Source: Emcibacteraceae bacterium
Lineage (GTDB): Bacteria > Pseudomonadota > Alphaproteobacteria > Sphingomonadales > Emcibacteraceae
DNA length: 64,000 bases
Direction: 5' to 3'
NCBI GenBank assembly: GCA_021774795.1
Contig: JAJFIR010000036.1
Location: 1-64,000 of the forward strand
Position 1 is the stretch's first letter. Every line of letters starts with the position of its first letter. The position numbers were made by a program, and so were the translations under genes. The notes under the pieces were generated by a model. The model had not been told where the DNA came from. It did not search any database and saw only the letters and a list, made by a program, of their open reading frames with translations. Of this stretch, positions 1 to 64,000 are shown piece by piece.

Positions 1-171
1 ACAATGTCAAAGATCAATAAAAAACCAACAAAAAAAATCCCCCAGAACCTGCCAAGTAAACATAATGCTAAACTGACAAATAAAAGAAGCTCCAAAATGT
101 CGGTGAAGCGGGTTATAAGGGGGGCTATCCCACTTGTAAACAATAAAAATAAAAAAATTTCATTTTTATGA
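1..171 (+). CDS. Possible C-terminal end of a gene entering from the left
   Basis: Frame 1 is open from the window edge to a TGA at 169-171, 56 codons. The peptide is very rich in Lys, Asn and Ser with no recognisable domain. There is an ATG at 4, but no ribosome-binding site can be judged at the edge. It could be the basic tail of a longer upstream protein or a chance open frame in A-rich DNA. I do not recognise it and give it low weight. Confidence 0.2.
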   Translation, partial: TMSKINKKPTKKIPQNLPSKHNAKLTNKRSSKMSVKRVIRGAIPLVNNKNKKISFL

Positions 172-383
172 CAATGCCCTATTATTCCAAAGAAACAGGG
201 GTTTAGACATCAAGTATCTTTTCGTCGTTTAAAAAATTTTAAGAATAATATGTTAGAGATCAGAGGAAAAAATTTGAGAATCTATACTTGATTTATTAAA
301 TGGTCTTTTTTAAAACAAAATTCAGTTATAGTTAAAAAACGAACCAATCGGCATTTAGATAGAAATGCCATCAAATTAGGGAA
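172..383. other. Intergenic region upstream of the M23 peptidase
   Basis: This is AT-rich non-coding DNA. A weak promoter-like pair reading rightward is TTGATT at 288-293 and TAAAAC at 311-316 with 17 bases between. No hairpin with a T-run and no RNA gene is visible. Confidence 0.3.
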
Positions 384-1784
384 TTGAATATCAGGCATTA
401 TATTTTGCATATTTTTAAAGAGTATAAACCTTTCATATATGGTTTCACCATATTTGTATGTGGACTTAGCATTGGTTTAAGTAACTTATTATTTACGGAC
501 AACAAAAGGAGCGACCCCTTTGATGACGACGTTTCTATCAAAACGGCAGAAGACAACAATCGTCCCGCCCCCGAGCCCGTAATTCAAAACGCTCCAGAAG
601 AAGAGTTGCGTATGAGCGAAACTTTATTGCTCTCCGAAGACAGTAATACAGAAGTTTTTAATAAAGAAATTCGCGTCAAACGTGGGCAAGGCCTAATGGA
701 CGCTCTGTTGGATAACGGCGCAGAAAGAGGCGACGCATTCAATGCCATAGAAGCTTTAAGCGATCTATATAATGTTCGTAAAATACAAGTCGGCCAAAAG
801 CTCACCGCGGTATATTCCCCGGACGGCACACTGACCAGGCTCGAAATTCAAAAAGATTTTGATCATTTGATAACAGTTGAACAGGAAACAAGTGGTTATA
901 AAAGTGCCGTAAAAGAGCTTCCCACTCAAACCATAACCCGTCATGCATCGGGCATTATTGATGACAGCCTGTTTTTGGCAGCGCAGAGACAAGGCCTGCC
1001 GCAAATCGTTATCGTAGATTTAATCCGTATATTTAGTTATGACGTTGATTTTCAGCGCGAAATTAGAAAGGGCGACCAATTTGAAGTTTTTTATGAACGC
1101 ATCCTTTCCGAGGACGGCCGGCGGGTTCAGGAAGGAAACATTCTTTTCGCAAAGCTCGTGCTTAGCGGCAAGGCTGTTAGTCTTTACCGCCATGTGCCAG
1201 AAGGCAAAGATTTCGCTGACTATTTTCATGAAGACGGGCAAAGTTCAAAACGAGCCTTAATGAAAACCCCCATCGAAGGCGCGCGTCTGTCATCTTATTA
1301 CGGAAACCGGAAACATCCGGTGCTCGGCTACAACCGCATGCACAAAGGAGTTGATTTCTCTGCGCCAACGGGCACCCCCATTATGGCGGCCGGAGACGGG
1401 GTCATTGAGCGATCAAGCTGGTATGGGAGTTTTGGAAATTATGTTCGAATTCGCCACAACGGAACCTATAAAACCATCTACGCCCATATGAGCAAATATG
1501 GGCGCGGCATAAAAAAGGGCGTTCGGGTAAGACAAGGTCAAATTATTGGCTACGTCGGGGCAACGGGACGCGTTACCGGTCGCCACCTTCACTATGAGGT
1601 ATATATGAACGGTAAGCAGGTAAACCCATTAACCCTTAAAATACCGTCAGGCATAAAATTGAAGAACGCACAATTTGAAAATTATAAAATAGCCATGACA
1701 GAAACCAACCATTTGATTGCCGAAGCAAAATCACATATTCTGCTGACAAAAACATATGCCCGAAACCTTGAGGTCATCGATTAA
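384..1784 (+). CDS. M23-family (LytM-type) zinc metallopeptidase, membrane anchored
   Basis: Probable peptidoglycan endopeptidase of 466 residues. A hydrophobic segment at about residues 16-37 should anchor it in the inner membrane, so the rest lies in the periplasm. An acidic, proline-rich linker follows, then an OapA-like central region (about 90-290) and a C-terminal M23 domain (about 295-420). The zinc ligands are visible: HxxxD at His320/Asp324 and the HLH pair His401/His403, so the enzyme looks active. The start is a TTG at 384: the frame is closed by a TAG at 360-362 and holds no upstream ATG. The GGGA at 379-382 is very close to the TTG, so the start is uncertain. The next gene begins 3 bases after its stop, suggesting co-transcription. 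Confidence 0.88.
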   Translation: MNIRHYILHIFKEYKPFIYGFTIFVCGLSIGLSNLLFTDNKRSDPFDDDVSIKTAEDNNRPAPEPVIQNAPEEELRMSETLLLSEDSNTEVFNKEIRVKRGQGLMDALLDNGAERGDAFNAIEALSDLYNVRKIQVGQKLTAVYSPDGTLTRLEIQKDFDHLITVEQETSGYKSAVKELPTQTITRHASGIIDDSLFLAAQRQGLPQIVIVDLIRIFSYDVDFQREIRKGDQFEVFYERILSEDGRRVQEGNILFAKLVLSGKAVSLYRHVPEGKDFADYFHEDGQSSKRALMKTPIEGARLSSYYGNRKHPVLGYNRMHKGVDFSAPTGTPIMAAGDGVIERSSWYGSFGNYVRIRHNGTYKTIYAHMSKYGRGIKKGVRVRQGQIIGYVGATGRVTGRHLHYEVYMNGKQVNPLTLKIPSGIKLKNAQFENYKIAMTETNHLIAEAKSHILLTKTYARNLEVID

Positions 1785-1787
1785 TTT

Positions 1788-2537
1788 ATGATCGTTGAAG
1801 CCCTACAGCATCTTTTTATTAAGGCACCAAAACATATAAAAGAGATGGGCTATTTAAAGGAAAGTATCGCCATCGAAGCTCGAGCGAAACGGTGCGGTGA
1901 GAGCTGGACGCCACATTTGGCTGCATGTAAAAAGCAGATTTTGATGGCCACAACGAATTTGGCACCGGAGTCAGAGATTATGGTTCTTGGATCAGGAGGG
2001 TTTCATGATGTCCCGATCGAAGTGCTCTTAGAGTTTAATATAACCTGCGTCGATATTGTTCATCTGCCAAAGATAATAAAAAAATACCCCACAGTTAGCT
2101 TTATTGATAAAGATGTAACGGGCGTCGTTGAGCCTTTATATAAGGCGGTTAAAAACGAAAGCACCCTATTCTGTAAACCGGATTGGTCATTGGCCAAGAA
2201 ACCCGGTTTGATCATTTCCTTAAACATATTGTCGCAATTAGCCCTGAGGCCTTTACATTATGCGGAGATGCATAAATATGACCTTGGCACGCACTTTCAT
2301 GAAAACATTCAAACATCACATGTTAACTGGCTTAAAAAACAAGATACAAATATTCTGATGATTTCCGATATAAGCCGTGAATATTATCAGGACGAGCAGC
2401 TTTTAGAATCCGTCCCGTCACTGCCAAATCTGGCACTAGATAAACCTGATGAAATTTGGCAGTGGAATATAGCACCACTGGGTGAGGTAGATAAAGAAAT
2501 TTCTGTCCGACATACCGTAGGGGTTTGGCGGATATAA
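1788..2537 (+). CDS. SAM-dependent methyltransferase-like protein of unknown role
   Basis: A 249-residue soluble protein without a signal peptide or membrane segment. Residues about 64-90 look like the first half of a class I methyltransferase Rossmann fold: a hydrophobic strand, the glycine-rich turn VLGSGGFHDVP (motif I), then an acidic residue ending strand 2 (Asp89) that would bind the SAM ribose. The later motif (about residues 140-150) is weak and no substrate can be proposed. It starts 3 bases after the M23 peptidase stop and converges on clpB. I do not know a characterised member; the methyltransferase assignment is inference from the fold-like pattern. Confidence 0.65.
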   Translation: MIVEALQHLFIKAPKHIKEMGYLKESIAIEARAKRCGESWTPHLAACKKQILMATTNLAPESEIMVLGSGGFHDVPIEVLLEFNITCVDIVHLPKIIKKYPTVSFIDKDVTGVVEPLYKAVKNESTLFCKPDWSLAKKPGLIISLNILSQLALRPLHYAEMHKYDLGTHFHENIQTSHVNWLKKQDTNILMISDISREYYQDEQLLESVPSLPNLALDKPDEIWQWNIAPLGEVDKEISVRHTVGVWRI

Positions 2538-2584
2538 TGATCCCATTCTGGTCTTGTGTCGACCGGATAAATTCATTTGATCCG

Positions 2585-5170
2585 CTATTCTTTGACAGCT
2601 ATCTCAAGACCATTCGCGCCCGCCGTAACATTCACAACATCCCCGTCCATGACTTGTCCGCTCAAGATTAAATTGGCCAAACCATCTTGTACTTTTTGCT
2701 GAATTACGCGTTTTAAAGGCCTTGCCCCGTAAACCGGGTCATATCCCGCATGCGATAGCCAATCCTTTGCACTTTGATCTAATTCAAGAGTAATTTTCCG
2801 GTCTTCTAATCTTTTTTCCAAACGGGAAAGCTGAATGTCGACAATCGCATGCATATGCTTTTCTGCAAGCCTATGGAATAATGTAATTTCATCAAGTCTG
2901 TTGATAAATTCGGGCCTGAAGGACGCTCTTACCACATCCATCACAGTGTCACGTACCGAATCTACGTCTTCGTCGGAGCCGAGGTTTGCAAGAATATCAC
3001 TACCGAGATTACTGGTTAAAATAATCAGTGTATTGCTAAAATCAACAGTCCGGCCTTGACCGTCAGTTAGCCGGCCATCATCAAGAACCTGAAGTAAAAT
3101 ATTAAAAACATCGCCATGGGCTTTTTCAACTTCGTCAAAAAGAACCACCTGATAAGGCCTTCTGCGGACGGCTTCGGTTAAAACGCCGCCTTCCTCATAT
3201 CCCACATATCCGGGAGGCGCACCAACAAGACGAGCAACAGCGTGCTTTTCCATAAATTCCGACATATCAATACGCACCATTGCCGTTTCATCGTCAAACA
3301 AATATTCAGCCAGTGCTTTTGTAAGTTCTGTTTTTCCAACACCCGTTGGTCCCAGAAATAAGAATGAGCCAATAGGACGACTTTCTTCCTGAAGTCCCGC
3401 CCGCGCCCTGCGTACTGCGGCGGAAACCGCTTTTACGGCCTCGTCCTGGCCGATAACGCGTCTTCCGATATTTTGTTCCATTTGCATCAGCTTATCACGC
3501 TCCCCTTCCAGCATTTTTGTAATAGGAATACCGGTCCAACGACTAATCACAGACGCAATATCTTGTTCGCTCACCTCTTCTTTTAAAAGTTGGTTTTCTT
3601 CTTGTTCTTCATTTTTGACCACTTTCAGTTTTTCTTCCAATGCCGGAATTTCACCGTAGGTTAGCTCTCCCGCTCTGGCTAGGTTTCCTTCCCGCTGTGC
3701 CTGCTCCAGTTCGACGCGCGCAGTGTCTAATTGTTCCTTAATTTTTTGATCCCCGGAAATGCGGTCTTTTTCTGCTTGCCACTGGGCCGTCAGGCTCGCA
3801 GAACTCTGCTCCAGCTCACTAAGCTCTTTATCGAGATTTTTTAATCGATCTTTTGATGCGTCATCTTTTTCTTTTTTAAGAGCTTCGCGTTCAATTTTGA
3901 ACTGAATAATCCTGCGGTCCAGTTCATCAAGCTCACTTGGTTTGCTATCTACTTCCATTTTAATTTTTGATGCCGCTTCATCCATCAAATCAATGGCCTT
4001 ATCGGGAAGAAATCGGTCATTAATGTAGCGATTAGACAACGTCGCCGCCGCGACTAGGGCACTGTCTTTTATGCGGATGCCGTGGTGCAGCTCGTACTTT
4101 TCCTTAAGTCCGCGCAATATGGAAATAGTGTCGGCGACATTGGGCTCTCCAATTAGCACCGGCTGAAAACGACGCTCTAATGCGGCGTCTTTTTCAACAT
4201 ATTTTCTATACTCGTTTAAGGTCGTAGCCCCTATGCAATGAAGATCCCCCCTGGCCAGAGCCGGTTTTAGAAGGTTGGAAGCATCCATAGAGCCTTCAGA
4301 GGCGCCCGCACCGACAATAGTATGAAGCTCATCAATGAAAAGAATGACTTCGCCGTCCGCTGCTGAAACTTCTTGCAATACCGCCTTTAATCTTTCTTCA
4401 AATTCACCGCGGTATTTTGCCCCCGCAACAAGTGCGCCCATATCAAGGGACATAATTCTCTTTTGGCTTAGACTATCCGGCACATCCCCATTGGTAATTC
4501 TTAAGGCAAGCCCCTCGGCAATAGCCGTTTTACCAACCCCCGGCTCGCCAATAAGAACAGGATTGTTTTTGGTGCGGCGAGATAAAACCTGAATGGTACG
4601 GCGAATCTCTTCATCCCGACCGATTACCGGATCAAGTTTCCCGTCCTTTGCTGCTTCAGTAAGATCGCGAGAATATTTTTTTAGGGCTTCGTAGCTATCT
4701 TCAGCGCTCGCAGAAGTCGCCGATTGGCCTTTACGAATTTCGTTGATCGCAGAATTTAACTTTTGCGCAGTGAGGCCAGATTTTTTTAAAATATCCGCTG
4801 ATTTGCTGCCAGAAAGTAATGTTAATGCGAGAAGCAGCCGTTCAACGGTAACATAATCGTCTCCCGCTTTTTTAGCGAGGGCTTCAGCACTCTCAAAAAC
4901 TTTTGCCGTATTAGTATCCATATAAAGTTGACCGGCACCGCTGCCTTCGACTTTTGCATAACTTTCGATTTCTTTTTGAACGTTAAGCAAGGCGACACTG
5001 GCATCTGCACCCGCTGTTTTCATTAAGTTAGCACAAAGGCCTTCTTTATCTTCGAGCAATATCTTCAACAGATGTTCGGGCGTAAACCTCTGGTGTCCTT
5101 CCCTCATGGCAAGACCTTGAGCGGACTGTATAAATCCCCTGCTCCTATCAGTAAACTTCTCAAAATCCAT
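2585..5170 (-). CDS. clpB: ATP-dependent protein disaggregase ClpB
   Basis: Hsp100 chaperone that, with DnaK, pulls apart aggregated proteins after heat stress. The 861 residues match the family length. In order: the Clp N domain (about 1-145), the first AAA+ module with Walker [10 protein letters not shown] and Walker B FIDELH (about 160-400), a charged coiled-coil middle domain (about 405-530) that separates ClpB from ClpA and ClpC, and the second AAA+ module with GPTGVGKTE and LFDEVEKAH (about 560-770). It is the last gene of the minus-strand run after the DUF4167 gene but has a 167-base gap before it with a heat-shock-like promoter, so it can probably be transcribed alone. Confidence 0.98.
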
Positions 5171-5212
5171 TATATAAAACTCCAGAAATATTGCTTAAAT
5201 CAATAAGATATA

Positions 5213-5250
5213 AACAACATATAATGTTGCATTTCAGCAACACAAGGGGC
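5213..5250 (-). promoter_or_regulatory. Candidate heat-shock (sigma-32 type) promoter of clpB
   Basis: Reading the minus strand, CCCCTTGTG (CTTG at 5246-5243) is followed after 16 bases by CATTAT (5226-5221), roughly the CTTG / C-rich-TAT pattern of alphaproteobacterial RpoH promoters. A perfect 6-base inverted repeat, TGTTGC/GCAACA (5225-5230 and 5237-5242), fills the spacer. The match is approximate; the support is mainly its place 50 bases upstream of clpB. Confidence 0.35.
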
Positions 5251-5337
5251 AGCGCATAATTACCGGGAATGACAACATATAGTTATCAAAAGAGATCTAT
5301 TTATGTAGTGTTATTCAGAAGGTTCTGTAATAGCGGT

Positions 5338-5958
5338 TTATGATTTGTGTGATTCCGGCTTGCTTTGTACTTTATCTTCCAGTTTCAGTTCTAGACTTTC
5401 CTGCTTCACTTCTTCAGTATCGGATTTATGTTCAATTGGCTTTTTCTTTGCTCTGATTTTTTGTCTGGATTTTTTAGCAGGCTTATTTCCGCCTTCACCA
5501 TCCTTATCCGAAAAAACCGGTTCTTTACCATTTACCTTTTTATCTTCTTCTTGTATTGGAACAATATTGGACTGGCTTTCTGCCGCTTCTTGTTTTTTTC
5601 GGACCCGCTCTTTTTCCCGCTCCACCTCTGCCGCAGCCTCGGTCGCCGCAAACTCAGAATAAAGCGTATAATAATGATGAGCATGTTGGCTATGAGCTTC
5701 GGACGTTATCCGGTCATTCGTTCTATTTTCATGAGCTAATTCTTTATATTGATCATAAAGCTGCTTCACGTTGCCCCGTAATTTACCGGCCGGGCCATGG
5801 CTGTCAACCTGGCGCGTTGCCGTCAGGGGTTGTTGTGATTGTTGTCGCGATGGACCCTTTCGGCCGCCACGGCCACTCTGGTTTCTACCACGATTATTTT
5901 GCTTATTGTTATTTCGACCCGTTCTATTGTTTTGACGGGCATTATGATTTGGGCTCAT
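5338..5958 (-). CDS. DUF4167 domain protein with RGG-type basic N terminus
   Basis: A 206-residue hydrophilic protein. Residues 1-50 are Asn/Arg/Gly/Gln-rich, like RGG RNA-binding tails. Residues about 52-105 hold the conserved core (DSHGPAGKLRG, then EAHSQHAHHYYTLY), which I recognise as the DUF4167 family, widespread in Alphaproteobacteria and without a settled function. The rest is a highly charged Lys/Glu region. It lies between prmC and clpB, its usual neighbourhood in the class. The RNA- or ribosome-linked role is inferred only from composition and from its neighbours, release factor and release-factor methylase. Confidence 0.85.
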   Translation of the reverse strand: MSPNHNARQNNRTGRNNNKQNNRGRNQSGRGGRKGPSRQQSQQPLTATRQVDSHGPAGKLRGNVKQLYDQYKELAHENRTNDRITSEAHSQHAHHYYTLYSEFAATEAAAEVEREKERVRKKQEAAESQSNIVPIQEEDKKVNGKEPVFSDKDGEGGNKPAKKSRQKIRAKKKPIEHKSDTEEVKQESLELKLEDKVQSKPESHKS

Positions 5959-6164
5959 TAAATATCTAATTACTTTGTTGGGCTTTGATAGAAACTGACG
6001 ACCTTAGAGATCTTATCTGTCTCAAGCACGGTTATATTTATGAATTGTGGAGTTTTATTACTGAATCTTTCGTTCAGCACCCACGCATATTATCTGCGTA
6101 AAGAGACTTTAACCTGCTCTTCAATAAATGCCAAGGTTCTTTTTAATTTTTTATCACCCGAAAT

Positions 6165-7016
6165 TCATTTCTTGATCAAAAGACATCTGTCCCTTTGACC
6201 CAGATCCTTATATACGGAAACATCATTAAACCCTGCACATATGAATATTTCCTTAACAGCTTCAGCTTGTGTGTACCCTACTTCTATGACTATAGTTCCT
6301 GTCGGCTTTAGGTGCTTCTTAACTTGATCGGCAATTTTATAATATTCGTCTAAACCTTCTTCTCCCGAAAATAGTGCTATACTCGGTTCATATTTACTCA
6401 CTTCCGGTGGTAACTTATTTTTTTCTCTAAATCCAATATAAGGAGGATTGGAAATAACAATATCAAACTGTTCCGACTTCCTAATGCCCTGCGTCCAATC
6501 ACTTATTCTAAATTCACATCTGTTTGAAAAGCCAAGTATATTTGCATTTTCTTTTGCTACTTCGAGCGCCTCATAAGAAATATCTAATCCGAGACCGGTC
6601 GAATTGGGCAGTTCTGACAACAACGCTAGAAGAAGGCATCCTGTCCCCGTACCCAGATCCAGGATATTCAAATATATACCCCTGTTCGGGATTTTTTTAA
6701 TACAGTTCTCAATTAACGTTTCACTGTCTGCCCGCGGCGTCAGCGTGTCTTTGGTGACTTTAAAATTAAGAGACCAGAATTCTTTGTTACCAAAAATTTG
6801 TGACACCGGCATCCCGGATGACCTTAAATCTACCATTTTTTTGATTTTCAAATAATCTTGAGCTTGAATTTCGCGGTCCCCCTCGAGCGCATAATCAATT
6901 GCATCAATTCCTAAAACATCAATAATAATTAGTTGAGTATCAAGCGATACTTCTACAATTAAGTTAGATTTTAATTGATCTTCAACTTCTAACTTAACAG
7001 CCCGTAACGTTTTCAA
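6165..7016 (-). CDS. prmC: Peptide chain release factor N5-glutamine methyltransferase
   Basis: PrmC (HemK) methylates the glutamine of the GGQ motif in release factors using SAM. The 283 residues hold an N-terminal helical domain and a Rossmann methyltransferase domain: LDLGTGTGCLLLAL (motif I, about residues 120-135) and the signature SNPPYIGF (about 190), whose NPPY binds the target glutamine. The start is a TTG placed directly after the prfA stop (TAATTG), so translation is probably coupled to prfA, its own substrate's gene. No ATG lies nearby, and this start gives the expected N-terminal domain length. Confidence 0.95.
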   Translation of the reverse strand: MKTLRAVKLEVEDQLKSNLIVEVSLDTQLIIIDVLGIDAIDYALEGDREIQAQDYLKIKKMVDLRSSGMPVSQIFGNKEFWSLNFKVTKDTLTPRADSETLIENCIKKIPNRGIYLNILDLGTGTGCLLLALLSELPNSTGLGLDISYEALEVAKENANILGFSNRCEFRISDWTQGIRKSEQFDIVISNPPYIGFREKNKLPPEVSKYEPSIALFSGEEGLDEYYKIADQVKKHLKPTGTIVIEVGYTQAEAVKEIFICAGFNDVSVYKDLGQRDRCLLIKK

Positions 7017-8096
7017 TTAAGCTTCCATTGATGCAAGTTGCTTTGCCTGCTGTTCGGTAATTAGTGCCGTGATGACTTCATCCAAACCTTCGCCCGCCAA
7101 TATTTGATCCAACTTATATAGAGTTAAATTAATGCGGTGATCGGTCATCCTGCCTTGAGGAAAATTATAAGTACGAATTCGCGCCGAGCGATCGCCCGAT
7201 CCAATTTGATCCTTGCGGTCAGCCGATCGCTCAGCATCCCGTGCTTCTTTTTCAGCAGCATATACCCGCGACATTAAGACCTTCATGGCTTTAGCTTTAT
7301 TTTTATGTTGTGACTTCTCATCCTGTTGCTGTACCGTGATGCCCGTGGGCATATGCACTATTCGGACCGCACTGTCCGTTGTATTTACAGATTGTCCGCC
7401 TGGACCGCTGGCGCGAAAAATATCGACACGTAAATCTTTATCTTCGAGTTTGATGTCAATTTCTTCCACTTCGGGCATTACAGCAACTGTTGCCGCAGAC
7501 GTGTGAATACGGCCCTGAGTTTCAGTTTCAGGGACCCGTTGCACTCGATGCCCGCCCGCTTCATATTTTAACTTTGCAAATACACCAGGACCACTAACGG
7601 AAGCTATCGCTTCCTTGAACCCTCCAGAATCACTGGATGAAGTGCTTACCGTTTCAAATCGCCAGCCTTGCGATGCAGCGTATCGTTGGTACATGCGAAA
7701 TAGATCTCCTGCGAACAAAGCGGCTTCATCGCCACCCGTTCCGGCCCTAATTTCCAACATCGCATTTTTATCATCATCAACGTCTTTTGGCAAAAGCATC
7801 AACTGAACCTGATGTTCCAAATTGGGAATCTGTTCTCTTAATTCATGAAGCTCCGTCTCTGCGAGTTCCCGCATATCGGCCTCCGTTTCTTCTGATGCGA
7901 TCATTTTCGCAAGATCTTGTATCTCAGATATAGCATCCAAATACTCTTTTGCTTTTTTCACCACCTGGGTTAAATCACTATATTCCTTTGATATTTTTAC
8001 AAATTCATCAGAAGACAGCGTTTCGCCTCCAGACATGAGATGCTCCAGCTCCTCATGGCGATCAATAAATTGATCTAATCTCTCACGCGGAATCAT
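7017..8096 (-). CDS. prfA: Peptide chain release factor 1
   Basis: RF1 recognises UAA and UAG stop codons and triggers peptide release. The 359 residues include the GGQ catalytic loop ([13 protein letters not shown], near residue 230) and the codon-recognition domain. Its length matches the family. It overlaps hisS by four bases and is followed without a gap by prmC, the enzyme that modifies its GGQ glutamine. Confidence 0.98.
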
Positions 8097-9346
8097 GGTC
8101 TATTTCCCAGAATATACGTGCTTAATTCTGATAATAATATTTCTTCCTGAGAGCCCTGATCAAGATTTTTGACCATTGCAACATTACGGTCGATTTCATC
8201 TTCGCCGATTAATACAGCAAAAACAGCATTTTGTTTGTTGGCACGTTTCATGCGTTTGCCCACATTGCCTTTATAACCCATATCAACCACAATACCGTTT
8301 GCGCGAAGATCGTGTGCCACCCTTAACGACGTAGCCTGTGAGTTTTCTCCTACCGGTGTTACAACCACAGGACGTACCGGCGGCACAATCACTTCTTCAG
8401 AAATAAGTTCCGCCAGTCTTTCCATCCCTGCGGCCCACCCCACACCGGCAGTTTGTGGACCACCCATCATTTCCATCAAACCATCATAGCGGCCGCCAGC
8501 AATTACCGTTCCTTGAGATCCCAACTGATCGGTCGTAAATTCAAATGCCGTGTGGCAGTAATAATCGAGCCCACGTACAAGCCTATCATTAATTACATAG
8601 TCAATTCCAATTTCTTCTAGCCCCCTTAATACTTGGGTAAAAAAGTCTTTAGTAACATCATTATAATATTCCCCAATACGTGGCGCATTTTCAATTAGAA
8701 TGTGGTCTCCATCGTCCTTACTATCCAGTATACGCATTGGGTTTTTTTCTAATCTTTTTAAGCTATCTTCGCTGAGTTTTGATTTATGTTCTGTAAAATA
8801 AGTGACAAGAGCATCGCGGTAAAGTACCCGGCTTTCAGGATCGCCTAAACTATTAAGCTCCAACGTAATATGCTGTCCTATACCGAGTTCACTTAATAAA
8901 TCAGATGCAAGAGCCAATACCTCAATGTCGGCCTGCGCTTCTGGTACGCCAATTATTTCCACATCCATCTGATGAAATTGCCTCATGCGTCCTTTTTGAG
9001 GACGTTCATATCTAAAAATTGGCCCGTAACTATAAAACTTGCAGGGCGTAGATTGATGCAGCCCGTTAGACATAAAAGCGCGGGCTATCCCTGCCGTATA
9101 TTCTGGCCTTAAGGTAACTTGTTCGCCGCCACGGTCTTCAAAAGTATACATCTCCTTTGTCACAACATCCGACGTATCCCCGAGCGTTCTTTTAAACGTT
9201 TCGGTAAATTCAAAAATGGGGGTATCAATTTCCTGATGGTTATATCTGGATGCTACCGACTTAAAAATTTCAAATATAGTGCGAAACCGAACAGACTTAT
9301 CGCCTAAAATATCATGCGTTCCGCGTACTGGCTGAAGACGCGCCAC
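8093..9346 (-). CDS. hisS: Histidine-tRNA ligase
   Basis: Class II aminoacyl-tRNA synthetase that charges tRNA-His. The 417 residues include motif 2 ([16 protein letters not shown]), the histidine-binding loop with [12 protein letters not shown], the GGRYDGL segment, motif 3 ([11 protein letters not shown]) and a C-terminal anticodon-binding domain (about 320-417). It sits between ispG and prfA with a 20-base gap to ispG, inside the minus-strand operon. Confidence 0.97.
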
Positions 9347-9366
9347 TTTCCTTCTCCCAATTTCAG

Positions 9367-10485
9367 CTAAGAGGCTTTTTTATTTGTATTAATTTTCTCA
9401 AGTTCGGCTGCTTTGGCCTCTACTAGTTTGACAATATGGTCAATTATACCGTCATCGTCAATCTTATGATCTGTTACACCATCTAAATAGACCATGTGAT
9501 TGCCATTTCCACCGCCTGTGAGTCCGATATCTGTTTCCCTCGCTTCGCCGGGTCCGTTTACAACGCAACCAATAATGCTCAAACTGATCGGTGTTGATAT
9601 ATGTTCAAGTTTTTTTTCCAGCGTCTCGACCGTTTTAATCACAGGATAGGCTTGTCTGGCGCATGATGGACAGGAAACAATTCGAACCCCCCGATGGCGT
9701 AAATCCAAACTTTTGAGCATATCAAAGCCAACTTTGATTTCTTCCACCGGGTCAGCAGACAAGGAAACCCGAATGCTGTCTCCTATACCGGACCACAAAA
9801 GCATCCCCATACCAATAGACGACTTGACTGTGCCTGCTCTGAGGCTCCCGGCCTCGGTTACACCCACATGAAGCGGATAATCACATGCATCCGCAAGCCC
9901 TTGATAAGCAGCAACCGCTAAAAAGACGTCCGACGCTTTAACGCTTATCTTAAATTCATGAAAATCGTTATCTTCTAATATTCGCGCATGCTCCAACGCA
10001 CTTTCAACCATGGCATCGGGGCAGGGTTCGCCATATTTCTCGAGAAGGTGTTTTTCTAGTGATCCGGCATTGACACCAATACGCATCGAGCATCCATGAT
10101 CCTTTGCAGCTCGCACTACTTCTTTCACACGCTCGGAACTTCCAATATTGCCCGGATTAATTCGAAGGCATGCGGCTCCTGCCTCGGCAGCTTCGATACC
10201 ACGCTTATAATGAAAATGTATGTCTGCAATAATTGGCACAGTGACATTTTCAATGATTTCTTTAAGGGCTGCCGTCGAAGGTTCATCAGGACAAGATACT
10301 CTTACTATGTCTGCCCCGGCATCTTCGAGAGCATGAATTTGTTCTACTGTCGCCTTGATATCAGACGTTATTGTATTGGTCATCGACTGCACACTGATCG
10401 GTGCATCGCCGCCTACTGGAATATTTCCCACCATTATCTGCCGGCATTTACGTCGTATGATATCGCGGTAAGGTCTTACGCTCAT
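9367..10485 (-). CDS. ispG: 4-hydroxy-3-methylbut-2-enyl diphosphate synthase (IspG/GcpE)
   Basis: Iron-sulfur enzyme of the non-mevalonate isoprenoid pathway; it reduces MEcPP to HMBPP. The TIM-barrel part carries VQSMTNT near the N terminus, and the C-terminal part carries the cluster cysteines in SCPSCARQ and [12 protein letters not shown] choose the ATG at 10485 because AGGTG lies a good distance before it; a GTG three codons upstream (10494) is possible but overlaps that ribosome-binding site. This gives 372 residues. Confidence 0.97.
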
Positions 10486-10573
10486 TTTTCGCACCTAAAT
10501 AAGGAATAATCCCCCTTTAATAGCAAGGAGAACAGCATTTGGAAAATGGTTTGTTAATTGAAAGGAAAAAATA

Positions 10574-11353
10574 TTATCGTAGCATAGATAATTTCAGAAG
10601 TTTTTCTTGTTCCAAGATGACATTCTCTCGAATTTCACCGTCCGCACCGAGTGAAACAACTTCTTTCTCTCCAACAAATATGGAAAGCGCACCGGCATTA
10701 TTTGTCATGAGATTCAGTCCAAATGGTTTTGGGGAAATTAGGTTTTCCCCTTTCACCAAAATTTTGTCAACGAGAACGGTCCCATCTTCTTCGGAGATTC
10801 TCACCCACACATCTTCACTGGCTTTTAGGCGCACTTCATCTGAGGTTCCCGAAACGACTGCCGCGTTATTTTCGCTAAATTCAACTGGCGTTGCTTCAGA
10901 TTGCAAGCTTGTCGGCACCAGCAACTCAGGTGTTTCTTCGGCATCTAAACGATCATAGCTCGTCCAGACACCAAAAAACAATGCCACACAAATCATAGCG
11001 ATCCCCGCCACGCTTTTAATCGGAAACGAGTTATATTTTTCAGCCTCAGGAAAAGACAGCACTACCCCTTGAGTAGAACCCGCATATTCCTTTTCGTATA
11101 GAGCGATAACTTCGTTGGTATTTAGCCCCAGATAGTTGGAATAATTTTTCAAAAACCCTGTAGCATAGCAAGACGATGGAAATGAGCCGAAGTCATCCAG
11201 CTCAAGTGCTTCTAGCAAATATGGTTTTATGTACAGATCGTCGGCGATAATATTAAGGTCCCTGACAGTATGCTTTTGACGCGCCTGTTTCAATATCCTA
11301 CCAACACTTTTCTGTGCTTCGATAAATTCTATACCTGTACCAATTGAGTTCAA
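10574..11353 (-). CDS. rodZ: RodZ-like helix-turn-helix membrane protein (DUF4115)
   Basis: Bitopic inner-membrane protein linked to the MreB cytoskeleton and cell shape in the RodZ family. The 259 residues show a cytoplasmic HTH_25 domain (about 15-85), one transmembrane segment (about 112-132) and a periplasmic C-terminal DUF4115 domain (about 165-255) with the usual RLKASEDVWVRI-type strand. The start is a TTG preceded by GGGA; no ATG is available in frame. It heads the ispG-hisS-prfA-prmC operon, the usual arrangement in Alphaproteobacteria. A conserved palindrome lies in its leader. Confidence 0.87.
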   Translation of the reverse strand: MNSIGTGIEFIEAQKSVGRILKQARQKHTVRDLNIIADDLYIKPYLLEALELDDFGSFPSSCYATGFLKNYSNYLGLNTNEVIALYEKEYAGSTQGVVLSFPEAEKYNSFPIKSVAGIAMICVALFFGVWTSYDRLDAEETPELLVPTSLQSEATPVEFSENNAAVVSGTSDEVRLKASEDVWVRISEEDGTVLVDKILVKGENLISPKPFGLNLMTNNAGALSIFVGEKEVVSLGADGEIRENVILEQEKLLKLSMLR

Positions 11354-11426
11354 TTTAAATATTCCCAGTTATTTATCATCTACTTATTTTTATGTATCTC
11401 ACGTGTAGATGTGATCAGTATTTTTT

Positions 11427-11475
11427 AGTTAACTAATATGGTTAACTTTTTCATTATTACTGGAATAAGATTATA
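11427..11475 (-). promoter_or_regulatory. Candidate rodZ promoter with a palindromic operator
   Basis: Read on the minus strand, a perfect TATAAT lies at 11475-11470, with no good -35 element upstream. Just after the expected transcription start is a perfect 7-base inverted repeat, AGTTAAC (11427-11433) and GTTAACT (11441-11447), with a 7-base centre. On the minus strand it is followed by A residues rather than T, so it is not a terminator of ptsP. The position suits a repressor operator. Confidence 0.4.
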
Positions 11476-11631
11476 AATTCGTTAAACAAAAATATTTCTT
11501 ATCCAAGCCACTCAAAATACTGATAAAATTACTAATTCTCCGCTATTATTAAAGTCAACCTTATATTAATGCAAAGAGTCAACAAAAAACTGCAACTAAC
11601 GGTAAATATAAGGGAAATTAGCCTAGAATCG

Positions 11632-13896
11632 TTAAATTCTGATGTTGTGGTCCTTGGCAAAAGACTTTAGCTGACCTCTAATATCGCTATCAGAACGACT
11701 CAGCAATTCCCCGACAAAGGGCTGTATCATGCTAAAATCCAGACTTCTTATCATCATCTTAACAGGGCCTATCGCGGCCGGTGCAACAGATAATCTTCTA
11801 AGGCCAATCGCAATCAATGCAAGCGCACCAATCGACTTCCCGCCAATCTCTCCGCATAGTGTTAGAGGCACATTATGGTGAGAACATTTATCAACAATAA
11901 ATCGCAACATATTCAGAGCAGGGGGAGACAACGTATCGTAACGTTGATTGAGCTTCGGGTTTTCTCGGTCGGAGGCAAAAAAGAACTGCATAAGATCATT
12001 GCTGCCAATAGAGATAAAATCGGCTATTGGCAGCAACTCATCCAGTTGCCAGACAAGGCTGGGAACTTCTAACATGGTGCCAACTTTAATTTCCTTTGGA
12101 AGTGGTCTGCTGTTTTTCCTGTGGCGGTCTAATTCTTTTTCCAAGATTGTCTTTGCAAACCTAAATTCGTTTACGTCCGTAATCATAGGAAACATAACAT
12201 TCAATGTAGTACCCGCCGCAGCCGTTATTAAAGCTCGAAGCTGATATCTGAGCAGGGCCGGCCTATCAAGTGCAATTCTTATTGCGCGCCACCCCAACGC
12301 GGGGTTTACCTCATGATCCCGCTTAAGAAAAGAGACTTCTTTATCACCGCCAATATCCAGTGTTCTGAATGTCACCGGTTTTGCCCCGGCAGCTTCTATA
12401 ATCGATTTATAAAACTCGGCTTGCGGATGAACCCGTGGAAGTGTTTTGCTGATCATAAACTGGAACTCTGTCCGAAATAAACCAACTCCCGATGCACCTG
12501 TGCGATGCATACCTTCTATGTCCATGGCCAACCCGCCATTAATCACAAGTTCTATTTGAACGCCATCTTTAGTGACAACCGGTTTATCCCGCATATCATC
12601 ATAGCGCGCAAGTAGTTTAGTTCTCGCGGCAATAGTATCTCGATAGCTTTCAAGTATCTCCGGCGGTGGAGAAATGTATATCTCTCCATCGAGACCATGC
12701 ACAATAATTTGTGCCCCTTCATCAACATCAAGGATGCCGGTGTCAACCTGTCCTACCATCGGAATACCTAGTGCACGAGCAACAATAGCCACATGGGAAG
12801 TAGAAGAACCCTCCTGAAGAATAACAGCGTTTAACTTATCACGGTCATAATCCAATAATTCAGCTGGCCCCATATTACGGGCAATCACCACTGCGTTATC
12901 AGGCAACTTTTTATTCGCCGCTGTACCTGCTTTTCCCATTAAATGACGGATTAGACGGTTCGCCAAATCATCTAGATCACTAAGGCGTTCCCTCAAATAA
13001 GGGTCTTCCGTTTTCATCATCTTAGAGCGGTTTTCAATTTGAATTTTTTCAACGGCGGCCTCCGCTGTCAGCCCGCTTTCAATAGCATCCTCGATTTTAG
13101 ATCGCCAGCCTTTATCCCTGGCAAACAGTTTATATACATCTAATATTTCCCTATGCTCTCCATGATGAATAATATCTTCCGCAGACATAATCTCATCAAT
13201 TTGCGCTAGCAAACTATTAAACCCCTTGTCAAGGTTGCGCTGTTGCAATGCGTAGTCCTCGGAAAGATGTTCTATAATTTCGACCTTTGGCTCGTGCATA
13301 ACAGCGACACCCTCCGCCAGTCCTTCAGCGAAAACCAGTCCATCAAACCGCGAAACTATAGCGCGATCCATATTTCCGTCTTTTTGATCTTGCGCAATAA
13401 GAAGATCACCGCTCACCACCAATTCCGCTAACACCATTGCAACGGTTTGAAGGGCTTCTTCCTCTTCATCAGAATAGTGGCGGCTGGCCTCATTTTGGAC
13501 AACCAATACACCAACGACTTTTCCCGACCTTAAAATCGGTACGGCCATCAATGATTTATATATCTCTTCACCAGTTTCGGGGCGGTAGGCAAATTTTGGA
13601 TGGCTTTGCGCATCGCTCAGATTTAGTGAAGTTCCCGCTGACGCAACCAGCCCCACCAATCCTTCTCCGACCCGCAACTTGGTAATATGGACAGCCTCAG
13701 ATTTCAAGCCTTCGGTAGCGAAAAGCTCCAATACATCCGAATCCCGTATAAAATACGCAGAACAAACTTCAGCCACCATGTTACTGGCGACAAGATGAAC
13801 GACTCGGTTCAGACGCTCTTCCGCAACATCTGCGCTTGCCATTATTTCATGTAGCTGCCTCATTAAGCGACGAGGAGCGTTCTTAGCGGGTGTCAA
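11632..13896 (-). CDS. ptsP: PTS-Ntr enzyme I (phosphoenolpyruvate-protein phosphotransferase)
   Basis: Enzyme I of the nitrogen-related phosphotransferase system: it takes phosphate from PEP and passes it to NPr as a regulatory relay. It has an N-terminal GAF sensor domain (about 15-165), the enzyme I N domain, the swivelling phosphohistidine domain with SSTSHVAIVAR (active-site His) and the C-terminal PEP-binding barrel with the catalytic cysteine in LCGEIGG. A strong AGGAGG at 13907-13902 lies 5 bases before the TTG at 13896, so I choose that start (754 residues); another TTG at 13917 lies upstream of the ribosome-binding site. It follows lysC and a flavoprotein gene. Confidence 0.95.
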   Translation of the reverse strand: MTPAKNAPRRLMRQLHEIMASADVAEERLNRVVHLVASNMVAEVCSAYFIRDSDVLELFATEGLKSEAVHITKLRVGEGLVGLVASAGTSLNLSDAQSHPKFAYRPETGEEIYKSLMAVPILRSGKVVGVLVVQNEASRHYSDEEEEALQTVAMVLAELVVSGDLLIAQDQKDGNMDRAIVSRFDGLVFAEGLAEGVAVMHEPKVEIIEHLSEDYALQQRNLDKGFNSLLAQIDEIMSAEDIIHHGEHREILDVYKLFARDKGWRSKIEDAIESGLTAEAAVEKIQIENRSKMMKTEDPYLRERLSDLDDLANRLIRHLMGKAGTAANKKLPDNAVVIARNMGPAELLDYDRDKLNAVILQEGSSTSHVAIVARALGIPMVGQVDTGILDVDEGAQIIVHGLDGEIYISPPPEILESYRDTIAARTKLLARYDDMRDKPVVTKDGVQIELVINGGLAMDIEGMHRTGASGVGLFRTEFQFMISKTLPRVHPQAEFYKSIIEAAGAKPVTFRTLDIGGDKEVSFLKRDHEVNPALGWRAIRIALDRPALLRYQLRALITAAAGTTLNVMFPMITDVNEFRFAKTILEKELDRHRKNSRPLPKEIKVGTMLEVPSLVWQLDELLPIADFISIGSNDLMQFFFASDRENPKLNQRYDTLSPPALNMLRFIVDKCSHHNVPLTLCGEIGGKSIGALALIAIGLRRLSVAPAAIGPVKMMIRSLDFSMIQPFVGELLSRSDSDIRGQLKSFAKDHNIRI

Positions 13897-13931
13897 AATG
13901 CCCTCCTTGATCGACAATTAAATTACGTCAT

Positions 13932-14939
13932 TTAAGCCAGTTGGCCCATAGCCTGTTCAATTAATCCATCGAGTATTTCTGTAACCGGTTGGACTTTCTT
14001 TACCATACCAACACTTTGGCCAGCCATAACAGAGCCATTCTCAGTGTCGCCGTCGATAACCGCACGGCGCAGAGCGCCAGCCCAATAATGTTCTATCTCT
14101 AATTGTGCTTCAACCATGCCAAGTTCTCCAGATTGAAATTTGTTTATCACATTTCGCTGCGTTTCCATAAATTCAACCGACGCCGCATTTTTAAGAGCGC
14201 GAACCGGAATTACAGGAAACCTCGGATCAATTTGTACCGAAGTAATAGCATCTCGTGCGTTCCCGCGCATAAACATTTTTTTGAAATTCTCATGCGCTAT
14301 GGACTCTTCTGCACATACAAATAAAGTTCCCAACTGGCATCCCGAAGCACCCATCTGCAAATATGACGCGATAACTTCACCGCGCCCAATACCTCCAGCA
14401 ACAAAAACCGGAACGTCAGTAATATAAGGAAGAATTTCTTGAGCCAGGACCGATGTCGATACAGGACCGATATGTCCTCCTGCTTCGGATCCTTCAACAA
14501 TGAGAGCGTCAACACCGCTGCGAATTAACTTCTTAGCCAAAATTAAAGCCGGCGAAAAACATATCACCTTGGCACCACCATCTTTAATTCTCTTAATCAA
14601 ATCGCTCGTCGGAATACCGCCTGCCAAAACGACGTATTTCACTTTGTGAGCAAGGGTCACATCTATTAATGCCTCAATATCTGGATGCATTGTAATAAGA
14701 TTCACGCCGAATGGTTTTTTTGTTTTCGCGTATGTTTCTTCAATAACTGTTGATAATAAGTCCGGCGTCATGCTCCCACACGCTATAACACCAAATCCGC
14801 CAGCATTTGAGAGGGCGCTCACTAAATTACTTTCAGAAAGCCAACTCATGGCACCGCCAAGAATAGCGTATTCGGTTCCCAGAAAATCCGTCCCTTTTTT
14901 CCAAAGCTGGTCTAGTTCTTTACGACTTTCTGCTGTCAT
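13932..14939 (-). CDS. Nitronate monooxygenase-family FMN protein
   Basis: A 335-residue TIM-barrel flavoprotein of the nitronate monooxygenase / enoyl-ACP reductase II (FabK-like) superfamily. Evidence includes the N-terminal AILGGAMSWLS, the substrate-site block VEGSEAGGHIG, and the phosphate-binding VFVAGGIGRG followed by GASGCQLGT. These fit FMN binding. Whether it oxidises nitroalkanes or reduces enoyl-ACP cannot be decided from sequence. It lies between lysC and ptsP, which are often adjacent in the class; the three probably form one transcript. Confidence 0.85.
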   Translation of the reverse strand: MTAESRKELDQLWKKGTDFLGTEYAILGGAMSWLSESNLVSALSNAGGFGVIACGSMTPDLLSTVIEETYAKTKKPFGVNLITMHPDIEALIDVTLAHKVKYVVLAGGIPTSDLIKRIKDGGAKVICFSPALILAKKLIRSGVDALIVEGSEAGGHIGPVSTSVLAQEILPYITDVPVFVAGGIGRGEVIASYLQMGASGCQLGTLFVCAEESIAHENFKKMFMRGNARDAITSVQIDPRFPVIPVRALKNAASVEFMETQRNVINKFQSGELGMVEAQLEIEHYWAGALRRAVIDGDTENGSVMAGQSVGMVKKVQPVTEILDGLIEQAMGQLA

Positions 14940-14965
14940 TTTTTTTATCTTTCACAATTTGTTAG

Positions 14966-16183
14966 TTACGCAGCATCAAGTCCATATGCCGTATGAAGAG
15001 CCCGCACCGCAAGCTCCGTATATTCAGCGTCTATTAAAACACTGATTTTAATTTCAGAAGTAGATATTACCTGAATGTTTATACCTTTATCAGCAAGGGT
15101 TTTAAACATTGTTGCAGCGACCCCGGCATGCGAACGCATGCCAACCCCAATTACAGAGATTTTTACCACATTGCTATCCGTTAATATAGTGTCAAACTCG
15201 ATATCATCTGCACTTTGCAATATCATTCTTGCTTTTTCCAGATCATTGTCAGGTACGGTAAAGGTTACGTCTGTTTTATTTCCATCTTCCGTTTCGTTCT
15301 GAATGATCATATCAACGTTAATATTTCCATCCGCAAGGCTCGAAAACACATCGCTCGCGATGCCGGGTTTGTTTTTAACACCAACTATAGTGATTTGCGC
15401 TTCATTTTTGGCATAGGCAATGCCACTTACGACCTGTTTTTCCACAATCTCTTCCTCATCAACAACCATTGTTCCCGGTTCATTAATAAAACTTGATAAT
15501 ACTTGCACACGAACTTTGTGGTTCATGGCCATGGCAACCGAACGGGTTTGCAAAACTTTTGCGCCAAGGGAAGCCATTTCTAACATCTCTTCATAAGTTA
15601 TCTTTTCAAGCTTTCGCGCCTGCGGCACAATTCGAGGGTCCGCTGTATAAACCCCATCAACATCTGTATAAATATCACACCGATCCGCGTTCAAGGCCGC
15701 AGCAAGCGCAACCGCTGAAGTATCCGTACCGCCACGGCCAAGTGTTGTTACCCTATTATCCGCTGAAATTCCTTGAAACCCCGCCATAACGCAAACAACA
15801 CCATTTTCCATTCTGCTTAATAAGTCTTGCGTCCCTATTTCTTCAATGCGCGCAGCACCATGAACCTGATTAGTTCTAAATGGAATTTGCCATCCAAGCC
15901 ATGACCGCGCGGGAACGCCTAAATCCTGCAATGCTAAAGCAAGAAGGCCAGCTGTGATTTGCTCGCCTGCGGAGACAACACTGTCATATTCACGAGCGTC
16001 ATGAAGAGGAGAAATTTCTTCCACCCAGCTTACCAGCTGATCTGTTGTCCCAGCCATCGCAGAAACAAATACTGCAACTTGATTGCCATCATCAAATTCT
16101 TTTTTTACGCGCGCCGCAACAATTCGAATTCTTTCCAAATCTGCAACCGATGTGCCGCCAAATTTCATAACTATGCGTGACAT
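14966..16183 (-). CDS. lysC: Aspartate kinase
   Basis: First step of the lysine, threonine, methionine and diaminopimelate pathway: phosphorylation of aspartate. The 405 residues carry the KFGGTS signature at 7-12, a catalytic domain to about 245 with FQGIS and LGRGGTDTSAVA, and two C-terminal ACT domains (about 265-400) for feedback control by end-product amino acids. This is the length of the monofunctional LysC class. It is divergent from ubiG. Confidence 0.97.
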   Translation of the reverse strand: MSRIVMKFGGTSVADLERIRIVAARVKKEFDDGNQVAVFVSAMAGTTDQLVSWVEEISPLHDAREYDSVVSAGEQITAGLLALALQDLGVPARSWLGWQIPFRTNQVHGAARIEEIGTQDLLSRMENGVVCVMAGFQGISADNRVTTLGRGGTDTSAVALAAALNADRCDIYTDVDGVYTADPRIVPQARKLEKITYEEMLEMASLGAKVLQTRSVAMAMNHKVRVQVLSSFINEPGTMVVDEEEIVEKQVVSGIAYAKNEAQITIVGVKNKPGIASDVFSSLADGNINVDMIIQNETEDGNKTDVTFTVPDNDLEKARMILQSADDIEFDTILTDSNVVKISVIGVGMRSHAGVAATMFKTLADKGINIQVISTSEIKISVLIDAEYTELAVRALHTAYGLDAA

Positions 16184-16255
16184 TCAAAATTCTCTTAATC
16201 TGCATGGACAATATAAACGAAATAAACAGCGCCATACATATATGCTTATAGGTGC

Positions 16256-16285
16256 TTGAAGCAAGTGCCGACTTGTATATATTAT
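16256..16285 (+). promoter_or_regulatory. Candidate promoter of ubiG-fdhD
   Basis: TTGAAG (16256-16261) and TATATT (16278-16283) are separated by 16 bases, 34 bases upstream of the ubiG start. A short CTTG/CAAG repeat overlaps the -35 element. Plausible by position only. Confidence 0.35.
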
Positions 16286-16316
16286 GTATTAGCACAAAAA
16301 TAAATGATCAAGGACC

Positions 16317-17087
16317 ATGATGACGCCTTCGAAAACTATTGCAACAGCCAAATCTGTTAACCCTGAGGAAATTTCACATTTTGCTTCGATGGCGGAAACA
16401 TGGTGGGATCCCGATGGTCCTTTTAAGCCACTTCATAGGCTAAATCCCACACGAATCGCTTTTGTAAAGCATCAAATTTGCACTCACTTTGGTCGCGATC
16501 CGATGACCGACAACCCGCTTGCCGATTTGCGTATTCTGGATATCGGCTGCGGGGGCGGCTTACTTTCTGAACCTATTGCCCGCCTTGGCGCAACTATGGT
16601 CGGCGCGGACGCCGCTGAAAAAAATATTAAAACTGCCAAGATTCACGCGGAACAAATAGGCCTTGATATCGATTATAGGTTTATCACCGCAGAGCAGCTA
16701 GCAAAGCAAGGTGAAAAATTTGACGTCGTCCTAAATATGGAAGTTATTGAACATGTGGCGGATATTTCCTCTTTCTTATGCGCCTGTCAGCAGCTCTTAA
16801 CCGATAACGGCTGTATGGCCTTATCAACAATCAACAGAACACTCAAATCATGGGCAATGGCAATCGCGGGGGCAGAATATATCATGAGGTGGCTGCCAAT
16901 CGGTACACATGACTGGAATAAGTTTCTTAAACCTTCGGAGCTTTGCGATGCAGCCATGCGATCCGGGCTTACTATAGAAAGCTTAAAAGGTATGGTTTAC
17001 AATCCTATCACGGCGACATGGTCGCTTGATGATCATGACTACTCCGTTAATTATCTCGCTTTAGCCGTTAATTCCGAAAATGGATAA
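16317..17087 (+). CDS. ubiG: Ubiquinone biosynthesis O-methyltransferase UbiG
   Basis: SAM-dependent enzyme that performs the two O-methylations of ubiquinone synthesis. The 256 residues contain the family N-terminal block (HFASMAETWWDPDGPFKPLH), motif I LDIGCGGGLLSEP near residue 80, an acidic loop GADAAEKNI and VVLNMEVIEHV. A cytoplasmic enzyme, probably loosely membrane-linked. Its last codons overlap fdhD by eight bases, so the two are co-transcribed. Confidence 0.97.
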   Translation: MMTPSKTIATAKSVNPEEISHFASMAETWWDPDGPFKPLHRLNPTRIAFVKHQICTHFGRDPMTDNPLADLRILDIGCGGGLLSEPIARLGATMVGADAAEKNIKTAKIHAEQIGLDIDYRFITAEQLAKQGEKFDVVLNMEVIEHVADISSFLCACQQLLTDNGCMALSTINRTLKSWAMAIAGAEYIMRWLPIGTHDWNKFLKPSELCDAAMRSGLTIESLKGMVYNPITATWSLDDHDYSVNYLALAVNSENG

Positions 17088-17877
17088 ATCGTCCAACACA
17101 AAATCCATGCGCATTTGGGCAAACGATCAGGATCGAACCGAAAGTCGTCCCGTCAGCAGTGAAATTCCAATCGTCCTCGAATATAACTGCGTTACCTTTG
17201 CCGTCATGATGGCAACTCCATATGATCTTGTCGATTTTTCATACGGGTTTAGTTTAACAGAAGGCATTATTGAAAATGCTGGCGATATTATTTACGCGCA
17301 AATAAAACCCGCCCCAAAAGGAAAAGTTGCGGCTATCGAAATTAACGCCAAAGCATTTCATAAACTTGAAAAATATAATCGAACCCTGGCGGGCCGCACC
17401 GGCTGCGGCCTTTGTGGTGTAGATAAGTTAGAACAAGCCATTAAACCGCTTAAAAAAGTCGTCTCCGACTTAAAAGTCGACGCCACAACAATTCATAAAT
17501 CAATGTCAAATATCAAGACTTTACAGCATTTGAACAAAGAAACTGGCGCACTGCATGCGGCCGCATTTGTCGACGGTTCAGGTGAAATCTTAACCGTGCG
17601 TGAGGATGTCGGACGCCATAATGCACTGGATAAGTTAATTGGACATTTAATTAGGGAAGGTAAAAACCCATCGGAAGGATATGTTTTGATCACAAGTCGG
17701 TGTAGTTTCGAAATGGTTCAAAAATGTGCTATCGCGGGCATCCCTCTTATCGCTGCGGTATCTGCAACCACTGACTTGGCAATAAAACTCGCAGAAGAGG
17801 CGTCAATCACTGTAATTGCCTTTGCGAGAAAGGACGGAATGAATATCGTAACTGATCCTGAAAATAGAGTTTTGTAG
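17080..17877 (+). CDS. fdhD: Formate dehydrogenase accessory sulfurtransferase FdhD
   Basis: FdhD moves sulfur from a cysteine desulfurase onto the molybdenum cofactor of formate dehydrogenases. The 265 residues show the cysteine loop GRTGCGLCGV (CxxC, about residues 108-112) and the C-terminal REDVGRHNALDKLIG block typical of the family. Its ATG lies inside the end of ubiG. It converges with mobA, a molybdenum cofactor gene, which fits a shared role in maturing formate dehydrogenase; no dehydrogenase structural gene is in the window. Confidence 0.95.
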   Translation: MDKSSNTKSMRIWANDQDRTESRPVSSEIPIVLEYNCVTFAVMMATPYDLVDFSYGFSLTEGIIENAGDIIYAQIKPAPKGKVAAIEINAKAFHKLEKYNRTLAGRTGCGLCGVDKLEQAIKPLKKVVSDLKVDATTIHKSMSNIKTLQHLNKETGALHAAAFVDGSGEILTVREDVGRHNALDKLIGHLIREGKNPSEGYVLITSRCSFEMVQKCAIAGIPLIAAVSATTDLAIKLAEEASITVIAFARKDGMNIVTDPENRVL

Positions 17878-17891
17878 ATATTTAGGTTTGT

Positions 17892-18506
17892 TTAAAGCAC
17901 CTTTTCTGCCTCTATTAAGTCAGTCTGCGAATTAATATTGAAAAATGGATGCCCTCCGTCGTTCCACGATACTTCTGACGCGGTATGACTATTGATCCAA
18001 TCCATCGTCTTAAGCGCGCCTCTATCCAGTCTTTCCTCAAGCTCTTCCATAAGTGAAATATTCCACAGCCCGTGCACAGGATGAATTTGATGAGTGGATT
18101 TAGCAATAATTATATCATTTTCAGTCTCGTCAAAGAGCCTTGATACAAAGTCGTCTGGAAGAAATGGCGTGTCACACGATGTGGTAACAACCGATGCAAA
18201 CCCATGTTCCCTTGCATATTTAAGGGCCGTATAAATTCCCCCTAGCGGCCCCAAAGGTTCGCCGCCCTTATCAAATTTTGAATCTGGAACAACTTCTAAA
18301 GGAAGATCACTGACCCTATCCATATTACCATTAATATTTAATATGAGGCGATCTACCTGCGGGCTAAATCTTTCGATAACATGGTCTATTATTCTTTTAT
18401 TGCCTAATGTTAAAAGAAATTTGTCATGTCCACGCATGCGGACAGACGAACCTCCGGCGACGATCATACCAAGAATTTTGTCATTCTGATTATGGGATTG
18501 GCTCAT
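17892..18506 (-). CDS. mobA: Molybdenum cofactor guanylyltransferase
   Basis: Transfers GMP to molybdopterin to make the guanine dinucleotide cofactor. The 204 residues open with the nucleotidyltransferase signature GMIVAGGSSVRMRGHDK, with the GG, R and K of the GTP site present, and have the metal-binding TSCDTPFL block near residue 105. It lies 14 bases from the convergent fdhD stop and follows the DUF1178 gene. Confidence 0.9.
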   Translation of the reverse strand: MSQSHNQNDKILGMIVAGGSSVRMRGHDKFLLTLGNKRIIDHVIERFSPQVDRLILNINGNMDRVSDLPLEVVPDSKFDKGGEPLGPLGGIYTALKYAREHGFASVVTTSCDTPFLPDDFVSRLFDETENDIIIAKSTHQIHPVHGLWNISLMEELEERLDRGALKTMDWINSHTASEVSWNDGGHPFFNINSQTDLIEAEKVL

Positions 18507-18515
18507 ATATAAAGC

Positions 18516-19022
18516 CTAGCTATCGAGTTTATCTGTACCCGGAATGGGAAGAATATCAATGCCTTCATCGAGTAATTCTTCCGTTTCTTTAATCGTTGTC
18601 TCACCGTATATGCCGCGCATTTCGCTCTCACCATAATGGATTTTCCGGGCTTCGTCAGCAAAATCGTCTCCAACATATTCACATGTTTTTTCGACCTGTT
18701 TTCTGAACTTAGCCATGGTGTTATGCATATGTTCAAGTGCACGCTTCACATCATCCGAACTTACTTCATTGGTTTTTGATGAATGAGCGCTAACCAATAC
18801 TTTATGATGATCATGTTCGTTTTGCGAATGCGCCGCATCCAATTCCACCAAGCTATTATTGGCAGAAATATTTGGAGCCATAAGTGATTTGGATGTTCTG
18901 GTGCATCCACACAAAGGACATTCCACAAGTTCACTATTTACCTGCTTTTCAAAGGCTTCGTTATTTTGGAACCATGCTTCGAAGACATGGCCTCCACTGC
19001 ATTTAACATCAAATAATATCAT
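18516..19022 (-). CDS. DUF1178 family protein
   Basis: A 168-residue protein whose N terminus (MILFDVKCSGGHVFEAWF) and following ECPLCGC form a zinc-ribbon-like pair of cysteine motifs (Cys8, then Cys39/Cys42/Cys44 approximately). This is the DUF1178 family, of unknown function. I choose the ATG at 19022; an upstream in-frame ATG at 19064 would add 14 residues absent from the family pattern. It belongs to a minus-strand run with a nitrilase-family gene and a glutaredoxin. Confidence 0.85.
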   Translation of the reverse strand: MILFDVKCSGGHVFEAWFQNNEAFEKQVNSELVECPLCGCTRTSKSLMAPNISANNSLVELDAAHSQNEHDHHKVLVSAHSSKTNEVSSDDVKRALEHMHNTMAKFRKQVEKTCEYVGDDFADEARKIHYGESEMRGIYGETTIKETEELLDEGIDILPIPGTDKLDS

Positions 19023-19072
19023 AATTTTTATTCTAACTCTTATAAAGCCAACTTTTCCAGCCAACTAATCAC

Positions 19073-19915
19073 TTATGAAGATATAACAACATTTTTGTCG
19101 TGGGTCAAAGAAGCAATGCGATTTCTCGCTTCTTGAGATTTCTTCATATCGATCTGCGCTATTATAATGCCTTCTTCTGTTCTGCCATCCACCAGTATTT
19201 CTCCCCACGGATCAATAATTAGCGAATGTCCATATGTTTTGCGACCGTTTATATGAAGACCCACTTGAGCCGGTGCAAATACATAAGCTCCGTTTTCAAT
19301 GGCCCGCGCCTTGAGCAGCGCATGCCAATGAGCTTCACCTGTTGTTTTTGTGAAAGCTGCGGGGACGGTCAACATCGTAGCACCCGCCTGGGAAAGCATT
19401 CTGTATAAATAAGGGAACCGCACATCATAGCAGATTGTTAAGCCAACTTTTCCCCACGGAAGGTCCGCTACAACCGCCTTATCCCCAGCAATATATGATT
19501 TTGATTCCCTGAATTTATTTTCTCCCGGCAAATCCACGTCAAACATATGGATTTTATCGTATGAGACGACTTTCTTTCCTTTTGGTGAGAATAGAAAACT
19601 TCGATTTGCAGCTTTATTCCCTTCTTTTATGGCTATAGAGCCTATCAATAACCAAATTTCCAACTCTTGTGCCAAAGCTGCAAAATGACGCCATGACGGA
19701 TCGTTATCTTCTGTTTCAATCTTTTGCATCAAAAGCTTACTATCAAAATCAAGCAGCGTCGTCATTTCAGGTGTCAGAACAAAGTCAGCCCCTTTTGCTG
19801 CTGCTTTCCGAACGAGCTTTTCAGCGCACCGTATATTTTGCGCAATATCATCGCTCGACGTCATTTGCACAAGGCCGACGGTAAAGTTTTCTTTTGATAA
19901 ATTTTCAGCAGACAT
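19073..19915 (-). CDS. Carbon-nitrogen hydrolase (Nit1/Nit2-like amidase)
   Basis: A 280-residue nitrilase-superfamily amidase. The catalytic triad is visible: Glu in LTPEMTTLL (about residue 45), Lys in YDKIHMFDVD (about 120) and Cys in GLTICYDVRFPYLYR (about 160). Length and motifs fit the Nit branch, whose members hydrolyse deaminated glutathione or omega-amides; the choice between these is open. The nearby glutaredoxin gene makes a glutathione repair role reasonable, as inference. Confidence 0.88.
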   Translation of the reverse strand: MSAENLSKENFTVGLVQMTSSDDIAQNIRCAEKLVRKAAAKGADFVLTPEMTTLLDFDSKLLMQKIETEDNDPSWRHFAALAQELEIWLLIGSIAIKEGNKAANRSFLFSPKGKKVVSYDKIHMFDVDLPGENKFRESKSYIAGDKAVVADLPWGKVGLTICYDVRFPYLYRMLSQAGATMLTVPAAFTKTTGEAHWHALLKARAIENGAYVFAPAQVGLHINGRKTYGHSLIIDPWGEILVDGRTEEGIIIAQIDMKKSQEARNRIASLTHDKNVVISS

Positions 19916-19947
19916 GGCGAAAGATTAACACATGTAAATTAAAGAAT

Positions 19948-20205
19948 CTATTGGCTTAAAAGGGCGTCTAGATGTCCCGCACGATCGAGAGCATATAGAT
20001 CGTCACTTCCACCGATATGGTCGCCATTAATAAAGATTTGCGGAACGGTATCGGCACCACCAGTGCGTTTTTTCATATCATTCATATAGTCGTCTTTGGA
20101 CCAAATGTTATATTCTGTGAACTCTTTACCTTTGTTACCCAAAAGTTGTTTTGCGAGCGTACAATAGCCACAGCCAGGTCGTGTATAAATAATAATTTCA
20201 GTCAT
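19948..20205 (-). CDS. grxC: Glutaredoxin 3
   Basis: An 85-residue dithiol glutaredoxin: redox motif CGYC (Cys11-Cys14, preceded by TRPG), the cis-proline TVPQIF and the glutathione-binding GGSDDLYAL. It reduces protein disulfides using glutathione in the cytoplasm. It lies between comF and the nitrilase-family gene in the same direction. Confidence 0.95.
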   Translation of the reverse strand: MTEIIIYTRPGCGYCTLAKQLLGNKGKEFTEYNIWSKDDYMNDMKKRTGGADTVPQIFINGDHIGGSDDLYALDRAGHLDALLSQ

Positions 20206-20276
20206 AATAGTTTCCAGATAATCAAAACGTCACTGATATATAGGTTTTTACATACACTTTTCAATGATGAATTAAA

Positions 20277-21095
20277 TTATATTGGAGATTGCGGCCTGAT
20301 AACACGGAATATGGTTAAAACATATACTTTTGCGGCCCCCGCTCTTTTTAATGCTATTGCGCAGTTTTCGACGGTAGCACCGGTTGTATAAACATCATCG
20401 ATCAATAGAATGGTTCTATTTTTCACCTTTTCCCGGTTTGTGCGTGTAACTTTGAAGGCACCGCGAACATTCTTGGATCGTTTGTTTAAATTTCCGTCCT
20501 GAGGTGGCGTATTCTTTGTTCTAATTAGCAGCTCCGGTTCATGTGCGACACCAATATCATGGGCTAATATTCGAGATAATAGTGCAGATTGATTATAACG
20601 CCTTTTTATCAGGCGTTTTTTATGTAACGGCACCGGAACGATCATATCGCTATCAGCGAAGAACCTTGAGCCGGCCCGCTTTAAAAGCTTGGCAAAATAT
20701 GTCGCATATTCTAACCGGTCCTGATGTTTAAAGCCAATAATCATGCGCCGGCTATTATCATCATAGCGAAGTGCCGAAAGCGACAGATCAAATGCCCTGT
20801 TCATATTTTGACAGGTTCCACAAAGACTATCGCCAATGACTGTATAGTTAACGCCGAGGTCGGCACCAAAGGGATAGCCGCAACACGTGCACATGGGGTC
20901 TGATAAAAAGTGTAATTCTTTCCAGCATTCCGGGCATATATTATGTGCCCGGTCGACTCGCCCGCCACAATTCAAACATTTTGGCGGCAAAATAACGTCA
21001 AGCAACTTGCGGCCAACCACTTGCATACTATCAATCAGGTTGTTTATACTTCCTTTTAATAATTGCTTCTTTGCGTATGCTTCTAAAAATGTCAT
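20277..21095 (-). CDS. ComF family protein (phosphoribosyltransferase fold)
   Basis: A ComF-like protein with an N-terminal zinc finger (CLNCGG then CPEC, and CTCCGYPFG) and a C-terminal type I phosphoribosyltransferase domain ending in the PRPP loop ILLIDDVYTTGATV (about residues 235-250). ComF proteins serve DNA uptake in competent bacteria; in many Alphaproteobacteria the role is unproven. I start it at the ATG at 21095 (272 residues); the longer frame from 21137 would overlap the divergent gene. Confidence 0.9.
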   Translation of the reverse strand: MTFLEAYAKKQLLKGSINNLIDSMQVVGRKLLDVILPPKCLNCGGRVDRAHNICPECWKELHFLSDPMCTCCGYPFGADLGVNYTVIGDSLCGTCQNMNRAFDLSLSALRYDDNSRRMIIGFKHQDRLEYATYFAKLLKRAGSRFFADSDMIVPVPLHKKRLIKRRYNQSALLSRILAHDIGVAHEPELLIRTKNTPPQDGNLNKRSKNVRGAFKVTRTNREKVKNRTILLIDDVYTTGATVENCAIALKRAGAAKVYVLTIFRVIRPQSPI

Positions 21096-21104
21096 ATAGT
21101 CATT

Positions 21105-22025
21105 ATGACGCAAAAGAAGAAACAGAAAAAGCCTCAACTTAAATCACCCTTAAAAGAGGCTGAAATTTTTGACCGTAAAATCATTAAATTAAGGCGTGAA
21201 ATAATTGCGTCCGAATTTCAGAACTATGATTTCCTAAATCGTGAAATAACAAATCGCCTAATAGATAACATTCAGGATATAAAAAGAACCTTTTATCACA
21301 TTGTTAATATCGGTTGTCATTCGAAAACTATAATAGATCATTTCAACAAGAGTTTTATCATTGATCAGGATCTTTCCTACACTATGGCAGCAAAAGCGGA
21401 TTGCTTAAAAATACAGGCAGATGAAGAGTTTTTGCCTTTTAAAGATCAAAGCCTTGACCTTGTAATAAGTTGTCTTAACCTACATTGGGTCAATGATTTA
21501 CCCGGAGCATTAGTTCAAATAAAACACTGTCTGAAACCGGACGGTCTGTTTCTTGGTGCTTTTTTGGGTGGTGAAACATTAACCGAACTCCGTCAGTCAA
21601 TGCTAAAGGCGGATATGGATCATCACGGTGGTATCAGCCCACGTATTTCGCCGTTCATCGACGTGCGGGAAGCAGGATCGCTAATGCAGCGCGCGGGCTT
21701 TGCTCTTCCCGTAGTTAACATCGAAAAAATTACGGTTACCTATTCAGACGCTTTTTCACTGATGAAAGAATTACGTGGCATGGGAGAGAATAACGCGTTA
21801 GTGAAAAGATATAGAGCACTGACGTCTCCGCGCTTGATGTTAAAAGTTGCGAAAAATTATCACGCTGATTTTGCGCTCGAAAGTGGTAAAATTCCCGCAA
21901 CATTTGATATAATATATTTGCAGGGATGGGCACCAGATGAAAGCCAACAAAAACCCTTAAAACCCGGCAGTGGCAACATGTTTCTTAAAGATGCGCTTGG
22001 AAAATCGCCGCCCGCCAAAGTATGA
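21105..22025 (+). CDS. NDUFAF5-like SAM-dependent methyltransferase-fold protein
   Basis: A 306-residue class I methyltransferase-fold protein. The central part, LGAFLGGETLTELRQ followed by GGISPRISPF, is the hallmark I recognise from mitochondrial NDUFAF5, a complex I assembly factor that hydroxylates an arginine of NDUFS7. The bacterial relatives are probably respiratory complex I maturation enzymes or BioC-like methylases. Motif I is unusual (NIGCHSKTI at about residues 66-74). Its start is only 9 bases from the divergent comF start, and its stop is 2 bases from the convergent Nudix gene. Confidence 0.85.
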   Translation: MTQKKKQKKPQLKSPLKEAEIFDRKIIKLRREIIASEFQNYDFLNREITNRLIDNIQDIKRTFYHIVNIGCHSKTIIDHFNKSFIIDQDLSYTMAAKADCLKIQADEEFLPFKDQSLDLVISCLNLHWVNDLPGALVQIKHCLKPDGLFLGAFLGGETLTELRQSMLKADMDHHGGISPRISPFIDVREAGSLMQRAGFALPVVNIEKITVTYSDAFSLMKELRGMGENNALVKRYRALTSPRLMLKVAKNYHADFALESGKIPATFDIIYLQGWAPDESQQKPLKPGSGNMFLKDALGKSPPAKV

Positions 22026-22027
22026 TA

Positions 22028-22474
22028 TTATAAAAAATCCCTAATCATAGCGATAAGCGGCTCATCCGCGGGCGGCATGGGATAGTTCTTGAGTTCGTCA
22101 ATTTTGACCCACTTTAAATTTTGGTCTTCGTTAGCTTGCATTATGCCGTCCCATTTCCGGCACACGAACACCGGCATAAGTAAGTGAAAATCGTCATAAG
22201 TATGTGAGGCAAACGTAAATGCGGCAAGACACGATTCTGTGGTGTCAATATTCAGCTCTTCCTTAAGTTCCCGGATAAGTGCACGTTCCGGCGTTTCTCC
22301 GCTTTCAACTTTTCCGCCCGGAAATTCCCATAATCCCGCCATTTTTTTGCCTTCTGGTCTCTGGGCGAGTAAAATGCGGCCGTCAATATCCATCATCACC
22401 ACCGCAGAAACAGTGACTAACTTAACCGGGCCTTGCGACCACCCACCGGGTGGATCAGGGCAAAATTCGCTCAT
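22028..22474 (-). CDS. mutT: (deoxy)nucleoside triphosphate pyrophosphohydrolase, MutT type
   Basis: Nudix hydrolase of 148 residues that removes oxidised dGTP (8-oxo-dGTP) from the nucleotide pool. The Nudix box is complete, from GGKVESGE to RELKEEL (about residues 52-74), after the MutT-like WEFPGG. It overlaps the acetyltransferase gene by four bases (ATGA), in the order argJ, acetyltransferase, mutT common in the class. Confidence 0.92.
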   Translation of the reverse strand: MSEFCPDPPGGWSQGPVKLVTVSAVVMMDIDGRILLAQRPEGKKMAGLWEFPGGKVESGETPERALIRELKEELNIDTTESCLAAFTFASHTYDDFHLLMPVFVCRKWDGIMQANEDQNLKWVKIDELKNYPMPPADEPLIAMIRDFL

Positions 22475-23022
22475 CGATCAGGTCTTTCATTAAAATTTAG
22501 AACGTAAAATTCACTGCACCCGGCACCATGACCACACCGTGAGTACTCGGGCGGCGGTGAGCCATTGTGAAGAAAACCTGCTTTTTCCAGTAGTTTCCGT
22601 GAACCTGCATTTTCGTGTGCCGTTTGTGCAATTAATTTTTTCACTTTTCCTTCTCTTCGCAGCCACGCCAATACCGTATCTAAAAACTCGGATGCAAAGC
22701 TCTTTCCCCAAAAATCAGGCCCAAGCCAATATCCAATTTCACATTCTGCTCTTTTCGCTGAAAATAACTTTATCCCGCCTATGTGCCGATTAGTGTCTTT
22801 TTCAATAACGGAAAAATAAATTTGATCCCCTTTGGTAAAGCTGTCTATAGCATCCTTGATAAAGGTTCTTCCTGCTTCACTGTTATAGGGGAACGGAATA
22901 TTATTTGAAAGCCACTGCGTAACATCCCATTTGCTCAAAATAGCGATATGCTCATCAAGATCATCTGCCTTATATGCCCTGAGAATTAATCTTTCTGATT
23001 CTAATTGAAAATTTATGTTCAT
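22471..23022 (-). CDS. GNAT family N-acetyltransferase (RimJ/RimL-like)
   Basis: A 183-residue acetyltransferase: ESERLILRAYKADDLDEH at the N terminus is typical of the RimJ/RimL group, and EIGYWLGPDFWGKSFASE with HENAGSRKLLEKAGF forms the acetyl-CoA binding core. The acceptor may be a protein N terminus or a small molecule; it cannot be told from sequence. It lies 2 bases after argJ. Confidence 0.9.
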   Translation of the reverse strand: MNINFQLESERLILRAYKADDLDEHIAILSKWDVTQWLSNNIPFPYNSEAGRTFIKDAIDSFTKGDQIYFSVIEKDTNRHIGGIKLFSAKRAECEIGYWLGPDFWGKSFASEFLDTVLAWLRREGKVKKLIAQTAHENAGSRKLLEKAGFLHNGSPPPEYSRCGHGAGCSEFYVLNFNERPDR

Positions 23023-23024
23023 TA

Positions 23025-24248
23025 CTAACTTCTGTAGTTCGCATTGATGCTAATATAACCGTGTGTTAAATCACACGTCCAAACTGTGGCTTTTCCCGAA
23101 GCAATGCCAACGTCGACCAGCAGATCAATTTTTTGCCCTTTGAGATGTTCAGTGCATTTTGCTTCATCATACCCATCAACTCCCATACCGTGTTCGGTTA
23201 CCTTTTGACCTCCGATATGGATAACAAGTGCATCACGGTTAGCTTGTTCGCCAGCCTTTCCAACAGCCATAACGATACGGCCCCAGTTGGCGTCTTCGCC
23301 AGCGATTGCTGTCTTTACCAGCGGAGAATTTGCGATGCTCATGGCTATCCGTTTTGCAGCGCGGTTATTTTCGCCACCAGAGACCTTAATCGTTATAAAC
23401 TTGGTAGCCCCTTCCCCGTCACAAACAATCTGATGCGCTAAATCTAACATCAGCTCAGACAACGTTTCTTTAAAGTCGTCTAAAATAGGATTGTCTATAT
23501 CACTAATTTTACCTCCAGATCCCGTCGCAAATGCCAAAACCGTATCGGATGTCGACGTATCACTATCAACGGTGATACTGTTAAATGATTGATCACAAGC
23601 ACTTTGTAACATTTTCTGCAGGATATCTTGCTCTAACGACGCATCAGTAAAAATAAAGCCAAGCATCGTTGCCATGTCCGGCGCAATCATTCCGGATCCT
23701 TTCGCAAATCCACATATTGTTATAGATTTATTGCCGACCTTTGCCGTACGCGTTGCTCCTTTTACAAATGTGTCGGTGGTTAAGATCGCCTGCGCCGCGT
23801 CGTGCCATTTATCTGATGCCAAAGAAGCCGCCGCTTTGGTTATATATTGATTTATAACATCCGCATCAAGTACTTCGCCTATGACACCGGTAGAAGCCAC
23901 ATATACCTGATCCAGTTCACAAGATAAGTTATCCGCTACCGACCGGATCGTTGACGTCATGGCATCATCCCCCGCTTTTCCGGTAAAAGCATTGGCGTTT
24001 CCGGCATTTACAAGCAAAGCACGGGCCGGTTTATTCAAGGATAATATGCCGCGACACCAATCCACGGGAGCCGAAGAACATTTCGACGTCGTGAAGACGC
24101 CCGCAATAACCACACCTTGTGGAAACGAAACTAATAATAAGTCATCACGATCTTTATATTTCATGGACGTCGCTGCCGTGCTTAATAAAACCCCGTCCAA
24201 AGGGGGAAATTTTGGGAATTTGTTGGGTGTCAAAGGGGATTTTTTCAT
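23025..24248 (-). CDS. argJ: Bifunctional ornithine acetyltransferase / N-acetylglutamate synthase
   Basis: ArgJ recycles the acetyl group in arginine synthesis and in many bacteria also makes N-acetylglutamate. The 407-residue precursor cuts itself at the conserved threonine in PDMATMLGF (about residue 190) into two chains. Other family blocks include LLVNAGNANAFTG and NSITVDSDTSTSDT. It is divergent from secA and leads the argJ-acetyltransferase-mutT run. Confidence 0.97.
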   Translation of the reverse strand: MKKSPLTPNKFPKFPPLDGVLLSTAATSMKYKDRDDLLLVSFPQGVVIAGVFTTSKCSSAPVDWCRGILSLNKPARALLVNAGNANAFTGKAGDDAMTSTIRSVADNLSCELDQVYVASTGVIGEVLDADVINQYITKAAASLASDKWHDAAQAILTTDTFVKGATRTAKVGNKSITICGFAKGSGMIAPDMATMLGFIFTDASLEQDILQKMLQSACDQSFNSITVDSDTSTSDTVLAFATGSGGKISDIDNPILDDFKETLSELMLDLAHQIVCDGEGATKFITIKVSGGENNRAAKRIAMSIANSPLVKTAIAGEDANWGRIVMAVGKAGEQANRDALVIHIGGQKVTEHGMGVDGYDEAKCTEHLKGQKIDLLVDVGIASGKATVWTCDLTHGYISINANYRS

Positions 24249-24491
24249 GTTCTGCTTGGTCCGATATACAATTAATCAGTAAGTTATAAGCTGCGATAAG
24301 AATAGTTGTCTATAAAATCCTCTGAAAAATATCAATAATATAACCATCAAACATTGACTTAAGGCCCTGACACTCTTATTTGTGCTACATAATCTATTTG
24401 TTTCAATTTTGACTTTTGACGCAATTTATGTTGCTAAAAATTCTATAAAAATGTTTGGCCGTAAGATCCGGAGCCATCCAAGGAAAATATA

Positions 24492-27221
24492 ATGCTGGGA
24501 ATGGGCAAGATTGCCAAAAAACTATTTGGCACAGCGAATGAACGTTACCTTAAAAGCTTAGAGCCAAGAATAAATGCCATAAATGCTCTCGAACCAGAAA
24601 TTTCGGCTCTTTCTGATGAAGATCTAAAAAGAAAAACCGAAGATTTTCGAATACGTCTTGAAAATGACGAAACACTGGACAGTCTCCTTGTTGAAGCGTT
24701 TGCCGTGGTGCGTGAAGCCGCAATACGGGCACTGGGTCAGCGCCATTACGATGTGCAGCTCATCGGTGGTATCGTTCTTCATGAAGGTCAGATATCGGAA
24801 ATGAAAACGGGTGAAGGTAAAACACTTGTGTCAACTCTGGCTGGGTATCTAAATGCACTGCCCGCTAAAGGTGTCCACATTGTTACGGTGAATGACTATC
24901 TTGCGAGCAGAGATTCAGAATGGATGGGTCAAATATATCGCTTTTTGGGCATGTCCGTTGGCTGCATAATTCCAAACATCGGGGATCAGAACCGCAAAGC
25001 CGCCTATGCCTGTGATGTGACATATGCTACCAATAATGAACTTGGCTTTGATTATCTTCGCGATAATATGAAATTCCATCCCGATGCGATGGCACAGCGC
25101 GATCCTTTTTTTGCAATCGTTGATGAAGTAGACAGTATCCTTATTGACGAGGCGCGAACGCCACTGATTATTTCTGGCCCAACCGAAGATAAGTCTGAAC
25201 TTTATGTTTCTGTGAATAAAATTATCCCAGATCTAAATGATGAAGATTATGAAGTTGACGAGAAAAGCCGCAATATCACCCTTACTGAAGAAGGCATGGA
25301 ACATTTAGAAGTTATCCTTAAAAAGGCTGGCCTAATCGAAAGTGAAAACATGTATGATTACGGTAACGTCGCCGTGGTTCATCACGTTAATCAGGCGTTG
25401 AAAGCCCATAAATTATTTAAAGCGGAAAAAGATTATATTGTCAAAAATAAGGAAGTTGTCTTAATCGACGAATTTACCGGTCGAATGATGGACGGAAGAC
25501 GCCTTTCCGAAGGACTACATCAAGCGATCGAAGCGAAAGAGGGGGTCGATATCAAGTCCGAGAACCAAACGCTGGCGTCGGTCACATTTCAAAATTACTT
25601 CAGACTTTATCCCAAACTTTCCGGCATGACCGGCACCGCCGCAACAGAAGCGTCAGAATTTGGTGATATTTACGGCCTGGGCGTAATTGAAATTCCGACT
25701 AATGTTGACGTGTCCCGCATTGATGACCATGACGAAATTTATAGAACATCGGCGGAAAAATTTAAAGCAATCGTCGATCGCATCGAAGAATGTTATAAAA
25801 CCAAACAACCAATTTTAGTCGGTACGGTAAGCATTGAGAAGTCTGAATACTTGTCCGACATGCTGAAGAAGCGCAAAGTCAAACATAACGTGCTTAATGC
25901 CAAATTCCACGAGGAAGAAGCTTACATTGTCAGTCAAGCGGGCCGTTACGGTGCCGTTACAATAGCGACAAATATGGCAGGGCGCGGAACTGATATTCAA
26001 CTAGGCGGTAATATTGACATGCGGGTTGAACGTGAAGTACCCGAAGATGATGAGAAAAAACGGCAAAAACTGATTGAAAAAATCACTCAGGAAATATCCG
26101 AAGAAAAAAACAAAGTTATCGAACTTGGCGGCCTATTTGTACTAGGAACGGAGCGTCATGAAAGTCGCCGCATTGATAATCAGCTTCGCGGTCGTTCCGG
26201 CCGACAAGGCGACCCCGGCTATTCTAAATTTTTCTTAAGTATGGAAGATGACCTGATGCGCATTTTTGGCGGCGAGCGTATGGATGGCTGGATGCAAAAA
26301 CTCGGCTTTGAAGAGGGTGAATCCCTCACTCATCCTTGGCTCAACAGGGCCGTTGAGAAGTCGCAGGAGAAGGTTGAAACCCGCAACTACGACATTCGTA
26401 AGAATCTTCTTAAATTTGATAATGTTATGAATGACCAACGGAAAGCCATATACGAGCAACGCCGAGAAGTCATGACGGAAGAAGATCTTGAAGAAACGAT
26501 CGCAGATATGCGCCAGGACGTTGTCGACAGTCTAGTCGCCAGTCATGTGCCTGCGCGGAGTTATCCTGAGGATTGGGATACAAAAGGACTTGCGATTGAA
26601 ACAAAAAGAATATTCACACAAGATTTCGATGTTGAAAAGTGGGCGCAAGAAGAAGGTATAGACGAAGAAGCGTTTACTGAACGGCTGATCGACGCAACGG
26701 ACCGATTTATGGCAAAGCGAAGTGCCGACATCGGCCCGGAAACTATGCGCCATTTGGAAAGAACAGTTTTGTTACAATCTATTGATAGCCACTGGAAGGA
26801 ACATCTGTCTCAGCTGGATCATTTAAGGCAGGTTATCCAGCTTAGAGCCTACGGCCAACGAAACCCTCTGGATGAATTTAAAACCGAATCATTTTCAATG
26901 TTTGAGACAATGCTGACAAATACCCGCGAAAATGTTGCTATGTTGCTGTCACATATCGAGATAAGACGAGAAGAAGATGTTCCCAACTTGGCCGAACCGG
27001 ACCGGGGACGTATGAATGAAAACCATTCTGGAGGCGGCGTAAACGCTTCCGGTGGGAACCCTGATGATTGGAAAAATACACCTCGCAACGCAGACTGTCC
27101 GTGCGGGAGCGGTAAAAAGTATAAACACTGCCACGGACAAGTCATGCCAAAAGTTGGTCGCAATGATCCTTGCCCTTGCGGGAGCGGCAAGAAATATAAA
27201 CATTGCCACGGCACGATCTAA
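24492..27221 (+). CDS. secA: Protein translocase ATPase SecA with two SEC-C zinc motifs
   Basis: Motor of the Sec pathway that drives unfolded proteins through SecYEG. The 909 residues include Walker [10 protein letters not shown] (about 105), Walker [18 protein letters not shown] (about 210), the preprotein cross-linking region and motif [15 protein letters not shown]. The C terminus has two identical [14 protein letters not shown] zinc-binding motifs (residues 869-882 and 894-907); most SecA proteins have one. This tail binds SecB and lipids, and secB is present 11 kb away. AGGA lies 8 bases before the ATG. The 243-base gap to divergent argJ holds several TTGAC hexamers but no clear promoter pair. 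Confidence 0.98.
27096..27212 (+). repeat. Tandem duplication encoding the SEC-C motif of SecA
   Basis: The 42-base units at 27096-27137 and 27171-27212 encode the same 14 residues. They differ at seven positions, all third-codon and synonymous, so the copies are old enough to have diverged while the protein sequence was kept. Confidence 0.9.
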
Positions 27222-27289
27222 AAAAACCACTCCCTAATAAAAAAGACCCGGTCCGACAACCGCGCCAATTCGTTATATGTAAATTTGTC

Positions 27290-28243
27290 TTAGAGGCTCA
27301 CGGTACCCATATTTAGAAATTTTTCGTTCCTAAGCAGTTTAATTTTATCTGCGCTCAAGGCCGAAAGTTCCATCAACGCATTATCGAGCGCTTTGCCGAC
27401 AGCCTTCATGGTCTTATCATGGTCGCGGTGAGCGCCGCCAATCGGTTCAGGGATGACTTCATCAATGACTTCTAGCTTTAATAAATCTTGAGCCGTGATC
27501 TTCAGCGCATTGGCCGCTTCTTCCGCCTTATCGTTCGTCCGCCACAAAATTGAAGCGCATCCTTCCGGTGAAATCACACTATAAACCGCGTGTTCCATCA
27601 TCAAGATCTTGTTGCCCGCCGCTAAAGCAACTGCGCCGCCAGACCCCCCTTCGCCCACAACAACGCTAATAAGTGGGACCTTAACGGCCAGGCAGGCTTC
27701 CGTTGATCTTGCTATCGCTTCTGCCTGTCCGCGCTCTTCAGCGCCAACCCCGGGATATGCGCCAGCAGTATCAACAAATGTAATAATTGGAATTTTAAAC
27801 TGGTCAGCTAGATTAAACAGCCTAATCGCTTTTCTAAATCCTTCTGGCCGCGCCATGCCAAAATTATGCTTGATCCGGCTTTCGGTATCGTTGCCTTTCT
27901 CGTGACCAACAACCATCACAGATTGCCCATTAAAGCGTCCAATCCCGCCTATAATAGCATGATCATCAGAAAACCCTCGGTCCCCAGAAAGCAGCATAAA
28001 GTCCGTGAAAAGATTTTTAATATAATCCGAAAGATGCGGTCTGTCCGGGTGGCGGGCAACTTTAATTTTTTCCCATGACGTCAGCTTCGCATATGTAGAA
28101 CGTAATAATTTGTCAAGCTTGACTTCAAGACGGCTTACCTCTTCCGCGATGTTAATTTCATCACCACTTTCCAAACTTTTGATATCACGAATACGACTTT
28201 CAAGCTCGGCGATAGATTTTTCAAAATCTAGATATGTTTGCAT
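27290..28243 (-). CDS. accA: Acetyl-CoA carboxylase carboxyltransferase subunit alpha
   Basis: Alpha half of the carboxyltransferase that makes malonyl-CoA, the first committed step of fatty acid synthesis; it pairs with AccD, not in this window. The 317 residues hold the oxyanion-hole segment GEGGSGGAVAL, VDTAGAYPGVGAEERGQ and SVISPEGCASILW, all typical. Length is normal. It converges with secA and follows xerD after a 99-base gap. Confidence 0.97.
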   Translation of the reverse strand: MQTYLDFEKSIAELESRIRDIKSLESGDEINIAEEVSRLEVKLDKLLRSTYAKLTSWEKIKVARHPDRPHLSDYIKNLFTDFMLLSGDRGFSDDHAIIGGIGRFNGQSVMVVGHEKGNDTESRIKHNFGMARPEGFRKAIRLFNLADQFKIPIITFVDTAGAYPGVGAEERGQAEAIARSTEACLAVKVPLISVVVGEGGSGGAVALAAGNKILMMEHAVYSVISPEGCASILWRTNDKAEEAANALKITAQDLLKLEVIDEVIPEPIGGAHRDHDKTMKAVGKALDNALMELSALSADKIKLLRNEKFLNMGTVSL

Positions 28244-28342
28244 ATAATATTACTTTACTGTCATTGTTCGCAAAAAAGTCCTTATAGCCGTTGAAGATCG
28301 AAAAGGCGACAAAAAAAATTCCTTTGCAAGCGCAATATCCAT

Positions 28343-29281
28343 TTATTTCGCAAGCGGATGCTTGCTTTGCACCAGTGATTTTAAGCGCTCTTCGAGAACA
28401 TGTGTATATATTTGTGTTGTCGTTATATCCGCATGTCCAAGCATTTTTTGCACCGCGCGCAAATCAGCCCCATTGGACAAAAGGTGTGTGGCAAACGCAT
28501 GCCTTACAACATGAGGAGACAACTTATTCGGCTCTATCCCAACTTTTATACCAAACTGCTTTAGATTTTGTGCGAAATGATGGCGTGTTATATGACCTAG
28601 CTTTCCACGTGACGGAAATAACCACTTGTTTTGTTTATCTTTATATTTTAACTGACCTTTAGAATCTTTAAATGACGCCAAGACGCCAATATAGTTATAC
28701 ACTGCCTTGAGCGCACGTTGACTGAGAGGAACGAGGCGTTCTTTGTTTCCCTTCCCACGCACATAAATATAAGGTTCCCCACTTTGAAAAATATTGCGCG
28801 GTAAACTGACAAGTTCCGATACCCGAAGCCCCGCAGCATATAATAACTCTATCATCGCAAGAAACCTTAAATCATTTATATGTCCTGACTTAGTGGCACA
28901 TTCTTTAGCGCCCTCAATAAGCTTTGCAACTTCCGCTTCACTGAGTAGCTTAGGAAGGGACCGAGCAATGTTTGGGCTTTCTATATCAAGTGATGGATTG
29001 TCACTGCGAATTCCTTCGGCATATAGGAACTTAAAAAATTGTCTTAGACAAGATAACTTGCGCGCTGAGGTGCTCGCGGCAAATTTCTTTTTTTCCAAAT
29101 GACTTAAATACTTCCTTACTTCGGCCCGGTTAACGCTTAACAAGCTGTCCCTGGAGCCAGAGGCAACAAATATTCTAAATTGTTCAATGTCGTGAGAATA
29201 AGAGCTTATGGTATTGAGAGAGGCCGCACGTTCAGTCAAAATCATTTCAAGAAATAGATCTATTGAGTTTTGATCATCCAT
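28343..29281 (-). CDS. xerD: Tyrosine recombinase, XerD-like
   Basis: Site-specific recombinase that resolves chromosome dimers at dif with XerC. The 312 residues show the N-terminal SAM-like core-binding domain (about 5-95) and the catalytic domain with all active residues: Arg in AAGLRVSEL, Lys in GKGNKERLVP, HVVRHAFATH, the second His in LGHADITTT and the nucleophile Tyr in QIYTHV. I favour XerD over XerC because of the aroK/accA neighbourhood, which is inference. It starts 2 bases after the 678-residue unknown gene. Confidence 0.9.
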   Translation of the reverse strand: MDDQNSIDLFLEMILTERAASLNTISSYSHDIEQFRIFVASGSRDSLLSVNRAEVRKYLSHLEKKKFAASTSARKLSCLRQFFKFLYAEGIRSDNPSLDIESPNIARSLPKLLSEAEVAKLIEGAKECATKSGHINDLRFLAMIELLYAAGLRVSELVSLPRNIFQSGEPYIYVRGKGNKERLVPLSQRALKAVYNYIGVLASFKDSKGQLKYKDKQNKWLFPSRGKLGHITRHHFAQNLKQFGIKVGIEPNKLSPHVVRHAFATHLLSNGADLRAVQKMLGHADITTTQIYTHVLEERLKSLVQSKHPLAK

Positions 29282-29283
29282 GA

Positions 29284-31320
29284 CTAAAAATCATTGGAAA
29301 CCATAGCTTCAAGTGCAATGCTTCGTGCTTCTTTTTCTAAACCAAAGCTTCTGAGAGTACGAATCACTGCGCTAATGCCCGAAGCATCCAGTCCGCCCGG
29401 CCCATTTGCACTTGCGGCAATTAAACTTAATATTACGGACTGGCCGAATTTATTTTCTTGAACCGACAATATCATATCGCGCCATACGCCCAGTGGAATA
29501 GCATGTCGATTTTCCGAATAATTGTTTGTGATAAGCTCTAACCACTTATCTTCCGACACGTCATATTGAAAAGCTTCCGCTAATGCATAGAATAAGGCAG
29601 CTTTACTGTCTCTGTTTTCCGGAGACAAAACCATTTGACCATTCCACCATAAATCTAAAATATCGTCGTTCCAGGGAATATCCCCTCGTTCGCTTGCAAG
29701 CACGACCAACGGCCAGATGTTGATCAACGCTCGCGTAGCTTCAGCATCCCCGCCAACGGCATTTCTGCGCACAAAATTATACCACTGGCTGGCTTTCTCA
29801 AATTCACCCGCAAGAAGCAACCCCCTTGTAATATGATGTGCATGATTGATTAGTCTGTTACTAGGATTGATAGATAGCAACGTCTGAATATTCAACAGAG
29901 AGCTTCTGGGTAAATCATTTTTTGCAATAGCCCTTTCCCACATAACTTTCAAAATTTCAGCCTTAGCAACATCGTTACCCTGTCTCGATGCCGCTTGGTA
30001 CAGCATCGCGTCCGCCAAAGGCCTTTCATCGAACTGAGCAATTCGCACGGCATTCGCATATTCGGATTCTGAAAATTCCTGAAGGCCGTATATGTCGCTC
30101 AGCACGCTCACCAAAATTCCGCCGTTAAGAAAGCTCTTTACTGCCGCTTGAAAACGATTTTCATCGGACATGTTTGGATTAATAACCAACGCACTGATCA
30201 CGAGCGGCGAGCCATTCTCGATAAGCTCAGCTTCGATCGGCTGATCAAGCAGTGAAAGAATGCTATAGTTTAATGGGTCCAAAGAAGTGAGCCCGTTACT
30301 TATAAAAGTTGGCCTAATAGAAGGCTCTTCCATAAGAATGCTTATTAAGTCAAAAAATACGAAATCATTGCCGCCTTGTTCGTTAAATAAGTCCAATGCT
30401 ATCTGGGCCCCGGTTTTGTCTTCCTCCATAGCCCGGCAAAAAGCCAGCATTTTCAGCCAAAAGCCCACGTCATTATTATTCTGACTATCATCGGCTTCGA
30501 TGGTTACAAGACCATTAGCCGGTGATGCCTGTGAACGAGCAACGCGAGTAAGTTGGCATGCCCCGATTAAATCCCCGCCGAGCAACAAAATTTCCGCGTT
30601 ATTTTTGTTAACTTCTAAATACTCCTCAGGAAGGCTTTGAATAAAAGCCATTAAATCGGACAAATTTCCTCTTTCCATCAATTCATTAATTCTCAAATTA
30701 ATGAATTTCTTAGCGAGCCTTTCATCAAATTCCTGTACATTATTGTTGCTCAATATCTCCTGGCCGCCCGACGCTGTTTCCAGTGCCAGGGATGTTCCAA
30801 TCGGCGCAGACGAAACCGACAATAGTAATTTTCTGGAAATGTCGTCCATGGCCGGCGATTTTAACGGCAAGTTAAGCACCGATATTAATTTTTCTATCTT
30901 ATCAATTTCGGAACGACGCCACATTGTTGTTGCAAATCCGCCATCTTCGGCGCGAATTGTTCCAAAAAGTGTTGAATCTTCTTCTGGTAGCTCCATTACT
31001 TCCAGCGAACCATCATTTAGTTCGGTTACGCTTTCGCCAGGACCGTTTGAAACAGGGCGTTGCTCTTCAGGGGCCCTTTGGTTGATTTCGTTTGCGTTCG
31101 GAAAATATGGTCCCGGCAGATCTGACGGGAATAATATTGATTGCGGTGCAGTGTCCGCTTGAGGAATATTCTGACCTAAAGCGAGGCTCCCTGCTTCTCG
31201 CTCCTGTCCAATAACAACGGACCCGAATAGAATATAAAAAATCAATATGCCCGATACCAGATATAGCAATATGCTTTTTTTTCGGTCTTGATTGTCTAGA
31301 TAAGTAAGCGTAGCGGCCAT
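29284..31320 (-). CDS. Unknown membrane-anchored protein, alpha-helical repeat-like
   Basis: A 678-residue protein I cannot assign. It has a short cytoplasmic N terminus, one transmembrane segment (about 15-37), a Pro/Glu-rich linker (about 40-125) and then a long region of mixed helices rich in Leu and Ala that reads like a TPR-like solenoid without a clear repeat consensus. By the orientation it should face the periplasm. It is preceded by AGGTGG, starts 27 bases after the 46-residue membrane protein and abuts xerD. I remember similar large unknown proteins next to xerD in other Alphaproteobacteria but cannot check this. Confidence 0.8.
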   Translation of the reverse strand: MAATLTYLDNQDRKKSILLYLVSGILIFYILFGSVVIGQEREAGSLALGQNIPQADTAPQSILFPSDLPGPYFPNANEINQRAPEEQRPVSNGPGESVTELNDGSLEVMELPEEDSTLFGTIRAEDGGFATTMWRRSEIDKIEKLISVLNLPLKSPAMDDISRKLLLSVSSAPIGTSLALETASGGQEILSNNNVQEFDERLAKKFINLRINELMERGNLSDLMAFIQSLPEEYLEVNKNNAEILLLGGDLIGACQLTRVARSQASPANGLVTIEADDSQNNNDVGFWLKMLAFCRAMEEDKTGAQIALDLFNEQGGNDFVFFDLISILMEEPSIRPTFISNGLTSLDPLNYSILSLLDQPIEAELIENGSPLVISALVINPNMSDENRFQAAVKSFLNGGILVSVLSDIYGLQEFSESEYANAVRIAQFDERPLADAMLYQAASRQGNDVAKAEILKVMWERAIAKNDLPRSSLLNIQTLLSINPSNRLINHAHHITRGLLLAGEFEKASQWYNFVRRNAVGGDAEATRALINIWPLVVLASERGDIPWNDDILDLWWNGQMVLSPENRDSKAALFYALAEAFQYDVSEDKWLELITNNYSENRHAIPLGVWRDMILSVQENKFGQSVILSLIAASANGPGGLDASGISAVIRTLRSFGLEKEARSIALEAMVSNDF

Positions 31321-31347
31321 GCTTATTCCACCTAAGTTGTTAATCCG

Positions 31348-31488
31348 TTATTGTGGGAACATATCATCAGAAAGTGTTTTTTCGACCCGTTCCGATGGCG
31401 CAGGAATATCTGCGGTCATAAGATATATTCCAGCGCCCACCACGCTGATGAGTATCAAAACAATTAACGAAAGCCATAATTTTGCCAT
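31348..31488 (-). CDS. Small membrane protein of 46 residues
   Basis: On the minus strand an ATG at 31488, preceded by GAGG ten bases upstream, opens a 46-residue frame ending in TAA. It encodes one transmembrane helix (about residues 4-24) and a 20-residue polar tail, DIPAPSERVEKTLSDDMFPQ, which should lie in the periplasm. I recall very similar tails in small proteins of other Alphaproteobacteria, always near xerD/aroK, but this is memory and not a search. It leads the operon with the 678-residue protein and xerD and is divergent from aroK. Confidence 0.75.
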   Translation of the reverse strand: MAKLWLSLIVLILISVVGAGIYLMTADIPAPSERVEKTLSDDMFPQ

Positions 31489-31633
31489 TGGTGTATTTAC
31501 CTCAGTAATATTATTAAAAAAATTAAATAATTAATGCATTATATTAGCCGCGTATCAACATAACGTAAAGCTGGTAGAAAAATATGTTTATTTCGTGGCT
31601 AAACTATCTAAAGACATGTAAATAGAAGATATA

Positions 31634-32314
31634 ATGAATAATTTAAAAAGAAAAAGAAAAAAAACCCTTTCCCCTCGTTTAAGATACCCTTTACGAAAAA
31701 GTATTTCTATTATCGGACTAATGGGTAGCGGCAAAACTACAGTAGGCGTGCGGTTGGCACGCCGCCTTAATCTGACTTTTGTCGATAGTGACCACGAAAT
31801 AGAAGCCGCCGCCGGTCACTCCGTAACAGAAATATTTGAAAAGTTCGGCGAAGATGATTTTAGAAAAGGTGAGAGACGAGTTATAAACCGCCTAATTACC
31901 CAGGACGAGAAAATTGTTCTCGGCACAGGCGGTGGCGCGTTCATGGATGAAAAAACCAGGGGTCGCCTTAAAGCGAAATCCATCGTCATATGGCTTAAAG
32001 TAGACGTTGATCTACTTGTTGAAAGAACCTCGAAGCGTGACACCCGACCCTTACTAAGAAAAGGAAATCCAAGAAAAATTCTTCAAAAATTAACAGATGA
32101 CCGCTACCCAATATATAAGGAAGCGCATATAACGGTTGAAAGCGGACACGGACCCCATGATAAGGTGGTTAATGATATTATATGGAAATTAAACAAATAT
32201 CTTGCAATTGAAAAAAAGAAGTATCAAAAACGCATGGCCCGACAGCGAGCAAAAATGAATAACGCGCAAAAACAAGAAGCAAACAATGGTTCAGCCCGTG
32301 ATACAAAAAACTAA
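31634..32314 (+). CDS. aroK: Shikimate kinase with basic extensions
   Basis: Phosphorylates shikimate in the chorismate pathway. The kinase core (about residues 23-185) has Walker A GLMGSGKTTVG, the shikimate-binding FVDSDHEIE, GEDDFRKGE and VLGTGGGAF and the lid arginines in RDTRPLL. At 226 residues it is longer than the usual 170-190: it has a basic N-terminal arm and a roughly 40-residue Lys/Arg/Gln-rich tail. The tail coding region overlaps aroB by 29 bases, suggesting translational coupling. Confidence 0.95.
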   Translation: MNNLKRKRKKTLSPRLRYPLRKSISIIGLMGSGKTTVGVRLARRLNLTFVDSDHEIEAAAGHSVTEIFEKFGEDDFRKGERRVINRLITQDEKIVLGTGGGAFMDEKTRGRLKAKSIVIWLKVDVDLLVERTSKRDTRPLLRKGNPRKILQKLTDDRYPIYKEAHITVESGHGPHDKVVNDIIWKLNKYLAIEKKKYQKRMARQRAKMNNAQKQEANNGSARDTKN

Positions 32315-33407
32315 AGTTAATTTAGGCGAGCGAAGCTACGATATTGTCGTCGGCGAAAATATCATTGATGACGCTGCGGCTTATATAATGCCATTCCTAA
32401 ACAGATCCCGGACGGTCATCGTTACAAACAAAATTGTCGCGAAACACCAATTACCTCGTCTGGAACACAATTTTACAGAAAATAAAATAGACTATGAAAC
32501 CATCATATTGCCCGCGGGGGAAAGTACAAAATCTTTTAGTTATTTTGAAAAATTACTTGATGATCTCCTAAAGCTTCGGCTTGAGCGTTCCGACGTCATA
32601 ATCGCACTTGGCGGTGGCGTCATTGGTGACTTGGTCGGCTTTGTCGCAAGCGTATATTTGCGCGGCATAAACTTTATACAAATCCCGACCAGTTTACTTG
32701 CGCAGGTGGATAGCTCTGTAGGTGGAAAAACGGGCATTAACAGTGCCTACGGTAAAAACCTTATCGGTGCCTTTCATCAACCCGTTTTTGTACTCATTGA
32801 TGTAACAACTCTGGAAACGCTAGAAAAACGACATATCGTTGCCGGTTACGCGGAAATCGTCAAATATGGTTTGATAAATGATCAGGCCTTTTTTAACTGG
32901 TTAGAAATAAACGGACCAACGTTGATATCCGGTCCAGGAAAAGAACATTTACCGCTTCGCATCGAAGCAATAGTCAAGAGCTGTAAAGCAAAAGCAGCCG
33001 TTGTCGCAGCAGATGAAAAAGAAGCGGGTAAGCGTGCGTTATTGAATTTAGGCCATACATTCGCCCACGCACTGGAAACAGAAAACGGTTATAATAGTGA
33101 ACTTTATCACGGTGAAGCCGTTGCAATGGGCATTATACTTGCTTTTGAGCTTTCATACATAATGAAGCTATGCTCGCAGTCCGATGTTGATCGCATAAAA
33201 AATCATTTTGAAGCAACTGGCGCGAAAAGTATTAAAGAATTTAGCTTTGATATAGACAACTTGATTGAACATATGAAAGGCGACAAAAAAATGACTGCGG
33301 GTAAATTGGTATTTGTTCTCACGAAAGGAATTGGCCAGTCATTCCTATCTAAAGAAGTTAACATGAACGATGTAAAAACTGTTCTTGAAAACGCAATAAA
33401 GGTATAA
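32286..33407 (+). CDS. aroB: 3-dehydroquinate synthase
   Basis: Second step of the shikimate pathway, an NAD- and zinc-dependent enzyme. The 373 residues contain the NAD-binding ALGGGVIGDLVGFVAS, the metal and substrate loops QVDSSVGGKTGIN, GYAEIVKYG and LLNLGHTFAHALE, with the usual zinc ligands (one Glu, two His). The aroK-aroB order is standard; the CNNM-type transporter gene follows after 11 bases. Confidence 0.97.
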   Translation: MVQPVIQKTKVNLGERSYDIVVGENIIDDAAAYIMPFLNRSRTVIVTNKIVAKHQLPRLEHNFTENKIDYETIILPAGESTKSFSYFEKLLDDLLKLRLERSDVIIALGGGVIGDLVGFVASVYLRGINFIQIPTSLLAQVDSSVGGKTGINSAYGKNLIGAFHQPVFVLIDVTTLETLEKRHIVAGYAEIVKYGLINDQAFFNWLEINGPTLISGPGKEHLPLRIEAIVKSCKAKAAVVAADEKEAGKRALLNLGHTFAHALETENGYNSELYHGEAVAMGIILAFELSYIMKLCSQSDVDRIKNHFEATGAKSIKEFSFDIDNLIEHMKGDKKMTAGKLVFVLTKGIGQSFLSKEVNMNDVKTVLENAIKV

Positions 33408-33418
33408 TGTAAAAACTC

Positions 33419-34690
33419 ATGGAAGCTGAAATTATTACAGCGATAATCATAATCGTTTTCCTAATTATTTTTTCCGGGTTTTTCTCTGGATCAGAAACTT
33501 CCTTGACTGCGACATCAGCATCAAACATGCATAAGTTATCCAAGGAAGGAAACGGGCGTGCCGGGCTTGTTGAAAAATTAATGGAAGACCCGGAAAGTTT
33601 GATTGGGGCGATTTTGCTTGGAAACAATCTGGTTAATATCTTAGCATCAGCCCTAGCAACCTATTCATTTATTGAATTATTCGGCGAAATTGGCGTTGTC
33701 TACGCCACATTTGTAATGACATTAATTGTTTTAATCTTCGCAGAAGTAATGCCAAAAACCTACGCCATCTCAAATCCGGAAAGAGTGGCTCTAAAAGTTG
33801 CACCTATCATAAATGTCCTGGTCATGATTCTATCGCCGATCGTTCGTCTTATACAGGCTGTCGCGCGTCAATCGCTCCGATTAATTGGTGTTAATGCAGC
33901 AGAAAACCAACGAGTTTTAAGTCCGCAAGATGAGATCCGCGGTGCTATAGATTTGCAGGCACACGAAGGTGGCATCGTTAAAGAGCATAAAGATATGCTC
34001 GCTGGCATACTTGACCTTGATGAAATAAGCCTCGAAGATGTGATGGTGCATCGCAAAAATGTTGAAACAATAAATGTTGCTGATGATATAGAAGATATTT
34101 TCCAGCAAATTGTAACAAGTTCTTATACCAGACTACCGATGTGGGAAGAAAGTCAGGATAATATTATAGGGGTTGTTCATGCCAAAGATATTCTGCGCAT
34201 AACACGCAAATCCAACGGTAAACTTAACCATCGCAATTTGCGTGAAGTTGCCATATCACCTTGGTTCGTCCCGGAAACCACAAGTCTACGCGAACAATTG
34301 AAAATGTTTCTGGCACGTAAAGCACATTTTGCTCTCGTGGTCGACGAATATGGTGCTCTGATGGGTGTAATAACACTTGAGGATATTTTGGAAGAGATAG
34401 TAGGTGAAATCACAGATGAGCATGACACACTGAACAGCGACATAAATGTGTTAAAGTCTGGTATTGTTATCGCGGAGGGAACGACGCCCATCCGCGATCT
34501 TAATCGTCAATTTAATTGGCGGTTAAGCGACGACGAAGCCATTACGATCGCCGGATACATCATCGATCAAGCAGAGATCATCCCGCTGCCGGGGCAAACT
34601 TTCGATATAAACGGATTCAAACTCGAAATATTAACCCGAACACGAAATCAGATCACTAAAGTAAAAATTTATCCTCCGGGAGACGAATAA
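33419..34690 (+). CDS. CNNM/CorC-family membrane protein (DUF21, CBS pair, CorC_HlyC)
   Basis: A 423-residue inner-membrane protein. The N-terminal DUF21 domain (about 1-180) has about four hydrophobic segments, starting with AIIIIVFLIIFSGFFSGSE. Two CBS domains (about 205-325) and a C-terminal CorC_HlyC domain (about 340-420) lie in the cytoplasm. Relatives export or resist magnesium or cobalt. It is the third gene of the aroKB transcript, a common order in the class, and its stop is one base from the convergent XRE gene. Confidence 0.92.
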   Translation: MEAEIITAIIIIVFLIIFSGFFSGSETSLTATSASNMHKLSKEGNGRAGLVEKLMEDPESLIGAILLGNNLVNILASALATYSFIELFGEIGVVYATFVMTLIVLIFAEVMPKTYAISNPERVALKVAPIINVLVMILSPIVRLIQAVARQSLRLIGVNAAENQRVLSPQDEIRGAIDLQAHEGGIVKEHKDMLAGILDLDEISLEDVMVHRKNVETINVADDIEDIFQQIVTSSYTRLPMWEESQDNIIGVVHAKDILRITRKSNGKLNHRNLREVAISPWFVPETTSLREQLKMFLARKAHFALVVDEYGALMGVITLEDILEEIVGEITDEHDTLNSDINVLKSGIVIAEGTTPIRDLNRQFNWRLSDDEAITIAGYIIDQAEIIPLPGQTFDINGFKLEILTRTRNQITKVKIYPPGDE

Positions 34691-34691
34691 G

Positions 34692-35054
34692 TCACTGAGC
34701 AGATTTATTTTTGACAATTTCCAGCATTTTTCGAATTTGATTCGCCTCTAATTTGCCAATATCCCGATTTAACAAATTCACTAGTTCGGTGGCATCAGCA
34801 CTTAATCCTGCCGTATCAACAACCATTTTAGGATGGGAGATTTTTGCCAATGTTTCAAGTTCCTCTGCATCATCCCAGATAATATTAAAGAAACTTATAA
34901 TTTGCTGGATAAGCGCCCATGTCGGTCGGCCTCTGTGTCCATGCTCCAGAGCGGATAAATATGCGGGACTAATCGCAAGCTTAACTGCCATTTCCTTCTG
35001 ACTAATGCCTCGAGCCTTTCTTAATTCACGAACTTTTTCGCCAAACGGTGTCAT
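34692..35054 (-). CDS. XRE-family transcriptional regulator
   Basis: A 120-residue protein with an N-terminal helix-turn-helix (about 4-70; GISQKEMAVKLAISPAYLSA is the recognition unit) and a helical C-terminal part probably for dimerisation. The true start is the ATG at 35054, which shares one base with the Smr stop codon (TAATG), giving translational coupling; the open frame upstream of it is read-through of the Smr gene in another frame. Its target is unknown; similar small regulators sit beside mltA and smr in other Alphaproteobacteria. Confidence 0.85.
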   Translation of the reverse strand: MTPFGEKVRELRKARGISQKEMAVKLAISPAYLSALEHGHRGRPTWALIQQIISFFNIIWDDAEELETLAKISHPKMVVDTAGLSADATELVNLLNRDIGKLEANQIRKMLEIVKNKSAQ

Positions 35055-35599
35055 TATTTTCTCTTCAAAATTACATAGAGCGCCCCAGTACCCCCGTCCC
35101 GAGAAGCGGCATCCTGGAATGTTACAATCATCTGACGCATGGCACCGCCCGATAGCCACATGGGTACTTCGCGCCGTAAAACCCCTCGGTTATTTTCGAA
35201 ATCTCGATAGTTGTTTTGATCATACTTCTCTTTAAGGCCTCCTTTGCCGGTAACCACCAACACCAGCCGCTTACCATTATTTTGTGACCTTTCTAAAAAG
35301 CTCCATAATTTTTCATAAGCTTGCACACATGTCAAACCGTGCAAATCTATTTTTCCTTCAACCTTCGTTTTACCTTGCTTAAGTTTCTTACCCCAATTGC
35401 TATCATTATTTTTCAGGCTCTCAAAATTTGACACGGAGGGCTGGCTGGTTTTTCTAAACTCATTGCGGTCCGGTATTTTTATCTCAAAGCGGGGTGCACT
35501 GCGCTGGACATTCAGATCAATTTTTTCTGACGGCGCAATATCCCTCGTATAAAGGTGCCAAAGTCGTTGTTCTTCTTCAGTTAGGCTCCTTTTTACCAT
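35054..35599 (-). CDS. Smr-domain protein
   Basis: A 181-residue protein with a C-terminal Smr domain (about 95-181): the IDLHGLTCVQA motif, VVTGKGG and the WLSGG segment are all present. Smr domains are nucleic-acid endonucleases, in bacteria linked to MutS2 or to ribosome rescue on collided ribosomes. This stand-alone form matches the SmrA type. It shares one base with mltA before it and one with the XRE gene after it. Confidence 0.9.
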   Translation of the reverse strand: MVKRSLTEEEQRLWHLYTRDIAPSEKIDLNVQRSAPRFEIKIPDRNEFRKTSQPSVSNFESLKNNDSNWGKKLKQGKTKVEGKIDLHGLTCVQAYEKLWSFLERSQNNGKRLVLVVTGKGGLKEKYDQNNYRDFENNRGVLRREVPMWLSGGAMRQMIVTFQDAASRDGGTGALYVILKRK

Positions 35600-36792
35600 C
35601 AGGAAGAGCTTTCAAAGTCAACGGCGACCGGGTTTGGGACTAACAGATAATATGTACCTCCGTCCTTCATAGGGCCTGCCTTTCTTTCCGCTTCTTCTCC
35701 TATGCCCCAATACACATCACCGCGCACCTTGCCTTTAATGGCACCTCCAGTATCTTGCGCGATAACAAGCCGGTTCAAACTTGGTCGCTTCTCAATATTT
35801 TCGGCATCTGTTTCGGTTTCTTTATATGTTTCTAGCCAAAGCGGTATACCAAGAGGAATATGGTCTCTATCCACGGCCAATGAACGGCCCGGCGTAAGCC
35901 CTATACCTAAACTACCAATTGGGTCAGTGCTTGTCCGTTCCTGGAAAAAAACGTAAGACGGGTTTTTCCACATTAGGTTAAAGGCTTCTTCAGGGTTATC
36001 CTCCATCCACTTCAAAATTGCTTGCAATGACATATCTTCGCGCTTTATGTCACCGCTTTCAATTAAATATTGCCCAATAGCGCGGTAAGGACGGCCGTTT
36101 TTCTGCGCATAACCAAGATGCACTATTTCACCGTCCTCAAGCTCAATAAAACCTGACCCTTGTATCTGCAGGAAGAATGTTTCAGCCGCTTTTTCAAGCC
36201 ATACAAGCTCAAGATCCTGACCTTCAAGGGCACCAAGGTCAATTTCTTTACGGTTCTTATAAGGAATAAACTTATCGTCTATAACTTCACCAACAATTGA
36301 CCTTCCCCTTAAACTAAGGTCAAAATCACCCAAATTAATAGACTGAAGATCTTCTGGTATTGCGTATAGCGGGAAATTATATTTTTCGTTTTTTTGCCGC
36401 GAGCCGTTATAAAGAGGGGCGTAGTAGCCTGTGAACAATCCTGATGGCTCATTCCGGTAGGTCACCGGTCTAAAATGAAATTCAAAAAATTTTCGGGCCT
36501 GATTTCTATTAAAATCACTTAATTCTGTTGCTGCATTGCAAACTGGTTTCCAGTCAGCTGCTTTGCCGAACACGTTCAAGGTCCTGCCGTCAGGATAGGA
36601 CATAATTTTTTCGCAGGAATTTTGAAAAGCCCGCAGCGCTTCTTCATGCGCGTCATTTTCCCATCCATCAAGTTCGCCAAACGGCACTTCAACGAAATCA
36701 CTCTCATGTTGAAACGTTCTGGGTATTGAAAAAAAATAAACAGCACTACAAAACAACCCTAAAAGAAAGGCTAGCGCTGAGTAGTTTTTCAT
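35599..36792 (-). CDS. mltA: Membrane-bound lytic murein transglycosylase A
   Basis: Cuts peptidoglycan glycan strands, leaving anhydro-muramic ends. The 397 residues have an N-terminal signal or anchor helix (about 5-23), the MltA domain (FTGYYAPLYNGS, then IQGSGFIELEDGE) and a C-terminal 3D domain with the catalytic aspartate (QDTGGAIKG and GDVYWG, about 345-370). No lipobox cysteine is obvious at the signal end, although Cys15 lies in the hydrophobic segment. It lies between timA and smr. Confidence 0.95.
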   Translation of the reverse strand: MKNYSALAFLLGLFCSAVYFFSIPRTFQHESDFVEVPFGELDGWENDAHEEALRAFQNSCEKIMSYPDGRTLNVFGKAADWKPVCNAATELSDFNRNQARKFFEFHFRPVTYRNEPSGLFTGYYAPLYNGSRQKNEKYNFPLYAIPEDLQSINLGDFDLSLRGRSIVGEVIDDKFIPYKNRKEIDLGALEGQDLELVWLEKAAETFFLQIQGSGFIELEDGEIVHLGYAQKNGRPYRAIGQYLIESGDIKREDMSLQAILKWMEDNPEEAFNLMWKNPSYVFFQERTSTDPIGSLGIGLTPGRSLAVDRDHIPLGIPLWLETYKETETDAENIEKRPSLNRLVIAQDTGGAIKGKVRGDVYWGIGEEAERKAGPMKDGGTYYLLVPNPVAVDFESSS

Positions 36793-36834
36793 AATTCCAA
36801 ATTTCCTATAATAATAGAACTTCTCTGAAACTCA

Positions 36835-37548
36835 TTATTCGTTACTTGTTGAAACCAGCGTCCAGTTAGGATCTCCACGGTTTACATCACGGCAAAAGGT
36901 CCAGACGTCAACAACGGAAACCACTTTATCAGGTTCCCCGTCCACAATATTTCCATCCGCATCTTTAATGGCGATAATCATGTGGCTTTTAAACCGAAGC
37001 GTAATTTCCGCCATAGAGCCTTCTATACTGGCATCTTCAAGTTCAATAAGTTCAATATCTTTAACAACATTGTTAAATTCATGTCCTTGCTCTTTCATAT
37101 CATTGACTGCAACTTCGAATTGTGCAAATACATCGCGGCTTAAAAAAGTACGAAGTGTTTTGACATCGCCTTGCCAAAACGCATTAAGAATCATTCCATA
37201 AGCATATTCCGCGCCGTCGATAAAGGATGGCAACGTAAATGTGGCGTCGTAACCTCTAACTTTTTCGAGCACCCCATAGTGAGGTGATGTTTTTGCTACG
37301 CCGATATCCTGAGTTTCAACAGGCTGCTGAGAAGGCTCTTGCTTATCAATAGTTGAGTTAATCGGAATGACATTGTCTTTATTTTTACGAGCGTCATTAT
37401 TGTGGTCTTTAAATGAGTTTTGCCGCGGCTTTTCATCTTTACCGTCATAGCCATCTTTGCGGCCCAAGGTGCGCCTCAACTGCAGAATAATAAATCCTGC
37501 GATAAAGGCTATTATGATCAAAAATAAATTATCGGAATCGTTATTCAT
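36835..37548 (-). CDS. Tim44/TimA family protein
   Basis: Bacterial relative of mitochondrial Tim44. The 237 residues have one N-terminal membrane segment (about 5-24), a charged flexible linker (about 30-90) and the C-terminal Tim44 domain (about 95-235; FLSRDVFAQFEVAVND and VWTFCRDVNRGDPNWTL). It lies in the inner membrane with the domain in the cytoplasm. It is divergent from fxsA and secB; its usual alphaproteobacterial neighbours (secB, mltA) are present. Confidence 0.92.
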   Translation of the reverse strand: MNNDSDNLFLIIIAFIAGFIILQLRRTLGRKDGYDGKDEKPRQNSFKDHNNDARKNKDNVIPINSTIDKQEPSQQPVETQDIGVAKTSPHYGVLEKVRGYDATFTLPSFIDGAEYAYGMILNAFWQGDVKTLRTFLSRDVFAQFEVAVNDMKEQGHEFNNVVKDIELIELEDASIEGSMAEITLRFKSHMIIAIKDADGNIVDGEPDKVVSVVDVWTFCRDVNRGDPNWTLVSTSNE

Positions 37549-37664
37549 TTGCTTTCCTGTTTACACATTTCCGGCGATCACTTGGCGGCCAGATATTTTA
37601 TACTATATTAGATAGATCATCATGTATATATTGTGAACTTATATTTCAACAATCTGGATTATAA

Positions 37665-38150
37665 ATGCCTTTATTATTTTTAGCTGCCCTTATAGCAGTA
37701 CCTTATCTTGAATTTCTAGTCTTCATGGAAGTTGGTAATCAAATCGGAGGCTTATCGGCCCTTATGTTGACGCTATTAACCGCTTTTTTGGGTATTTACA
37801 TAATTCGCCAAGAGGGAATACAGGTATTAGGAAGCCTTAAAAATACTGTTGAGAGAGGTGAAAGCCCCGTTTCAGAATTAATACATGGCTTTTTTCTCGC
37901 AATAGCAGGCTTTTTCTTTTTGTTGCCCGGGTTTATCACAGACACAATAGCCGTACTTTTGGCTATCGCACCGGTTCGTTCCATATTGGGAAAGATGTTA
38001 GTGGATTCAAATCTTCGTCATAATGCCAATAGGCCCCGCTCGTCTTCTTCATCCGGGATTGTCATAGATGGCGATTATAAAGAGAGCACGGAGGACGACG
38101 AAAAACTTGAACAAAAAAATAACGAAGATGATAAAAAAGAGAATGAATAA
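37665..38150 (+). CDS. fxsA: FxsA family membrane protein
   Basis: A 161-residue inner-membrane protein with three or four hydrophobic segments in the first 110 residues and the conserved start PLLFLAALIAVPYLEFLVF. The FxsA family was named for suppression of F-plasmid exclusion of phage T7; its cellular role is unclear. The C-terminal 45 residues are polar and acidic. It lies between the timA promoter region and secB. Confidence 0.9.
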   Translation: MPLLFLAALIAVPYLEFLVFMEVGNQIGGLSALMLTLLTAFLGIYIIRQEGIQVLGSLKNTVERGESPVSELIHGFFLAIAGFFFLLPGFITDTIAVLLAIAPVRSILGKMLVDSNLRHNANRPRSSSSSGIVIDGDYKESTEDDEKLEQKNNEDDKKENE

Positions 38151-38269
38151 AAATTAGGACTAAAAAATAGACCGTTAACTGCATTTTTCAGCCACAATGA
38201 CTTGTGCAGATAATAAAACCATGCTAGCAGACGGGATAAATTTGCGAATATTATTTAGGAAAAGACAAA

Positions 38270-38779
38270 ATGTCAGACAATACAGATCAAAATGAATCCA
38301 CCGAAGTAGATAACGGTAATGAAGTACAAATTAGTATTTTAGGACAATATATTAAAGATCTTTCATTTGAAAATCCGACACCCGCTCAGACTATTCAGAA
38401 ACTGGCTACTGAGAAACCTTCTATGAACATTAATGTAAATCTTAATGCACAGCAGGTCGCCGATGACATTTATGAAGTTGACCTTAAAATTACGGCCACA
38501 GCAAAATCAAATGATGAAACGGCCTTTGTGGCTGAACTTCTTTACTCCGGCCTATTTGGTATTAAAAATCTGCCGCCAGAACAACTGCAACCATTTTTAA
38601 TGGTAGAGGCACCGCGCCAAACCTTTCCTTTTGCGCGCCGCATTCTCTCTGACGTAACCCGCGACGGTGGCTTCCCACCACTAATGCTTGAGCCTATAGA
38701 TTTTGCAAGCCTGTATAATCAACAACTTGCTGCTGGCCAAGACCCGGCGGAAGGAGAAAATGACATAGTCGTCAACTAA
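38270..38779 (+). CDS. secB: Protein-export chaperone SecB
   Basis: Holds precursor proteins unfolded and passes them to SecA. The 169 residues show the family blocks YIKDLSFENP, a beta-rich core, and APRQTFPFARRILSDVTRDGGFPPLMLEPIDF at 124-155. The acidic surface should bind the zinc tail of SecA, here duplicated. Probably transcribed with or after fxsA and ended by the hairpin that follows. Confidence 0.97.
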   Translation: MSDNTDQNESTEVDNGNEVQISILGQYIKDLSFENPTPAQTIQKLATEKPSMNINVNLNAQQVADDIYEVDLKITATAKSNDETAFVAELLYSGLFGIKNLPPEQLQPFLMVEAPRQTFPFARRILSDVTRDGGFPPLMLEPIDFASLYNQQLAAGQDPAEGENDIVVN

Positions 38780-38802
38780 GAAATCACATACATAAAATTT
38801 GG

Positions 38803-38830
38803 AAAAGCCCTTCATTAGCAGGGCTTTTTT
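38803..38830. terminator. Bidirectional rho-independent terminator between secB and dnaQ
   Basis: The perfect stem AAAAGCCCT (38803-38811) and AGGGCTTTT (38820-38828) with an 8-base loop is followed by T residues on the plus strand; on the minus strand the stem itself ends in four T. It lies between the two convergent stops. Confidence 0.88.
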
Positions 38831-38837
38831 CGTTTCA

Positions 38838-39512
38838 TTACCAAAGCGACTTATCTATATTCTTGATAAATTCGCCATGACGATTAAGTTCTTCTTCGCT
38901 GGCGCAGTGGGGGCGGGGCTCCCGAAAGGGCCGCTCAGAAATAGTTGGTCCAGCGATCACCGTTTTCTCATCACTGGCCGAAACAAGACTAAGGCCCGTT
39001 TGACGGCCGCCCATAAGTTCCAGATACACATCCGCCAACAATTCAGCATCAAGCAGCGCACCATGTTTCACACGATTTGAATTATCAATCGAAAATCTTT
39101 TACAAAGTGCATCAAGCGTATTATTTGCACCGGGAAATTTTCGTCTTGCAATAGCGAGAGTATCAACGGAGCGGTTAGTGGGATAAGGGGCAAATCCCAA
39201 ATTTTCCATTTCCCAATTGATGAACTTCATATCAAATTCCGCATTATGAGCCACTAATTTCATATCGCCGCAAAAATCCCTAAATTCACCAACAATTTCG
39301 CTAAAGGTAGGGTGATCTTTTAAAAAAACCTCAGATAAGCCATGAATATTTTCTGCGGCGGTCGGCATATCGCGCTCCGGATTAATATAGACATGGTAAA
39401 CCTCGCCGGTAGGGAGATAATCTTCCACCACGACACATCCAATTTCTACAACGCGGTCACCATTAAACGGGTCAAATCCCGTGGTTTCAGTATCAAAAAC
39501 TATTTCGCGCAA
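38838..39512 (-). CDS. dnaQ: DNA polymerase III epsilon subunit
   Basis: The 3'-5' proofreading exonuclease of the replicative polymerase. The 224 residues have all DEDDh residues: REIVFDTETTGFDP (Exo I, Asp7/Glu9), VAHNAEFDMKF (Exo II) and RVKHGALLDAELLADVY (Exo III with His and Asp). A C-terminal tail of about 45 residues would bind the polymerase alpha subunit. It overlaps coaE by 13 bases. Confidence 0.96.
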   Translation of the reverse strand: MREIVFDTETTGFDPFNGDRVVEIGCVVVEDYLPTGEVYHVYINPERDMPTAAENIHGLSEVFLKDHPTFSEIVGEFRDFCGDMKLVAHNAEFDMKFINWEMENLGFAPYPTNRSVDTLAIARRKFPGANNTLDALCKRFSIDNSNRVKHGALLDAELLADVYLELMGGRQTGLSLVSASDEKTVIAGPTISERPFREPRPHCASEEELNRHGEFIKNIDKSLW

Positions 39513-40102
39513 TCAGCTTCCCCGACTTTTTTAAGTATGTAAGTAACTTGTTTTTCAGCATAGTCTATACCTTTATCAGTTTGAATGATAAAATCCGCCC
39601 GCCGCCTTTTTTCTTCATCTGGCATTTGATTGGATAAAATGGATAAAAACCTGTCTTCGGTCATATCCGGCCTTTCTAGGGCGCGTTTTCTTTGAACGTC
39701 TGCCGCTGCGGAGACGACAACAATAAAATCACATTCTTTTTCATAACCTTTTTCAAAAAGCAATGGGATATCAAACACAACAATAGTCTGGTTGTTGTTT
39801 CGCGCATCCACTAAAAATTTATCGCGTAAATTTTTAACCATCGGATGTAAAATACCTTCAAGAGCTCTTAATGCATCTTCATCTTCAAAAACGTTCTGAC
39901 CAAGCCGTTTTCTGTCAATTTTTCCGCCCGCTATCGCATCGGGAAACCTTCTAGTAACCTGCTCAACTGCTGCGCCATTTTTCTCAAGTAATTTGTGCAC
40001 TGCGGCATCACTATCAAAAACCGGGATGTTCCGAGCCGCGAACATTTTTAACGTCTCCGACTTGCCCATGGCAATAGATCCGGTTAAGCCAATTATTTTC
40101 AT
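39500..40102 (-). CDS. coaE: Dephospho-CoA kinase
   Basis: Last step of coenzyme A synthesis. Starting at the ATG at 40102, whose ATGA overlaps the aroE stop, the protein has 200 residues and begins MKIIGLTGSIAMGKSE, with the Walker A GSIAMGKS right at the N terminus as the family requires. FDIPLLFEKG is the CoA-site block. The frame upstream of 40102 belongs to aroE in another frame. Confidence 0.96.
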   Translation of the reverse strand: MKIIGLTGSIAMGKSETLKMFAARNIPVFDSDAAVHKLLEKNGAAVEQVTRRFPDAIAGGKIDRKRLGQNVFEDEDALRALEGILHPMVKNLRDKFLVDARNNNQTIVVFDIPLLFEKGYEKECDFIVVVSAAADVQRKRALERPDMTEDRFLSILSNQMPDEEKRRRADFIIQTDKGIDYAEKQVTYILKKVGEADCAK

Positions 40103-40944
40103 TTGAATGCTTCCAATACATGGGTCCGAAGCGCAGAATCCACCTCCGGCTCTACACCGAACCAAGCCTTAAACCCCGGGACCGCTTGATGTAGCAGCAT
40201 ACCAAGACCATCGACAGTTTTATTTCCGCGCCTTTTGGCATTTGCGAGAAGTGCTGTTTCCAGCGGGTGATAAACAATATCATATACAATCGCCGTTTTA
40301 GGCAGATACTTTAAATCTAATTCAAGGGGGGCTTGTCCAGCCATTCCGAGCATTGTTACGTTCACTAAAAGCGCCGCGCCTTCAAGGCTCTGGTCCTTTT
40401 GTTCCCAAGGCATCACTTTCACACGGCTATCATTTAATTCCGAGGTTAATTTTTGCGCATTGTCAATGGTACGGTTACAAATACGAATTTCCGGTACGCC
40501 GCTATCAAGTAAGCTAACAATGATGGCTCTGGCCGCCCCGCCAGCACCTATCATTGATACTGGACCGTTTTGCGGCCTCCAGTTATTTGCTTTTTGCTCC
40601 AAGTTTTTCAAAAAACCATATCCATCGGTATTTGTGCCTACCAACATTCCGCTATCATCAACATATATGGTGTTAATCGCGCCAATTTTTTGCGCACTTT
40701 CGTTCAATTTATCGACCAGTGCCATGCCTGATACTTTATGAGGCAACGTTAAATTTACGCCGCGTATTTTATTATTCTTCAATGCACTGAGAAAATTTGC
40801 CAGCTCGCCCGATGTTATGTGAAAGGCTTGATATTCACCTTCTATATTATATTTATTTAGCCAGTATCCATGAAGACGCGGTGAAAGACTGTGCGAGATT
40901 GGATCTCCCACAACGCCGGCCACTATTTTTTTTCCTTTATTCAT
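40099..40944 (-). CDS. aroE: Shikimate dehydrogenase (NADP)
   Basis: Reduces dehydroshikimate to shikimate with NADPH. The 281 residues contain the substrate site DPISHSLSPRLHGYW and LTLPHKV (catalytic Lys), the NADP loop MIGAGGAARAI (about residue 130) and the C-terminal GLGMLLHQAVPGFKAWFG. It overlaps maf by 8 bases and coaE by 4. Confidence 0.97.
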   Translation of the reverse strand: MNKGKKIVAGVVGDPISHSLSPRLHGYWLNKYNIEGEYQAFHITSGELANFLSALKNNKIRGVNLTLPHKVSGMALVDKLNESAQKIGAINTIYVDDSGMLVGTNTDGYGFLKNLEQKANNWRPQNGPVSMIGAGGAARAIIVSLLDSGVPEIRICNRTIDNAQKLTSELNDSRVKVMPWEQKDQSLEGAALLVNVTMLGMAGQAPLELDLKYLPKTAIVYDIVYHPLETALLANAKRRGNKTVDGLGMLLHQAVPGFKAWFGVEPEVDSALRTHVLEAFK

Positions 40945-41542
40945 ATATTTCTCTTAATTTGTTCAACAACGCTAACATGGGCATGCCTTGAATAGCATGA
41001 TATTCGCCTTCTATATTAGAAAAAAGATGAATACCTAAACCTTCAATATAATAACCCCCTACCGATTGCAGCAAAGCATCCCCCGCTTTACCTATATATT
41101 CTTCCAAAAATTCATCGGAGAAATTCCACATGGATAATAGAGGTCGGCTTGTGTTTTTCCAGATTACTCTGCCATTTAGCACCACCGCAATGGATGTAAC
41201 AAGCTCATGAGTTCTTCCTCTAAAAAATTTCAGGTGATTGCGCGCTTCTTCTATGTTCTTGGCTTTATCATAATGTTTGCCATCACACACAAGAATTTGA
41301 TCGCCGCCGATGATAAGACTTTCCAGATGACTTTTGGAAACAGACAGTGCTTTTTCGCAGGCAAGTGCTTCGGCTATCTGCTCGAAGGTTGCGCCCGTCC
41401 CGGACATTCTTGTCTTTATCTCGTCCTCATCCACGCCAGAAGATATTGTTTCAAACTTTAAGCCAGCGTTTTCCAGGACTTTCTTGCGGGACTTACTTTT
41501 TGAGGCGAGTATTATCTTACTACTGTTGATTTTCTTCATCAT
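40937..41542 (-). CDS. maf: Maf-type nucleoside triphosphate pyrophosphatase
   Basis: A house-cleaning nucleotide pyrophosphatase (modified bases or dTTP/UTP, depending on subfamily). The 201 residues hold the family start ILASKSKSRKKVLENAG, IIGGDQILVCDG and the block GGYYIEGLG. It overlaps the ppsR gene by 23 bases and aroE by 8, so translation is probably coupled. The subfamily cannot be set with certainty. Confidence 0.93.
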   Translation of the reverse strand: MMKKINSSKIILASKSKSRKKVLENAGLKFETISSGVDEDEIKTRMSGTGATFEQIAEALACEKALSVSKSHLESLIIGGDQILVCDGKHYDKAKNIEEARNHLKFFRGRTHELVTSIAVVLNGRVIWKNTSRPLLSMWNFSDEFLEEYIGKAGDALLQSVGGYYIEGLGIHLFSNIEGEYHAIQGMPMLALLNKLREIYE

Positions 41543-42341
41543 ATTTATTTTTTAAGTTTATAATAGCGACAGACGTTTCTTCTATAGAGCGGCGGGTTAC
41601 ATCAACGGTTGGCCAGCCCATTTTGTTAAATAATCTTCTGGCCTCTTTAACTTCTTCTTTTACCAGTTCCTCGTCTACATAATCGGTGGTTTTGCCTTCC
41701 TTTAACATTAAAAGTCTGTTTCGACGTATCTGCACAAGCCGGTCAACACTGTTCACAAGTCCAACAACGAATTTGCATTTCGCATTTTCAAGCTCAGGAG
41801 GAAGCGGGCAGCCAGGTACAATCGGAATGTTTGCGGCCCTATATCCCCGGTTTGCCAAATAAATACATGTTGGCGTTTTTGATGTGCGCGATACGCCAAC
41901 AAGGATTATATCTGCTTCGCTTAAATTATCAGCAATTTGGCCATCATCATGCGCAAGCGTATATTGCATCGCATCTATTCGATCAAAATACTCATCGTCC
42001 ATCTTGTGCTGCAAACCCGGGCGCTCTGTCGGTTTTTTTCCCAAATGGCGCCCAAGTTCACGAATTATACCGTGCAAAACAGATATATAAGGCCACTTAT
42101 GTTTTTTACAGGCATCGACAAGAACTTTTTCAATATCATGGTCAACCAAGGTAAACATGACAATACCGGGATTGTCTTCCATTTCAGCAATTAATCGCTC
42201 CATGTGACGCGCGGTACGGATCATGGGCCAATAATGTTTAATGGGTTCTATACCGGGGAATTGTACTAATGACGCTTTTGCAACTTGCTCCAACGTATCA
42301 CCCGTTGAATCAGATACCAAATGCATGTGAATTTTTTTCAT
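41520..42341 (-). CDS. ppsR: Pyruvate, phosphate dikinase regulatory protein (DUF299)
   Basis: Bifunctional kinase/phosphorylase that switches pyruvate phosphate dikinase or PEP synthase off and on. The 273 residues start with HLVSDSTGDTLEQVAKA and have the P-loop GVSRTSKTPTCIYLA (about residues 150-165). It is the first gene to the left of the probable origin and reads away from it, as in Caulobacter and Rickettsia where this gene (RP001 type) faces hemE across the origin. Confidence 0.94.
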   Translation of the reverse strand: MKKIHMHLVSDSTGDTLEQVAKASLVQFPGIEPIKHYWPMIRTARHMERLIAEMEDNPGIVMFTLVDHDIEKVLVDACKKHKWPYISVLHGIIRELGRHLGKKPTERPGLQHKMDDEYFDRIDAMQYTLAHDDGQIADNLSEADIILVGVSRTSKTPTCIYLANRGYRAANIPIVPGCPLPPELENAKCKFVVGLVNSVDRLVQIRRNRLLMLKEGKTTDYVDEELVKEEVKEARRLFNKMGWPTVDVTRRSIEETSVAIINLKNKYDEENQQ

Positions 42342-42741
42342 AGTTTTCTTACGGTCCTATAAATAGTTTTTAATTGCCTTAATAACGGGGATAAGTCGTT
42401 ATTTTTGAAATATTGTTTTTTTTAATACCCCTAATTCGATTTTAATACATCTTTTATAAGCTTGTGGAAGAAAAAATGGCAGCTGATTTATAAATTTTAT
42501 TCTTTGATATTATTTCTATCAATTTACGCCGGAGCATTATATGTATATGCCTAGTTTTAATAAGGTTTCAAAAATATTATTTGAACTCTTTCTAATATAT
42601 TTTCTTGTTAGTAAAAAATGTAAATCCTGTGAATAAGTTATAATCCTCACTGTTCACAGGACCTCTTAACAACTACTATATTTATATATAAATAATATAT
42701 AAGTATTTTTATCAGTGTATAACATTAACGAATAAAGAAAC
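42342..42741. other. Probable chromosomal replication origin (oriC)
   Basis: A 400-base non-coding gap between the divergent ppsR and hemE genes, the place of the characterised Caulobacter origin. DnaA-box-like sites: TTATTCACA on the minus strand (42628-42636), CTGTTCACA (42650-42658), and weaker 7/9 matches at 42386-42394 and 42463-42471 (both minus strand). The tract 42662-42740 is nearly all A/T and suits an unwinding element. Genes on both sides nearest the gap read away from it. No CtrA-type TTAA-N7-TTAAC site with correct spacing was found. Confidence 0.75.
42625..42661. repeat. Perfect 9-base inverted repeat with opposed DnaA boxes
   Basis: TCCTGTGAA (42625-42633) and TTCACAGGA (42653-42661) are exact reverse complements 19 bases apart, each overlapping one DnaA-box-like site. 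It lies next to the A/T tract of the probable origin. There is no T-run after it, so it is not a terminator. Confidence 0.85.
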
Positions 42742-43779
42742 ATGGCAAATAACAAACTTTTTATACAAACATTACAAGGGAAAAAAACTGAGCGGGTCCC
42801 TTTCTGGTTTATGAGACAAGCGGGTCGTTATCTTCCTGAATATATGGCTTTACGTAAAGAAGCAGGTTCTTTTTTGGACCTATGTTATAATCCCGAATTC
42901 GCAACGGAAGTAACATTGCAACCCATAAGACGGTTTAATATGGACGCAGCTATATTATTCTCGGATATTCTGGTTATTCCTCACGCGCTTGGACAGGATT
43001 TGGCTTTCAAAGTAGGAGAAGGGCCTGTTTTAACACCCGTTGATAATTTGGAAAGGTTAAAAGCACTTTCAATAGAAAATCTTCATAAACATTTAAACCC
43101 GGTTTATCAGACGGTTACTAATTTAGCCGAAAAACTGCCCAATCATGTTGCGTTGGTTGGCTTTGCCGGCGCACCATGGACCGTTGCAACATATATGGTT
43201 AACGGTAAAGGATCCAAAGATCAGGCCGAAACAAGATTAATGGCCTATCAGGACAGAGAAACATTTCAAAAACTTATCGATTTACTGGTGCTTTCGACTT
43301 CAGAATATCTCATTAAACAGGTTGATCACGGAGCAGAAGCCTTACAAATTTTCGACAGTTGGTCGGGAACATTGCCAGCTGACGAATTCATAAAATGGTG
43401 TATTGATCCTGTAAAACAAATCGTAAAAAATATTCGGGAGGTACATCCGCATATTCCAATTATCGGGTTTCCAAAAGGTGCCGGGGCAAAAATAAAGAAT
43501 TTTGTCAAGAAAACCAAGGTAGATGCGGTAAGTATCGATACATCGACATCAACAACTTGGGTGCGTGATGTTGTGCAACCAATTTGTCCCGTGCAGGGTA
43601 ATCTGGATCCAATGTTGCTTGTTAGTGGAGGTGTACCCCTTGAAAAGGCTGTTTACCACATCCTTGATCATTTAAAAGCCGGCCCACACGTGTTTAACTT
43701 AGGACATGGTATTATACCTCAAACCCCGCCAGAGAATGTAAAGCGGGTATCTGATATTCTTCTTGCTTACAGAAAATAG
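42742..43779 (+). CDS. hemE: Uroporphyrinogen decarboxylase
   Basis: Makes coproporphyrinogen III in heme synthesis. The 345 residues start with the signature region VPFWFMRQAGRYLPEY (substrate-binding Arg), followed by ILFSDILVIP with the catalytic Asp and GFAGAPWTVATYM. It is the first rightward gene from the probable origin and heads hemE-hemH-hemJ; its promoter must lie within the origin region. Confidence 0.98.
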   Translation: MANNKLFIQTLQGKKTERVPFWFMRQAGRYLPEYMALRKEAGSFLDLCYNPEFATEVTLQPIRRFNMDAAILFSDILVIPHALGQDLAFKVGEGPVLTPVDNLERLKALSIENLHKHLNPVYQTVTNLAEKLPNHVALVGFAGAPWTVATYMVNGKGSKDQAETRLMAYQDRETFQKLIDLLVLSTSEYLIKQVDHGAEALQIFDSWSGTLPADEFIKWCIDPVKQIVKNIREVHPHIPIIGFPKGAGAKIKNFVKKTKVDAVSIDTSTSTTWVRDVVQPICPVQGNLDPMLLVSGGVPLEKAVYHILDHLKAGPHVFNLGHGIIPQTPPENVKRVSDILLAYRK

Positions 43780-43782
43780 ATT

Positions 43783-44742
43783 ATGGGTCGAAAAAAAGCG
43801 GTTGTCATATTTAATTTAGGGGGTCCTGATTGTTTGGAAGCGGTGAAACCGTTTCTGTTTAATTTATTTTATGATCCGGCCATTATAAATTTACCCAACC
43901 CATTAAGATGGATTATCGCCAAAATTATATCGAGTCGACGCGCACCAATAGCACGAGAAATATATAAGTATATGGGTGGAAAGTCGCCTATCCTGGAACA
44001 GACCGAAATGCAGCGTACTGCGTTGGAAAAAAGTCTAAACGAAAACTCTGATGATAGTTATAAATGTTTTATATTCATGCGGTATTGGCATCCCTTTGCA
44101 AAAGACGTGGTTAAAGATGTTAAGGCATATACCCCGGACGAAATTATATTGTTACCTTTATACCCGCAATATAGTGTTACGACAACGGGAAGTGGCTTGA
44201 TTGATTGGCATAAAAATGCTGTGGAAATCAGTTTAGATTGCCCTTTTAAAGTCATTAAAGAATATCCGGACAATAATTTTTTTGTTGAAACCATTGCCGA
44301 TATGATCCGCAGCAGGATCGATAAATTGGAAATGAAATCTGAGTATCGGATATTATTGTCTGCGCACGGCCTGCCTAAAAAAATTATAGAAGGCGGGGAC
44401 CCATACCAGAAACAGGTGGAGCAAACCTGCGCGGCTGTGATGCGTGAACTTGAAGCTGAAAAACTGGATCACGTGATATGCTATCAAAGTCGCGTCGGCC
44501 CGCTCGAATGGATAGGTCCTTCAACGGATGATGAGATTAAGCGAGCAGGAAAAGATAAAAAAAATATAATCATGGTGCCGGTGGCTTTTGTGTCCGAACA
44601 TTCTGAAACTCTTGTGGAGTTGGACATAGAATATAAAGAATTGGCCGCGGAGTATGGTATTAAAGAATATATTAGAATTGATACCGTTGGCGATCAGGTT
44701 AAGTTTATAGATGGTCTTGTTAAAATGGTTTTAGAGATATAG
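43783..44742 (+). CDS. hemH: Ferrochelatase
   Basis: Inserts iron into protoporphyrin IX. The 319 residues show VVIFNLGGPD at the N terminus, the metal-site His in FIFMRYWHPF, LLPLYPQYS and the second conserved region LLSAHGLPKKII with catalytic His, then VAFVSEHSETL. It follows hemE by 3 bases. Confidence 0.97.
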   Translation: MGRKKAVVIFNLGGPDCLEAVKPFLFNLFYDPAIINLPNPLRWIIAKIISSRRAPIAREIYKYMGGKSPILEQTEMQRTALEKSLNENSDDSYKCFIFMRYWHPFAKDVVKDVKAYTPDEIILLPLYPQYSVTTTGSGLIDWHKNAVEISLDCPFKVIKEYPDNNFFVETIADMIRSRIDKLEMKSEYRILLSAHGLPKKIIEGGDPYQKQVEQTCAAVMRELEAEKLDHVICYQSRVGPLEWIGPSTDDEIKRAGKDKKNIIMVPVAFVSEHSETLVELDIEYKELAAEYGIKEYIRIDTVGDQVKFIDGLVKMVLEI

Positions 44743-44759
44743 TTCGAAAAGGGTTTTTG

Positions 44760-45221
44760 ATGTTTGATATATTGGCGGAGTTTTTTCAAGAATATTATTA
44801 TTGGTTGCTCGCACTTCATATTATTTCAGTGATAAGCTGGATGGCTGGAATGTTTTATCTGCCGAGGCTTTTTGTTTATCACACGCGCCTCGAAATTGGC
44901 TCGGAAGCCTCTGAAATGTTTAAGGAAATGGAACGTAAATTGATGCGGATTATTATAAATCCGGCGATGAGTGGGACATGGATATTTGGATTGGCGCTCT
45001 CATTTGGACAGGATAGTTGGCATGCCGGGGGTTGGTTCTATATTAAAATCGCAGCAGTTCTTATACTGTCTGGTTTTCATGGGTATTTGTCAAAATGGCG
45101 TAAATTATTTGAAAGAGATAAAAACCCACATCCGGAAAGATACTTTCGCCTAATGAACGAGGTTCCCACTATCTTGATGATGATCATTGTGTTTATGGTT
45201 TTTTTAAAGCCGTTTTCATAA
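44760..45221 (+). CDS. hemJ: Protoporphyrinogen oxidase HemJ
   Basis: The membrane oxidase that precedes ferrochelatase in bacteria lacking HemG or HemY. The 153 residues have about four hydrophobic helices, with the conserved His in LLALHIISVISWMAGMFYLPR and RLFVYH, and the Lys/Arg of YLSKWRK. I start at the ATG at 44760. With hemE and hemH it gives three late steps of heme synthesis in one operon. Confidence 0.94.
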   Translation: MFDILAEFFQEYYYWLLALHIISVISWMAGMFYLPRLFVYHTRLEIGSEASEMFKEMERKLMRIIINPAMSGTWIFGLALSFGQDSWHAGGWFYIKIAAVLILSGFHGYLSKWRKLFERDKNPHPERYFRLMNEVPTILMMIIVFMVFLKPFS

Positions 45222-45375
45222 ATAAAAATAATCTTTGCTAATTAGTCGAAATGGGGTAATATTGATCTATTGGTTGTTCGTCTTATATGATCATGTCTCC
45301 CTATTTTTTTATCAACATCTTTGAATCTCAAATTATTTCACATTCATACCCCCTCAACACCTTTGGAACTATCCC

Positions 45376-46632
45376 ATGAATTTATTGGATCTAAAAAAGA
45401 AATCACCAGCCGAGTTGCTAAAGCTCGCTGAAGAAAATAATGTCGAAAATGCAAGCAACTTACGCAAACAGGAATTAATGTTTGCTATTTTAAAAGGGCT
45501 TGCAGAAAGAAACGAAGAAATCTCCGGCGGCGGTGTAGTTGAAGTTTTACAAGATGGATTTGGGTTTTTAAGATCACCTGAATCGAACTATTTACCGGGG
45601 CCGGATGATATATACGTTAGCCCCAGCCAAATTAAACGATTTGGCCTTCGTACCGGTGATACTGTTGAAGGGTTAATTAGGGCTCCAAAAGATGGTGAAC
45701 GATATTTTGCTTTGCTTAAGGTTGAACAGATTAATCATAAAGATCCGGACGCCGGAAAACATAAAGTTCATTTTGATAGTTTGACCCCACTTCACCCGGA
45801 TAGAAAATTTAAACTTGACCGCAATGACCCGACCAATAAAGATAATTCAACAAGAGTTATTGATTTGGTTGCACCTATTGGATTTGGGCAGCGTGGCGTT
45901 ATTGTTGCGCCGCCGAGAACCGGTAAAACTGTTTTGATGCAAAACGTCGCTCATGCGATTAAAGAAAACCATCCTGATGTATTTTTGATTGTTTTGCTCA
46001 TTGACGAACGTCCGGAAGAGGTGACGGATATGCGGCGTTCAGTTCACGGAGAGGTTGTAAGTTCTACATTTGATGAGCCAGCTAGCCGTCATGTGCAAGT
46101 ATCTGAAATGGTTATAGAAAAAGCAAAGAGATTGGTTGAAAATAAATATGATGTTGTTATTTTGCTTGATAGTATCACTCGTCTTGCACGTGCATATAAT
46201 ACAGTTATTCCGAGCTCCGGTAAGGTGTTAACCGGTGGTGTTGATGCGAATGCGTTGCAAAGACCAAAACGTTTCTTTGGTGCCGCGCGAAATATTGAAG
46301 AAGGCGGATCGCTTACGATTATTGCGACGGCCCTTATTGATACTGGCAGCAGGATGGATGAAGTTATTTTCGAGGAATTTAAAGGTACGGGTAACTCTGA
46401 AATCGTACTTGACCGTAAAGTAAGTGATAAAAGAATCTTCCCGGCCATAGACATTACAAAATCAGGCACGCGTAAAGAAGAATTGCTTCTTGACGCAGGA
46501 ACGCTGGCTAAAATGTATGTTTTGCGCAGGATACTTATGCCGATGGGATCAGTTGACGCGATTGAGTTTTTACTTAATAAGTTAAAAGAAACGAAGGATA
46601 ATGAAGAATTTTATAACTCTATGAATAATTAG
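45376..46632 (+). CDS. rho: Transcription termination factor Rho
   Basis: Hexameric RNA helicase that ends transcription. The 418 residues have the N-terminal Rho-N helical domain, a cold-shock-like RNA-binding domain ([22 protein letters not shown]), and the RecA-like motor with Walker [12 protein letters not shown] (about 180) and [17 protein letters not shown] possible promoter, TTGATC (45262-45267) with TATATG (45284-45289), would give a leader of about 80 bases; rho genes are often self-controlled through such leaders. Confidence 0.98.
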
Positions 46633-46642
46633 TAGAAGCGAG

Positions 46643-46673
46643 AAAAAGGCCCCCATAAGCGGGGCCTTTTTTT
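46643..46673 (+). terminator. Rho-independent terminator after rho
   Basis: Stem AAAAAGGCCCC (46643-46653) and GGGGCCTTTTT (46661-46671) with a 7-base loop and a run of seven T. It begins 11 bases after the rho stop. Confidence 0.93.
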
Positions 46674-46740
46674 ATTATTGGTATTTTTAATTTTCTCTGC
46701 TTTAATTAACAAATAACGAACAAATAGGGATAAAAAGTAA

Positions 46741-48204
46741 ATGAAAATCACTGAACACCGCGAACCGAGTTTTCTCGACGCGCTTATACCAGTTGTTGCA
46801 CTTGTGTTTTTGCTTGCCTGCTCTGTTTATCTTTATGGTGACAGATCATCTAGCGGTGCGAACCAGATCGCTTTGATAATGGCAGGTTGTGTTGCCCTTA
46901 TGGTCGGTGTTAAAAATGGTCATAAATGGCGGGATGTTCAAAAGGCTATTTCTCAGGGCATAGCAAATACCTTTGGTGCTATATTGATTTTATTCGCTGT
47001 CGGGATGTTGATCGGATCCTGGATACTCTCTGGTACCGTGCCGGCGATGATTTACTATGGATTACAAATAATTAGCCCTACTATTTTCTATTTTACGGCG
47101 TGTATTTTAAGTGCAATCGCCGCTATTAGTATTGGCAGTAGCTGGACCGTGGCAGGGACTATTGGGGTTGGACTTATAGGCATAGCGGCGGGTCTGGGGC
47201 TATCACCTGAAATCACTGCGGGCGCTATTATTTCCGGCGCATATTTCGGTGATAAAATGTCGCCTTTATCAGACACGACAAACCTTGCCCCGGCGGTCGC
47301 CGGAACGGACTTATTTACGCATATCAGACACATGACCTGGACGACATTTCCCTCGATTGGGATTGCTTTAGTACTTTATCTTGTTATTGGCCTAACAAGT
47401 GATATTGGCGGTGATGCAGTTGACTTGGGTGATCAGCTTACGCTGCTGGATAGTAACTTCGATATCGGGCTGTATTTATTATTGCCTTTGGTTGTCGTAT
47501 TCGTGTTGGCCATGAAAAAGAACCCTGCGTTTCCCACTCTTGTGATTGGTACGTTAACGGGAATCTTGTTTGCCGTTATTTTTCAATATGACGTGATTAT
47601 CAGATTCGCCCAAGCCAACGGTAGAAGTGATTTTATCGTTATTTTTGATGGAATATGGCGATCGTTATTTGCTGGTTATTCGGCTGATACGGGCGATGCA
47701 AATATCGATGAGTTGTTAACCCGAGGAGGAATGTCGAGCATGCTCAATACGGTCTGGCTTGTAATGTGTGCGATAACCTTTGGCTCTATTATGGAGAAGC
47801 TTGGGCTTCTAAAAAGGCTGGTTGTCGGATTGATTGCGATGGCACATACAACAGGATCGTTGATATTTATTACTATTCTCACATGTATAGGTATGAACAT
47901 CATTACGGCGGATCAATATATCGCAATTGTGCTTCCTGGTCGTATGTACAGACTTGAATTTAAAAGGCGTAACTTAGCCGCGAAAAATTTGTCCCGAGTG
48001 TTAGAGGATTCGGGTACGGTCACCTCTGTTTTAGTACCCTGGAATACCTGCGGTGCATTTTTCGCTGGCACATTGGGTGTGGCGACATTTGCGTATGCGC
48101 CATATTGTTTTTTTAATTTGATTAGTCCGGTGGTGTCTGCTTTATATGGAATGTATAATATCAAGATTTCGCCGATTATCGAAGAAGAAGTTATGGCGGA
48201 GTGA
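46741..48204 (+). CDS. nhaC: Na+/H+ antiporter, NhaC family
   Basis: A 487-residue inner-membrane protein with about twelve hydrophobic segments. The family pattern is clear in the middle: ATMSPLSDTTN-like block here read as FGDKMSPLSDTTNLAP (about residues 170-185), with the ion-site aspartate, and a late NTCGAFFAGTLG block. It would expel sodium in exchange for protons, fitting a saline habitat. It lies after the rho terminator, so it is probably transcribed alone, and converges with ogt 11 bases away. Confidence 0.92.
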   Translation: MKITEHREPSFLDALIPVVALVFLLACSVYLYGDRSSSGANQIALIMAGCVALMVGVKNGHKWRDVQKAISQGIANTFGAILILFAVGMLIGSWILSGTVPAMIYYGLQIISPTIFYFTACILSAIAAISIGSSWTVAGTIGVGLIGIAAGLGLSPEITAGAIISGAYFGDKMSPLSDTTNLAPAVAGTDLFTHIRHMTWTTFPSIGIALVLYLVIGLTSDIGGDAVDLGDQLTLLDSNFDIGLYLLLPLVVVFVLAMKKNPAFPTLVIGTLTGILFAVIFQYDVIIRFAQANGRSDFIVIFDGIWRSLFAGYSADTGDANIDELLTRGGMSSMLNTVWLVMCAITFGSIMEKLGLLKRLVVGLIAMAHTTGSLIFITILTCIGMNIITADQYIAIVLPGRMYRLEFKRRNLAAKNLSRVLEDSGTVTSVLVPWNTCGAFFAGTLGVATFAYAPYCFFNLISPVVSALYGMYNIKISPIIEEEVMAE

Positions 48205-48215
48205 CCGGCGGATTT

Positions 48216-48683
48216 TTAAAACGGTAGTTTTAGATTTTTATCAACTTCTTCCAAATCGAGCAAATATTGTTTTGTTGCGATTCCTTCGCCGCCGGAAAAA
48301 CCCGTGAGTTTTCCGTTTTTACCGATTACCCGATGACATGGGATAATGATCGGGATCGGATTTTGTCCGCAAGCCATTCCTACGGCCCTGGCGTGTGAAT
48401 TTAAATGAGTTGATATCTCTCCGTAAGTTAAAACTTCTCCGTATGGAATTGCCAACATTTTATTCCATACATTTTTTTGAAATTCTGTACCCTGTGGATC
48501 GAGTGGGATGTCGAAGGTTGGATTTTCACCATCAAAATATTGGTCGAGTAAAATTTTTGTTTTGAGCAGAATCTCATTTTCTTTTTGGATGGGTGACCAC
48601 CCCCAATCAAGCGAAACTATTTTTCCGTCCTCTTCGCTGATGGTTAGGTCGCCGACGGGGCTGTGAACCGATAGTTGTGTCAT
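48216..48683 (-). CDS. ogt: Methylated-DNA-protein-cysteine methyltransferase
   Basis: Repairs O6-alkylguanine by moving the alkyl group to its own cysteine. The 155 residues have the helix-turn-helix block YGEVLTYGEISTHL, the arginine finger ARAVGMACGQNPIP and the active site IPCHRVIGKNGKLTGFSGG. It has no AraC-like regulatory part, so it is the Ogt type. It is a single minus-strand gene between nhaC and mnmE. Confidence 0.94.
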   Translation of the reverse strand: MTQLSVHSPVGDLTISEEDGKIVSLDWGWSPIQKENEILLKTKILLDQYFDGENPTFDIPLDPQGTEFQKNVWNKMLAIPYGEVLTYGEISTHLNSHARAVGMACGQNPIPIIIPCHRVIGKNGKLTGFSGGEGIATKQYLLDLEEVDKNLKLPF

Positions 48684-48813
48684 GGAAAAATAAACCCTTA
48701 TAAATAGAAAAAATGAGCCTTAAATATAATTTATAAACCCATCATATGTGTGCCGATAAATCGTTTAATATCAATTATTTAAATAAAGGCAACTTTCTAA
48801 AAGTTAATATTAT

Positions 48814-48891
48814 GGGACGCTACAGCGGCCCGGAGTTTTTGGTGTTCGTATAAATAGACGTTCCGCGCGCCTGAGGCGTTCTCTTTTTTTA
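48814..48891 (+). ncRNA. Candidate small structured RNA or mnmE leader with terminator
   Basis: A GC-rich island in an AT-rich gap. It opens with a hairpin, GGGACGC (48814-48820) and GCGGCCC (48825-48831) with loop TACA and one A-G mismatch, directly after TAATATTAT, which could be a -10 element. It ends with the short stem GCGCC-TGA-GGCGT (48867-48879) and a run of seven T (48884-48890). It may be a free RNA of about 75 bases or an attenuator in the mnmE leader. I do not recognise a known family. Confidence 0.35.
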
Positions 48892-48970
48892 TGGTTTTAT
48901 GGTCTTGTCTGAGTTATAGCATACAGGAAGATTAAGAACCAATAATTTTGAAATCCTGTAAAGAAATCGC

Positions 48971-50311
48971 ATGACAATTTTTGCATTATCAAGTGGGCAA
49001 GGCCGGGCAGGGGTGAGTGTTATTCGTGTCTCCGGACCTGAAACAAAACGCGCCATAGTGTCGTTAACAAATGCCGGAAATATTCCGATTCCGCGCCGCG
49101 CCGCGCTCAGGTGGTTTTATGATCCTGGCAAAAATGAAAAACTGGATCAAGGTTTGTTGATTTGGTTTCCAGGCCCCGATAGTTTTACGGGTGAAGATGT
49201 CGCAGAATTTCATATTCATGGCGGTCATGCGGTGGTAACGGGTTTTCTGGATGCATTGTCACGACTTCCTAATTTAAGAAGTGCCGAGCCCGGCGAATTT
49301 AGTCGACGTGCTTTCGATAATGGAAAAATGGACCTGACGTCTATTGAAGGATTGGCTGATCTTATTAATTCAGAGACAGAAAGTCAGCGTCGTCAGGCAC
49401 TGAGGCAAATGGATGGGAAGTTGGCCGCCATTTATGAAGGTTGGCGGCAGGAAATAATAACAGCCATGGCCTATCTGGAAGCAGATATTGATTTTTCAGA
49501 GGAAGAAATACCAGAGGATGTTACAGGGCGTGTGCGGCCGATTATAAAAAAGCTATATGATGAGATTGAAGCTCATCTCGAGGACAGTAATAGGGGGGAG
49601 AGGCTCCGTGATGGCTTACAGGTGGTGATATTGGGCTCGCCAAACACAGGAAAATCAACTCTTCTCAATTATCTATCTAAACGAGAGGCCGCTATCGTTT
49701 CGGATATAGCAGGGACCACACGGGATTTACTAGAGGTTCATTTGGATATCAGTGGGTTTCCGGTGACTGTAATTGACACCGCCGGTCTTCGAATTAGTGA
49801 CGACGCCATTGAAAGGGAGGGTATCAGAAGAGCGGAAGGTCGTGCCGAAAGTGCCGACTTGAAGATTGTTCTTATCGATCGATCAGTTAACGGCCTTAAA
49901 GAACGATACATGATGAAGCATATAGATAAAAATACCATGGTTCTATGGAATAAATGCGATTTGGTTGTCGGTGATATTGACATAGATGCAGGTTCAAATT
50001 CACTAGGTGAGTGGAATATATCGGTTAAAACGCACGAGGGGATCGATGTTTTTATGGAGGCATTCAGGGACGAGGTAAAAAAAAGAATGGAATTGACCGC
50101 CGCACCAAGCTTAACACGGTCACGTCACCGGGAAAATTTGCAATCTTGTATCGGACATTTGGAGCGGTTCCTTTCATTGGGGCATCTGGAGCTTGAATTA
50201 TTAAGCGAAGATTTGCGGATGGCGGCACGAGATCTGGGGAAAATTACTGGTTTCGTGGATGTTGAAGATATCTTGGAGAAGATATTTAAAGAGTTTTGTG
50301 TCGGAAAATGA
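48971..50311 (+). CDS. mnmE: tRNA modification GTPase MnmE
   Basis: Acts with MnmG to add the aminomethyl or carboxymethylaminomethyl group to wobble uridine 34 of certain tRNAs. The 446 residues have the folate-binding N domain, a helical domain and an inserted G domain (about 215-370): P-loop GSPNTGKST, AGTTRD, DTAGLR and NKCD. The C terminus ends in the required CVGK motif with its cysteine. mnmG follows after a gap that holds a parS site. Confidence 0.97.
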   Translation: MTIFALSSGQGRAGVSVIRVSGPETKRAIVSLTNAGNIPIPRRAALRWFYDPGKNEKLDQGLLIWFPGPDSFTGEDVAEFHIHGGHAVVTGFLDALSRLPNLRSAEPGEFSRRAFDNGKMDLTSIEGLADLINSETESQRRQALRQMDGKLAAIYEGWRQEIITAMAYLEADIDFSEEEIPEDVTGRVRPIIKKLYDEIEAHLEDSNRGERLRDGLQVVILGSPNTGKSTLLNYLSKREAAIVSDIAGTTRDLLEVHLDISGFPVTVIDTAGLRISDDAIEREGIRRAEGRAESADLKIVLIDRSVNGLKERYMMKHIDKNTMVLWNKCDLVVGDIDIDAGSNSLGEWNISVKTHEGIDVFMEAFRDEVKKRMELTAAPSLTRSRHRENLQSCIGHLERFLSLGHLELELLSEDLRMAARDLGKITGFVDVEDILEKIFKEFCVGK

Positions 50312-50319
50312 GCAATCTG

Positions 50320-50335
50320 TGTTCCACGTGAAACA
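50320..50335. promoter_or_regulatory. parS site (ParB binding), mnmE-mnmG gap
   Basis: TGTTCCACGTGAAACA differs at one base from the classic parS palindrome TGTTTCACGTGAAACA. It lies 8 bases after the mnmE stop and about 2.7 kb before parA, the usual place of centromere sites near the origin. Confidence 0.93.
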
Positions 50336-50448
50336 TGTTTGGCAAAAAATTACAAGAATTGACGTCGACTTTTGATTCAAACTTTGACTTTATCAGGCCA
50401 TAACCGTAGAGTCCGGCATGATTTTTGATAGAGTGAGCATAATAATAG

Positions 50449-52332
50449 ATGCAATTATATGATGTTATCGTGATAGGGGGTGGCCACGCCGGATGTGAAG
50501 CGGCGGCAGCTTCTGCGCGCGCAGGGGCAAACACTTTACTTATCACGCGTAAATTTGAAACCATTGGTGAAATGTCGTGTAACCCAGCCATAGGCGGGCT
50601 CGGAAAAGGGCACCTTGTGCGTGAAATAGACGCTCTGGACGGTATCATGGGGAAGGTCGCGGACGCTTCGGGGATACAGTTCCGCATGCTTAACAAGCGC
50701 AAAGGCCCAGCGGTTCGCGGGCCAAGGTGTCAATCTGATCGAGCATTATATCGCCGGAGTATGCAGGAACTGATGAGCGATTATGGTAATCTGAGCATAA
50801 AGACGGCAGCGGTTGAAGATTTGCTTATAACGCAAACAACAAACTTCATAAAAGGTGTGATTGCTGCCGATGGCGAAGAGATACTGGCACCCAAAGTAAT
50901 ACTGACTACGGGAACCTTTTTACGTGGTGTGATCCATATTGGTGATCAGAGAATACCAGCGGGCCGCAAATCCATTAGAAACGAAAATGAAGAGCCGTCT
51001 ATCGGGCTTTCCCTTACATTAGAGCGTTACGGATTTGTTTTGGATCGGTTAAAAACCGGAACGCCTGCGAGATTGAATGGTAAAACTATTGACTGGTCGT
51101 TATGTGAAGAACAGCCAGGGGATATGCCGCCGACGCCATTTTCATTTATGACAAGTAAGATTTTGATACCGCAAATTAATTGCCACATTACCCACACCAA
51201 CGAAAATACGCACAATATAATACGTGAAAATTTACATAAATCTGCTATGTATTCCGGGCATATCGAAGGAACCGGTCCGCGGTATTGTCCCTCCATTGAG
51301 GATAAAGTGGTGAGATTTAAAGATAAGATATCTCACCAAATTTTTCTTGAGCCTGAAGGATTAGCAACTGACACCGTTTACCCCAACGGAATTTCCACAT
51401 CGCTGCCGATCGATGTGCAGGAAGCTTATATAAAGTCTATCGTAGGGCTGGAGAATGTGGAAATCCTGCAGCCGGGATATGCCATTGAATATGATTATGT
51501 CAATCCGCGGGAGCTGCGGGCAACGCTGGAAACAAAAAAAATACCGGGGCTTTATCTTGCGGGGCAGATTAATGGTACTACGGGTTACGAGGAAGCCGCA
51601 GCGCAAGGGTTAATGGCGGGCATTAATGCAGCAAGAGCGGCGGGAGGTCAGGATATCTTCCTTTTGGACCGTGCGGATGCATATATTGGTGTAATGATTG
51701 ATGACTTGGTGACTAAAGGAACCAAGGAACCTTACAGAATGTTCACATCTCGTGCTGAATACAGGCTCAAGCTGCGCGCCGATAATGCCGACCAACGACT
51801 AACAGGTTTGGGAACCGGAATTGGCGTTGTTGGTAAGGCGCGTGCCGATAGTTTTAGAGACAAGCTTGCGAATCTTGAAAAATTTGGTGCGCTAATGGAT
51901 CGTTTGGAAATAAGCCCGAATGAGGGCGCGAAGCGTGGGCTTAAAATAAACCAGGACGGCGTAAAAAGGTCGGCAAAAACGCTGTTATCATACCCATCGG
52001 TTGATTTCGAGCAAGTGGCAGATATCTGGCCAGAGCTTAGAGAAATCCCCGATGATATTATTGAACAACTGGCTATTGATGCGACATATAGAGGCTACCT
52101 CGAAAGGCAGGAATCGGATATCGTCGCGTTCAGGAAAGATGAAAGCCTGTTCCTGTCGCCCGACCTGGATTATAGTATAATCGGTGGGCTATCAAATGAA
52201 GTCATGGAAAAACTGAACAACGCCAAACCCGCTACACTGGGGGCCGCAGCCAGAATATCGGGTGTAACCCCGGCGGCGTTGACCGTGTTGCTTCGTTTTG
52301 TTAAGCGCAAAGACAGAAAAGTTACGGCTTGA
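50449..52332 (+). CDS. mnmG: tRNA uridine-5-carboxymethylaminomethyl modification enzyme MnmG
   Basis: FAD-dependent partner of MnmE (GidA). The 627 residues start with the dinucleotide fold [14 protein letters not shown] and contain [24 protein letters not shown], the cysteine in RYCPSIEDK and [21 protein letters not shown]. Length is typical. Its TGA overlaps the rsmG ATG. Confidence 0.98.
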
Positions 52333-52955
52333 TGGCAGGCATTATGACTGCCGCAGAATTTGGCAAACACTGTAGTGTTCCACGTGAAACAATGGATCAA
52401 CTAATTTGCTATTCTGACCTGCTTGTAAAATGGCAAAAGTCAATTAATCTGGTAAGCGATACGACTATAGACGACATGTGGTGCCGCCATTTTTATGATA
52501 GCGCGCAACTTATTGATCTTATAGAGAAGGGCAAGGGGTCTCTAAATATACTGGATGTTGGCAGTGGTGCCGGGTTTCCCGGGCTCGTTCTTTCAGTTTT
52601 GGGAGCCGGGAAAGTGCATCTTATTGAGAGCAACAGAAAAAAATGTGCTTTTATGAAACAAGTTATTCAAAAAACGGGGATTGATGCTATTGTCCATAAC
52701 GAGAGAGTCGAAAAAATAAGCAATTCTTCGATAGATCTAATAACGTCGCGTGCTTGTGCGGATTTGGATAAATTATTAAGTCTCACGGCTAATTTAATCA
52801 CTCCCAAGACTGAATGTTTGTTTTTAAAAGGTGAAAAAGCGGAAGAGGAAATTAAACATGCATCAAAGAAATGGGATTTTAAAGTAAAAAAAATCCAAAG
52901 CAAAAGTGAAGAATCGGGTATAATCCTGAAACTAAGCGAAATAAGGGTATATTAA
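52332..52955 (+). CDS. rsmG: 16S rRNA (guanine527-N7)-methyltransferase
   Basis: Methylates G527 of 16S rRNA (GidB). Starting at the ATG at 52332, which overlaps the mnmG stop (TGATG), it has 207 residues with LVKWQKSINLVS, motif I LDVGSGAGFPGLVL (about 72-85), LIESNRKKCAF and ITSRACADLDKLL. Codons about 15-20 also form a parS site. It belongs to the mnmE-parB run. Confidence 0.96.
   Translation: MAGIMTAAEFGKHCSVPRETMDQLICYSDLLVKWQKSINLVSDTTIDDMWCRHFYDSAQLIDLIEKGKGSLNILDVGSGAGFPGLVLSVLGAGKVHLIESNRKKCAFMKQVIQKTGIDAIVHNERVEKISNSSIDLITSRACADLDKLLSLTANLITPKTECLFLKGEKAEEEIKHASKKWDFKVKKIQSKSEESGIILKLSEIRVY
52376..52391. promoter_or_regulatory. parS site (ParB binding) inside rsmG
   Basis: A second copy of the same 16-base site, TGTTCCACGTGAAACA, here within the first codons of rsmG and 2,056 bases from the first. 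About 600 bases before parA. Confidence 0.93.
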
Positions 52956-52983
52956 GAGAATAAAGTAATATTACAGATGGGGT

Positions 52984-53004
52984 TTATCCACTATGTTATC
53001 CACA
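52984..53004 (+). promoter_or_regulatory. Tandem DnaA boxes overlapping the parA start
   Basis: TTATCCACT (52984-52992, 8/9) and TTATCCACA (52996-53004, perfect) are direct repeats 12 bases apart. The second covers codons 2-4 of parA. It is the only perfect TTATCCACA I found in the window. Confidence 0.6.
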
Positions 53005-53808
53005 GAATTGTCTGCGGTCACACGTAAGCCAGAGATCATCGCTGTTGCCAATCAAAAGGGCGGCGTAGGCAAAACAACGACGGCTATAAATTTGGCGACT
53101 GCGTTGGCCGCGATAAAAAAAGACGTACTCATTATTGATATGGACCCGCAAGGCAACGCAAGTACGGGACTTGGGCGCGATAGGAATGATCGCACTCACA
53201 GCAGCTACGAAGTGATCATGGGGGAGGTCTCATTAGCGGAGGCCATTGTCGATTCGATCGTGCCGGGGCTTCATCTTATTCCTTCCACGATAGATTTAAC
53301 CGGCGCCGAATTGGAACTCGTAGATCAGGATCAGCGGACATTTAGGCTGCGCCGCGCTTTTAGAGACCCCGTTCTTGAAAATTACGATTATGTGCTTATC
53401 GATTGCCCGCCTTCTCTAAATCTTTTGACATTAAATACATTGGCCGCAGCGCATTCCGTTATAGTGCCTCTGCAATGTGAGTTTTTTGCCCTGGAAGGAC
53501 TAAGCCTTTTGCTGCAAACAATAGAAACCGTTAAGGCGAATTTTAACCCGAGTTTGGAAATAGGCGGTATAATCCTGACCATGTTTGACAAACGAAACAA
53601 TTTGTCGGAACAAGTTGCGTTGGATGTTAGAAACTTTCTTGGGGACAAGGTTTTTGATACGGTAATCCCTCGAAATGTTCGAATATCCGAAGCACCCTCC
53701 CATGGTATTCCTGTTTTGCTATATGACCTAAACTGCACGGGAAGCCAAGCATATCTGCAACTGGCATCTGAGCTGTTGCGCCGAAGAAAAAAAGTGAAAG
53801 CAGCTTAA
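52993..53808 (+). CDS. parA: Chromosome partitioning ATPase ParA
   Basis: Walker-type ATPase that moves the ParB-parS complex toward the cell pole. The 271 residues have the deviant Walker A KGGVGKTTT (Lys22 to Thr30), IIDMDPQGNASTG and YVLIDCPPSLNLLTLN. The short N-terminal arm without an HTH is the chromosomal type. It lies 37 bases after rsmG, with DnaA boxes over its start. Confidence 0.97.
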   Translation: MLSTELSAVTRKPEIIAVANQKGGVGKTTTAINLATALAAIKKDVLIIDMDPQGNASTGLGRDRNDRTHSSYEVIMGEVSLAEAIVDSIVPGLHLIPSTIDLTGAELELVDQDQRTFRLRRAFRDPVLENYDYVLIDCPPSLNLLTLNTLAAAHSVIVPLQCEFFALEGLSLLLQTIETVKANFNPSLEIGGIILTMFDKRNNLSEQVALDVRNFLGDKVFDTVIPRNVRISEAPSHGIPVLLYDLNCTGSQAYLQLASELLRRRKKVKAA

Positions 53809-53841
53809 TTAATATATTAATATCAAGGACTTAACGATAAA

Positions 53842-54780
53842 ATGGCAAATAATAAACCTGCAACAAAAAACCAAAAGAAGGCATCAACACCAAAAATGGG
53901 ATTGGGAAGAGGCCTGTCGTCTTTGATGGAAACACGCGAGCCAGCGTATGATAAAGTTAATAATCCACCCGAAGAAAAAATTGGCTCCAATTCTGAAAAA
54001 GGTATTCCAATAGAGTTTCTGGTTACCAACACTTTTCAACCAAGGGTCTATTTTGATAAAGTAAAAGCAAAAGAACTGGTGAATTCGGTCCGGGAGAAGG
54101 GAATTTTACAGCCAATTCTTGTTCGCCCGAAAGGAATAAATCAATATGAGATTATTGCTGGGGAACGTCGTTGGCGTGCCGCCCAAGCGGCCGGGTTACA
54201 CGAAGTGCCGGTCGTCATCAGGGATCTGTCAGATTCAGAAGCACTTGAAGTAGCGATAATTGAAAATATTCAACGCCATGATTTAAACCCAATTGAAGAA
54301 GCTTGTGGCTATAAACGATTGATGGACGAGTTTTCCCATACTCAAAACGCTCTTGGCAAAGCGGTTGGGAAAAGCCGAAGTCATATCGCTAATATGTTGC
54401 GGCTTATCACACTGCCAGAAACTGTTCAGGAATTAATGAAAAATAGCGCGATCAGTATGGGGCATGCACGCGCATTAATCACTGCCGAAGATCCGGGAGC
54501 GCTTGCTATGCTCGTGGTCCGTGATGGACTAAGTGTCCGTCAAACAGAACTTATGGCCAAAAACTTAAAATCCACAAAAAACGGTAATACACCTGGGAAA
54601 TCTGGTCCGAAGAATAGGAAAGATCCTGACGCGATAGCGTTTGAAGAAGAGCTTTCGGCAACACTTGGTCTTAAAGTAAATTTGGAGTCTCACGGCGGCG
54701 AGGCCGGTGTATTGAAAATTCACTATAAATCGCTTGAGCAACTCGACGATATATGCCTTAAACTTAATAACGGTTCTTAA
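53842..54780 (+). CDS. parB: Chromosome partitioning protein ParB
   Basis: CTP-dependent DNA clamp that loads at parS and spreads. The 312 residues have GLGRGLSSLM at the N terminus, the CTP-site motif GERRWRAAQAAG (about 110-121), IIENIQRHDLNPIEEA, the helix-turn-helix with GKSRSHIANMLRL and a C-terminal dimerisation domain. Both parS sites lie within 3.6 kb upstream. Confidence 0.97.
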   Translation: MANNKPATKNQKKASTPKMGLGRGLSSLMETREPAYDKVNNPPEEKIGSNSEKGIPIEFLVTNTFQPRVYFDKVKAKELVNSVREKGILQPILVRPKGINQYEIIAGERRWRAAQAAGLHEVPVVIRDLSDSEALEVAIIENIQRHDLNPIEEACGYKRLMDEFSHTQNALGKAVGKSRSHIANMLRLITLPETVQELMKNSAISMGHARALITAEDPGALAMLVVRDGLSVRQTELMAKNLKSTKNGNTPGKSGPKNRKDPDAIAFEEELSATLGLKVNLESHGGEAGVLKIHYKSLEQLDDICLKLNNGS

Positions 54781-54812
54781 TAAGGCACTGTTTTGGCGGT
54801 ATTTTATCAAAA

Positions 54813-54867
54813 AAGACTAAATTAGTCTTATTTATGTTGACAAACACTGAAAACGACACCATTTAAT
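54813..54867 (+). promoter_or_regulatory. Candidate suf operon promoter with operator palindrome
   Basis: TTGACA (54837-54842) is a perfect -35 element; TTTAAT (54862-54867) lies 19 bases on, 35 bases before the regulator start. Just upstream is AAGACTAAATTAGTCTT (54813-54829), a perfect 8-base inverted repeat round one base. It may be the binding site of the Rrf2 regulator or, less likely, a weak AT-stem terminator of parB. Confidence 0.5.
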
Positions 54868-54902
54868 AGGAAAATAGAAACCTATTATTGAAATGGCGTG
54901 CG

Positions 54903-55361
54903 ATGATTAGACTTTCAAATCTTGCCGATTATGCGGTCGTGCTGATGAGCAATATTGCTGCCCGTCCGGAAGATATCCATACAGCACATGAACTCAATGC
55001 TGATACCAAGGTTCCTTTACCAACGGTGAGTAAAATTCTAGGTAAAATGGCGCGTGCCAATTTACTGAAATCTCATCGTGGGATTGGTGGAGGCTTTTCT
55101 ATGAATCCAGATAAAGAAAATATATCCATTGCCGATATCGTTGAGGCAGTCGATGGCCCCGTTCAGTTGACCAATTGTTTGAGCGAGCAAGATGATTGCT
55201 GTGATTACGAACCCGTATGTATGACGCGCAGTAAATGGGACAAAATAAATAAAGCCGTATATGAAGCCCTAAATAATGTACCGCTTTCAGAAATGATTAC
55301 AAAACCTTATGACTTTTTCCCATCAGTTCATGAAGAGAAACTCAAAGAAGGCGAAAGGTAG
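54903..55361 (+). CDS. Rrf2-family SUF system regulator (IscR-like)
   Basis: Winged-helix regulator of 152 residues from the ATG at 54903; the ATG at 54888 would add five residues not typical of the family, which begins [12 protein letters not shown]. The N-terminal DNA-binding part is followed by a cysteine cluster, Cys92, Cys99, Cys100 and Cys106, close to the three cluster ligands of IscR, so it probably senses Fe-S status. It heads the suf operon, 11 bases before sufB, and probably controls it. Confidence 0.92.
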
Positions 55362-55372
55362 AGATTGATAGT

Positions 55373-56827
55373 ATGGCCAGTACGTTAGAAACAAGACAAG
55401 CCGTAGAAGAAGTTTCCGGTGACTATAAATATGGGTTTGTCACCGATATTGAAATGGTCAAAGCACCTAAAGGCCTCAGTGAAGATGTCATACGGTTTAT
55501 TTCTGCAAAAAAAGAAGAACCCGAATGGTTGCTCGATTGGCGCCTGAAGGCTTACCAAAAATGGTTGAAAATGGAAGAACCGGATTGGGCACTGTTAGAT
55601 TATGTAAAACCTGATTTTCAGGACATATATTATTATGCAGCGCCAAAATCTGCAGATGATCGCCCGAAAAGCCTGGATGAGGTTGACCCAGAGCTGCTTC
55701 GTACCTACGAAAAACTTGGTATATCTCTGCAAGAACAGGAAGTCCTTTCCGGCGTTGCCGTCGATATTGTATTTGACAGTGTTTCGGTTGCGACGACATT
55801 CAGAGAAACCTTAAAAAAGAAGGGCGTCATTTTCTGCTCTATTTCCGAGGCGGCACGTGATTATCCGGAAATTATGAAGAAATATCTGGGCTCCGTTGTG
55901 CCAATGGCGGATAATTTTTATGCCGCACTCAATAGTGCGGTTTTCACTGACGGTACATTCGTCTATATACCAAAAGGCGTTCGCTGCCCAATGGAATTGA
56001 GTACCTACTTCAGAATTAATGAAGCGAACACGGGGCAATTTGAAAGAACATTAATCATTGCAGATGACGAATCGTATGTTTCATATCTGGAAGGGTGCAC
56101 CGCCCCGATGCGTGATGAAAATCAACTTCATGCAGCGGTGGTCGAATTGGTCGTGCTGGAAAATGCAGAAATAAAATATTCAACGGTACAAAATTGGTAT
56201 CCGGGGGATAAAGACGGCAAAGGTGGCATCTATAACTTTGTCACCAAGAGGGCAGCGTGCCGCGGTGAAAATTCAAAAGTATCATGGACCCAGGTTGAGA
56301 CGGGTTCGGCGGTTACCTGGAAATATCCAAGCTGTATCCTGCAAGGTGACGGTTCGGTCGGGGAATTTTACTCCGTCGCCATCACCAATAATTATCAGCA
56401 AGCAGATACCGGTACTAAAATGATCCATATTGGTAAAAATACATCAAGCACGATTATTTCCAAAGGCATATCAGCTGGCAAAGCCCAAAATGTGTATCGT
56501 GGACTGGTAAAGGTTTTGCCTAATGCGGAAAATACCCGCAATTTCACCCAGTGTGACAGCTTGCTCATCGGTGATGAATGTGGGGCGCATACGGTTCCCT
56601 ATATAGAAGCGAAAAACCCGACCGCCCAGCTGGAACATGAAGCAACAACTTCAAAAATTAGCGACGAACAACTATTTTATTGCCTTCAACGAGGCTTGGA
56701 CGTCGAAGATTCAGTTGCATTAATTGTGAACGGATTCTGTAAAGAAGTAATGATGCAGCTCCCTATGGAGTTTGCAGTCGAGGCACAAAAATTACTAGGC
56801 ATTAGTTTAGAAGGTAGTGTCGGGTAA
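55373..56827 (+). CDS. sufB: Fe-S cluster assembly protein SufB
   Basis: Scaffold subunit of the SufBCD complex. The 484 residues show the SufB marker segments [32 protein letters not shown], the right-handed beta-helix core with [20 protein letters not shown], and [18 protein letters not shown] with the cluster-building cysteine. Length is typical of the family. Confidence 0.97.
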
Positions 56828-56849
56828 CCGACACATAAATGGTAGAGAA

Positions 56850-57605
56850 ATGTTAGAAATTAAAAATTTACATGTTGATGTTGATGGCAAGGAAATTCTC
56901 AAGGGGCTCAATTTAAACATTGGTCCGGGAGAAGTGCACGCAATTATGGGACCCAATGGAGCGGGTAAGTCTACGCTCGCCTACGCAATTTGCGGTAAGG
57001 AAGGTTATGAAATCACCAAAGGATCAGTGACGTTTAAGGGTAAAGATTTTCTGGAATTAGAGGCAAATGAGCGTGCTGGTGAAGGCGTTTTTCTCGGTTT
57101 TCAATATCCAGTTGAAATCCCCGGTGTTTCGAATGTGAATTTTTTAAGGGCGGCCCTTAATTCAATTCGCAAATACCGCGGAGAAGACGAAATTGCCGCG
57201 GTGGAATTCCTTAAATTAATTCGTGCCAAAGCGGCTGAATTGAAAATGGACCCGGAAATGCTTAAACGGGCAGTTAATGTTGGTTTTTCAGGCGGCGAGA
57301 AAAAGCGCAATGAAATGATACAAATGGCTATGCTGGATCCAATTTTTTCAGTTCTTGACGAAACAGACAGCGGGCTTGATATCGATGCACTTCGTATTGT
57401 CGCCGATGGAATAAATCGGATGCGCGGCGATAGCAGATCAATATTGGTCATCACGCATTATCAGCGGTTGCTTGATTATGTGGTTCCTGATTTTGTTCAT
57501 GTGTTGTCAGACGGGAAAATCGTGAAATCCGGCGACAAAAGTCTGGCCATCCGATTGGAAAAAGATGGATATGCTAGCGTCGGTATCGACGAAAGTGCGG
57601 CGTAA
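56850..57605 (+). CDS. sufC: Fe-S cluster assembly ATPase SufC
   Basis: ABC-type ATPase of SufBCD. From the ATG at 56850, preceded by GGTAGAG, the protein has 251 residues beginning MLEIKNLHVDVDGKEILKG. Walker A is GPNGAGKST, the signature is FSGGEKKRNE and Walker B is FSVLDETDSGLDIDAL. A longer frame from 56817 would overlap sufB and has no support. Confidence 0.97.
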   Translation: MLEIKNLHVDVDGKEILKGLNLNIGPGEVHAIMGPNGAGKSTLAYAICGKEGYEITKGSVTFKGKDFLELEANERAGEGVFLGFQYPVEIPGVSNVNFLRAALNSIRKYRGEDEIAAVEFLKLIRAKAAELKMDPEMLKRAVNVGFSGGEKKRNEMIQMAMLDPIFSVLDETDSGLDIDALRIVADGINRMRGDSRSILVITHYQRLLDYVVPDFVHVLSDGKIVKSGDKSLAIRLEKDGYASVGIDESAA

Positions 57606-57613
57606 GGTTTGTT

Positions 57614-58939
57614 ATGACACTAAAAAATTATTTTGACAGTGAAAACTATAAAACCAACTTTGAGTTGACACGTGCCACGCTACCCGGACAGGACGTGACG
57701 TGGCTCAGCGCGCTTCGCGAAAAATCCATTTCGAAGTTCGCCCAAATGGGATTGCCCGGGCCGAAGGTCGAAGAATGGAAATATAGTAATTTAAACGTTC
57801 TAAACTCCACATCCTATGAAACAACAAACGAAAATTGCGACTCTGATGAGCAAACGGATAAATTATTAGATCAGGCGAATATTGAAAACATCAATGGCTC
57901 AAAAGTTGTTTTTGTTGATGGATATTATAGTGATAAACTATCAAATATTCGGTCTCATAACGGTGTATCTTTGATAAGTTTAAGAGAACTACTTAAAACG
58001 AACCCTGGGAATGCTGAGAAGTTTTTCAAGACCACACCGGATGAAAATAGTTTAAGAAATCTGAATGTTGCCTTTATGACGGACGGGTTTGTTCTTGATA
58101 TTGATGACAATGTAAAGTTGGCTGAGCCAATTCAGGTTGTTCATATCTCAACAAAATCGTCAGACACTAAGGCTCTGCGACAAAACAACTATATTCGTAT
58201 CGGAGCCCGGGCTTCGACGCAGATAATTGAAAGCTTCATTGGTCCGGATCACATAAATAGCTGGAGTCATAATGTTAGCAAAGTTGTTGTGGAAGAAAAA
58301 GCTTCGCTAGAAGTTTACCAATTTCAACTAGAGGGCGATGAAACCATTCACATGAATGAATGTGTCGTGGAGACAGCAACGGACGCTCACTTCAGACATT
58401 ATTCACTGAATGTTGGTGGCAAGTTAAGTCGTACGGAAGTCAAGCCAACTTTGAGCGGTCGTCACGGTCAAGTTGAATTGCGGGGTGCTTTTTTAGGAAG
58501 AAATGGAAATTCCCATGACGTGTTTACGCACATGAAACATATGGTTCCGCAATGCAATAGCGACCAGATATATCGCGGCGTACTCGATCGGGGTGGAAAA
58601 TCTGCTTTTCAGGGAAAAGTGTTGGTTGCCAAGGACGCCCAACTCACAAACGCGGACCAGTCCAATAAAAACTTGTTGTTGGATAGAAACGCAGAAGCGA
58701 ACAGCAAGCCGGAGCTGCTTATTTATGCAGATGACGTAAAATGCTCGCACGGTGCAACAGTCGGAGAGTTAGACCAGGAAGCTTTATTTTATATGAAGTC
58801 GCGAGGGTTAGAGACGTCAGCAGCAAAAGCCCTAATGGTTGAAGCCTTTGTGGCAGAAGTTTATCAGGAAATAGAGCTTGGCCCCGTCAAAGAAAAATAT
58901 CTTTCTGTCGCGCGACAGTGGTTAGAGGGGAAGGACTAG
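57614..58939 (+). CDS. sufD: Fe-S cluster assembly protein SufD
   Basis: SufB-like partner in SufBCD, 441 residues. The N-terminal region has the typical GLPGPKVEEWKYSNL; the C-terminal beta-helix has FQGKVLVAKDAQLTNADQSNKNLLL at 337-361, and the late block DVKCSHGATVGELDQEALFYMKSRG-like segment at about 380-405 with the conserved His for iron binding. It starts 8 bases after sufC and ends one base before the sufS ATG. Confidence 0.96.
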   Translation: MTLKNYFDSENYKTNFELTRATLPGQDVTWLSALREKSISKFAQMGLPGPKVEEWKYSNLNVLNSTSYETTNENCDSDEQTDKLLDQANIENINGSKVVFVDGYYSDKLSNIRSHNGVSLISLRELLKTNPGNAEKFFKTTPDENSLRNLNVAFMTDGFVLDIDDNVKLAEPIQVVHISTKSSDTKALRQNNYIRIGARASTQIIESFIGPDHINSWSHNVSKVVVEEKASLEVYQFQLEGDETIHMNECVVETATDAHFRHYSLNVGGKLSRTEVKPTLSGRHGQVELRGAFLGRNGNSHDVFTHMKHMVPQCNSDQIYRGVLDRGGKSAFQGKVLVAKDAQLTNADQSNKNLLLDRNAEANSKPELLIYADDVKCSHGATVGELDQEALFYMKSRGLETSAAKALMVEAFVAEVYQEIELGPVKEKYLSVARQWLEGKD

Positions 58940-58940
58940 G

Positions 58941-60203
58941 ATGAATAACGTCATGACGTCAACTCATAATGGCCTTGCCAACCTCAATTATAATGTTCAG
59001 GCGATCCGTGAAGATTTTCCGATATTTGAGCAACAGATTTACGGAAAACCCCTTACATTTCTGGACAGTGCGGCGAGTGCCCAAAAACCTAAATCCGTTA
59101 TTGATGCAGTGAATAGTTGCTACTCAAATGAATATGCAAATATTCATAGAGGAGGATATTTCCTCTCTCAGACATTGACGGCGAAATATGAGGCTGCCCG
59201 TGAAACGTTAAGGGCTCATATCAAAGCAAACTCACCTAAGGAAGTTATATTTGTGCGCGGCGCGACAGAAGCGATTAATTTAGTGGCGCAGACATGGGGC
59301 CGCAAAAACCTTGGTGCGAAAGACGAAATGATCCTTAGCCAGTTAGAACATCATTCAAATATCGTGCCGTGGCAGATTTTACGTGACGAGAAAGAATTTA
59401 CCATCCAAGTCGGCCCAATCGATGATAAAGGTAACTTTCTGTTGGATGAATTTGAAAAAAAATTGAACAACAAAACAAAGCTAGTGGCTATTACCCACAT
59501 ATCAAATGCCCTTGGCACAATAACGCCGATAAGAGAAATTATAAAGTTGGCCCATAAACATGGCGCGCTGGTGCTGGTTGATGGGTGTCAGGCACTACCC
59601 CACATGGAAATTGATGTGGTCGATCTGGACGCAGACTTTTATGTATTTTCTGGTCATAAAATGTATGGCCCGACCGGGGTTGGGGTTCTTTATGCGAAAG
59701 AAAAATTGCTTAACGCTATGCCACCGTATCAGGGTGGCGGTGATATGATCCGTTCGGTCACTTTTGAAAAGACGACTTTTAATGATCTTCCTCATAAGTT
59801 TGAGGCCGGAACGCCACATATTGCGGGCGGAATTGGCCTTTCTGCGGCGATCGATTATATGAATGATGTTGGATTTAAAAACATTCACGATCATGAAAAA
59901 GAGCTCTTGAGATACGGACTAGAAAAAATACAAGAGGTTGACGGTATCGAGCTTCGCGGAAGAGCGGACAATATTGCAGGGATATTGTCATTTACCATGA
60001 AGTCTGCGCATCCACATGACATTGGAACTATTCTGGATCAAGACGGCATTGCTATTCGGACGGGGCATCATTGTGCCCAACCGATAATGGATTTCCTGGA
60101 TATTCCAGCGACAGCACGTGCATCATTTGGGTTATATAATACCAAAGAGGACATTGACCGATTTATTGATGGACTTCATAAAGTGAATCGAATTTTTGCT
60201 TAA
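58941..60203 (+). CDS. sufS: Cysteine desulfurase SufS
   Basis: Pyridoxal-phosphate enzyme that takes sulfur from cysteine for cluster building. The 420 residues have the PLP lysine in FYVFSGHKMYGPTG (about residue 235), the loop FLDSAASAQKP and the catalytic Cys in IRTGHHCAQP (about residue 375). This is the group II (SufS) type, which normally needs SufE or SufU; neither is next to it. Confidence 0.96.
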   Translation: MNNVMTSTHNGLANLNYNVQAIREDFPIFEQQIYGKPLTFLDSAASAQKPKSVIDAVNSCYSNEYANIHRGGYFLSQTLTAKYEAARETLRAHIKANSPKEVIFVRGATEAINLVAQTWGRKNLGAKDEMILSQLEHHSNIVPWQILRDEKEFTIQVGPIDDKGNFLLDEFEKKLNNKTKLVAITHISNALGTITPIREIIKLAHKHGALVLVDGCQALPHMEIDVVDLDADFYVFSGHKMYGPTGVGVLYAKEKLLNAMPPYQGGGDMIRSVTFEKTTFNDLPHKFEAGTPHIAGGIGLSAAIDYMNDVGFKNIHDHEKELLRYGLEKIQEVDGIELRGRADNIAGILSFTMKSAHPHDIGTILDQDGIAIRTGHHCAQPIMDFLDIPATARASFGLYNTKEDIDRFIDGLHKVNRIFA

Positions 60204-60218
60204 TTAAGGATTAAGAAT

Positions 60219-60644
60219 ATGAGTTTTTTAGACGGATTTTTAAACGAAAGACCGGGTCAAGTGAAAGCAGATAAGGCCGAAGAAAAATTGTCTGAACCAA
60301 CTTCCAAAAGTGGTGGAGCCCAGATTTCGCCTGAAGAGAAACAGCAGTTACAGATTATGGCCGCCGACAAAATACGTGAAATATTTGATCCTGAAATACC
60401 GGTCAATATATACGAACTTGGTCTTATATATGATATCGATGTTAATGATTATGCGGACATTGTTGTGACAATGACGCTTACATCACCACACTGCCCTGTG
60501 GCAGAAACCATGCCGGGAGAAGTGGAATTTCGGGTTCGCGAAGTCGAAGGTGTTGGCGACGTGCAGGTTGCGCTTGTATGGGAGCCGCCCTGGGATATGT
60601 CGATGATGAGCGAAGCAGCACGGCTGGAAATGGGTTTCATGTAG
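60219..60644 (+). CDS. sufT: SUF-associated DUF59/MIP18 protein (SufT-like)
   Basis: A 141-residue protein with a polar N-terminal extension of about 45 residues and the DUF59 domain (about 46-140): IREIFDPEIPVNIYELGLIY and the cysteine in LTSPHCPVAE, with a C-terminal WEPPWDMSMMSEAARLEMG. Proteins of this type help mature or repair Fe-S proteins. It closes the suf operon; no sufA/iscA gene follows. Confidence 0.92.
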   Translation: MSFLDGFLNERPGQVKADKAEEKLSEPTSKSGGAQISPEEKQQLQIMAADKIREIFDPEIPVNIYELGLIYDIDVNDYADIVVTMTLTSPHCPVAETMPGEVEFRVREVEGVGDVQVALVWEPPWDMSMMSEAARLEMGFM

Positions 60645-60656
60645 GCACAGCACAGG

Positions 60657-63158
60657 TTATAAATTCTTGATGCGCTGCTTGATTTTGTCAAAAAGTTCCG
60701 GAACAGTGTGCAAATGATCCTTTTCTGCCTCAAGAATTGCAGAAAAAGCCCTTTTCTTAATGGCAACAAGATCAAGCCTTTCTTTTAACCCTTCTGCCTT
60801 TGCCTGACTATGTAATAAATCGATGAGGCGCTCTGCGCCGTTCAACCGGCCCCATAAATAGTCATTTTCCCTATCTTCTCTGCTAAAAAATGCTCCGAAG
60901 CTTCTCATAGCTGTCCCTTTTAGGGGCATTTCCAAGGGATCTGATTTTAGGATTAAATTATCGTTGGGACTGATACGATTGACGAGTATTTCATTAAATT
61001 CACCTATTGATTTGGCACCCATAATCGAAAAAGTGATGACATCCCAAAAGGCAAAGCCCAAATAACTTGTTATCAGGTTTTGCTTAAATTCTTCGTTCCA
61101 GGAATTGTTAAGCTGCTGGGCGATTAACGCATCATTTTTATTTCTAATATCATCCAAATCTATGATTGGTGATAAGATTGATAATACGCTGGTAATATTA
61201 TTTTCTTCCTTATCGATATGAGCTAAATTATTTTTGCACTTCATGTCATCGGTGAACGGAAAATCTATAATTTTGGCGACCGTGTTTTTGAGAAGAACAA
61301 TTTTATCTTTGGACAATTCCTCCAATGATGAAGTCCGCTTTAATTTTTCAAGGATTAAATATAGGGACATCTTACAGTCATCAAGCTCATGCACATGATC
61401 TGGATAGTTAGTATATTGTGTGTTTAATTCCTGAATCAGAAATTGTATGCGTCGTTTTTGGTAATCGATATCGAAATTTATGATAAAACTGACCCAATAA
61501 GGAACGGTTGATAATGATTGGGGCTTTTTTATAAATGAAGTGGTCCATTCGAACAGCCCTTTTTTCTTTCGACTATTTTGGTCGCCATAAAGCAGGCTTG
61601 CTCCGGTAGTATCTTTTAGAACCCAACATTGGAAGACGGAAAATATTCTTCGCCGTTCTTTACCGCTCGGCGGTAAATCGCATATATCTGCAACTCTTGT
61701 GGTAAGCTCAGCGACGGTGCTGCGAATTTTTAAACGTGCGTAAGCTTCGTACGAATAACCAGCCTCCACCACGGCTCTGGCACTGGCAAGGTTTCGCCAG
61801 TCAGCGAGCTCATTAATAGTTGTCTTTTTCTTGATTTTTTTTGGCGACACGTCATAAACAAGCTTTTTAACGCTTGGTTTTACGGAATCAACGACTGCTT
61901 TGATGGTGATTACTTTTTGGTTATGACCGTGAATTTCTTGTAAATCATCATGCATGGGTTCGTTCATTGGAATATCCGACATCGCGCCTTTTAAGGTATT
62001 AAGCATGGTGGGTGGGGCACCGGTTGCACGGCCTTTTAATTTTTCCGGGTTAGGATCAATATAAATAATTTTTCGATTGACTTCGCGAAAGGCAGGGCGG
62101 TCATGGATTGCCTCGATTGCTTGTGCAAATGGCTTGTTGTTAAGAATACTGCCGTCCAGAAATGAAGTTAGTTCGGGGTTTACCCCGGCCCGGCTATATT
62201 CTTTGAAGTTATTTTCAAGAAATGAAGCTTTGGTGTCCCATGTTAAGTTCCGCTCCTTTAAAAAGTGATCTGTTTCCCTTAGTTGCGCCGGAGGAAAGGC
62301 CCCCGGGAAACATGACGTCGCTCGCGCGGCAAAGCTTAAAGAAGGTAGGTCCTCATCATCAAAATCGCTTTCTATAACAGTATTCTGATCTTTGGTTGCT
62401 CTCTTTAAATAACCAAACTTTAAATTATGTCTATGTTCCAGCTCTGTAATAAAGGATGGATCATTTATTAATATCGCTCTTTTATAGCCGTAAAAATCGG
62501 TCAGGGTGACGAATAGTTCAAGTTTATGACCACGCGGCAAAAGGGAATGGTTATTCATCTTTCCCATGGCTTTTAAACCACCGTAAACGAGTTTTAATAG
62601 ATGTTTTCCATCAAAAGGCGGCTTTAAGTCCCATATATTCAAAAGCGCAGGCAGTTTTTCTTTCACTTTTTCGCTTAAAGCACCATTGCCGAGAAATTTT
62701 CCGCTTAATATGTTGATAATGGGCTTCGTTATTAGTCTACCCCACTGACCTGTCTTTTTTTTGCTCCCCTTTAAATTGGTAACATCGGCTTCGATGAGCC
62801 AATGATGGCGCAAATGGTCGAAATTGAGGTCATGGGCTATCGCGCGCCCCAGAAACACGCTATTCATACCACCCGCTGAGGCCCCGGCAATTGTGTCGAT
62901 GATGACGCGTAAATCCAGCTCAGGATAAAAGCTTTTTAATATGTCAAAATAAACGTGTTCAGTATCAGGCACATCAGTAACATTTTTATTTGGGTAGAGA
63001 TAAGTTGTCCTGGATAAATCGTTAGGATCGGGGCTGGCATGTATCGCCTTAGAGGCACGCGCAAGTTTCAATATTTCCTTGCTCACACCGTGAATATAAA
63101 TAGCGAGGGAAACGCCCCCAAAGCATACAAGTGCTAACCGTAACTCTTTTTCTCTCAT
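60657..63158 (-). CDS. Patatin-like phospholipase family protein
   Basis: An 833-residue protein with a patatin lipase domain in the first 350 residues: oxyanion region FGGVSLAIYIHG (13-24), nucleophile elbow GASAG with Ser94, and the dyad aspartate in FLDGS (Asp335), so an active acyl hydrolase is likely. The pattern with GVSLAIYIHGV matches the long patatin-related group (TIGR03607/DUF3376 type) rather than short PNPLA proteins. The remaining 480 residues are charged and helical without a known domain. The ATG overlaps the stop of the membrane hydroxylase gene (ATGA), so the two are coupled. Substrate unknown. Confidence 0.88.
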   Translation of the reverse strand: MREKELRLALVCFGGVSLAIYIHGVSKEILKLARASKAIHASPDPNDLSRTTYLYPNKNVTDVPDTEHVYFDILKSFYPELDLRVIIDTIAGASAGGMNSVFLGRAIAHDLNFDHLRHHWLIEADVTNLKGSKKKTGQWGRLITKPIINILSGKFLGNGALSEKVKEKLPALLNIWDLKPPFDGKHLLKLVYGGLKAMGKMNNHSLLPRGHKLELFVTLTDFYGYKRAILINDPSFITELEHRHNLKFGYLKRATKDQNTVIESDFDDEDLPSLSFAARATSCFPGAFPPAQLRETDHFLKERNLTWDTKASFLENNFKEYSRAGVNPELTSFLDGSILNNKPFAQAIEAIHDRPAFREVNRKIIYIDPNPEKLKGRATGAPPTMLNTLKGAMSDIPMNEPMHDDLQEIHGHNQKVITIKAVVDSVKPSVKKLVYDVSPKKIKKKTTINELADWRNLASARAVVEAGYSYEAYARLKIRSTVAELTTRVADICDLPPSGKERRRIFSVFQCWVLKDTTGASLLYGDQNSRKKKGLFEWTTSFIKKPQSLSTVPYWVSFIINFDIDYQKRRIQFLIQELNTQYTNYPDHVHELDDCKMSLYLILEKLKRTSSLEELSKDKIVLLKNTVAKIIDFPFTDDMKCKNNLAHIDKEENNITSVLSILSPIIDLDDIRNKNDALIAQQLNNSWNEEFKQNLITSYLGFAFWDVITFSIMGAKSIGEFNEILVNRISPNDNLILKSDPLEMPLKGTAMRSFGAFFSREDRENDYLWGRLNGAERLIDLLHSQAKAEGLKERLDLVAIKKRAFSAILEAEKDHLHTVPELFDKIKQRIKNL

Positions 63159-63985
63159 ATTTCTTTGTTCTTATCATCCGTTAACGGGTATTTTTTAAAA
63201 GGTGAGATAATTAACTCACTTAAACCTAATGGTTTATCAAGGCCGAATTCAACCAGGCCTTGCTCCATATTCTTATAGCCAACTTTCGGTTTATCAATAT
63301 AGGTTCCAAATAACTTGTCCCAGATGCACAGGTTAAATCCATAATTACTGTTTGTTTCATCCTCAAAGTTTGAGTGATGTATCCAATGAATCTCCGGCGT
63401 TATAATAAATTTCCGCAAAATACTTTCAAGGGGAGTGGGAACTTTGATGTTGCTGTGATTGAACAGGGCCAATCCGTTTAAGACAACTTCAAATAAAATG
63501 ACGGCTACTATTGGAATACCTATTATCAGCACAAAAGCCATTTTGATAAGCATCGAAATTATAATCTCAATTGGATGAAAGCGTACTGCGGAAGTAACGT
63601 CCAATCCTATTTCCGTATGATGCATTCGATGAAGTCTCCAAAACTGAGGCATTTTATGCATCACCAGATGCTGACCGTAAATCAGAAAATCAAGCATGAA
63701 CAGGGACAATATGACCGAAATCATATAATTGACTTCAATTAAATTGAACAAGCCGATTGAATTCTCATCAGCATATTTAGCAACGCCCACGGCTAAGAGC
63801 GGGAAAAGCAACTTTAATGTAAGATTATCTATAATGACGATAGTTATATTGGTCAGCCATTGCCTTGGCCTGGTAATACGTCGCTGCGCCAGCGGAATTA
63901 AGAACTCTAGCCCCGCCAGGATGAGAAGTAAGCCTACAAAAATGCTTGGCCGAATAATATGCTCATACTCAATTAATATATTCAT
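63155..63985 (-). CDS. Sterol desaturase / fatty acid hydroxylase family membrane protein
   Basis: A 276-residue di-iron membrane enzyme candidate. Hydrophobic segments lie at about 12-32, 44-68, 86-105 and 140-172. The histidine clusters are complete: His106/His110 (HxxxH), His119/His122/His123 (HxxHH), His137, His177 and His200/His203/His204 (HxxHH). Members hydroxylate or desaturate lipids or sterols; the substrate here is unknown. It is the first gene of a two-gene operon with the patatin-family protein. The ATG at 63985 has the typical length before the first helix. Confidence 0.9.
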   Translation of the reverse strand: MNILIEYEHIIRPSIFVGLLLILAGLEFLIPLAQRRITRPRQWLTNITIVIIDNLTLKLLFPLLAVGVAKYADENSIGLFNLIEVNYMISVILSLFMLDFLIYGQHLVMHKMPQFWRLHRMHHTEIGLDVTSAVRFHPIEIIISMLIKMAFVLIIGIPIVAVILFEVVLNGLALFNHSNIKVPTPLESILRKFIITPEIHWIHHSNFEDETNSNYGFNLCIWDKLFGTYIDKPKVGYKNMEQGLVEFGLDKPLGLSELIISPFKKYPLTDDKNKEI

Positions 63986-64000
63986 CTAATGTTTTAGCCT

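Follow-up and report, generated by a model that had tools for sequence, protein, structure and literature searches.

The ppsR-hemE intergenic gap as the predicted chromosomal replication origin of a Kordiimonadales bacterium

The intergenic gap between ppsR and hemE (positions 42342 to 42741, no strand assigned) is very probably the single chromosomal replication origin (oriC) of this Kordiimonadales (Emcibacteraceae-like) bacterium, as judged from its sequence. The assignment is based on a genome-wide switch in strand composition, a gene address shared throughout the order, conserved DnaA boxes, and an adjacent minimum of duplex stability that is the lowest of the whole contig. The window, that is the entire stretch of DNA analysed here (G000:C30:1-64000), is part of a contig of 249,692 bases (~250 kb), which belongs to a genome of 3.93 Mb in 58 contigs. 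The literature was searched for work on oriC in the Kordiimonadales, and nothing on point turned up. To the specialist the result is expected rather than surprising. The gap has the appearance of an ordinary alphaproteobacterial origin, and its lack of recognizable CtrA sites is a modest departure for which precedents exist.

Gene address and neighbourhood of the gap

The gap is exactly 400 bp long with a GC content of 24% (0.24, compared with 0.38-0.47 in 2-kb windows), which corresponds to 76% A+T against ~57% for the 64-kb window. It is bordered on the left by ppsR on the minus strand (41520-42341; COG1806, the pyruvate, phosphate dikinase / PEP synthase regulator; NCBIfam NF003742, 328.6 bits) and on the right by hemE on the plus strand (42742-43779; uroporphyrinogen decarboxylase; TIGR01464, 408 bits). 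Within 42342-42741 no credible ORF was found, and a comparison with Rfam yielded no match to a structured RNA. The named relatives whose ppsR is ~90% identical are metagenome genomes of the Kordiimonadaceae and Emcibacteraceae, which places the organism among the Kordiimonadales within the Alphaproteobacteria.

The two genes are positioned head to head over a gap of 349-503 bp in all 27 loci that carry both sides, a set that includes the window and otherwise covers the genus, the family and one order-level genome. The same arrangement is found in 20 of 20 order-level genomes; one of these (G034) is common to both sets, leaving 19 further gaps. Origins have been located between hemE and COG1806 in Caulobacter (404 bp) and Rickettsia (383-396 bp) (PMC1914354). 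The first-pass annotation had proposed an oriC on this same premise, which the source confirms, and its description of a 400-base non-coding, AT-rich gap between divergent genes agrees with the coordinates given above. Among the features by which hemE-type origins are recognized (PMC1914354), the gap possesses the hemE and COG1806 neighbours, a length of ~400 bp, an A+T content above the genome mean and DnaA sites; the supporting CtrA sites (TTAA-N7-TTAA) and IHF sites (WATCAN5WTR) were not found in it. Both kinds of site are best regarded as supporting rather than essential evidence for membership, in the case of CtrA because some Wolbachia and Ehrlichia origins are without sites of the standard consensus. 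Of the features expected of origins in general, a GC-skew minimum and a predicted unwinding element adjoining DnaA boxes are both present.

Candidate segregation functions are encoded 7.6-12 kb to the right of the gap. Two parS-like sites (GTTCCACGTGAAAC, both plus strand) were noted, one at 50321-50334 in the mnmE-mnmG gap, 7.6 kb away, and the other at 52377-52390 inside the start of rsmG, 9.6 kb away. They are followed on the plus strand by parA (52993-53808) and parB (53842-54780), together spanning 52993-54780, where ParB was recognized by TIGR00180 and parA by ParA/MinD-type matches below cut-off combined with its position. Two DnaA-box sequences (TTATCCACT and TTATCCACA) are located at the start of parA (52984-53004), and together with a site at 52763 they make up the densest one-mismatch cluster of the contig; these boxes possibly reflect DnaA control of parAB, or chance occurrence in parA coding sequence.

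Strand composition and the position of dnaA

On the left side of the gap, GC skew in the window is negative for the most part, and on the right side it is positive. The cumulative skew of the whole 249,692-base contig is lowest at 42,775; the change point that fits best is 42,777 for the contig and 42,201 for the window. As the left arm of the contig is only 42 kb long, the analysis was widened to samples spaced over the entire circle of two closed relatives, the organism's own genome being represented by one contig. In the closed genome of the same genus (G012; 3,369,470 bases, 20-kb samples), 10 of 10 samples are positive from 1 to 1.64 Mb and 9 of 9 are negative from 1.80 to 3.26 Mb, with a local minimum at 3,288,717, which is 490 bp before the hemE start (3,289,207). 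In the closed genome of the same family (G014; 4,189,011 bases), the skew is positive to 1.6 Mb, approximately zero at 1.84 Mb beside the terminus and negative from 2.07 Mb, and the minimum, at 4,099,335, is found 240 bp inside hemE. The opposite skew switches are roughly antipodal in both genomes.

The first-pass annotation had named a skew minimum at some other place, such as beside dnaA, as a result that would speak against an origin in the gap; in all three sequences, the contig and the two closed relatives, the minimum is found at hemE, which supports the oriC reading. The single dnaA gene is located on the contig (C30:138,800-140,224), ~96 kb from the gap. In both closed relatives dnaA is encountered at ~1 kb of the record, and the distance from dnaA to the skew minimum is 80-97 kb in all three sequences. 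It might be argued that the origin adjoins dnaA, as in many bacteria, and that the ppsR-hemE gap is merely an A+T-rich divergent promoter region, a view to which the single dnaA and the numbering of both closed genomes from dnaA lend some colour. This is nevertheless highly improbable, given that the skew extremum is positioned at hemE in all three sequences, that from hemE to dnaA the contig shows a net rise in cumulative skew, that the 1.2 kb upstream of dnaA contain only one DnaA box (at most one mismatch), and that the distance to dnaA varies among relatives. A location beside dnaA was thus rejected on the basis of skew. Improbable to a still greater degree is a skew flip caused by a local reversal of gene orientation rather than by replication: the genes of the examined part do lie mostly on the minus strand before the gap and mostly on the plus strand after it, yet in the closed relatives the sign holds over arms of ~1.6 Mb and more, in samples taken every 180-230 kb irrespective of gene strand, and flips solely at the gap and near its antipode.

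In a third closed genome (G015), hemE is located at the very end of the record (L028, G015:C1:3142892-3145891) and dnaA at 330 kb (L075, G015:C1:328644-331850), so the position of dnaA with respect to the origin has changed within the family. The G012 and G014 records begin at dnaA, ~80-90 kb away from the hemE origin. The first-pass annotation had also placed the window at the chromosome start; the origin part of that statement stands, and the "start" is a matter of numbering convention, because closed relatives are numbered from dnaA or from elsewhere. In a separate region of the contig (~65-110 kb; L042-L044), the cumulative skew is flat to falling before it rises again, a pattern that may reflect either a recent inversion in the right arm or the acquisition of DNA there.

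DnaA boxes and the predicted unwinding element

DnaA boxes were counted as matches to TTATNCACA with at most one mismatch and compared with shuffled gaps. The counts per gap are 6.3 in 11 same-genus genomes (shuffles 0.8), 6.9 in 14 same-family genomes (shuffles 0.5) and 4.9 in 20 same-order genomes (shuffles 0.4). The gap of the window contains two such boxes versus 0.65 in shuffles, and it holds one TTATNCACA (42628-42636, minus strand; p ~0.03 against shuffles). Box density in the 64-kb window alone is not decisive (19 one-mismatch sites, 17 expected), and the gap does not rank first by box count among the clusters of its contig; it is the densest cluster in the sequence sampled from G012 (400 kb) and G014 (305 kb). 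The DnaA-box-like sites mentioned in the first-pass annotation are therefore substantiated by the conserved arrays of the relatives, and in the window taken alone they are weaker than was worded.

Box positions relative to the hemE start are common to the relatives, and the window retains all seven places, three with good boxes (42386, 42628, 42714) and four with degenerate ones (42463, 42606, 42641, 42650). Boxes 1 to 4 are on the minus strand. Box 1 (42386-42394; TTATCCCCG) is located at about -356 from the hemE ATG and reads TTATCCCC[AG] in nearly all relatives of the genus and family. Box 2 (42463-42471; TCTTCCACA) is degenerate, and in several same-genus genomes it is represented by TTATCCACA or TTATACACA, the place in relatives being -280 to -240. 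Box 3 (42606-42614; TTACTAACA), at about -136, is likewise degenerate and appears as TTATCAACA in most same-genus genomes. Box 4 (42628-42636; TTATTCACA), at about -115, is the best of the window and is TTATCCACA in several relatives. Two weak boxes follow on the plus strand: box 5 (42641-42649; TAATCCTCA), at about -102, with TAATCCACA in relatives, and box 6 (42650-42658; CTGTTCACA), at about -93 and facing the unwinding region, with TTATTCACA or TTATCCACA in several relatives. Box 7 (42714-42722, minus strand; TTATACACT) is found ~28 bp before the hemE ATG, where relatives carry TTATACAC at -28. An inverted repeat (TCCTGTGAA/TTCACAGGA, 42625-42633 and 42653-42661) coincides with the opposed boxes 4 and 6. 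When box footprints were defined from the relatives alone, the window agreed with the majority at 38 of 45 columns inside them and at 218 of 319 columns outside (Fisher p 0.035). Conservation of the modules (0.82-0.92 versus 0.61) is to be read as descriptive, since the modules were partly chosen by eye.

The predicted DNA unwinding element (42673-42722, no strand assigned) comes directly after boxes 4-6. Nearest-neighbour energies single it out: no other 50-bp duplex in the 250-kb contig is less stable, and among 400-bp stretches the minimum begins at 42,329 and practically coincides with the gap. The core of the element, TTTATATATAAAT, belongs to the best-conserved parts of the gap; A+T palindromes within the element are unsurprising at such a composition. 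A spacer and DnaA-trio-like CTA repeats occupy 42659-42678 on the plus strand (CTCTTA at 42663-42668 and CTACTA at 42673-42678; complement 3'-GAT-5'). The basal unwinding system (BUS) of Bacillus subtilis and others shares with the gap a forward DnaA box, a G+C-containing spacer, CTA (3'-GAT-5') repeats and a least stable stretch, and differs in that box 6 of the window is weak and followed by two trios. According to the published rule, three or more DnaA-trios should occur no further than 16 bp from a DnaA box (PMC8287927), and with its weak box 6 and only two consecutive trios the window falls short of it. At least three trios are present in L003, L017, L019, L020, L023, L025 and others, with the runs CTACTACTA in L003 and L020 and CTACTACTTTTTATT in L019 and L025. 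As the window itself has fewer than three, unwinding through the trios is inferred.

The conservation of the gap could alternatively stem from the promoters and leaders of hemE and ppsR, with the DnaA boxes serving as transcriptional control sites. Two promoters must be accommodated in the gap as the genes are divergent, weak sigma-70-like matches are present (for example 42653-42682, plus strand), and in Caulobacter DnaA acts as a transcription factor and the hemE promoter sits inside the origin. Promoter matches are, however, at chance level (5 versus 3.6 in shuffles), and promoters would explain neither the genome-wide skew switch nor the order-wide box arrays, so that as a substitute for an origin this explanation is scarcely credible. 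Promoter activity can hold in addition to origin function.

Control of initiation and relation to known origins

CtrA is the regulator that represses the Caulobacter origin. The gap contains no exact CtrA site (TTAA-N7-TTAA), and one-mismatch sites here are at the level of chance (8 observed, 6.4 expected); near sites are below chance in the family (0.57 versus 2.97) and in the order (0.20 versus 0.77). The suggestion of the first-pass annotation that CtrA sites of standard spacing seem absent can thus be extended: to judge from sequence, the lack of recognizable CtrA sites characterizes the order as a whole. Weak sites for CtrA, or sites of its second category, may be present at the origin. 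The IHF consensus (WATCAN5WTR) has no match in the gap of the window and occurs at about chance frequency in the relatives. GANTC, the CcrM site, is missing from the gap of the window, is nearly gone from same-genus gaps (L003-L014; 0.18 versus 1.15 in shuffles), and is about twofold enriched in order-level gaps (L096-L115; 5.5 versus 2.7 in shuffles). GANTC is depleted ~3.7-fold across the contig (232 versus 854 expected), so that zero sites in 400 bp mean little. Such depletion is known for alphaproteobacteria (PMC3973325). CtrA is encoded in the genome, its match to NF045991 (412.8 bits) exceeding the cut-off. A CcrM homologue scores 627 bits against NF050803, which is under the threshold of that model, and a GcrA homologue passes the cut-off of PF07750 but not that of NF050816; the regulators therefore exist while their recognizable origin sites do not. 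Besides the Wolbachia and Ehrlichia origins mentioned above, a precedent is Brucella abortus, whose CtrA has been reported not to bind the origin (PMC2877005).

In the proposed mechanism, DnaA would load on the box array, in which boxes 1-4 point to the left and boxes 5-6 to the right towards the A+T-rich stretch, and would extend from box 6 over the short spacer onto the CTA (DnaA-trio-like) repeats. The element at ~42,673-42,722 would then be melted by DnaA and loaded with helicases, from which two forks would depart, one leftwards via ppsR and the other rightwards via hemE-rho-parAB, and ParB acting at parS ~8-10 kb to the right would subsequently segregate the new origins. As recognizable CtrA sites are lacking, the timing of initiation would probably depend on DnaA level and activity and not on direct repression by CtrA. 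A more far-reaching proposal, advanced tentatively and with the balance somewhat against it, is that origins of the order either shed direct control by CtrA or never possessed it, and that in the genus GANTC is gone too, leaving timing to DnaA alone acting on unusually weak boxes, while CtrA and CcrM would have been retained for other functions.

Weak DnaA boxes were reportedly described in the Caulobacter origin by Taylor and colleagues in 2011, and would be a feature common to Caulobacter Cori and the gap of the window. The Caulobacter crescentus Cori is further similar in its hemE and COG1806/ppsR flanks, its length (404 bp versus 400 bp) and its A+T enrichment over the genome, and the distance to parS is comparable, within ~8 kb in Caulobacter (PMC4468827) and 7.6-9.6 kb here. 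In contrast to Cori, the gap has no recognizable CtrA or IHF sites and no GANTC, is much more A+T-rich, and is ~96 kb from dnaA. Rickettsia prowazekii and other Rickettsia share the hemE/COG1806 flanks, with an A+T content of 81-83% compared with 76% here (PMC1914354). Papers citing Brassinga et al. (2002) credit the R. prowazekii origin with CtrA and IHF sites, neither of which was found in the gap of the window. The predicted origins of Wolbachia, Ehrlichia and Anaplasma also adjoin hemE, measure ~400 bp and contain DnaA boxes, and differ in their left neighbour, which is COG1253 instead of COG1806/ppsR.

The analysis adds the skew sampling around the full circle, the map of DnaA boxes across the order, the predicted unwinding element, the link to parS and the order-wide absence of recognizable CtrA sites. 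In practical terms, the gap provides a correct zero point for numbering these chromosomes and a fragment for tests. By sequence evidence the hemE/ppsR origin address is extended to the Kordiimonadales, where this address appears to outlive its CtrA sites: flanks, DnaA boxes and predicted unwinding element are kept, and CtrA sites are at or below chance across the order.
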